Shown here: positions 1-33,187 of the stretch, in pieces
Layout: every line of letters begins with the position of its first letter
Position numbering within the stretch: the stretch's first letter is position 1
From: Marinilabiliaceae bacterium
GTDB lineage: Bacteria; Bacteroidota; Bacteroidia; Bacteroidales; Marinilabiliaceae
Length of the DNA stretch: 33,187 nucleotides
Direction of reading: 5' to 3'
Assembly: GCA_009777175.1 (NCBI GenBank)
Contig: WRMI01000033.1
Location: 1 to 33,187 of the forward strand
Made by a program: the position numbers and the translations under genes
Notes under the pieces: model-generated
Database searches by the model: none
Seen by the model: only the letters and a program-made list of their open reading frames with translations
Told to the model about the DNA's origin: nothing

Positions 1-628
1 GAAAAAAATTGATGAATTTATTATTTTTTCATCAAAAAACACAAAAAAAATTGTGTATTAAAAAATAATGTTCTTAATTTGCAGAATTATTTGAAGAGGA
101 TTAAAACAGACAAAATAGCGATTACGCTTGATGTTTGTAAGGAAAAAGAAAGGCATCGTTTGCAAGGCTGCCGCAAAAAAGGCAAACCCCAAACAAAGCA
201 AATGCACGAATAAACGTGCGAAAAATATAAAATAGAGCCAATTGCTAAATGTTTTAAAAAATATATTTGACAAATTGTTGAACAAGAATAAAAAAAGTAG
301 AGAAAACTTAGTTTTTTGGAAACGGAAAGGAAAATACCTTTTATGATAAAAAGCAGGAAACAACGGACAACAACAGTGCCATCATAGTTTACTTGTTTTC
401 ATAAAAACTCCATGTGGAGTGTGCCTTAGGGTGCGGAACGATACAGAACGTGGAAAAGTGACATTCGGCAAACAAGTCATCAAGTTTGTGTGAAAAAAGT
501 TCTTTTGGAAAGGATGGGCTTTTAACATACCGAACGGTATGGAAACCAGCAATACAAGCAAGGAAATCTTGTAAAAACGGAATAGTTTTTAATATAGCGT
601 ACCAGATGCAAAATAAAGTCCCAAGGGT
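1..628. other. Intergenic region, no gene recognised
   Basis: AT-rich stretch before the first operon. The longest open frame, on the minus strand at 58-363, is a Phe/Leu-rich low-complexity reading with no recognisable domain. On the plus strand an open stretch of about 47 codons ends with TGA at 491-493 and reads ...VTFGKQVIKFV. It could be the tail of a decayed gene, but I cannot assign it. No clear promoter was found for the gene starting at 629. Confidence 0.4.
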
Positions 629-1540
629 ATGGGCAAATTTATGAAAAAATTTGAATCGATGTCAAAAATAACAAAATTGAGTTTGACATTTATCTTGTTA
701 GCAACAATTATTATTACAGGATGTAAAAGCGAAACCGAGAGACTGAATTCCTTAGATGACTTAAATGAATTATCTATTGGATTAAAATCCGGCGGAGCTT
801 TGCTATCATTATCGTATGAAATGACTACATATCAAATATATTATTACGATTTTGATGAACTTACTGAAATAGACCTCGCACATCTAAATCCAAGCGAGGA
901 AAAACAGAGAGTAGAAGTGTACATAATGCCAGACGGCACTATAAACATGGCAATAGAAGAAATGGATTTTGAGCGAAAAATTAATATTCCGCACGAAATT
1001 GAGCCAAGTGATGTGCCTCAGACAAAAAGAACCGAAATAATTGGTAATACTGTTACTTTTTATGACGGTAGTAGGAGAATGCTCGCCACTGAAAATTTCC
1101 AATCAGAAAAGATGGTCGAATGGGCTGAGCAAATTAAACAATCAAGTAACCAAGATGCAGCGCAAAAATATGCAAATTTGCAAAGCAATATTTGGGGACA
1201 AACGATTGAAAATACTATTGAAGAAGCACGAACCAGAGGAATGTTTGTTGAATACGACGACCAAATTGTTTCTGTCCGTCAAAATCTTTGTGATATAATG
1301 CATCAGGCTACTGGCGCAATTGTAACAATTATTGACAGAAACATAAACAAGATGGTAGCGTATACAATTTACGATGAGAATGAAAAAATTACATCGACAA
1401 TGTTTTTCGGTTACGAAACAGAAGGAGCGCATTTAATGAACGCTACCCGAACTGAAACAGTTTTAGAAATGCCATCTGGAGCTGAAGTTTTGCAGATTAC
1501 ATCTACAAAAATTGAGAACTATATTTTTAACCTTAATTAA
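629..1540 (+). CDS. Putative lipoprotein of unknown function
   Basis: A 303-residue protein with a lipoprotein signal peptide: basic n-region, hydrophobic stretch at about residues 17-29 and lipobox IITGC with the lipidated Cys at residue 32. ATG codons at 641 and 659 are alternative starts; the last would give a signal of normal length (Cys22). The mature part is hydrophilic and acidic, with no motif I recognise. It is the first gene of a tight operon, 8 bp before a secreted alpha/beta hydrolase that is followed by a propeller lipoprotein, so a shared role at the cell envelope is likely. The lipobox is seen directly; membrane anchoring is inferred, and the function is unknown. Confidence 0.75.
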   Translation: MGKFMKKFESMSKITKLSLTFILLATIIITGCKSETERLNSLDDLNELSIGLKSGGALLSLSYEMTTYQIYYYDFDELTEIDLAHLNPSEEKQRVEVYIMPDGTINMAIEEMDFERKINIPHEIEPSDVPQTKRTEIIGNTVTFYDGSRRMLATENFQSEKMVEWAEQIKQSSNQDAAQKYANLQSNIWGQTIENTIEEARTRGMFVEYDDQIVSVRQNLCDIMHQATGAIVTIIDRNINKMVAYTIYDENEKITSTMFFGYETEGAHLMNATRTETVLEMPSGAEVLQITSTKIENYIFNLN

Positions 1541-1548
1541 TTTGTATT

Positions 1549-2802
1549 ATGAAAAGTAAAGCAAGTTTTTTTATTATTCTAATCCTGTTATTAATATCGA
1601 AAATAACGATGTTTTCGCAGAACAGGAACGTAGTTTGGGTGCATGGATTAGGCGGTGACGCTTCATCGTGGCAGCACTACGCAAATATTTTTCAAAATGA
1701 AAGAAAAATATTTAGTGCGCGCCCAACCTATAATTATGCAAATGGACTTTCGCCAGCAGCAACGCAGTTAAAAAACGCATGGACTAATACCGCCGCAACA
1801 AATATTGGTATTGGTCATAGCATGGGAGGTGTTGTAATCCGTGAAGTTGATAGAAATACAACAAACGATAAAAGATTTGGTGGTTTTATCACAATTGCAT
1901 CACCTAATTATGGTGCTCCTATTTCAGCCAATGTTCTGAATGGAAACGCAGTTTCTGTAATTGCTAATGCTGTGGCTAAATTGACAGCAGGTCCATCTGT
2001 GGACCCTGTATGGGCACCAATAACTATATTGGCAGGTACTCTGTCTGTAGCTATTATACAAAATAATTTAAATACAATAAAAAATTATTTTAGCCAAGCT
2101 ACAAACAACGACCTTAAAGAAGGGAGTAACGCAATGAACAATCTGAATAATTATTCTTCCGCAACGCATAAAATATCAATTATTGCTGAAGAAACAAGTC
2201 CTGTACATTGGAGAATGATTGGTTCAATGATACATGGTGCCGGCTCATCAGGTAATCCTGGTGATGCCAAAATGGCTGGAAATGTTAGCATTTTAAGGTC
2301 ATTTTATAACGCTAAATATATATTTTATTTGGGGGGAATTTTTACAATACCATTAGCATTTAAATGGAAACAAGGCAGAGATTGGCTTGACGATAGTCAA
2401 TCTATTTGGTGCAGCCTGATTAAAGCTAGCCGCTTAGAACAACAGACTACAACTAATTCGCAGTGGGTTCCTTGTCCTACTGGACCCGGCGGACAAACCA
2501 AACCTAAGCTACCAACTGGGCAAACGGGATGTTGTGATTGTTGGATACATACCCCTGTTACTACTTGGGTTACTGTTACATACAAAACTGACGGCTTACT
2601 TCCAACTTATGCACAGGAATTGAAAGGTGTCCCCTCAGGAAACCGTTACGTTATTGACCATGCCAACCACATGGAACTCAAAAATATGACGTATAGTATA
2701 AATAAGAACGGGCAAACTAGTGACGGTACGAAAAATACTATGAACGCGATTTTTGATAAACAACAGGGAGACTTTTTCCGTACTGAAAGGAAAACACCTT
2801 AA
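1549..2802 (+). CDS. Secreted alpha/beta-hydrolase (lipase/esterase-like)
   Basis: A 417-residue protein with an N-terminal signal peptide (hydrophobic residues 7-22, probable cleavage near MFSQ). The oxyanion-type motif VHGLGGD lies at residues 31-37 and the nucleophile elbow GHSMGG at 89-94, making Ser91 the probable catalytic serine. DHANHMEL near residue 370 is the likely catalytic-His region; I could not place the acid residue. This matches PGAP1/lipase-type hydrolases acting on esters outside the cytoplasm. An unusual segment at about residues 300-335 is rich in Cys, Gly and Pro (LEQQTTTN to GCCDCW) and separates the core from the His motif. It is the middle gene of a three-gene operon, 8 bp after the lipoprotein and 14 bp before the propeller gene. 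The substrate is unknown. Confidence 0.8.
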   Translation: MKSKASFFIILILLLISKITMFSQNRNVVWVHGLGGDASSWQHYANIFQNERKIFSARPTYNYANGLSPAATQLKNAWTNTAATNIGIGHSMGGVVIREVDRNTTNDKRFGGFITIASPNYGAPISANVLNGNAVSVIANAVAKLTAGPSVDPVWAPITILAGTLSVAIIQNNLNTIKNYFSQATNNDLKEGSNAMNNLNNYSSATHKISIIAEETSPVHWRMIGSMIHGAGSSGNPGDAKMAGNVSILRSFYNAKYIFYLGGIFTIPLAFKWKQGRDWLDDSQSIWCSLIKASRLEQQTTTNSQWVPCPTGPGGQTKPKLPTGQTGCCDCWIHTPVTTWVTVTYKTDGLLPTYAQELKGVPSGNRYVIDHANHMELKNMTYSINKNGQTSDGTKNTMNAIFDKQQGDFFRTERKTP

Positions 2803-2816
2803 AGAAGAAAGTGAAT

Positions 2817-4082
2817 ATGAAAAATTGTTTTTTATTGTTATTTTCATTGCAGTTTTGTTTATATTCCTGTAATGAAATGAAAAATGATGAAGTATTCCAA
2901 AGAGTTGATGATATGGGGGTGGTTATTGCCACCCCCTTTCTTTGGAAAACAAGTTTGCATGAAAAGGAACCTGTTTCAAATGGCTTTGTTTTTCCTCCTG
3001 TATATTATATGGGAAATGTATTGATATCTACTACAAATGGTGATAAAAATGTAAACAAATTTACCTTAATTGATACGGATATAGGAAAAACGATTTGGAG
3101 TTGGGACGATCAATTTGAACCAAAATTTTCTGATTTGTATATCCGTTTTTATCATCAGTATAATAACATACTTACTTTTCAATGGGGAAGTTGGAGTTAT
3201 GGTATCAATTTGGATAATGGAACCTCTAAATGGCGCGAAAAACGTGATAGAAGTTTTGATGTGAGAATAGGTTCATTCGACAAATATTTTTTTTCTTATG
3301 CTGAGGTCATTAATAGTGATGGGTATAATGAATTTATTGCTTTCAAAGGAGATATGCAAACTGGGGTGTTATCTGAATTTCTTAAAGCAAATTTAGCCTT
3401 TGAACACCCTGATTGTGTTAGAGGTATTTATCATGTCACCCAAGTACCCAATCAAAAAAATCTTTTAGTTGTAACCTATTGTGAAAATCTGCCCGACTGG
3501 GTCACTCAACCTTATTTTGGACTGTATGATACAGAAACTTATGAATGGATATGGGATAAAATTTTGATTTTACCTCCAAAACCATCAAATGGGCTTTATT
3601 ATGAGCCTATTATTGTAAACAATAAAATATACGGAGCGATTTCCACTAGTATTGTATGCCATGATTTAGAAACGGGTAAACAATTATGGAAAAGAGAATT
3701 TAATGGCAACTTTGAAAGTGCGGGTATTATTTTAGAAGAAGGCAAAGTCATAGCAAACTGCGAAGATACATACGCCTACGCTTTAGAAGCAGAAACGGGC
3801 AATATTCTTTGGAGTGTAAAAACCGCGGGCACCTGCAGCCGTATGAGTTATCTAAACGGCGTTGTTTATATGGTTGGTGGTTCGGGTGGTGGGCGGCTTT
3901 TTGCAATTGAGGCGAGCACGGGCAAAATGTTATGGCGTATCGATGCTGGTTTACTCGGCGAGGGAGAAGGCGCAAGATTTAGAACAAATGCAGTGTATGT
4001 ACTACCCGCAAAAGATGACCAACCTGCAAAAGTTATTGCACTGAGCGATATGTATGCCTATTGCTTTGAGGCAGAGAGGTAG
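2817..4082 (+). CDS. PQQ-type beta-propeller repeat lipoprotein
   Basis: About 421 residues from the ATG at 2817; a GTG at 2811 in the same frame is less likely. The signal peptide ends in a lipobox (CLYSC). The mature part carries repeated blades with the PQQ/BamB signature of a short hydrophobic strand, D/E-x-x-T/N-G-K and then a Trp: TDIGKTIWSW, DNGTSKWREK, ETGKQLWKRE, ETGNILWSVK and STGKMLWRID. Such proteins fold into eight-bladed propellers that bind partners or, rarely, PQQ; no dehydrogenase active site is visible, so a scaffolding role is more likely. It is the third gene of the operon with the lipoprotein and hydrolase. The stop codon TAG is the first repeat-like unit of a GTTAGTG array. 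Confidence 0.82.
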   Translation: MKNCFLLLFSLQFCLYSCNEMKNDEVFQRVDDMGVVIATPFLWKTSLHEKEPVSNGFVFPPVYYMGNVLISTTNGDKNVNKFTLIDTDIGKTIWSWDDQFEPKFSDLYIRFYHQYNNILTFQWGSWSYGINLDNGTSKWREKRDRSFDVRIGSFDKYFFSYAEVINSDGYNEFIAFKGDMQTGVLSEFLKANLAFEHPDCVRGIYHVTQVPNQKNLLVVTYCENLPDWVTQPYFGLYDTETYEWIWDKILILPPKPSNGLYYEPIIVNNKIYGAISTSIVCHDLETGKQLWKREFNGNFESAGIILEEGKVIANCEDTYAYALEAETGNILWSVKTAGTCSRMSYLNGVVYMVGGSGGGRLFAIEASTGKMLWRIDAGLLGEGEGARFRTNAVYVLPAKDDQPAKVIALSDMYAYCFEAER

Positions 4083-4141
4083 TTAGTGGTTAGTGGTTAG
4101 CGGTTAGTGGTTATTGATTAGCGGTTAGCGGTTAGTGGTTA
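4080..4141 (+). repeat. Period-7 GTTAGTG tandem array at a stop codon
   Basis: About eight imperfect copies of the heptamer GTTAGTG (variants GTTAGCG, ATTAGCG, GTTATTG). The array starts at the TAG stop of the propeller gene and ends before the promoter region of the next gene. The unit contains TAG on this strand and TAA on the other, and because its period is not a multiple of three it closes all six frames within 21 bp. Confidence 0.9.
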
Positions 4142-4213
4142 CAAACTTTGTGAACTTTCTGAACTTTTTTTAACAGAAAATTTGTTTTATTTATTTTATT
4201 AAAAAAATAGTAT

Positions 4214-4221
4214 TAACTTTG
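4214..4221 (+). promoter_or_regulatory. Probable -7 promoter element (TAACTTTG)
   Basis: An exact match to the Bacteroidetes -7 consensus TAnnTTTG, 28 bp before the ATG of the beta-barrel gene. The nearest upstream TTTG (4181-4184) is 29 bp away, too far for a normal -33 element, so only the -7 part is supported. Confidence 0.5.
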
Positions 4222-4248
4222 TGTATTATTAATTAAAAATTTAAAAAG

Positions 4249-4980
4249 ATGAGGACAAGAATTATAGTTTTATTATTAGCGGTCGTTTTAGCGACATGCT
4301 TATCGCAGGCGCAATTTAAAATTGGAGCACGTGCAGGTTTTAGCCTTACCAACGTGAACTTCAATTTTCCATCAGGCGATGAAGAACTAGATAATTCCAT
4401 CAACCCAAAAATGAAACCCGGATTTCAAATCGGTGTTGTTGGCGGCTTTGAACTGAACAATGCTTTTTCAGTCCAATCAGGCATTTTATTTGCTACTCAA
4501 GGTTGGAAAATAGACTCTGATTATGAAGCAAGGGAGGAAGGAATTTATACCAAAATTCAATCAAAAGGCAAAACGAATTTGAATTATATTCAAGTTCCTA
4601 TCCTCGCAATTTACAAATTAGATTTAAGCGGTGCAAAACTTTTGTTGCAGATTGGACCTTATTTTGGTTATGGGCTTGGAGGTCAGTCAAAAAGTGAATC
4701 ATCAATTTTAATGAAATTTAATGATGAAGTGATTATTGACGAAAAAACAAGCCTTGACAATAAAATTAAAATGGGAAGTGGTGAAGATCAAGTTAACGCA
4801 TTCGATTTTGGTCTTAATTTCGGCACAGGTGTTCAATTTGGCAACATTCAGACAACTTTAAGTTATAGTATTGGACTTGTTAATTTGTACAATAAAAGCA
4901 CTTTGGATATGATGGATGAGGATATATCCATGAAAAACAAAGGCTTTTCACTTACTATAACCTATTTGTTTGGTAATTAA
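4249..4980 (+). CDS. Outer-membrane beta-barrel protein (PorT/OmpA-like barrel family)
   Basis: A 243-residue protein with a classic Sec signal peptide (residues 1-22, ending SQAQ). It begins with FKIGARAGFSLTNVNF, typical of Bacteroidetes 'porin family / outer membrane beta-barrel' proteins. Alternating hydrophobic strands follow (GFQIGVVGGFELNN, LQIGPYFGYGLGG, FDFGLNFGTGVQF). It ends in an aromatic-containing strand (FSLTITYLFGN), as expected for Bam-dependent insertion. It has its own upstream -7 element and is followed after 21 bp by a broken RHS gene with which it shares no obvious function. Family assignment is good; no ligand or role can be read from the sequence. Confidence 0.8.
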   Translation: MRTRIIVLLLAVVLATCLSQAQFKIGARAGFSLTNVNFNFPSGDEELDNSINPKMKPGFQIGVVGGFELNNAFSVQSGILFATQGWKIDSDYEAREEGIYTKIQSKGKTNLNYIQVPILAIYKLDLSGAKLLLQIGPYFGYGLGGQSKSESSILMKFNDEVIIDEKTSLDNKIKMGSGEDQVNAFDFGLNFGTGVQFGNIQTTLSYSIGLVNLYNKSTLDMMDEDISMKNKGFSLTITYLFGN

Positions 4981-5001
4981 ACCTCTAAGAGACAGTTCTA
5001 A

Positions 5002-6348
5002 ATGGTTTTTTTCTATTCCCGATATTTTTGGACGAACAACGTTTTTGGATACGGGGTGTCAAACGCTAATTATTATGATAATTACACTTTTCTTGACATC
5101 GATGCAATATCCGGCATCAAAACTTCGTTGTTGTATGACAATACTCTCGAAGATTTTAATAAAATGTACGGAAACATAGACGATATTGTTGCCCACAAGG
5201 GCTTACTTACAGGCAGCGCAACAGCAATGCTCGATAGTGATATGTATCTTTATTCTGCATTTTATTATGATTGTTTTGGAAGGATAGTGCAAACTAAATC
5301 TACCAACCACTTAGAAGGCGTAGAAAAAGAGTATGTACACTATGATTATACGGGTAACCCACTGAAAAAGATGCATATACATATTAAAGGTAATACATCT
5401 ATAAATGAGGTTTACAATTATGAATATGACCATGCGGGACGGTTAAAAATTGTAACACATAAATTAAACAATTCGGGCACTGTTACTATTACTGAAAATA
5501 ATTATGAAGAAACAGGAAGGCTACATTCTACTGAAAATGCAACAAAAGAGCCTGTTGAATATAGTTATGATGTGCGCTCACGACTTAAAACAATTGATAC
5601 GCAAGAGTTTGCTCAGCAACTTAACTATACACCCGGTGGAAATATTGAAGTTATGCAGTGGAGAAACAGTGCAGGTACGGGATATACTGATAGTTATTTT
5701 TTTGAATATGATAATCTTTCGCGACTTACAAAAGCATATCATAGCGGAGATACTTTTGATAAGAGTGGACTTTACAACGAAGAGTTTGAGTATGACAAAC
5801 AAGGAAATATTGAAAGTTTAAAACGTTATACCAAAAGAAATTTAATTGTAAAACCAAATGACACAGCCGAAATGGATAGTGTAGCCATTGCCCACTACAG
5901 CAGCAGATTCTCACCCGAAGATGTTGAACGAGGAATGTCATCTATCCTTGCAGATGACCTAGAATTAAGCTACTTTGGCAACCAAATAAATAAAGTTGTT
6001 GATAAATCTACATATAAAAGCACAAGCACTGATGAGTACTTTTTTACAAAATGGAGTATAACTTCATCACCTCGATATGGTTATAACCAAAATGGTGCAA
6101 TGACAAAAGACGATAACAAAGGTATGACAGTAGAATATAATACTCTTAATTTGCCACGAAAGGTAAAAATAAACAATACAGTAGTTTTAAGTGGTAGCAC
6201 ACTGTATGATTACTCTGCGGATGGAGTAAAACGAAGAGTAACACACCAATGGTTAGTGCCATCGGTTTATCAACCCGAAGTATCAATAGATACAACTGCA
6301 ATTTTTGACCATCCATACCTTAATGAACGAGGGGATGACGATATGTGA
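5002..6348 (+). pseudogene. RHS/YD-repeat protein fragment, lacking both ends
   Basis: A 448-codon open frame with the tyrosine-aspartate repeats of RHS/wall-associated proteins: YYDCFGRIVQ, YDYTGNPLKK, YEYDHAGRLK, YSYDVRSRLK, FEYDNLSRLTK, FEYDKQGNIE, YGYNQNGAMT and YDYSADGVKRRV. Intact Bacteroidetes RHS proteins are usually over 1000 residues, with a signal peptide, an N-terminal domain and a C-terminal core plus a variable toxin or effector tail. Here a stop codon lies just before the first ATG, there is no signal peptide, and the frame stops (DDDM) before the conserved RHS core. The stop runs directly into an ATTCGTGGCTAAA intergenic repeat. I read this as a remnant of a polymorphic secreted protein; expression as a small intracellular protein is possible but unlikely. 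Confidence 0.75.
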
Positions 6349-6682
6349 AATTCGTGGCTAAAAAAATATGGTACTTTTTTTCTTTCACGAAAAAGTCTTA
6401 AATTTGCGCCCTAAATTAGCAATTATTTTTTTGATGAATTCTACGAGATTGAATGTATTATTTAAAGAAAAATAAGAATCTCTGTGTGCAACTCTGTGTA
6501 AAGACGTGGCGTACCACGTCTCAAAGTGACACACAAAGTAGAACAAAGATACACAAACAAATGATTATATTTCGGTAGACTCAATATTTCAATACGTTCA
6601 ATAACAAACAATTTCAATAATTTAATGAAAATTCGTGTATTTCAATAAATTCAATAACAAATTCGTGGCTAAACCCAAACAG
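6349..6682. repeat. Intergenic region with hairpin and shared pre-start repeat
   Basis: It begins with ATTCGTGGCTAAA at the RHS stop. At 6503-6520 lies a perfect hairpin, GACGTGG-CGTA-CCACGTC, which recurs with one base changed at 15919-15936. At 6627-6673 is a module made of ATTCGTG, TATTTCAATAAATTCAATAA and ATTCGTGGCTAAA, also found upstream of the genes at 11438 and 13314. A TAnnTTTG match at 6399-6406 (TAAATTTG) could be a promoter for ribD-cls, but no -33 element is visible. No gene is seen. Confidence 0.6.
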
Positions 6683-7717
6683 ATGAAAAAATATATGTTT
6701 CGTTGTCTTAAACTCGCTTCTCAAGCGGAAGGTTTAACCTATCCTAATCCTTTGGTTGGTGCGGTTATAGTTTATAATGATATTATAATTGGTGAAGGTT
6801 ATCATCGTAAGGCGGGAGAAAAACATGCCGAAGTAATTGCCATTGAAACCCTTAAAAACAAAGAATTACTCAAAGAATCAACTATTTATGTAAACCTTGA
6901 GCCTTGCTCTCATTTTGGCAAAACAAATCCATGTGTTTTGAGAATTATTGAGGAAAAAATTCCAAACGTTGTTGTGGGAACTATTGATACAAACAGCAAA
7001 GTATCTGGAAAAGGAATAGAGAAACTGCGTTCACATGGTGTAAATGTGGAAGTTGGAATTCTTGAAAAAGAGTGCCGCGAATTAAACCGTAGATTTTTTA
7101 CCTTTCACGAAAAAAAACGCCCTTATATTATACTAAAATGGGCAGAAACCGAAGATGGATTTATTGATATTGAAAGAGATACAGATGCCATCGCACATCC
7201 TAATTGGATAACCGATGAATCAGGACGGCGAATTGTGCATTTATGGAGAAGTCGCGAACAAGCAATTTTGGTAGGCTCAACAACCGCTATTAAAGATAAC
7301 CCAAAGTTGACTGTACGGGATTGGTGCGGACAAAATCCTTTGAGATTAGTACTTGACCGACAAGGAACACTGCCATCAACTTTATCTCTCTTTGACGGTG
7401 AAACTCAAACCATTGTTTTTACATATCATCCAAAACAAAACCTTAAAAAAATTGAATTTGTGAAATTAAGGCACGACATCCATCCCATTGAAACAATTCT
7501 TTCTCATTTATATGAAAATAAAATTCAATCATTGATTGTTGAGGGCGGCGCAACATTAATTAATCTTTTTTTAGAAAAAAATATTTGGGATGAAGCCCGC
7601 ATTTTTATTGGAAACAAATGGTTTGAAAAAGGAGTTGAAGCACCAAAAATTAATCAAAAACCTATTTTTTCAGAAAAAAATGATAATTTTACACTGAATT
7701 TTTTTCAAAACTATTAA
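6683..7717 (+). CDS. ribD: Bifunctional riboflavin deaminase/reductase RibD
   Basis: Riboflavin synthesis: deamination of the pyrimidine product of GTP cyclohydrolase II, then reduction of the ribosyl side chain. From the ATG at 6683 the protein has 344 residues. The N-terminal deaminase has the zinc ligands and catalytic Glu in KHAE (His48, Glu50) and EPCSHFGKTNPC (Cys75, Cys84), plus the substrate-loop sequence YPNPLVGAV. The C-terminal reductase begins near RPYIILKWAETEDGFI and has LRLVLDRQG and the nucleotide-binding IVEGGATLIN. The frame is open back to 6635, but those extra codons are only a translation of an intergenic repeat, so 6683 is preferred. Cls follows after 8 bp, suggesting co-transcription without a shared pathway. 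No FMN riboswitch was seen upstream. Confidence 0.93.
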   Translation: MKKYMFRCLKLASQAEGLTYPNPLVGAVIVYNDIIIGEGYHRKAGEKHAEVIAIETLKNKELLKESTIYVNLEPCSHFGKTNPCVLRIIEEKIPNVVVGTIDTNSKVSGKGIEKLRSHGVNVEVGILEKECRELNRRFFTFHEKKRPYIILKWAETEDGFIDIERDTDAIAHPNWITDESGRRIVHLWRSREQAILVGSTTAIKDNPKLTVRDWCGQNPLRLVLDRQGTLPSTLSLFDGETQTIVFTYHPKQNLKKIEFVKLRHDIHPIETILSHLYENKIQSLIVEGGATLINLFLEKNIWDEARIFIGNKWFEKGVEAPKINQKPIFSEKNDNFTLNFFQNY

Positions 7718-7725
7718 TAATTTAT

Positions 7726-9189
7726 ATGGATTTGTTGCACTATATATACGAAATCATCAAAATTTCTGTTATCATAATCTATTTTGCAGGAATAATTTAT
7801 CTCGTTGTAGATACTGTTTTAGAAAACCGAAGTCCCGTAAAAACTATTTCTTGGATATTAGTGTTAGTGTTGCTCCCCGTTGTAGGTTTCATTTTTTTCA
7901 TTTTTGTAGGACAAAATTTCCGAAAAGAGAAAATTATTGCGCGCAACGTACTCAAAAATCAAGATATTTTTACCACATTAGCGACCCAACAAGTAGATAG
8001 TCTAAAAAAAGAGGAGTTGTTTCATAACAATTTGTTTGAAGAGAAACGTCAATTGCTTACTTTGTTGTTGAATAATAGTAATGCCGTTATTACTACGGGG
8101 AACTCCGTTAAACTGTTACATAATGGACAAGTTACTTTTGAGGCAATTATTTTTGCATTAAAAAATGCTAAATCGTTCATTCATTTAGAATATTATATTT
8201 TTTCTGACGACAAAATAGGGCGCACTATCTTAAACATATTAAAACAGAAAGCCAAAGAAGGCATTGAAGTGCGTTTAATAGTTGATGATGTTGGCAGTTG
8301 GGAACTTAAAGAGCCGTTTTACAAAGAGTTACGCAATAGCGGAATTGATATATATTCATTTTTACCTGTACATTTTCCAAAATTGACAAGTAAAATAAAT
8401 TACCGTAACCACCGCAAAATAATTGTAATAGACGGAACAGTAGGTTTTATGGGTGGAGTTAACATTGCTGACAGATATATCGAAGGCAATAAAGAATATG
8501 GTATATGGCGTGATACTCACTTACTTATCGAAGGAGATGCAATTAATTCGCTGCAAACAATTTTTTTGACCGATTGGTATTTTGTTAGCCACGAAGAGTT
8601 GAGCGATAAAAAATATTTTCCATATAAAAAAGCCAATGGCGACAAAATTATGCAAATTGTTTCAAGCGGTCCCGATTCGGATTGGCACGCAATCATGATG
8701 GGAATTTTTCATGCAATAGTATCTGCTAAAAAGTATGTCTACGTTGCCACGCCATATTTTATGCCAACAGAAGCAGTTTTGCTTGCACTGATAACAGCCG
8801 CTCTCGGTGGAGTGGATGTCAAAGTGATTATACCTGAAAAAAGTGACGCATTCATTTCGCTGCGCTCCTCACGCTCTTATATACACGAACTTCTTGATGC
8901 AAACATTAAAACTTATTTCTACAGAAAAGGTTTTATTCACTCAAAAGTTTTGATTATTGATGATTTTGTTTCAGTGATTGGGTCAGCAAATATGGATTTC
9001 AGAAGTTTCGAACAAAATTTTGAAATTTCTGCATTTATTTATGATGAAAAAACTGCAAAAGAATTAACTATTACTTTTGAAGAAGATTTGTCAAATAGTA
9101 TACAAATCACTCAAAACGAATGGAATAACCGTTCACGTATAGATAAATGGAAAGAATCATTCGCAAGGTTGGTAGGACCTTTGCTGTAA
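7726..9189 (+). CDS. cls: Cardiolipin synthase (phospholipase D family)
   Basis: A 487-residue membrane enzyme that joins phosphatidylglycerol molecules into cardiolipin. Two N-terminal membrane helices (about residues 8-29 and 37-60, the second within the PLDc_N region SPVKTISWILVLVLLPVVGF) anchor it. Two HxKxxxxD motifs form the active site: HRKIIVID at 229-236 followed by GFMGGVNIADRY, and HSKVLIID at 405-412 followed by VIGSANMDFRS. Length and architecture match bacterial ClsA-type enzymes. It follows ribD with an 8-bp gap and is followed by a MITE-like repeat, which probably marks the end of the transcription unit. Confidence 0.94.
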   Translation: MDLLHYIYEIIKISVIIIYFAGIIYLVVDTVLENRSPVKTISWILVLVLLPVVGFIFFIFVGQNFRKEKIIARNVLKNQDIFTTLATQQVDSLKKEELFHNNLFEEKRQLLTLLLNNSNAVITTGNSVKLLHNGQVTFEAIIFALKNAKSFIHLEYYIFSDDKIGRTILNILKQKAKEGIEVRLIVDDVGSWELKEPFYKELRNSGIDIYSFLPVHFPKLTSKINYRNHRKIIVIDGTVGFMGGVNIADRYIEGNKEYGIWRDTHLLIEGDAINSLQTIFLTDWYFVSHEELSDKKYFPYKKANGDKIMQIVSSGPDSDWHAIMMGIFHAIVSAKKYVYVATPYFMPTEAVLLALITAALGGVDVKVIIPEKSDAFISLRSSRSYIHELLDANIKTYFYRKGFIHSKVLIIDDFVSVIGSANMDFRSFEQNFEISAFIYDEKTAKELTITFEEDLSNSIQITQNEWNNRSRIDKWKESFARLVGPLL

Positions 9190-9210
9190 AAAATTTTTTA
9201 TCATTGAATT

Positions 9211-9405
9211 GACCTGCATTATTCTTAAAAACTGTTCTTTGTTGCTTCATATAGCTTGCATGATTCATAAGAAATGAAAATATCTTTTAACCACAAAGGA
9301 ACACAAAAAATAACTGAAAACTGAAAACTTTTAACGTTCTTTGCGTTCTTCACTTTGCGCCTTTGCGTTAAAATAAATAATATGAAATCTGAATACTGCA
9401 TATTA
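9211..9405 (+). repeat. MITE-like element, copy A (degenerate ends)
   Basis: It shares its core with the copies at 23187-23346 and 28341-28484: ATAAGAAATGAAAATATC, a run through ACCACAAAGGAACACAAAAA, AACTGAAAACTGAAAACT, a GCGTTCTTCACTTTGCG-type string and CCTTTGCGTTAAAATAAA. The left end is present twice (GACCTGCATTATTC at 9211-9224 and GCTTGCATGATTCATAA at 9254-9270). The right inverted end is degenerate (ATGAAATCTGAATACTGCAT region). Confidence 0.65.
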
Positions 9406-9439
9406 CAAAAGGGGGAAAATATTTTTTCAAAATGCATGC

Positions 9440-9468
9440 TTGAAATTCAAAAAATATATCTACTTTTG
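9440..9468 (+). promoter_or_regulatory. Probable promoter of the toxin-antitoxin pair
   Basis: TTG at 9440-9442, an 18-bp spacer and TACTTTTG at 9461-9468, an exact TAnnTTTG match. It lies 22 bp before the antitoxin ATG at 9491. Confidence 0.55.
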
Positions 9469-9490
9469 TCAAAATTTTAATTTAGAAAAT

Positions 9491-9754
9491 ATGGCTACAT
9501 ATCAGATAACAATAAACGAAAAGGATACTTTGGGTAAAACTCTTATTGCACTTTTGCAATCTGTGCCTAATGTGGTATCGTTCAATTTGTCGCTTAATAA
9601 AGAAGATAAAAAAAGCGAACAGTATCATAGATTAGACCGCTCATTAGCGGAAGTGCGATTGATGATAGATGGAAAAAAAAAGAAAAAAACAGCGATGGAG
9701 TTCCTTGATGAAATACGTAACAAAAATGAAAATCGAGATAATAACAACAAGTGA
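9491..9754 (+). CDS. Putative type II antitoxin
   Basis: An 87-residue small protein starting MATYQITINEKDTLGKTL. The ATG at 9491 is preferred because the -7 element at 9461-9468 would leave any earlier start outside the transcript. The C-terminal half is charged (EVRLMIDGKKKKK, then AMEFLDEIRNK), as is usual for the toxin-wrapping tail of RelB/Phd-like antitoxins. It overlaps the next gene, a RelE-type toxin, by 29 bp, which is the main reason for the call. By family it would neutralise the toxin and autoregulate the promoter; no DNA-binding fold is obvious from the sequence alone. Confidence 0.7.
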   Translation: MATYQITINEKDTLGKTLIALLQSVPNVVSFNLSLNKEDKKSEQYHRLDRSLAEVRLMIDGKKKKKTAMEFLDEIRNKNENRDNNNK

Positions 9755-10064
9755 TTTTGAAAAAAATTTCAAAAAACTTGCAAAAAAATATCCCTCTTTA
9801 GACAATGATTATGAAATTCTTATCAAGGATTTGCAAAAAAATCCTAGAAAGGGCAGTGACTTAGGCAACAATATGCGAAAGGTACGAATGGCAATAACCT
9901 CCAAAAACAAAGGAAAAAGAGGCGGAGCAAGAGTACTAACTTGTAACGTGCTAATTGATGTTCAAAATACCGACATTTATTTGTTAGATATTTACGATAA
10001 AAGCGATAAAGATACCGCATCAAAAAAAGAAATCCTCCAACTGAAAATGAAACACGGACTATAA
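9726..10064 (+). CDS. RelE/ParE-superfamily toxin
   Basis: 112 residues from the ATG at 9726; an in-frame ATG at 9669 would extend into the antitoxin gene and add a Lys/Arg-rich run unlikely to be real. The fold signature is clear: FEKNFKKLAKKYPSLDNDYEILIKDLQKNP for the helical hairpin, then strands NMRKVRMAITSKNKGKRGGARVLTCNVLID and NTDIYLLDIYDKSDKDTASKKEIL. This is the Bacteroidetes subfamily of RelE-like toxins, which usually act as mRNA interferases. It overlaps the upstream antitoxin by 29 bp, implying translational coupling. Family assignment is strong; the precise target is unknown. Confidence 0.85.
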   Translation: MKIEIITTSDFEKNFKKLAKKYPSLDNDYEILIKDLQKNPRKGSDLGNNMRKVRMAITSKNKGKRGGARVLTCNVLIDVQNTDIYLLDIYDKSDKDTASKKEILQLKMKHGL

Positions 10065-10161
10065 CCAACACCTACATAGATATGGCATACCACGTAATAT
10101 TTGTTGCTAAGTACCTTATTCACACATTTAAAATTAAATAATTTAATCAAATTTCAAAAAT

Positions 10162-10356
10162 ATGTTAGTAAACGGAAAAAATATCACAATTGACAACAAA
10201 CTTTATTTACAAAAATTTCTCGAACAGGAGGGGTATATTATTGATAGGGTGGCAGTTGAAAAGAACGGTACTATTGTTCCGAAGGATAATTTCGTGTCTG
10301 AAATATTATTAGATAGCGACCATTTAGAAATTGTTAATTTTGTGGGGGGCGGATAA
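10162..10356 (+). CDS. thiS: Sulfur carrier protein ThiS
   Basis: A 64-residue ubiquitin-fold protein that carries sulfur as a C-terminal thiocarboxylate for the thiazole half of thiamine. It opens with MLVNGKNITID and ends ...LEIVNFVGGG, giving the obligatory C-terminal Gly-Gly, here with a third Gly. The stop overlaps the start of the adenylyltransferase gene (TAATG), indicating coupled translation. The thiG, thiH, thiC and thiE genes that normally accompany it are not in this window, and I found no TPP riboswitch in the 97 bp upstream. Confidence 0.88.
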   Translation: MLVNGKNITIDNKLYLQKFLEQEGYIIDRVAVEKNGTIVPKDNFVSEILLDSDHLEIVNFVGGG

Positions 10357-10982
10357 TGGAAAAAGGAATAACACTTTCTGCATTGACAGCAAAAAATATT
10401 CCCAATAGTTCGGCTAAGTTACTAAAAGGAAAAGTTGCCATTGCCGGATTAGGAGGTCTCGGTTCGAACATCGCTGTTATGCTCGCAAGGATTGGTGTTG
10501 GCAAATTATTACTCGTTGATTTCGACAAAGTAGAACCAAGTAACCTGAATCGGCAACATTACAACACTTCGCATATTGGAATGTATAAAACAGAAGCATT
10601 AAAAAGCCAAATTGATGTGATAAATCCTTTTATTGATACGGAAACAGTTACTGTGAAAATCACAGAAGAAAATGCTGCTAAATTATTTATAGATTATCCT
10701 ATTGTTTGTGAAGCATTTGATAATCCTAAATATAAAGCGATTTTAGTGAATGCTTTACTACAAAGTAACGATACAAAAATTGTTGCCGCTTCTGGATTAT
10801 CTGGTTATAAAAGTGCAAATAAAATTACAACAAAGCGTGTTTTTAAAAATCTGTATTTATGCGGTGATTCGGAGTATACATCTGAGGATGAAGACGGATT
10901 AATGGCACCGCGAGTTTCTATTTGTGCCGGACACCAAGCTAATATGATTGTAAGACTTTTGCTCGGAATGGAGGATGTGTAG
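10356..10982 (+). CDS. thiF: ThiS-adenylylating E1-like enzyme ThiF (short family)
   Basis: A 208-residue member of the ThiF/MoeB/HesA E1-like superfamily that activates the ThiS C-terminus with ATP. The nucleotide-binding GLGGLGSN is at residues 31-38, followed by LLLVDFDKVEPSNLNRQ (Asp55, Asp57, Asn65-Arg66-Gln67). Cys169 and Cys190 are C-terminal candidates for the sulfur-transfer step, but the CxxC zinc pairs of longer MoeB/ThiF proteins are absent, matching the short 'ThiF family 2' type. The start overlaps the thiS stop by one base. The stop codon TAG runs into a GTGAATG/AATGAGTG-type repeat. Confidence 0.87.
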   Translation: MEKGITLSALTAKNIPNSSAKLLKGKVAIAGLGGLGSNIAVMLARIGVGKLLLVDFDKVEPSNLNRQHYNTSHIGMYKTEALKSQIDVINPFIDTETVTVKITEENAAKLFIDYPIVCEAFDNPKYKAILVNALLQSNDTKIVAASGLSGYKSANKITTKRVFKNLYLCGDSEYTSEDEDGLMAPRVSICAGHQANMIVRLLLGMEDV

Positions 10983-11335
10983 GTGGTGAATGTGTAAATG
11001 AGTGTAGGGGCGCACCCTTGCGGTCGCCCGCCTTGTAGTAAATGAGTAAATGAGTGAATGAGTGAATGAGAAAAAACCTTATTTTTCACCTTATTTTTTC
11101 AACAAAACAACCTTAGTAGAAAAATGAGTGAATGAGTGTAGGGGCGCACCCTTGCGGTCGCACGACTTGTAATAAATGAGGAAATGAGAAAAAAACCTAA
11201 TTTTCGTGTATTTCAATAAATTCAATAACAATTTCAATAAATTCGTGATAATTAGTGAAAATTCGTGGCTAAAAATAATCATATAATTCGTGGCTAAAAA
11301 TAATCGTGTAATTCATGGCTCAAAATAAACTGATA
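10983..11335. repeat. Composite intergenic repeat region before the TolC gene
   Basis: In order: AATGAGTG octamers, the hairpin unit TAGGGGCGCACCCTTGCGGT (11005-11030), more octamers, the AACAAAACAACCTTAGTAG module (11101-11119), octamers, a second TAGGGGCGCACC hairpin unit (11139-11165), octamers, the TATTTCAATAAATTCAATAA module, and a 25-bp unit beginning ATTCGTGGCTAAAAATAAT repeated three times at 11261-11285, 11286-11310 and 11311-11335. No gene is present. Confidence 0.85.
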
Positions 11336-11437
11336 AAAAACAACAACATTTTTCTCATTTTATCAAATTTTTTTATCAAAAAATCGTTATACACAAAAAA
11401 AATAGATTTTATGACTAAATTTTTTTATCAATATAAT

Positions 11438-12919
11438 ATGAAAAAAATAATAGTACTACTTATTCTATTGCCAACTTTTATATTTGGCAAGGCACAAATA
11501 ACCTTAGATTTAACTTTGGAACAGGCAATAGAATTAGCATACGTGCAGTCGCTTTACAGTTTTAGGGCAAAAAATATGTATTTAGCAAGTTATTGGGAAT
11601 TTAGGAGTTTTAAAGCCTCTCGTTTGCCCGGTCTTACTTTAAGGGCAACACCTGTAAGGTTTTCTCAAAGAGTTCAGCCCGACTATACCAACGAAAACTT
11701 TTTAAAAGTTCATACTTTTACTTCCTCCGGCGAATTAAGTATAAGTCAAAACTTTACACCAACAGGAGGAGTTTTTGAAATTGCGTCAAGCCTCGAAAGG
11801 ATAGAAAATTTCAGTAGTGAAAAAAAAGGTAGTCCCATTAGTTTTACATCATACCCTATTTCTATTGGTTTTGTACAATCACTTAACGGATACAACTCAT
11901 TTCGGTGGGAAGCAAAAACCGAGCCATTGAAATTTGAAATGGCTAAAAAGAACTACCTTCAATCGCTTCAAAGTATTGCGTTACAGACAATTATGGTCTT
12001 TTTTAATGCTATTGATGCCGAAATTGAAAAAGTGATTTCTGAAACTAACTATTCAAATGCTGATACTCTTCATCGCATTGGTAGTGGTAGGTTTGAAATT
12101 GGTACTGTTACGCAAGACGAACTTTTAGATTTAGAACTTGGACTACTGAATGCAGAGATTTCTCTATCAAGGTCTGAAATTGGCTTGCGAGAAGCAAGAA
12201 CATCTTTAAATTCTTTTTTGGGTTTACCCGAAGACATCAACATTAATTGTATTGTCCCTTTTGAAATACCTCCGTTAAAAGTAAATGTCGATGATGCCTT
12301 AAATTTAGCGCTTGAAAACAATCCTGATATATTAAATTACGAACTTAGCCTTCTGAATGCCAAAGAAAGAGTTGCTCAAACACGCGCAAATACGGGTTTA
12401 AATGCGTCAGTTAGAGCAAGTGCAGGATACAATAAACAGGACGAAAAATTGTCGGGTGTTTATCAGTCTCCTTACGAAAATAGTAACGCTGTTTTTGTTT
12501 CTCTTAATGTTCCGTTAGTAGATTGGGGATATAGAAAAGGACAAGTTCAGATGGCAAAATCTAATCAGGAAGTAACTGAAATTCAGGCTGCTCAAAATAT
12601 GATTGATTTTGAACAAAAAATTATTAATGAAGTTTTGAAATTTAATCTTCAGGAAAAACAGGTCGCAATAGCCTCAAAAGCCGATACAGTTGCTCAATTA
12701 GGTTTTAATGTTACAATGCAACGTTTTAGGATTGATAAAGTTGACGTAATTCGTTTAAATTCAGCACGAACGAGCCTCGATGCCGCCCGAAGAAATTATT
12801 ATAACGCTTTACGAAACTATTGGGCAAGTTTTTATACAATAAGGCAATTAACGCTATATGACTTTCTTAACGAAAAAACATTGATAGAGGAGTTGGATGA
12901 GCTGTTGCAAAAGAAGTGA
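11438..12919 (+). CDS. TolC-family outer-membrane efflux channel
   Basis: 493 residues from the ATG at 11438, where a proper signal peptide begins (MKKIIVLLILLPTFIFGKAQ). The frame is open back to 11315, but that part encodes no signal and overlaps a tandem repeat. Two outer-membrane efflux repeats are visible: LTLEQAIELAYVQS with a long helix around LSRSEIGLREARTSLNSFLGLP, and VDDALNLALENNPDILNYELSLLNAKERVAQTRAN followed by SLNVPLVDWGYRKGQVQMA. These form the trimeric beta-barrel and helical tunnel of type I/RND/MacAB-type exporters. A membrane-fusion protein follows about 390 bp later, beyond a repeat region. The stop TGA is part of a GTAGTGA array. Confidence 0.9.
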   Translation: MKKIIVLLILLPTFIFGKAQITLDLTLEQAIELAYVQSLYSFRAKNMYLASYWEFRSFKASRLPGLTLRATPVRFSQRVQPDYTNENFLKVHTFTSSGELSISQNFTPTGGVFEIASSLERIENFSSEKKGSPISFTSYPISIGFVQSLNGYNSFRWEAKTEPLKFEMAKKNYLQSLQSIALQTIMVFFNAIDAEIEKVISETNYSNADTLHRIGSGRFEIGTVTQDELLDLELGLLNAEISLSRSEIGLREARTSLNSFLGLPEDININCIVPFEIPPLKVNVDDALNLALENNPDILNYELSLLNAKERVAQTRANTGLNASVRASAGYNKQDEKLSGVYQSPYENSNAVFVSLNVPLVDWGYRKGQVQMAKSNQEVTEIQAAQNMIDFEQKIINEVLKFNLQEKQVAIASKADTVAQLGFNVTMQRFRIDKVDVIRLNSARTSLDAARRNYYNALRNYWASFYTIRQLTLYDFLNEKTLIEELDELLQKK

Positions 12920-13313
12920 GTAGTGAGTAATGAGTAGTGAGTAGTGAGTAGTGAGTAGTGAGTAATGAGTAATGAGTAGTGAGTAGCGAGTAGTGAGTAA
13001 TGAGTATTTAGTTATTAGAGAATGAGTGAATGAGTAAATGAGTGAATGAGTGAATGAGAAAATGAGTAAATGAGTAAGTGAGGGAATGAGTAAATGGGTG
13101 AATGAGTAAATAAGAAAAAACCTTATTTTTTTAACAAAACAACCTTAGTAGAAAAATGAGTAAATGAGTCATTAACCACTAATCACTAACCACTAACCAC
13201 TATTTTTGCGACCTTTGCGTTCTCAACTTTGCGCCTTTGCGTTAAAAAGAACCGTGAAAATTAATGTATTTCAATAAATTCAATAACAAATTCGTGGCTA
13301 AAATAAATAATAT
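12916..13313. repeat. Heptamer, octamer and module array between tolC-like and mfp genes
   Basis: 12916-13001 is a period-7 array of GTAGTGA/GTAATGA that begins at the TGA stop of the channel gene. 13020-13110 is a period-8 AATGAGTG/AATGAGTA array. Then follow the CAACCTTAGTAGAAAAATGAG module (13140-13160, one base beyond the 20-base core CAACCTTAGTAGAAAAATGA), an inverted-sense CCACTAA array (about 13170-13201), the CTCAACTTTGCGCCTTTGCG string (about 13221-13240) and the TATTTCAATAAATTCAATAA / ATTCGTGGCTAAA module (13266-13301) just before the next start codon. No gene is present. Confidence 0.88.
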
Positions 13314-14570
13314 ATGAAAAAAATATGGCAATTATTAATCTTTCTTGGAATTATAGTCATTGCGGCTGTAATTTATTATTTCGTTACACGTGAAGGTGGC
13401 GACAAAGAAGCCGCAATAGTAAAAGTTGAGGAAGGTAATTTTGAAATGACCGTTACCGCAATGGGAGAGTTAGAAGCACTTGTTTCTAAAGATATTACAA
13501 TACCCGAGATAATGCAGAATATGCCGTGGAGTTTACGCGTATATCAACTTCCTATTAATGATATGGTTAAAGAAGGTACAGTAGTCAAAAGAGGAGACTA
13601 TGTTGCAACCCTCGGCGCAATGTCTATCGAAGAAAATATTAAAAGAATCACTGACCTTATGCTTTCACGAGAGGTCGAATTTGAAAATGCTAAAATTGAT
13701 AGTTCATTAGTATTGTCCGAAGCAAGAGACGGAATACGGCGTGCAAAAGATGTTGTTACTGATAGAGAAATTAAATTAGAACAGTCGATTTATGAATCAC
13801 AAGCAGTGCAAAGACAAGCACAAATAAACCTTGAAGTATCTCAAAGAAATTTTGAACAAGCAGAACGAAATTACATTAGTCTCAAACGTAAGCACGAAAT
13901 TAAAGTAGATAGGGCAAAAGAAAATTTAAACAAAGAAATTAAAGATATTGAATTGCTCGAAAATTTGAAAAAAGAGGTCATTATTAAAGCACCCGGACGT
14001 GGCTTGATTGTTTATCAGCGAGACTATTCTGGCGAAAAAATTAAACCCGGTTCAAATGTTAGCCGTTGGCAACCTTTTATTGCTATGTTGCCCGATTTAA
14101 CTACACTTCAATCTGTTACATACGTCAAAGAAATTGATATTGCAAAAATTGATGTGGGAATGATTGTACGCCTAAAAATTGACGCATTCCCCGAAAAAGA
14201 TTTTAACGGCGAAATTACTCGCATCGCAAACGTGGGACAAGAACTTAGCGGTCAATTCCTTACGGGTTTCAAAGTAGAAATTAAAGTTGACCCTGCAGGT
14301 GAAACACTACTTCCCGGAATGACATCTACTAACATTATTATTGTGCAAAACCTTAAAGACGTTCTTACGGTGCCCAGACAAGCAATTTTCACCGAAGACG
14401 ACATCTTTTTTGTCTACAAAAAAGATGGACTATCAACTATAAAACAAGAAGTTTCTATTGGCGGCGAAAATGAAACGCACGTATTAATAGAAAAAGGCTT
14501 GCAAAAAGGAGACAAAGTGCTTACACAACCACCAAAATCTGCCGAAGATTTAAATTTAGTTAGTGGTTAG
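13314..14570 (+). CDS. Periplasmic membrane-fusion (HlyD/MacA-type) adaptor
   Basis: A 418-residue adaptor with one N-terminal membrane anchor (residues 5-24). It has a lipoyl-type half motif near VKRGDYVATLGA, a long coiled-coil hairpin at about residues 110-215, the returning lipoyl half VIIKAPGRGLIVYQRDY, and beta-barrel and membrane-proximal domains including GMIVRLKIDAFPEKDFNGEITRIAN and LLPGMTSTNIIIV ... LTVPRQAIF. It would link an inner-membrane transporter to the TolC-like channel encoded upstream. No ABC permease, ATPase or RND pump is encoded nearby, which is odd because this trio is normally contiguous. The gene ends LVSG, with its stop provided by a short GTTAGTG repeat. Transcriptional control by the following LytTR system is a reasonable guess. 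Confidence 0.88.
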   Translation: MKKIWQLLIFLGIIVIAAVIYYFVTREGGDKEAAIVKVEEGNFEMTVTAMGELEALVSKDITIPEIMQNMPWSLRVYQLPINDMVKEGTVVKRGDYVATLGAMSIEENIKRITDLMLSREVEFENAKIDSSLVLSEARDGIRRAKDVVTDREIKLEQSIYESQAVQRQAQINLEVSQRNFEQAERNYISLKRKHEIKVDRAKENLNKEIKDIELLENLKKEVIIKAPGRGLIVYQRDYSGEKIKPGSNVSRWQPFIAMLPDLTTLQSVTYVKEIDIAKIDVGMIVRLKIDAFPEKDFNGEITRIANVGQELSGQFLTGFKVEIKVDPAGETLLPGMTSTNIIIVQNLKDVLTVPRQAIFTEDDIFFVYKKDGLSTIKQEVSIGGENETHVLIEKGLQKGDKVLTQPPKSAEDLNLVSG

Positions 14571-14657
14571 TGATTTTTTTTCTGACAAATAGCGACATTT
14601 TTAGTTTGCGGAATCATTTTCATAATCCTTTGTAATTTAATGTATTAAAATGTTTTT

Positions 14658-14928
14658 ACCTGCATTATTCATGCGAGGTATATCTGGGTATCGTTGTGTG
14701 TGCGACCCTTGCAGTCGCACAATTACCATCCTATATATGGTATTGTAGAGGCGAGGCTTGCCCTCGTCCGTTTTATTCTACCCAACCCTCGTCGTTTTTT
14801 TTATTTAGGCAAACGCAAAGGTTGCTCATACAATGTCTTTCTCCATATCATTCAAGGCAAACGTAAGGGTTGCCCCATACAGATGTCGTATAACGAAACG
14901 ACATATTTCCTTTATGAATAATGCAGGC
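14658..14928. repeat. Inverted-repeat-bounded element carrying REP-like hairpins
   Basis: A perfect 14-bp inverted repeat, CCTGCATTATTCAT (14659-14672) and ATGAATAATGCAGG (14914-14927), bounds 241 bp. Inside are several hairpins with different stems and similar CCTTGC-type loops: TGTGCGAC...GTCGCACA at 14699-14721, GCGAGG...CCCTCGTC at about 14751-14768, and two GGCAAACG...GGTTGC units (about 14808-14825 and 14855-14876). The ends match those of the MITE-like copies elsewhere in the window, but the interior differs. Small open frames across it are not convincing genes. Confidence 0.7.
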
Positions 14929-14998
14929 GAAAAAAATCTACAAATTCTTTTATTTTTGCGAAAAATTATCCCTAAATCACAAAAAATCCCCCCTTTTA

Positions 14999-15032
14999 TG
15001 CACGAATGGTAAAATTTTGTGCACGAATGGTA
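14999..15032 (+). promoter_or_regulatory. 13-bp direct repeat, candidate LytTR operator
   Basis: TGCACGAATGGTA occurs twice without mismatch, at 14999-15011 and 15020-15032, so the period is exactly 21 bp (two helical turns). It lies 15 bp upstream of a possible -33 element and 67 bp before the LytTR regulator start. LytTR domains are known to bind pairs of direct repeats about 21-22 bp apart, typically just upstream of the promoter, so autoregulation is the simplest reading. Confidence 0.6.
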
Positions 15033-15046
15033 TCTTTTTTTTATTT

Positions 15047-15073
15047 TTTGTATTGAAATTATTTATATTTTTG
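15047..15073 (+). promoter_or_regulatory. Probable promoter of the LytTR regulator
   Basis: TATTTTTG at 15066-15073 matches the -7 consensus exactly, with TTTG at 15047-15050 after a short 15-bp spacer. A weak -33 spacing fits an activated promoter. The 19-bp string ATTTTTGCAAAAAATTTTT here also occurs in the uvrD promoter at 20927-20945. Confidence 0.55.
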
Positions 15074-15098
15074 CAAAAAATTTTTACACACTTTTGTT

Positions 15099-15806
15099 AT
15101 GCATAGAATATTAATCGTTGACGACGAAAAACCCGCACGAGAATTTATTGCTCACTTAGTCTCGTCATTCTTAGAAAATTCTAAAATAGTACAAATTGAT
15201 AATCCAATTGATGCGTTAAATAAGTTACAGAAAGATTATTTTGACCTGCTTTTTTTGGATATTTGTATGCCCGATATGACAGGACTCGAACTTTTAGAAA
15301 AAATCCAACAAGCAGGAAAGTTCCCTTATACAGTGATTATTTCTGCTCATAGAGAATTTGACTATGCCGTCAAAGGTATAGAACTTAAAGTTGTCCAATA
15401 TATTACAAAACCCCTTTATAATGAAAAAATTAGAGGAGTTATCAATAATTATCTGAAATATATTAAAGAACAAACATTAGAACTTAAATTCCCAAGAGGT
15501 ACACTGCGAATTAAACATGACAGGATTGTTGCCATTGAAACATTAGAAAGAACAAAAGTGAAAATTTATACTACTAATGAGGTAATTTCTTTTGTAACAG
15601 GTCATTTGAGCAAGTTCTTTGAAATCCTTCCCAAAAATTTTAGATATATTAGGCGAGATTGTATCTTAAATTTCAACCTAATAGACGATTATAACAACAA
15701 ATCTAAAGAAGTAGAAGTAAATACAGCTTATGGCAAACTAACCTTTGCCGTCAGCAGAGACAATATGAAAAAAATAGTGAAACGAAGCGAGGAAATTAGT
15801 GGTTAG
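15099..15806 (+). CDS. LytTR-family response regulator
   Basis: A 235-residue two-domain regulator. The receiver domain (about 1-120) has the acidic pair Asp8-Asp9, the phospho-acceptor Asp54 in LFLDICMPDMTG, Ser82 in VIISAHREF and Lys104 in YITKP. The C-terminal LytTR DNA-binding domain (about 130-230) includes IVAIETLERTKVKIYTTNEVI, LPKNFRYIRRDCILNFNLID and VSRDNMKKI. It would be phosphorylated by the LytS-type kinase encoded 283 bp downstream. The 13-bp direct repeat upstream is a probable binding site. The last codons ATT AGT GGT TAG are part of the following GTTAGTG repeat array, so the C-terminal residues may be repeat-derived. Confidence 0.92.
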   Translation: MHRILIVDDEKPAREFIAHLVSSFLENSKIVQIDNPIDALNKLQKDYFDLLFLDICMPDMTGLELLEKIQQAGKFPYTVIISAHREFDYAVKGIELKVVQYITKPLYNEKIRGVINNYLKYIKEQTLELKFPRGTLRIKHDRIVAIETLERTKVKIYTTNEVISFVTGHLSKFFEILPKNFRYIRRDCILNFNLIDDYNNKSKEVEVNTAYGKLTFAVSRDNMKKIVKRSEEISG

Positions 15807-16080
15807 TGGTTAGTGGTTAGTGGTTAGTGATTAGTGGTTAGTGATTAGCGGTTAGTGGTTAGTGGTTAGTGATTAGCGGTTAGTGGTTAGTGATTAGTAG
15901 GGGCGCACCCTCTGTAAAGACGTGGCGTGCCACGTCTCTAAAATATTGTGTTCTTTGTGTATTTCAATAAATTCAATAACCAAAACCTTTGTGTTCTTTG
16001 AGGTAAAAAAATAGTTCTCAATTTTGCGACCTTGCGTTAAATTTATTAGTGAAAATTAGTGTAATTAGTGGTTAAATAAA
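15795..16080. repeat. GTTAGTG array, REP-like hairpin and pre-start strings
   Basis: 15795-15899 is a period-7 array of about 14 GTTAGTG/ATTAGTG/ATTAGCG units that overlaps the end of the regulator gene. It is followed by half of the TAGGGGCGCACCC unit joined to the hairpin GACGTGGC-GT-GCCACGTC (15919-15936), the TATTTCAATAAATTCAATAA string and a TTTTGCGACCTTGCGTTAAA string. No gene is present; the kinase gene starts just after it at 16090. Confidence 0.88.
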
Positions 16081-16089
16081 AAATAAAAT

Positions 16090-19000
16090 ATGAAAAAATC
16101 CGTGAAAATCCGTCAAATCCGCGTATCCCCCGCAGCAGTGCTATTTTCAATAATATTAATAGCAACCTCAATATCCCTGTATCCGAGGGAACATCCCAAA
16201 AAATGGTCTGAAACATACTCTCACCGCCATTTTGCGCTACGCGAAGGATTACCCGAATCTCAAGTTTTTTACGCATTCCAAGATAAGTTCGGATATATTT
16301 GGTTTTCAACTTTTAGAGGTGTAAGTCGTTTTGATGGTTTAAACTTTGAAAATTTTAGCAGTAGCGACCTGCAAATTGACGCTTATGTTAGGTATTACGC
16401 TCATTATGGCGACGCAGTTGTGCTAATTGCTACGAGAATGATTATTTTTTACCATCCAAACAAAACCATGGAATTTTTTCCAATACCTGAACCATACACT
16501 CTTGCTCGTTCGGGACACGAATCTCAAATCATTGGGGATAACATTTTTCTTTTTAATTGCTTTAATACAACGCAAACAAACATGAATATCCATTCCCTCC
16601 TCAAATTCAACCTTAAAAACAAAACTTTTTCAGTATTAGAGGATTATTTGCCAATGCTTTATACTTGGAAGTCTGCTGATGACAAAATTTATGCGTTACC
16701 ACAGCAATTAGAAAACCGTCAATTACCACTCTACCGTTTGAATGATAACAAACTACAAATTGTTCATATTACTGAATTAGAAGATGATTATAATTACCTC
16801 AATATGAGTACAACAAGCAAAAATGAATGGTACGGTAGCCTAACAAAGTCGAAACCCCATAGAATAGATGATTTATCTTTGCTAAACCGTTTTTATATTG
16901 AAAACGAAACACTTAAACGAGAATATATAATGTCTTTGCAAGAACAAGATGGCATTAGAATGGTTGAAAACCTTGATGATAATCGTTACATTATCGGTGT
17001 ACATTTTTCGTTATTTATACTTAATATAGATGAAAATAGTTTAACACCGTTCCCATTAGAAACTCGCGGCCCCTGGAAAATAATAGTTGACAATGATGGC
17101 TCATTTTGGCTTGCGTGTGAAGATGGTATATATCATTGCACAAAAAATTTTATGGAATATAAACTTGGGCTTAGTAAGAACGACAATATTTGGGGCGCTA
17201 TCAAAGATATTAACAACAACGTATGGTTTTCTTCGTATGATTACGGTTTTTGGAGGGCTGACAAAGATGGTTTTTTGCACGAAATTATACCTTACGATAA
17301 TGGAAAAAAGATTTCAACTATTGGATATATGAGCACTTCTACAGACAAGGAACATCGTATTTATTTGCCATTTCATGCAGGAATTGCCGTCCACGACCCT
17401 AATAAAATGAAACCTAATCATATAAAGCCAATTATGACAGGAGTTTCATTATCAATTTATTATGACGAAATAAGAGATGCTATATTTTTCGGCGGACATT
17501 CTGATACATGCAAAACCCTTAATATGTTGAAATCTGACGGTCAAATTGTTACATATCCTTTTGATAACAGGCATATTATCTCCCTTTGTCGCGATGGTAA
17601 TAATAATTTGCGAATTGGAACTTTCTACGGAATTGAATCTTATTTAGACGAAGAAAATGGTATTATAGTGAATGATACCACTTTGCGTCCTTATAATAGT
17701 GTTGAATGTATGGCAGTAGATAAATATGGAACACTTTGGAAGGGGGGTCTCAAAGGTCTTTTTGCCGAAAACATTCACGGGGTTGATAAACATATATTTG
17801 AACAAACGACTTTATTTGTAGCCAACTATCACAATCGATATATAATTTTTGGCACTAACCCCGAAGTTCATATTTTAGATTTAGAGTTGTTTCACGCTGA
17901 AAACAAAATTAATATACGTACCTTTGGCTATTATGATGGTTTCGATGTATGGGAGTGCGGTCAAAATGGCATAAGCATTGACCACGAGGGCTATGTTTGG
18001 GTTTGCGGAACCGACAAAGTAGTAGTTTTTCACCCTGATGAATTAATGAAAAAAACAATTTTGAAACCTCGAAAGCCTTTCATTGCGGCAATATATTCAT
18101 CCGACAGAGGTCATCAATGGCAGTTAGTTTCTGATACGCTAAATTTGCATACTAAATATAAAGAGAACAATTTGCGTTTCGACATTTTGCTTGCCGAGCC
18201 TTCAATGCCCGACAAAGTTATTTTTAGATATAGATTAAACGGCTTTGACGACCGATGGCAAATTTCAAACGACCGCACAATAATTTTTCAAAACCTACCC
18301 TTCGGAGAATATCAATTAGAAGTGCAATCATCGCTCGACCAAATAGAATGGTCGGATAGCGCTTTTTCGCAATATGTAGAGATTTTGCCACCTTTTTTGC
18401 TTTCAAAATTTGGATTATTGTTGATACTGCTCTTTGTGGCATCAACCGCTTTGCTTATTGTGAATATTACAAAAAAAATTATTAGGAAAAAAGAAGAGGC
18501 AAAACGACAAATCGATAAAATAAAATTCAAAGCGGTACAAGCAAAATTTATTCCTCACTTTACGGGAAATGTCTTAAATTCAGTCAATTATCTGATTTCC
18601 ATCAACCCTGACCTCGCACAAAAGTATGTCGCCGATTTTGCCGACTTTTCTAATAAAACGATTTTTAATAGCGATACTATTTGCCGTTCTATCCAAGAAG
18701 AACTCGAATATGTGCAACTATATTTGTCATTAGAAAAACTTCGATTTGAGGAGAGACTCGAATATGAAATTAATGTTGCCAAAGATGTAGACCCTAAAAC
18801 ATTAATTCCTACAATGGCAATGCATACTTTTTGCGAAAATGCACTCAAACACGGACTTAGAACTTTACATAACAGGAATGGGAAAATTCTCATAAATATA
18901 TACAGAGAAAATTCTCATCTAATTATTACAGTACAAGATAACGGGATAGGTCGTGAAAAAGCAAAAACTATTAAAACAGAAGGCACAAAAGAAGGGCTGA

Positions 19001-19131
19001 AAATTATTGCACAGCATTTAGAAATATTTAGCAAAGACCAAAAAGTTTCAACCCAAATGAAAATTATTGACCTGTTTGACGATGCCCACAACCCAGCCGG
19101 CACACTTGTTGAGTTGCGGATTGAGGAATGA
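16090..19131 (+). CDS. Two-component-propeller sensor histidine kinase (LytS/His_kinase type)
   Basis: A 1013-residue membrane sensor. An N-terminal signal or anchor (about 13-31) leads to a periplasmic region of two-component-propeller repeats, such as GYIWFSTFRGVSRFDGLNFENF at about 68-89 and several later D-x-x-G-x-x-W units, then a Y_Y_Y domain (about 690-765), a membrane helix (about 769-793) and a cytoplasmic kinase. The phospho-accepting His is His823 in AKFIPHFTGNVLNSVNYLI; the ATPase N-box is FCENALKHG (Asn917) and the G-box DNGIGRE starts at Asp950. This kinase class pairs with LytTR regulators such as the one encoded upstream. The first 12 codons read ATCCGTGAAAATCCGTCAAA-type sequence, resembling intergenic repeat DNA. 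The stop lies in an AATGAGG repeat. Confidence 0.92.
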   Translation: MKKSVKIRQIRVSPAAVLFSIILIATSISLYPREHPKKWSETYSHRHFALREGLPESQVFYAFQDKFGYIWFSTFRGVSRFDGLNFENFSSSDLQIDAYVRYYAHYGDAVVLIATRMIIFYHPNKTMEFFPIPEPYTLARSGHESQIIGDNIFLFNCFNTTQTNMNIHSLLKFNLKNKTFSVLEDYLPMLYTWKSADDKIYALPQQLENRQLPLYRLNDNKLQIVHITELEDDYNYLNMSTTSKNEWYGSLTKSKPHRIDDLSLLNRFYIENETLKREYIMSLQEQDGIRMVENLDDNRYIIGVHFSLFILNIDENSLTPFPLETRGPWKIIVDNDGSFWLACEDGIYHCTKNFMEYKLGLSKNDNIWGAIKDINNNVWFSSYDYGFWRADKDGFLHEIIPYDNGKKISTIGYMSTSTDKEHRIYLPFHAGIAVHDPNKMKPNHIKPIMTGVSLSIYYDEIRDAIFFGGHSDTCKTLNMLKSDGQIVTYPFDNRHIISLCRDGNNNLRIGTFYGIESYLDEENGIIVNDTTLRPYNSVECMAVDKYGTLWKGGLKGLFAENIHGVDKHIFEQTTLFVANYHNRYIIFGTNPEVHILDLELFHAENKINIRTFGYYDGFDVWECGQNGISIDHEGYVWVCGTDKVVVFHPDELMKKTILKPRKPFIAAIYSSDRGHQWQLVSDTLNLHTKYKENNLRFDILLAEPSMPDKVIFRYRLNGFDDRWQISNDRTIIFQNLPFGEYQLEVQSSLDQIEWSDSAFSQYVEILPPFLLSKFGLLLILLFVASTALLIVNITKKIIRKKEEAKRQIDKIKFKAVQAKFIPHFTGNVLNSVNYLISINPDLAQKYVADFADFSNKTIFNSDTICRSIQEELEYVQLYLSLEKLRFEERLEYEINVAKDVDPKTLIPTMAMHTFCENALKHGLRTLHNRNGKILINIYRENSHLIITVQDNGIGREKAKTIKTEGTKEGLKIIAQHLEIFSKDQKVSTQMKIIDLFDDAHNPAGTLVELRIEE

Positions 19132-19180
19132 GGAATGAGGGGTGTGGGGGATTTTTTGCTACAATTATAATTGCGAATTT

Positions 19181-19515
19181 TGCTATTTATAGATAGCATT
19201 TTTTTCATAAATATGCTATTTATAAATAGCAAGACTCACAAATTGATTTCTCAAAATACACAAAGCGTTAAATATCAAATTGTGCTCTTTGTGCATTTTT
19301 TGTGCACTTTGTGGAAGAGAACAATTTTAAAAATGCTATCTATAGATAGCATTTTATATAAGATTTTGCTACTTATAAATAGCATTTTATACAAATTATG
19401 CTACTTATAAATAGCATTTTTCACATAAATATGCTATTTATAAATATCATTTTTCAAAAAATAATGCTATTTATTAAAAACATTTTTTATAAAATTATGC
19501 TATTTATTAAAAACA
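19181..19515. repeat. Array of eight 18-bp palindromes at about 33-bp period
   Basis: Units related to TGCTATTTATAAATAGCA, a perfect palindrome, start at 19181, 19214, 19334, 19367, 19399, 19432, 19465 and 19498. Neighbouring starts are 33, 33, 32, 33, 33 and 33 bp apart, apart from one 120-bp interruption between units 2 and 3. Unit 3 (TGCTATCTATAGATAGCA) carries compensating changes in both arms. Units 7 and 8, nearest the gene, lose the right arm (TGCTATTTATTAAAAACA). The spacers are 14-15 bp, T-rich then A-rich and similar to one another. The array ends 6 bp before the -7 element of the ATPase gene. Confidence 0.93.
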
Positions 19516-19521
19516 TTTTTG

Positions 19522-19529
19522 TATCTTTG
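19522..19529 (+). promoter_or_regulatory. Probable -7 promoter element of the ATPase gene (TATCTTTG)
   Basis: An exact TAnnTTTG match 32 bp before the ATG at 19562. The expected -33 position falls inside the last palindrome unit, so a protein bound to the array would overlap the polymerase site. Confidence 0.6.
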
Positions 19530-19561
19530 CCGCCGAGAAAATTTATAATTAATAACTAAAA

Positions 19562-20758
19562 ATGTTCATTATGAATAATTTAATAAAAATTTATCTTAGA
19601 ATATTGCAAGAAACCGAGGTGAAATCATTTAGATATCTTTATTCAGATGTTGATTGGAACGAGAGGTGTATTGCCATTATTGGTGCAAAAGGTGTTGGAA
19701 AAACAACAATGATGTTACAACATATTAAGGCAACTTTTGAAGACAAAAATAAGGCGCTTTATGTAAGTTTAGACAATTCGTGGTTTGCCAATCATACAAT
19801 TTTTGAATTAGCAGACGAATTTTATATGAACGGGGGCACGCATTTGTTTTTGGACGAAATCCACCACTATCCCAATTGGGCAACACAAATAAAAAATATC
19901 TACGATAGTTTTCTTAAACTGAAAGTTATATTTACGGGTTCGTCGCTATTACAAATCTACAAATCAACGGCAGACCTGTCAAGAAGGGTTGTTTATGAAA
20001 AGTTGGAGGGCTTATCTTTCAGAGAATTTTTAAAATTTGAAAAAGTTGGCGATTTTCCCGTATTTTCGTTGAAAGAAATAGTTGAAAATCATCAAAATAT
20101 TGCTTTGCAGATTACAGAAAACATAAAAATAATGCCTTTATTTAAGAAGTATCTGAAAATCGGCTATTATATGTTTTACAAAGAAGGATTGAAAAAGTAC
20201 GACATAAAATTGCAAGAAGCGGTAAATAATGTCATTGATATTGATATTCCTGCCATTGAAAATATCGAGTTTGAATCAAGGCACAAATTAAAAAAGTTAT
20301 TAGCAATTCTCGCAAAATTAGTGCCTTATACGCCAAATATTACTGATTTGAGTAAAGCTATAGGCAGCAATAGGAACAATACAGTCAAATACTTATCATT
20401 GTTGGCTAATGCAAAACTATTGAATTTAGTTTCATACAAAAACAAAACAATTGGCGACCTTACAAAGCCCGATAAGGTTTTGCTCAATAATACCAATTTG
20501 TCCTACTTATTTGGCGAAAACGCTAACATTGGCAGTGCAAGAGAAACTTTTTTTGTTAATCAATTAAGCTCGGTCGCCGATGTTGTACTCGCGAAACAAG
20601 GGGATTTTATGATAGATAACTATACTTTTGAAGTCGGCGGGAAAAAGAAATCTTTTGACCAAATCAAAGATATACCAAACAGTTTTGTTGTAGCCGATGA
20701 TATTGAAATTGGATATAAAAACAAAATACCACTTTGGATGTTTGGACTACTATATTGA
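19562..20758 (+). CDS. AAA-family ATPase with DUF4143-type C-terminus
   Basis: A 398-residue protein of the large Bacteroidetes family of solitary ATP-binding proteins (AAA_14 plus DUF4143). Walker A is GAKGVGKT (41-48), Walker B LFLDEIHHYPNW (95-106), sensor FTGSS (124-128), followed by SRR (140-142) and LSFREFLKFE (151-160). The C-terminal region has a winged-helix-like stretch (TDLSKAIGSNRNNTVKYLSLLANAKLL) and the PD-(D/E)xK-like strand pair GDFMIDNYTFEVGGKKKSFDQI. The biochemical role of this family is not established. It stands alone, preceded by the palindrome array and followed by the helicase gene with its own promoter. An ATG three codons later (19571) is an equally possible start. 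Confidence 0.87.
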   Translation: MFIMNNLIKIYLRILQETEVKSFRYLYSDVDWNERCIAIIGAKGVGKTTMMLQHIKATFEDKNKALYVSLDNSWFANHTIFELADEFYMNGGTHLFLDEIHHYPNWATQIKNIYDSFLKLKVIFTGSSLLQIYKSTADLSRRVVYEKLEGLSFREFLKFEKVGDFPVFSLKEIVENHQNIALQITENIKIMPLFKKYLKIGYYMFYKEGLKKYDIKLQEAVNNVIDIDIPAIENIEFESRHKLKKLLAILAKLVPYTPNITDLSKAIGSNRNNTVKYLSLLANAKLLNLVSYKNKTIGDLTKPDKVLLNNTNLSYLFGENANIGSARETFFVNQLSSVADVVLAKQGDFMIDNYTFEVGGKKKSFDQIKDIPNSFVVADDIEIGYKNKIPLWMFGLLY

Positions 20759-20901
20759 AACATCTGTCTTGGTATTTGATATGAGCTTAAATTACAAAGC
20801 ATAAGCAAAATACCGCAAGTGTAAAAATAAGGTACTAAGATTGTTAAAACAAACAAAAATATTCTTTTTGAATGAAACTTTAACAAGTAGTTGATGTTTT
20901 T

Positions 20902-20933
20902 TTTGAACAATAGTAAAAATATTATTATTTTTG
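20902..20933 (+). promoter_or_regulatory. Probable uvrD/pcrA promoter
   Basis: TTTG at 20902-20905, a 20-bp spacer and TATTTTTG at 20926-20933, the best full match to the Bacteroidetes -33/-7 consensus in the window. It places the start at the ATG at 20957 rather than the upstream in-frame ATG at 20891, which lies before the promoter. Confidence 0.7.
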
Positions 20934-20956
20934 CAAAAAATTTTTTGAACATTATT

Positions 20957-23188
20957 ATGCATGAATATTTATCAGAACTAAACGAATCACAAAGAGAAGC
21001 GGTAGTTTCCACTGAAGGACCTGCGCTTGTTATTGCGGGTGCTGGGTCGGGGAAAACACGTGTCCTTACTTATAGGATTGCACACCTGCTAAACCTTGGT
21101 ATCCCACCGTGGCGTATTATTGCACTTACTTTTACCAATAAAGCCGCAAAAGAGATGAAAGAACGGATTTCTAAAATTGTTGACAACCACTCCGCTAAAC
21201 ATTTATGGATGGGTACATTTCACGCTATTTTTGCACGAATTTTAAGACGTGAAGCCGAATACCTTAAATATAAATCTAATTTTACAATTTATGATACAGA
21301 CGACTCTAAAAGTCTCATTAAAAGGATTATAAAAGAATTACAAATTGACGATAAAGCATATAAACCGAGCACAATTTTGTCGCGTATATCATCTGCAAAA
21401 AACGATTTACTACTCCCAAACGCATATATGGACGATATGAGAAGAACTATTGCCGATAAATATGCCAAAATTCCTCTTACGGGCGAAATTTATAGAAGAT
21501 ATATGACAGAATGTTTTAAAGCAGGTGCAATGGACTTTGACGACCTACTCCTTAATACAAATATCCTTTTCAGAGATTTCCCCGAAGTATTAGAAAAATA
21601 TAGAGAACTTTTTGCATATATCCTCGTTGACGAATATCAAGATACCAATTTTTCACAATACATTATTATTAAGCATATTGCATCGAAACATAACAATATT
21701 TGTGTTGTTGGAGATGACGCTCAAAGTATTTATAGTTTCAGAGGCGCAAGAATTGAAAATATTTTGAAGTTCGAAAAAGATTATTATGATTTTAAACTTT
21801 TTAAACTCGAACAAAATTACCGCTCTACACAGAATATTATTAAAGCCGCTAATAGTCTTATTGCTAAAAATAAAGGACAAATACCCAAAAAACTATTTTC
21901 AAAAAATGATATTGGCGAAAAAGTTAAAGTTTTTCAAGCATATTCTGATTCTGAAGAAGGTTATATTATTGTAAATGATATAAATAGCATACGTTCTAAA
22001 ACAGAAGTCAGTCTTGATGAAATAGCTATTCTATATCGGACCAATGCCCAATCGCGTATTTTTGAAGAAGCATTACGCAAAAACGGTATTCCTTACGTTA
22101 TTTACGGTGGTTTATCTTTTTATAGACGTAAAGAAATTAAAGATGTTCTTGCTTATTTCAGAATTGTTATAAATCCAAATGATAGCGAGGCATTAAAACG
22201 TATTATCAATGTTCCCGCTCGAGGAATAGGAAAAACTACCATCGATAGACTCGAACTACTTGCTGCTCAAAACGATACAACTTTATGGGATATTATAACA
22301 AGTCCAAATCTGTCTTCTTTCGGATTTAATGCGGGTACAATAAAAAAAATCGTACTATTTGTAAAACTAATTTCTGGTTTTGCAAAATTGGCAATAAATT
22401 TTTCTGCGATTAACCTTGCCAATGAAATAATTGAAAAATGTGGTATCATCGAAGAACTAAAAATCGACATATCTCCCGAAAATCAATCAAGAATTGAAAA
22501 CATTAATGAGTTGCTTAACGCTATTCAAGAGTTTTCTGATGAACGTTTAGAAACCGAACAAGAAGACTCCATGGCGCACTTTTTGGAAGAAGTTTCTCTA
22601 TTAACAGACCAAGATACTGAAAAACAGGTTGATATAAAAACGGTTAAACTTATGACCGTTCACTCGGCAAAAGGTTTAGAATTTGAGTATGTTTACGTTG
22701 TGGGTGCCGAAGAAAATTTGTTCCCATCTTATATGTCAATGGATTCTGAAGCAGAAATAGAAGAAGAGAGAAGGCTTTTTTACGTTGCTTTAACACGTGC
22801 AAAAATTCGTGCTGTTATATCGTATGCTAAAAGTCGTTTCAGACATGGAGGAATGGATTTCTCAGACCCAAGTAGGTTTATTGACGACATCGACCCCAAT
22901 TTTGTTGATAATGATTTTCAATTTAAATACAAAAAATTAGAAAACTTCAAAAAAGTTGAGCCCACTCAAAAGTTGTCTACAAAATTTTATAACCCCATTT
23001 CAAATATTAATTCCGAAACATTTTCAGGAGAATTTCAAATTGGAACAAATGTTTCACACGATAAATTTGGAAAAGGTATTATTACTGATTTAGAAGGAGA
23101 TAGTTCCAACCTCAAAGCTACAGTGGAATTTGTTAATGTGGGAAAAAAACAGTTAATGCTCAAATTTGCTAAATTAAAAGTTATTTAA
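20957..23188 (+). CDS. uvrD: UvrD/PcrA-family 3'-5' DNA helicase
   Basis: A 743-residue superfamily 1A helicase acting in repair and replication restart. It begins MHEYLSELNESQREAV (Q motif), then Walker A AGAGSGKT (27-34), motif Ia ALTFTNKAAKEMKER, motif II VDEYQDTN (Asp225-Glu226), motif III GDDAQSIYSFRGA, motif IV FKLEQNYRST, motif V MTVHSAKGLEFEYVYVVG and motif VI FYVALTRAK. The C-terminal tail (VSHDKFGKGIITDLEGD...VEFVNVGKKQLMLKFAKL) is the PcrA/UvrD polymerase-binding Tudor-like region, so the protein is complete. The stop codon TAA overlaps the first bases of a MITE-like repeat. PcrA is an equally valid name. Confidence 0.95.
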   Translation: MHEYLSELNESQREAVVSTEGPALVIAGAGSGKTRVLTYRIAHLLNLGIPPWRIIALTFTNKAAKEMKERISKIVDNHSAKHLWMGTFHAIFARILRREAEYLKYKSNFTIYDTDDSKSLIKRIIKELQIDDKAYKPSTILSRISSAKNDLLLPNAYMDDMRRTIADKYAKIPLTGEIYRRYMTECFKAGAMDFDDLLLNTNILFRDFPEVLEKYRELFAYILVDEYQDTNFSQYIIIKHIASKHNNICVVGDDAQSIYSFRGARIENILKFEKDYYDFKLFKLEQNYRSTQNIIKAANSLIAKNKGQIPKKLFSKNDIGEKVKVFQAYSDSEEGYIIVNDINSIRSKTEVSLDEIAILYRTNAQSRIFEEALRKNGIPYVIYGGLSFYRRKEIKDVLAYFRIVINPNDSEALKRIINVPARGIGKTTIDRLELLAAQNDTTLWDIITSPNLSSFGFNAGTIKKIVLFVKLISGFAKLAINFSAINLANEIIEKCGIIEELKIDISPENQSRIENINELLNAIQEFSDERLETEQEDSMAHFLEEVSLLTDQDTEKQVDIKTVKLMTVHSAKGLEFEYVYVVGAEENLFPSYMSMDSEAEIEEERRLFYVALTRAKIRAVISYAKSRFRHGGMDFSDPSRFIDDIDPNFVDNDFQFKYKKLENFKKVEPTQKLSTKFYNPISNINSETFSGEFQIGTNVSHDKFGKGIITDLEGDSSNLKATVEFVNVGKKQLMLKFAKLKVI

Positions 23189-23346
23189 CTTGCATTATTT
23201 ATAAGAAATGAAAATATCTTTTAACCACAAAGGAACACAAAAAATAACTGAAAACTGAACACAAAAAATAACTGAAAACTGAAAACTATTAATGCGTTCT
23301 CAACTTTGCGCCTTTGCGTTAAAATAAATTATGAATGATGTAGGTT
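23187..23346 (+). repeat. MITE-like element, copy B
   Basis: 160 bp bounded by inverted ends AACTTGCATTATTTATAA (23187-23204) and TTATGAATGATGTAGGTT (23329-23346), which match at 14 of 18 positions. The core matches copies A and C. A 24-bp internal piece around AACACAAAAAATAACTGAAA is tandemly duplicated. It begins inside the helicase stop codon and ends 19 bp before yicC, so it is the whole intergenic spacer. Confidence 0.8.
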
Positions 23347-23365
23347 AAAAAAAAAGATTTTTATT

Positions 23366-24241
23366 ATGATTAAATCCATGACAGGTTTTGGCAAAGCAAC
23401 ATTAGAACTGCCTCACCAAAAATTATATACTGAAATTAAAACACTGAATAGCAAACAGTTAGATATTACTATCAGATTACCTTTCGAATTAAGAGAAAAG
23501 GAATTTGAAATAAAAAACAGATTGTCGAACAAACTTAATAGAGGAAAAATTGACCTAATAATTGTGATAGAGCCGACAATTCCCGAAAAATCATCCAAAC
23601 TTAATATGCCTTTAATTGAAGATTATTATCATCAACTAAACAATTTTGCTTATAAATACAATTTATGCAACAATACTGATTTTCTAAAAATTATCCTATC
23701 ACTGCCCGATTCAATAACTACTGAATTACCACAATTTGAGGACGATGAGTGGGAAAAAATCATTATTTCTATTGACCAAGCCATCGAAGAAGTTGATAAA
23801 TTTAGACAACAAGAAGGCATCATTTTAGAAAACGATATGGTAAAACATGCCACCTCTATTGATGAAGCATTACAACAAATTGAACTATTTGAAAAACAAA
23901 GAATTGATAAAATTAAAACTAAAATTATTGAAAGTTCTAAAAACTTCTTAGAAATTAAACATTTTGACGAAAATAGATTTGAACAAGAACTTATCTATTA
24001 TATTGAAAAACTCGACTTTACAGAAGAAAAAGTAAGATTAAAAAAACATATCGACTACTTTTTTGAAACTCTAAAACAAGACGACCCTGTTGGGAAAAAA
24101 TTAGGGTTTATTTTACAAGAAATGGGTCGAGAAATTAATACTCTCGGCTCAAAAGCCTACGACGCTGATATTCAGAAAATTATTGTCATCATGAAAGACG
24201 AATTAGAAAAAATTAAAGAACAATCATCTAATATTCTTTGA
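23366..24241 (+). CDS. yicC: YicC/YloC-family endoribonuclease
   Basis: A 291-residue protein of the YicC family, which has RNase activity and acts in RNA turnover. The N-terminus MIKSMTGFGKATLE and EIKTLNSKQLDITIRLP are diagnostic, as is the C-terminal DUF1732 region (KLDFTEEKVRLKKHIDYFFETLKQDDPVGKKLGFILQEMGREINTLGSKA). Length is normal for the family. In many genomes the next gene is gmk; here a repeat region and convergent genes follow instead. The upstream spacer is entirely MITE-like element, so transcription must start within it or read through from uvrD. Confidence 0.93.
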   Translation: MIKSMTGFGKATLELPHQKLYTEIKTLNSKQLDITIRLPFELREKEFEIKNRLSNKLNRGKIDLIIVIEPTIPEKSSKLNMPLIEDYYHQLNNFAYKYNLCNNTDFLKIILSLPDSITTELPQFEDDEWEKIIISIDQAIEEVDKFRQQEGIILENDMVKHATSIDEALQQIELFEKQRIDKIKTKIIESSKNFLEIKHFDENRFEQELIYYIEKLDFTEEKVRLKKHIDYFFETLKQDDPVGKKLGFILQEMGREINTLGSKAYDADIQKIIVIMKDELEKIKEQSSNIL

Positions 24242-24257
24242 AAGTGTTAAAAAAAAG

Positions 24258-24600
24258 TAAATGAGTGAATGAGTAAATGAGTGTAGGGGCGCACCCTTGC
24301 GGTCGTCCACCTTGTAATAAATGAGTGAATGGGTGAATGAGTGAATGAGAAAATGAGTGAATGAGAAAATGAGTAAATGAGAAAATGAGCAAATGAGAAA
24401 ATGAGAAAATGAGAAAAAACCTTATTTTTACCTTATTTTTTCAACAAAACAACCTTAGTAGAAAAATGAGTGAAAGAGTTATTTACCACTAACCACTAAC
24501 CACTAACCACTAATCACTAACCACTAATTTTTGCGTTCTCAACTTTGCGACTTTGCGGTAAAAAATATTATGAATAATGCAGGCTAAATATATTATGCTA
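24258..24600. repeat. Composite intergenic repeat region between convergent genes
   Basis: A period-8 AATGAGTG array interrupted by the TAGGGGCGCACCCTTGCGGT hairpin unit (24284-24303), a long AATGAGAA array, the AACAAAACAACCTTAGTAG module, the CCACTAA heptamer array (24486-24528), a TTTGCGTTCTCAACTTTGCG string (24531-24550) and the right end of the MITE-like element (ATGAATAATGCAGG at about 24570-24583). The module order nearly copies the regions before the TolC and adaptor genes. It separates yicC from the convergent murF-alr gene. No gene is present. Confidence 0.88.
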
Positions 24601-24616
24601 TTAAATTAAACTCTTT

Positions 24617-27079
24617 TCACTCCTTAAAATATACTCTTTTTACCCTTCGACCGATGCTTGTTAAAATTTCGTAGGGAATTGTGTCTAATTGTTTTGCTAT
24701 TTCTGTAAGATGATACTCATTTCCAAAAATGATAACTTCATCTCCTTCTTTAACATTTATTATAGATGAAATATCTATCATACTCATATCCATACAAATA
24801 TTTCCAACAATGGGAGCAAGTTTGCCGTTAACCAAAACTTTGCCCTTTCCACAACTTAGTTTACGATTAAATCCATCAGCATATCCAATTGGAATAACTG
24901 CAATAACACCTTTATTTTCAAAACGTTGCGCACAACCATATCCGACTGTTTCACCAGCAGCAACTCTTTTTATTTGTGAAATATAAGTTTTCAGAGTAAC
25001 GGCATTTTCTAAGCGTTTGTCGTTAATTGCACTAATACCGTACAAACCAATTCCAATCCTTACCATATCAAAATGAGCATCAGGGAAACGTTCAATGCCC
25101 GATGAATTTAAGATATGACGAAGAAAATTGTATTGAAGTTCTGATTTAATTTTTTCACAAACATTTTTGAAACGAGCAATTTGTTTTTGTGTAAAATCAT
25201 CGAGTTCTGGTTCGGAACTTCCTGCAAGGTGCGAAAAAACTGATTTGACTCTCAAATTGGGCATAGATTTTAAGGCGGCTATTAATTTTTCAGTTTCTTC
25301 CAAACGAAAACCAAGACGATTCATACCCGTATCTATTTTGATGTGAATAGAAATATTAGACACACCCTCATTTTCGACCGCTTTATTGAAAGCATTTAAA
25401 ATTTTGAAAGAAAATATTTCAGGTTCGAGTCCAAGTTTCAGCATTGTGCTAAAACTATTTTCTTCGGGGTTCATCACAATAATAGGTAACGAAATTCCTG
25501 CTTGGCGAAGTTCTGTTCCTTCGTCGGCAAATGCAACGCCTAAATAATCAACTTTATGATGTTGTAATACGCTTGCAATTTCGTGCGAACCACTCCCATA
25601 TCCGAAAGCTTTAATCATTGCAAGAACCTTTGTATCAGAATTTAATCGTGAACGAAAAATATTTAAGTTATTAATCAGAGCGTTAAGATTAATTTCTAAT
25701 AACGTATTATGTTGTTTTGTTTCCAATTGCGACACAATTCGCTCAAATTCAAAAGAACGCGCTCCTTTTATCAAAACCGCTTCTTTAGCAAATGAAAAAC
25801 TATGCAAAATAGAGAGTAACTCTTCGGTAGTTTTGAAAAATCGGGCATTTTTGTCAAACAGATGCGTAAAAGAAGAAATAACTTTGCCAACGCCAAACAA
25901 TCTATCAATATGGTTATTTTTAAGTAGTTGGGCAACTTTTTCATAAAGTTTAGCGTCAGACATACCGCTTTGAAACATATCAGAAAGGATAATTGTCCGT
26001 TTTATTCCTTTTTTTTGCCCTTGTTGGTTCAAAAAGTCGAGCGCAAGTTCCAAAGATGTCAAATCAGAACTATATGTGTCATTGATAATTAATGCGCCGC
26101 CAACTCCCTCTTTATGTTCCAAACGCATTTCGACAGGTTGAAGTTGTTTCAATTTTTGTTGAAGATATTCTGCGTCATATCCTTTGAATAACAAAAAAAG
26201 TAGTACAAACAAAGCATTTTCAATTGAAGCAGCATCCTCAAAAGGTAATGTCCATTTATATTCTCTTTTGTTCCAAATAGTTGTGATTATTGTTTGAATA
26301 TTATGTTCAACAGAAACAATTCTAAGGTCAGCATCTTTATTATTTCCCCACGTAATTAGTTGTTTATCAGAATATAATTCTTTAATTTTGGTATCAATCA
26401 AATGATGATCTTTGCAATAAAAAATAGTATCAACATCTCTAAAAAGAATCAATTTTTCGGATAATTTCTCTTCTAAGGAAATAAAATTTTGCTGGTGAGG
26501 TGCGCCAATATTAGTAAATAAACCCAAAGAAGGCTTAATAATTTTTTCCAAATTTAACATTTCCTCTTTTTTGCTAATACCTGCTTCCAAAACGGCAAAA
26601 TCACTCTTATGATTAATTTGCCACACCGAAAGCGGAACTCCCACTTGACTGTTGTAACTTCTTGGAGAACGGGTAATTGTCTCCTTTTCGTTAGCCATTT
26701 GCCAAATCCACTCTTTTACAATTGTTTTGCCGTTACTGCCCGTAATTGCAAGCACAGGAATAGAAAAATTCTTACGATGATTTGAAACTAATAACTGCAA
26801 TGCATACAAAACATCTTTGACAAAATAGTAATTAGCAGCGAAACAATCTTGTGGTATCTCAAAATGATTAACCACAACAAAATTACGCACTCCTTTTGTA
26901 TATAGTTCATTAATAAAACGATGACCGTCGTGTCGTATTCCATTCAGAGCAAAAAATATTGATTCGGACGGATTAATAATCGACCGACTATCAATAGCAA
27001 GCAAAGAAACAGGCTCTATTGAGCGCATTTCAAGTTGAGCAGCCATCATGGTTGCGAGGTCGCGCGGAAAGTATTTCAT
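24617..27079 (-). CDS. murF-alr: Bifunctional MurF ligase / alanine racemase fusion
   Basis: An 820-residue fusion providing D-Ala and attaching D-Ala-D-Ala to UDP-MurNAc-tripeptide for peptidoglycan. The MurF half (about 1-455) has the ATP loop ITGSNGKT (112-119), SYNSQVGVPL, VLEAGISKKEEM and VEMRLE plus INDTYSSDLTSLELAL. The racemase half starts near LLEINLNALINNL; Lys490 in MIKAFGYGSG is the PLP lysine, followed by IKIDTGMNRLGF, MVRIGIGLYG, VGYGCAQRF (Tyr714, probable second catalytic base) and IPIGYADGFNRK. This fusion is a known Bacteroidetes trait. It begins one base after the aminotransferase stop codon, so the two genes are co-transcribed and probably translationally coupled. Confidence 0.96.
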   Translation of the reverse strand: MKYFPRDLATMMAAQLEMRSIEPVSLLAIDSRSIINPSESIFFALNGIRHDGHRFINELYTKGVRNFVVVNHFEIPQDCFAANYYFVKDVLYALQLLVSNHRKNFSIPVLAITGSNGKTIVKEWIWQMANEKETITRSPRSYNSQVGVPLSVWQINHKSDFAVLEAGISKKEEMLNLEKIIKPSLGLFTNIGAPHQQNFISLEEKLSEKLILFRDVDTIFYCKDHHLIDTKIKELYSDKQLITWGNNKDADLRIVSVEHNIQTIITTIWNKREYKWTLPFEDAASIENALFVLLFLLFKGYDAEYLQQKLKQLQPVEMRLEHKEGVGGALIINDTYSSDLTSLELALDFLNQQGQKKGIKRTIILSDMFQSGMSDAKLYEKVAQLLKNNHIDRLFGVGKVISSFTHLFDKNARFFKTTEELLSILHSFSFAKEAVLIKGARSFEFERIVSQLETKQHNTLLEINLNALINNLNIFRSRLNSDTKVLAMIKAFGYGSGSHEIASVLQHHKVDYLGVAFADEGTELRQAGISLPIIVMNPEENSFSTMLKLGLEPEIFSFKILNAFNKAVENEGVSNISIHIKIDTGMNRLGFRLEETEKLIAALKSMPNLRVKSVFSHLAGSSEPELDDFTQKQIARFKNVCEKIKSELQYNFLRHILNSSGIERFPDAHFDMVRIGIGLYGISAINDKRLENAVTLKTYISQIKRVAAGETVGYGCAQRFENKGVIAVIPIGYADGFNRKLSCGKGKVLVNGKLAPIVGNICMDMSMIDISSIINVKEGDEVIIFGNEYHLTEIAKQLDTIPYEILTSIGRRVKRVYFKE

Positions 27080-28273
27080 TTATTTCAGCAAAGCAAAAGC
27101 CTCTTTCATTTGTTTCATTGCTTTTATTAATTTATCTTCTGAAGTTGCATACGAAAGTCGAATGCAATTAGGGTCTCCAAAGGCATCACCCGAAACGGTT
27201 GCTACAAAAGCATTGCTTAACAAATAAAGGCTCATATCATAACAATTATTTATCACTAATTTTCCGTCAGTTTTACCAAAATATGCACTGATATCGGGGA
27301 AAAGATAAAATGCACCCTGCGGAATATTATACTTTATATTTGGTATTTCTGATATTTCTTTTATAACTATATCTCGCCTTTTTTTGAAAACTTTGTTCAT
27401 TTCCAAACAAAAAGAGTTATCCGAAGTTATGGCTTTTAGTGCGGCTCTTTGCATAATTGACGATGATCCAGATGTGAACTGACTTTGTAGTTTAGAACAT
27501 GCTTTTGCTATCCAAAGCGGAGCACCAATGTAGCCGATTCTGTAACCTGTCATTGCATATCCTTTGGAAACACCATTTACGATTACAGTTCGGTAACTAA
27601 TATTTTCAAATTGCGCAATGCTTTCGTGTTTTCCTTCAAAATTTATATACTCATAAATTTCATCTGAAATTATTATGATATTTGGATATTTAGCCAATAT
27701 ATCGGCTAATTTTTTTAATTCCCTCTTTTTATATACGCTCCCTGTCGGGTTTGACGGTGAACAAAATAAAAACACCTTTGTTTTAGGAGTAATAGCCGCT
27801 TCTAATTGTTCGGGAGTAATTTTGAAATCGTTAGCAACATTTGTGTTTAAGATTACATTTTTCCCCCCTGCTAATTTCACTAATTCTACGTATGAAACCC
27901 AATAAGGTGCGGGAACAATAACTTCATCACCGTCGTCTACTATTGACATTATGACGTTTGCTATTGAATGTTTTGCGCCGCTTGAAACAATAATTTGTTG
28001 TGGTGTAAAATGTAGATTGTTTTCATTTTTAAATTTTTCTACTATCGCTTTTCTGAGGTCGAGGTAACCATCTCCGGGCGAATAAAATGAAAAATTTTTA
28101 TCTACTGCTTCTTTTGCGGCTTCTTTGACGTGGTCGGGTGCAAAGAAGTCAGGCTCGCCAAGACTCAAATTTATGATGTCAATGCCTTGTGCCTGTAAAT
28201 CCTGACTCTTTTGATTCATTGCTAATGTTTGTGATTCCGACAAACAAACTACTCTTTTCGATATTATTTCCAT
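27080..28273 (-). CDS. aspC: PLP-dependent aspartate-type aminotransferase (class Ib)
   Basis: A 397-residue fold-type I aminotransferase. Key residues are visible: SLGEPDF (substrate loop), SSGAKHSI (phosphate binding), PAPYWVSYVEL, Asn175 in NPTG, Asp204 and Tyr207 in ISDEIYEYI, the Schiff-base Lys237 in NGVSKGYAMTGYRIGY with Arg245, and carboxylate-binding Arg372 in CIRLSYA. The pattern is that of the thermophile-type AspC subgroup, converting oxaloacetate and glutamate to aspartate and 2-oxoglutarate; prephenate use is possible in this subgroup. It is directly upstream of murF-alr with no gap. No -7 match was found in the 67 bp before the neighbouring repeat element. Confidence 0.92.
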   Translation of the reverse strand: MEIISKRVVCLSESQTLAMNQKSQDLQAQGIDIINLSLGEPDFFAPDHVKEAAKEAVDKNFSFYSPGDGYLDLRKAIVEKFKNENNLHFTPQQIIVSSGAKHSIANVIMSIVDDGDEVIVPAPYWVSYVELVKLAGGKNVILNTNVANDFKITPEQLEAAITPKTKVFLFCSPSNPTGSVYKKRELKKLADILAKYPNIIIISDEIYEYINFEGKHESIAQFENISYRTVIVNGVSKGYAMTGYRIGYIGAPLWIAKACSKLQSQFTSGSSSIMQRAALKAITSDNSFCLEMNKVFKKRRDIVIKEISEIPNIKYNIPQGAFYLFPDISAYFGKTDGKLVINNCYDMSLYLLSNAFVATVSGDAFGDPNCIRLSYATSEDKLIKAMKQMKEAFALLK

Positions 28274-28340
28274 ATTATATATTATTAAGTTATTATTTTT
28301 TGATAAATTATTTTTTTTTCATAATAGACCTTTGCGTTTT

Positions 28341-28484
28341 AACCTACATTATTCATAATATTTATATTAACGCAAAGTCGCAAAGTTGAGAACGCATTAA
28401 TAGTTTTCAGTCTTCAGTTTTCAGTTATTTTTTGTGTTCCTTTGAGGTTAAAATATATTTTCATTTCTTATGAATAATGCAAGT
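28341..28484 (-). repeat. MITE-like element, copy C (inverted relative to copy B)
   Basis: 144 bp with ends AACCTACATTATTCATA (28341-28357) and TATGAATAATGCAAGT (28469-28484). Read on the minus strand, the interior follows copy B block by block, but without the internal duplication. A partial tandem copy of its right end (ATATTTTCATTTTTCTTATG) follows at about 28490-28509. The flanks at 28274-28340 and 28510-28629 are AT-rich with nothing else recognisable. Confidence 0.8.
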
Positions 28485-28629
28485 CAAATATATTTTCATT
28501 TTTCTTATGAATAAAATATATTAAATTATTAAACTAGATGAACGTTTATAAATAAAAATTATTTTGTTTTTTAAAAATATTTTCTATTTCGAAATAAAAG
28601 GTCAAGATTATAGAAATTTAGCGACAGAT

Positions 28630-30465
28630 TTAGAATGAATTACCTATATTCAAATGAAATTGCCACTTTTTCTCTTTGTCAAAAATAGGTCGGGCAAAGT
28701 CAATGCCAATGGGCCCTATCGGTGTAGAGTATCTCAATCCTGCTCCAGCCGAAAAACGCAATTCCATCAAATTTAATTGATTATAATTCATCCAAACATT
28801 TCCAATATCGCTAAAAACCACGAAACTTAGTGGTCCTTTAATTTTAATTCTTGGTTCGATACTAATTTCAATTATTGAGTTTCCACCGATGGGAATGGTT
28901 GCGCTATCCAAAGGTCCCAGTTGTTGGTGCGCCCATCCGCGCACAGAGCGACTTCCACCTGCAAAAAAACGCTCTTCAACAGGAATATAATTATTCTTTC
29001 GAGTTGGAATGATTGAGCCTATTTTGATTTTTGATGCCGTAACTATATTGTAATTCAACCTATTATAATACTTAATTTCAAAAATGTATTTGTAAAAAGG
29101 ATACACACCTTTGATAATTACGCTGTTAATTTTTGTATTTAATGCAACCGATAAGCCCGTTTCGGGGGAAAAGCGGGGAGTTGCGCTGTTATACATTACT
29201 CCAACAGCAAGTCCCGATTTGGAATAATTCCTTAAAACGGCTGAAACAGGCAAAGTTAAATCAGCAATGGAAGTTGTATCTAACACAACTTGTTCATAAT
29301 AAGGATTTAATGAGCCACTTACATTTTTGAAAAATTTTTGTAATAACATCAAATTTGTACCATAGTTTAAAAGTTCATATCCGGGCTCCTTTAATTTCTT
29401 AATAAAAGGGGAGAACGCCAGAGTAGAATTTGGAGAAAAAACCGCGGGCTGTGTTAAAGTAGATTCAATCCTATAAGGTTCAGTCCCCGAATGTTTTATG
29501 TAAATATTCAGTCGTTGCACACCCGTAGGGAAATTCAGGATAGTATAGTCAATAAATCCGCGAAAATTATCTTCTAAACCGTATCCTATGCCAAATCGGG
29601 TTGCTGTTCGAGGCGATTCACTAACTCTAATATTGATAGGAAGCGAATCGGGTTGTTCGCTTGATAGTTGGGCTTTTACTGTTGTAACTCGAAAAGTGCC
29701 TAACTGAAAAATTTGTTGCTGAGTTTGGTCTAACTTGTTCCGACTATATACATCTCCTTGTTTAAAAGCTATTTGTTTACTAATTATTTTCTCGGATGTC
29801 CTATTTTGTCCATTGATAGATATATCACCGAAATACCCAAGCGGACCGCGCTCTATCTCCCAGATTATTGTTGCCTTTTTGTTTATTGTATCTACCAAAA
29901 TATGCGACATCGCGTTTGAGTATGGATAACCTCTGTTTACAAGATAGTTGCAAATATTCTCTTTGTCGCGCAACACATATTCATCTCGAAAACGAACGCC
30001 ACCTTTGGAATATAATAAATTATTACGTTTTTCTAAAATGTCACTCGTAAAGTTCTGTAACTCCTCGTTTTGATGAACAAATTTAAAAGCAACTGTATCA
30101 ACTACAACAGGTTTATTTTCAGTTATATAAAAAGTAATTGATCTTTGATTTTTTTTTCCTTTTGTTTTTATGTACGGTTCTCCAAAATGAACATCGAGAA
30201 ATCCCTCGCTTTGATAGAAATGTTTCAACTCGTTAACATTTTTATTATATTCAATGTCAGAATAATAAGAAATATTTTGTTTGAAAAACCTTCTGCCCAT
30301 CCGTGTAGATGGCGAAAAAGAGATATTTGCCTTCAACTCTTTATCAGATAATTCTTTGTTTCCTTTGAATTTAACTCTTCGGATAATATCTACATCGGCA
30401 GATAAAATATTTTCTGAAATAGTAACAAACAAAAGCAATAACAATAAGATACGAAAAATTTTCAT
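28630..30465 (-). CDS. Omp85-family outer-membrane protein (BamA/TamA-like)
   Basis: 611 residues from the ATG at 30465; a GTG just before it is in frame. The signal peptide is MKIFRILLLLLLFVTISENILSA. It is followed by POTRA domains (DIIRRVKFKGNKELSDKELKANISF at about 25-50; others around VDTVAFKFV and GDISINGQNRTSEKIISKQIAFKQGDVY). The C-terminal 16-strand barrel (about 285-611) has the diagnostic loop-6 motif SVRGWAHQQLGP at about 505 and ends with RYSTPIGPIGIDFARPI and LNIGNSF. It is shorter than BamA (usually 750 or more with five POTRAs), closer to TamA-like or accessory Omp85 proteins. It would insert or translocate outer-membrane proteins. It is monocistronic here. Confidence 0.88.
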   Translation of the reverse strand: MKIFRILLLLLLFVTISENILSADVDIIRRVKFKGNKELSDKELKANISFSPSTRMGRRFFKQNISYYSDIEYNKNVNELKHFYQSEGFLDVHFGEPYIKTKGKKNQRSITFYITENKPVVVDTVAFKFVHQNEELQNFTSDILEKRNNLLYSKGGVRFRDEYVLRDKENICNYLVNRGYPYSNAMSHILVDTINKKATIIWEIERGPLGYFGDISINGQNRTSEKIISKQIAFKQGDVYSRNKLDQTQQQIFQLGTFRVTTVKAQLSSEQPDSLPINIRVSESPRTATRFGIGYGLEDNFRGFIDYTILNFPTGVQRLNIYIKHSGTEPYRIESTLTQPAVFSPNSTLAFSPFIKKLKEPGYELLNYGTNLMLLQKFFKNVSGSLNPYYEQVVLDTTSIADLTLPVSAVLRNYSKSGLAVGVMYNSATPRFSPETGLSVALNTKINSVIIKGVYPFYKYIFEIKYYNRLNYNIVTASKIKIGSIIPTRKNNYIPVEERFFAGGSRSVRGWAHQQLGPLDSATIPIGGNSIIEISIEPRIKIKGPLSFVVFSDIGNVWMNYNQLNLMELRFSAGAGLRYSTPIGPIGIDFARPIFDKEKKWQFHLNIGNSF

Positions 30466-30468
30466 CAC

Positions 30469-30659
30469 AATTAATTTACATACTATTAACGTTAAACTAT
30501 TGATAATTATTTTTTTCTATGCTACATTATTCATCAAAGAAATCTTTATTGCAAAGAATAACAAGAGTTTATCCATTCAGATTCCCTCTTATAGTTATCA
30601 GTGAATGAGCAAAAATAGTGGTTAGTAATTAGTGGTTAGTGATTAGTGGAGGGCGACTT
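30469..30659. repeat. Intergenic repeat region upstream of the Omp85 gene
   Basis: It contains a single MITE-type end (GCTACATTATTCAT near 30521-30534), half of the CCCTCTTATAGTTATC hairpin unit seen whole at 31904-31940, and a GTTAGTG heptamer array (about 30618-30650). No gene is present apart from the fragment that starts at 30660. Confidence 0.7.
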
Positions 30660-30836
30660 TCAAATTCGCAAAAAGTCTTTTAGTAAGTGAATGAGTGAAT
30701 AAGAGAGAAAGCATTCTGATAGGAATACAATATTGGTAGAAAAATAAGTAAATGAGAAGTCAGGGTGATACAAAACAATTTCTCCTTTGTTTATAGGTTG
30801 AGGAAGTGCTATCTTTGCTAAGTTTTCGGCGTTCAT
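30660..30836 (-). pseudogene. 5' fragment of a RhuM/ORF6N-type gene
   Basis: A 58-codon frame from the ATG at 30836, too short for ordinary ORF calling. The first 26 codons read MNAENLAKIALPQPINKG, EIVLYHPD, which resembles the opening of Bacteroidetes RhuM-type proteins (compare GEIIIYETPTGNIKIDVHL in the next fragment). After that the frame runs into octamer and diverged TAGAAAAAT repeat sequence and loses all resemblance. A TAACTTTG element lies upstream. I read it as a gene cut off by repeat DNA; the family call rests on a short match. Confidence 0.45.
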
Positions 30837-30856
30837 ATTGTTATTATTTTTAGCCG

Positions 30857-30864
30857 CAAAGTTA
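30857..30864 (-). promoter_or_regulatory. -7 promoter element (TAACTTTG) before a truncated gene
   Basis: On the minus strand TAACTTTG lies 20 bp before the ATG at 30836, a normal distance, suggesting that the fragment once had, and may still have, its own promoter. Confidence 0.4.
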
Positions 30865-30865
30865 A

Positions 30866-31312
30866 TTATTTTTTTGGATTAATTCCAAAAAATAATAATT
30901 CCAAAAATTTGCTCATTGCAAAGTGCAGGCTAAAGTCCGCAGTCAATTTGATTATAAATTCTTTAAGCGTTTTAGTTGCCCAAATACGAAATGCGGTTGC
31001 TTTTGCAGAATTTACACGATAACCCACTGATATGATTGCGTCAAGGTTGTAAAAATTTGTTTTTCGGGTTTGCGTTTTTTGGGCTATAGCACCGTGTTCT
31101 GTGGTCGTTTCCATTTTGGAAATAACCACTGTTGCATCAAGTTCCCCTTCTTCAAAAATGTTCTTCAAATGTTTATTTATAGCCGGAACGTGCACACCGA
31201 ATAGCGCTGCCATCGCTTTTTGCGTAAGCCAGACTGTTTCATCCGCTAAATGAACATCTATTTTTATGTTTCCAGTCGGCGTTTCGTAGATAATTATTTC
31301 TCCTCTATTCAT
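30866..31312 (-). pseudogene. RhuM-family protein, 3'-truncated
   Basis: From the ATG at 31312 the frame encodes MNRGEIIIYETPTGNIKI, a winged-helix-like ETVWLTQKAMAALFGVHVPAINKHLKNIFEEGEL and the core QTRKTNFYNLDAIISVGYRVNSAKATAFRIWATKTLKEFIIK. These are hallmarks of the virulence RhuM/Fic-associated N-terminal family found in mobile islands. Intact members run to about 330 residues with a C-terminal domain; here the similarity stops after about 122 residues and roughly 26 unrelated residues precede the stop. The lost part is not visible downstream. A TACCTTTG element on the minus strand (31367-31374) may be its promoter. An upstream in-frame ATG at 31390 lies before that promoter and is unlikely. 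Confidence 0.8.
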
Positions 31313-31427
31313 ATAATTTATCAGTTGAGTATTGCACATAATTATTTTTATGTTGTATTTATTTTGCAAAGGTATAAAATATATAGACAAAGAAAAAATA
31401 AATTATTTATGTAAAAAATTCTTCAAA

Positions 31428-31700
31428 TTATATCATAATTTGCAAAAGTGCATTTGCGTCTAATCCCATTTTAGAGAACGCAAACCATTTCTTTCCGAGG
31501 TCTTTAAGTGATGCACCAAAATGATAAACTGTATTGTCAATAAACAGAAAACGGTCGTGCGAACGTGTGAATAGGTCAATGGTAATAGTTGGATATTGTG
31601 CGTTGTGTTTCTGTAAATCAAGCAGTAGTTGTGGCGATATTTTGGGAAAAATAATATTACTTTTGGGAGAGGACTTTGCATTGGTTGCATATAAAGGACC
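31428..31700 (-). pseudogene. C-terminal remnant of an ORF6N-type phage-related protein
   Basis: An open stretch of 90 codons without a start, ending at TAA 31428-31430. It reads ISPQLLLDLQKHNAQYPTI, then FTRSHDRFLFIDNTVYHFG, then ASLKDLGKKWFAFSKMG. The HDRFLxID...VYHxGASLKDLGKKWFAFSKM block is, to my knowledge, the conserved C-terminus of Bacteroidetes ORF6N-domain proteins. The N-terminal part is missing: the reading begins where an interspersed ATTCCGAACGAAGTGAGG repeat ends. A different minus-strand frame (31460-31801) across the same DNA is the artefact; this frame is the meaningful one. Confidence 0.7.
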
Positions 31701-31707
31701 TGATCAA

Positions 31708-31847
31708 GATTCCTCACTTCGTTCGGAATGACTGTATCAGCCTGTAAATGAGGGCGGGAAAAAGTGTGCGGCTTCGCCGCACTTTTTCCCGCCATTTCCA
31801 TTATTACGGACGGTCATTCCGAATGGAACAAAGTGAAATGAGGAATC
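31708..31847. repeat. Nested 140-bp palindromic element
   Basis: The outer arms GATTCCTCACTTCGTTCGGA (from 31708) and a diverged inverse GTCATTCCGAATGGAACAAA ... GAGGAATC (31813-31847) enclose a strong hairpin at 31753-31793. That hairpin has arms GGCGGGAAAAAG and CTTTTTCCCGCC and an inner TGCGGC-TTC-GCCGCA stem. It is far richer in GC than its surroundings. The outer sequence belongs to a repeat type scattered in many Bacteroidetes-related genomes, often mis-read as NEVRNL peptides. Confidence 0.75.
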
Positions 31848-31867
31848 TAAACATGCTTTTACAATTC

Positions 31868-32325
31868 GGTATTTGGTATTCAGTATTCACTACTAACTAA
31901 AAAAAGAGGAACACAAATCTGTGCCCCTCTTATAGTTATCTGTGAATTAGTATTCAGTATTCAGTATTTAGTATTCAGTAATCAGTATTCAGTAATCAGT
32001 ATTTAGTAATCAGTATTTAGTACAAAAAGAGGAGCACAAACCTGTGCCCCTCTTATTGTTTTAGTTTTCAGTTATCAGTTATCAGTATTCAGTATTCAGT
32101 ATTTAGTATTTAGTATTTAGTATTCAGTATTCAGTATTCAGTATTCAGTATTCAGTATTCAGTATTCAGTATTCAGTATTCAGTATTCAGTATTCATTAT
32201 TCAGTATTCAGTACACACTACCCACTACACACTACACACTACTCACTACACACTACTAACCACTAACCACTAACCACTAACCACTAACCACTAACCACTA
32301 ACCACTAACCACGAACCACTAATTC
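31868..32325. repeat. Long TATTCAG / CCACTAA heptamer region with two hairpins
   Basis: Period-7 TATTCAG/TATTTAG/TAATCAG arrays fill 31934-32026 and 32066-32215, followed by CACTAC and then CCACTAA arrays to 32325. Two nearly identical hairpins with AAGAGG...CCTCTT stems and inner CACA/TGTG stems sit at 31904-31931 and 32027-32054. The CCACTAA array, read on the minus strand, starts within the stop codon of the T9SS protein gene. Confidence 0.9.
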
Positions 32326-33187
32326 CTAACCAGCGTCTTCGCCCCTACTCTCTCGCCATTGATATACAATGCATAATGATAGAATCCTTCGGGAATCTTT
32401 GAAAGTGGGATTTCTATGCTGTAAATTCCTGCTTCTTTGGCTCCTTCTGAAAATGTTTCTACCAACTGCCCCAAGGCATTGAAAAGTTTGATTTCTACAT
32501 TGCCATCTATGTAGATTGCATACTCAACGGTTGTGCTAACACGTGCAGGGTTAGGAATATTTTGTCCTAAATACCCTTTTTCGTTGCCAATTGCAATGGG
32601 TGGCACGGTTTTGAGCGTTTGCTTTTGTGGTAGTGTTGCTAATAATGCACTTTTGGTACTTTCAAAAGCTACTTTTGATTTTGGTTTTAACCCAGGAAAA
32701 CGACTGAAAATAAAAGATTTAGATTTTGTTTCCAAGCCGAGTGTGTCAGATTCCATTCGTAAATAAATATCGCCTAAATCTATTACTGCAAAGACAGAAT
32801 CTGGATAACTTGGCGGATTTTCGATGCGATTTTCATACCAATCTATTGCGGGTTGCCACTCTTTTAGTTTGACATTACAGCGAGTTGCCAAAAATTGTGC
32901 TGTTTCATAAAGAGTAGAATCAGAAACGGTAAATGTTTCAAAATAGGTACGTAAGCCATTAAAATCTTGATTAGTAATTTGTTGCAACGCAAACAATTCA
33001 TGCAAAGCAGCTTGCGCAAATGGAGTTTCTGCATGATTTTCTATTAAATCTATAAATGACGTTTGAGCAGCTCCATAATCTTCTTCTGATAAGTAATCTA
33101 AAGCCGTTTCATATATGGTTTCTGGCAAAGTACGGGTTTTAGGAAAGATCAAAGGCGGATACCATATTGAATCGCAAATGTAATATT
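32319..33187 (-). CDS. T9SS-secreted protein, C-terminal part (continues past window edge)
   Basis: The frame is open through 33187, so the 5' end lies outside the window; no ATG exists in the visible part, and the TTG at 33152 is internal. The N-terminal visible part has helical, TPR-like repeats (ETIYETALDYLSEEDYGAAQTSFIDLIENHAETPFAQAALHELFA shortened: DYLSEEDYGAAQTSF). The C-terminal 80 residues form a type IX secretion sorting domain: GQNIPNPARVSTTVEYAI, VEIKLFNALGQLVETF and the final YINGERVGAKTLVRN. Proteins with this tail cross the outer membrane through the Por system and are surface-attached or released. The stop codon TAG belongs to the GTTAGTG-type array that follows on the minus strand. 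Confidence 0.85.
   Translation of the reverse strand, partial: YYICDSIWYPPLIFPKTRTLPETIYETALDYLSEEDYGAAQTSFIDLIENHAETPFAQAALHELFALQQITNQDFNGLRTYFETFTVSDSTLYETAQFLATRCNVKLKEWQPAIDWYENRIENPPSYPDSVFAVIDLGDIYLRMESDTLGLETKSKSFIFSRFPGLKPKSKVAFESTKSALLATLPQKQTLKTVPPIAIGNEKGYLGQNIPNPARVSTTVEYAIYIDGNVEIKLFNALGQLVETFSEGAKEAGIYSIEIPLSKIPEGFYHYALYINGERVGAKTLVRN

Follow-up and report, generated by a model that had tools for sequence, protein, structure and literature searches.

A phased array of palindromes before an AAA_14 ATPase gene is probably a private operator bound by the ATPase itself

The window analysed here, a 33,187-nucleotide stretch of contig WRMI01000033.1 from a Marinilabiliaceae bacterium, carries eight 18-bp palindromes in front of an ATPase gene, and these probably form a private, self-addressed operator, to which the product of the downstream gene would bind and so repress its own gene. 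The ATPase would recognize the phased palindromes through its own winged helix, with a dimer on each palindrome, and neighbouring dimers would cooperate, probably through their AAA domains. The promoter-proximal unit would block RNA polymerase, ATP or a signal would free the bound ATPase, and such tight control would restrain the C-terminal PD-(D/E)XK-like domain, the presumed nuclease effector. Repression, rather than activation, is suggested by the position of the array alone, and we infer binding, repression and any defence role from sequence. Autoregulated operators are a known kind of element.

The units, of the type TGCTATTTATAAATAGCA, start at positions 19181, 19214, 19334, 19367, 19399, 19432, 19465 and 19498, and are therefore separated by 33, 120, 33, 32, 33, 33 and 33 bp. 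A first part on the forward strand (19181-19231) contains two units, 19181-19198 and 19214-19231, 33 bp apart; a CACAAAG-rich interruption (19232-19333) puts 120 bp between units 2 and 3; and a second part, also on the forward strand (19334-19515; Tandem Repeats Finder score, 201), contains the remaining six, at 33, 32, 33, 33 and 33 bp. Within the runs, the spacers are 14 to 15 bp long, AT rich and alike. A sequence-only reading of this DNA had described a strict 32- to 33-bp period; the eight units are there (19181-19515), but the 120-bp step removes the strictness. The period itself, about three helical turns, is consistent with the binding of dimers on the same face of the helix that had been proposed.

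Six of the 18-mers between positions 19151 and 19530 have 8 or more of 9 pairs, compared with an average of 0.36 over 300 shuffled versions of the same segment, and the whole 33-kb window contains 17. Unit 3 (19334) carries paired changes in both arms, units 1, 4, 5 and 6 have one broken pair each (8/9), and units 7 and 8 retain 6 of 9 pairs. Thus, the maintenance of dyad symmetry proposed earlier is borne out by unit 3 alone. The units nearest the promoter had also been thought to have lost their right arm. Many units of relatives 78 to 89% identical to the window ATPase are similarly shaped (for example, TGCTATTTATAAGAAACA), and the asymmetric promoter-proximal form therefore probably reflects no local loss. 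When up to one mismatch was allowed, the window palindrome was found in its own genome (3.09 Mb, 82% complete) only within the array, at six sites, each on both strands, a pattern too strict for the divergent units 7 and 8.

Segments rich in CACAAAG/CTTTGTG break two different ATPase arrays of this genome, that of the window (19232-19333) and the one upstream of locus L046, and their recurrent insertion into arrays is possible. Other intergenic arrays of the window consist of 7- to 8-bp tandem units (GTTAGTG, AGTGAGT, TTAGTGG, AATGAGTG, AGTATTC and CACTAAC, in up to about 39 copies) and lie at 4082-4141, 12915-13109, 15796-15898, 24319-24417 and 31949-32322. Similar short-unit runs occur upstream of other ATPase genes of the same genome (L039, L042 and L046).

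In CRISPR arrays, repeats are separated by unique spacers of about 20 to 40 bp, and cas genes lie close by. The short, AT-rich and mutually alike spacers described above, together with a scan of five neighbouring ORFs that revealed no cas domain, led us to reject a CRISPR array, as the sequence-only reading had done. No ParA or ParB genes were present among the same five ORFs.

Among the family members tested, a majority have a phased array ahead of the gene, and the linked DNA element proposed earlier was strongly supported when its association with this ATPase family was sought in related genomes. The discovery set comprised 190 loci (30 + 80 + 80), of which 18 were dropped (at least 95% identical to another, shorter than 300 aa or with less than 150 bp upstream), leaving 172 non-redundant genes; the family is represented here by a subset of the matches listed. 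Self-similarity of the upstream 165 bp peaked at lags of 32 and 33 across the 172 genes, with a second rise at 65 to 66. The best lag was 32 or 33 in 104 of them, compared with 39 of 461 regions upstream of further ORFs from these loci and with 263 of 3,440 shuffles. Two 18-bp palindromes 32 or 33 bp apart, scoring above the 99th percentile of controls, were detected in 117 of the 172 relatives (controls, 5/471; dinucleotide shuffles, 2/516), the other 55 having no array at this threshold. This caller, calibrated on control genes, replaced a first one whose lax threshold had given 169 of 172. In a hold-out set of 85 genes (21 of 106 loci were dropped because they were short or shared 90% or more identity with another), 43 had an array above the 99th percentile and 42 did not.

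Two of the five above-threshold control genes (L214 and L065) turned out to be distant AAA_14/DUF4143 ATPases themselves. The top-scoring control array, with the palindromes TATCTTGTATACAAGATA and TATCTTGCATACAAGATA 33 bp apart, lies before a 221-aa ORF of locus L215, a non-relative that is nitroreductase-like by eye. Passing relatives were also found in MAG records labelled Lachnospiraceae (L117 and L133) and Spirochaetales (L137), and a Verrucomicrobia-labelled one (L130) barely passes, binning errors being possible in these records. In distant subfamilies, a best lag of 32 or 33 was obtained for 23 of 28 relatives of the PDC-S01 paralog L041 (29 loci, 28 usable) and for 17 of 26 relatives of the DUF4143 paralog L039 (28 loci, 26 usable), compared with 5 of 67 control ORFs. 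The window's own genome has 28 AAA_14 matches, 17 of which were tested, and 11 of the 16 with enough upstream DNA, including the window gene, showed the same best lag. The array of one paralog (L050) seems to be split into two blocks, with a stretch of the type CCACTTGTTTTGTGTAGAGCGCGAAA repeated ahead of each.

In the window, the forward-strand octamer TATCTTTG (19522-19529) is a predicted -7 element of the Bacteroidota type, whose motif is TANNTTTG. The promoter-proximal unit (19498-19515, forward strand), the predicted operator, has its centre 15.5 bp before this element and ends 6 bp before it, exactly as noted in the earlier reading. The usual -33 element would coincide with this last palindrome.

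The same relationship holds across the family: arrays were phase-locked to the predicted -7 motif. Of 133 arrays, 115 shared one 7-bp phase window when positions were taken modulo the 32.6-bp repeat, compared with 28.6 expected (p 1.6e-57); the TANNTTTG nearest the start codon was chosen blind to the array, and the phase window and modulus were fixed post hoc from the histogram. These 133 were the usable arrays, 27 of 160 having no such motif. The called proximal unit lay upstream of the -7 motif in 111 arrays, overlapped it in 10 and lay downstream in 12, and all 12 of the latter share the same phase, so that the -7 motif occupies a spacer position. Dyad symmetry aligned on the -7 motif was raised at -15.5 and -47.5, but also at -1.5, -31 and 7.5; given this ambiguity, the phase claim is based on the test with the motif nearest the start. 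In four relatives (L091, L110, L112 and L115), palindromes follow a -7-like motif but precede the start codon, and would therefore be transcribed.

Phase-locking to a promoter motif favours an operator over the centromere-like (parS-like) site that had been suggested. It also speaks against neutral tandem duplication or an element acting at the RNA level, both of which we regard as extremely improbable. Spacers are alike within some arrays, so duplication probably contributed to array growth, but the shared period of unrelated sequences and the palindromy argue against these explanations as well, and units lying upstream of the -7 motif, as most called units do, would not be transcribed from that motif.

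The gene itself (19562-20758, forward strand) has 398 codons, and the ATG at 19571 is the start from which relatives align. Its product contains an AAA_14 domain at residues 34 to 157 (19661-20032), which passes the Pfam threshold clearly (PF13173; 100.6 versus a 27-bit cut-off; E 8.7e-29). The assignment to DUF4143 made earlier was not sustained, since the score for PF13635 was below the cut-off (19.6 versus 28.1 bits), which 9 of 10 own-genome paralogs scanned exceed. The AlphaFold2 model (mean pLDDT, 90.5) predicts a winged helix at residues 237 to 290 (20270-20431), and covariation and the model together place the recognition helix at residues 271 to 283 (20372-20410). The AAA domain is followed by the winged helix in one fold, as in the SSO1545-like AAA+ winged-helix fold. 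The archaeal AAA+ ATPases SSO1545 (2FNA) and PABY2304 (2QEN) showed no sequence match to the window protein at E values up to 1 and leave its C-terminal domain uncovered. This domain, residues 319 to 398 (20516-20755), is putatively PD-(D/E)XK-like (D348, E357-VGGK), and Foldseek, used alone, gave no match to it at an E value of 0.001. All these features lie on the forward strand.

The half-sites covary with the recognition helix of the ATPase that they precede. The comparison was restricted to arrays above the 95th percentile of controls (198 of 257), a few of them with half-sites visibly out of phase. Mutual information was calculated between protein columns and half-site bases for 140 discovery and 58 hold-out genes, the latter sharing one alignment with the discovery set and reaching at most 90% identity to its members (median closest, 56%). 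The best 11-residue windows started at 265 and 267, that is, at the recognition helix (numbering of L006, three less than in the window protein), and the helix columns exceeded the rest with p values of 8.5e-5 in the discovery set and 3.9e-4 in the hold-out set. Spacer and flank bases gave no such helix signal in this test (p 0.11 to 0.67).

Over all 198 arrays, the top covarying columns were those of R271 and N272 of the window protein. Residue 272 was associated with half-site base 4: asparagine with T in 71 and A in 35 of 109, aspartate with C in 16 of 26, glutamate with A in 14 of 20, and arginine with G in 11 of 11. The hold-out set alone gave 3 of 3 for arginine and G, 4 of 5 for aspartate and C, and 1 of 2 for glutamate and A. 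In edge-disjoint tree contrasts, base 4 differed in 20 of 28 pairs with a different residue 272, compared with 15 of 53 pairs with the same residue (p 2e-4); position 3 (0.03) was the single one of the remaining seven half-site positions below 0.05, one of three spacer positions also reached p 0.009, and the arginine-G association may represent only two gains on the tree. A pairwise helix test on nine columns picked after seeing the discovery data is not independent of them, and its hold-out version was weaker: with the helix window fixed beforehand it ranked 26th of 374, windows near residue 340 coming first, although no more than 4 of 2,000 permutations reached the helix value.

Covariation with the ATPase's own recognition helix favours self-binding over the titration of another regulator suggested by the earlier reading. 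Such evidence is correlative, which leaves some room for another host regulator binding the palindromes in place of the ATPase; we regard this as very unlikely, given that the half-sites track the ATPase helix while spacer bases do not, and that the tested words occur at a single gene of the genome, or almost exclusively there, and differ between paralogs. The same evidence of self-recognition would equally suit a holding site, at which the bound ATPase is inactive until infection by a phage, or foreign DNA, releases the nuclease, control of transcription being a by-product. This explanation would account for a number of units that exceeds the needs of a simple repressor, and own-genome paralogs are full-length matches to a defence candidate, PDC-S01. 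However, the present data fit autorepression equally well, and promoter phase-locking favours transcription, so that we consider a holding site quite unlikely.

The self-addressed operator that we favour would be private to each gene. There were 141 distinct 8-bp half-sites in the 198 arrays, and 100 distinct versions of positions 2 to 6, some calls being out of phase; examples are TGTATTTT..AAAATACA, TAGTGTTT..AAACACTA, TCACTTTT..AAAAGTGA and TTTGTAAT..ATTACAAA. Looking for the fixed word TGCTATNTATANATAGCA in related genomes, as proposed earlier, would miss most arrays, since the palindrome varies by gene. Within the window's own genome the repeats differ from paralog to paralog, and two further repeats had all (6 of 6) or nearly all (7 of 8) of their matches at the gene that they precede. 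None of 32 within-genome pairs of half-sites shared at least 7 of 8 bases, with 0.68 expected, numbers too small to show avoidance. In a viral contig collection, the exact 18-bp palindrome occurred in one contig, as a single site with no listed ORF of at least 70 aa within 1 kb, and this match was dismissed as chance.

Array and gene may also travel jointly. For 16 relatives 78 to 89% identical, the DNA resembles the window (15001-25000) from a point within the array, or immediately behind it, to 20745-20763, at the stop codon, and only 2 of 120 pairs among them align over more than 250 bp upstream or more than 150 bp downstream of the gene, some loci having little flank. The window ATPase is 79 to 83% identical to copies in three other families, whereas the UvrD encoded next to it shares 64% identity with its counterpart in a genome of the same genus (G700). 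An ATPase more conserved across families than the adjacent UvrD is within the genus makes transfer between families, of the gene with its array, likely. We take COG1373 to be the family of the window ATPase. COG1373 is listed among genes co-shared between genera in the available part of PMC10782964.

These observations would also suit a mobile single-gene cassette with the array as its recognition end, to which the ATPase-nuclease would bind in order to move or copy array plus gene, promoter control being secondary. We consider this unlikely: all sites detected in the own genome belong to the upstream array, so that the 3' end carries none; a search through the two neighbouring genes revealed no empty site, matches to the histidine kinase (26 to 29% identity) being present in 3 of 40 other family genomes; divergence, too, would be expected to erase alignment between genes; and promoter phase-locking would be left unexplained.

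Phage repressors and toxin-antitoxin operons are autoregulated through multiple operators over their own promoter, with fast-diversifying specificities. The window system resembles them in repeating a site over its own promoter and in its fast-diversifying specificities, and differs in that the predicted DNA binder is an AAA ATPase with a nuclease-like domain, the units of its family keep a phase of about three turns, and a single genome contains many paralogs whose addresses differ. The defence candidate PDC-S01 is described, in the text available of PMC12988326, as an ATPase fused to a PD-(D/E)XK domain and as the fourth most common defence across prokaryotes. All five own-genome paralogs scanned match this AAA_14/DUF4143-type PADLOC model over nearly their full length (best E values, 1.7e-137 to 1e-178), and all five have a best upstream lag of 32 or 33. 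The window protein matches it only partially (residues 34 to 307 of 398; best E, 4.6e-23) and would represent at most a sister subfamily.

Another ATPase regulator, IniR, has an AAA domain likened to that of SSO1545 and binds a promoter; unlike the window ATPase, it acts as an inducer of another operon, iniBAC, and combines a MalT-like middle domain with an SdiA-like DNA-binding C terminus (PMC5760070, accessible sections). In Thermus, the AAA_14/DUF4143 gene TT_P0211 lies downstream of a CRISPR array and appears, with a value of 6.6, in a table of genes changed by plasmid presence (PMC4406477, available excerpt). The accessible parts of PMC12988326 and PMC13356809 do not mention upstream arrays, and the words operator and promoter are absent from the main text of the former. 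Upstream repeats were not found in the accessible, mostly open-access, literature on DUF4143, COG1373, AAA_14 and DUF234, nor was an AAA ATPase-nuclease family in which most tested members have a private operator array phased at three turns, in a search that left most subscription journals outside its scope.

With an address of its own for each gene, a genome could accommodate many paralogs that do not repress one another, and arrays could move together with their genes. More tentatively, AAA_14/DUF4143 ATPases, PDC-S01 included, might be self-addressed one-gene immune switches that combine sensor ATPase, repressor and nuclease, in which a phased array gives each gene its address, residue 272 specifies base 4 by a simple code, at least 10 orthogonal copies are held per genome, and array plus gene jumps between families. 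A linked cognate site would make the family testable, by providing a target for gel shifts and a reporter for the releasing signal. The natural library of protein-DNA specificities would allow the recognition code to be read and to be checked by single substitutions. Self-binding would thus offer a first handle on candidate antiviral genes, a very common group that has gone largely untested and that includes relatives of the window gene.
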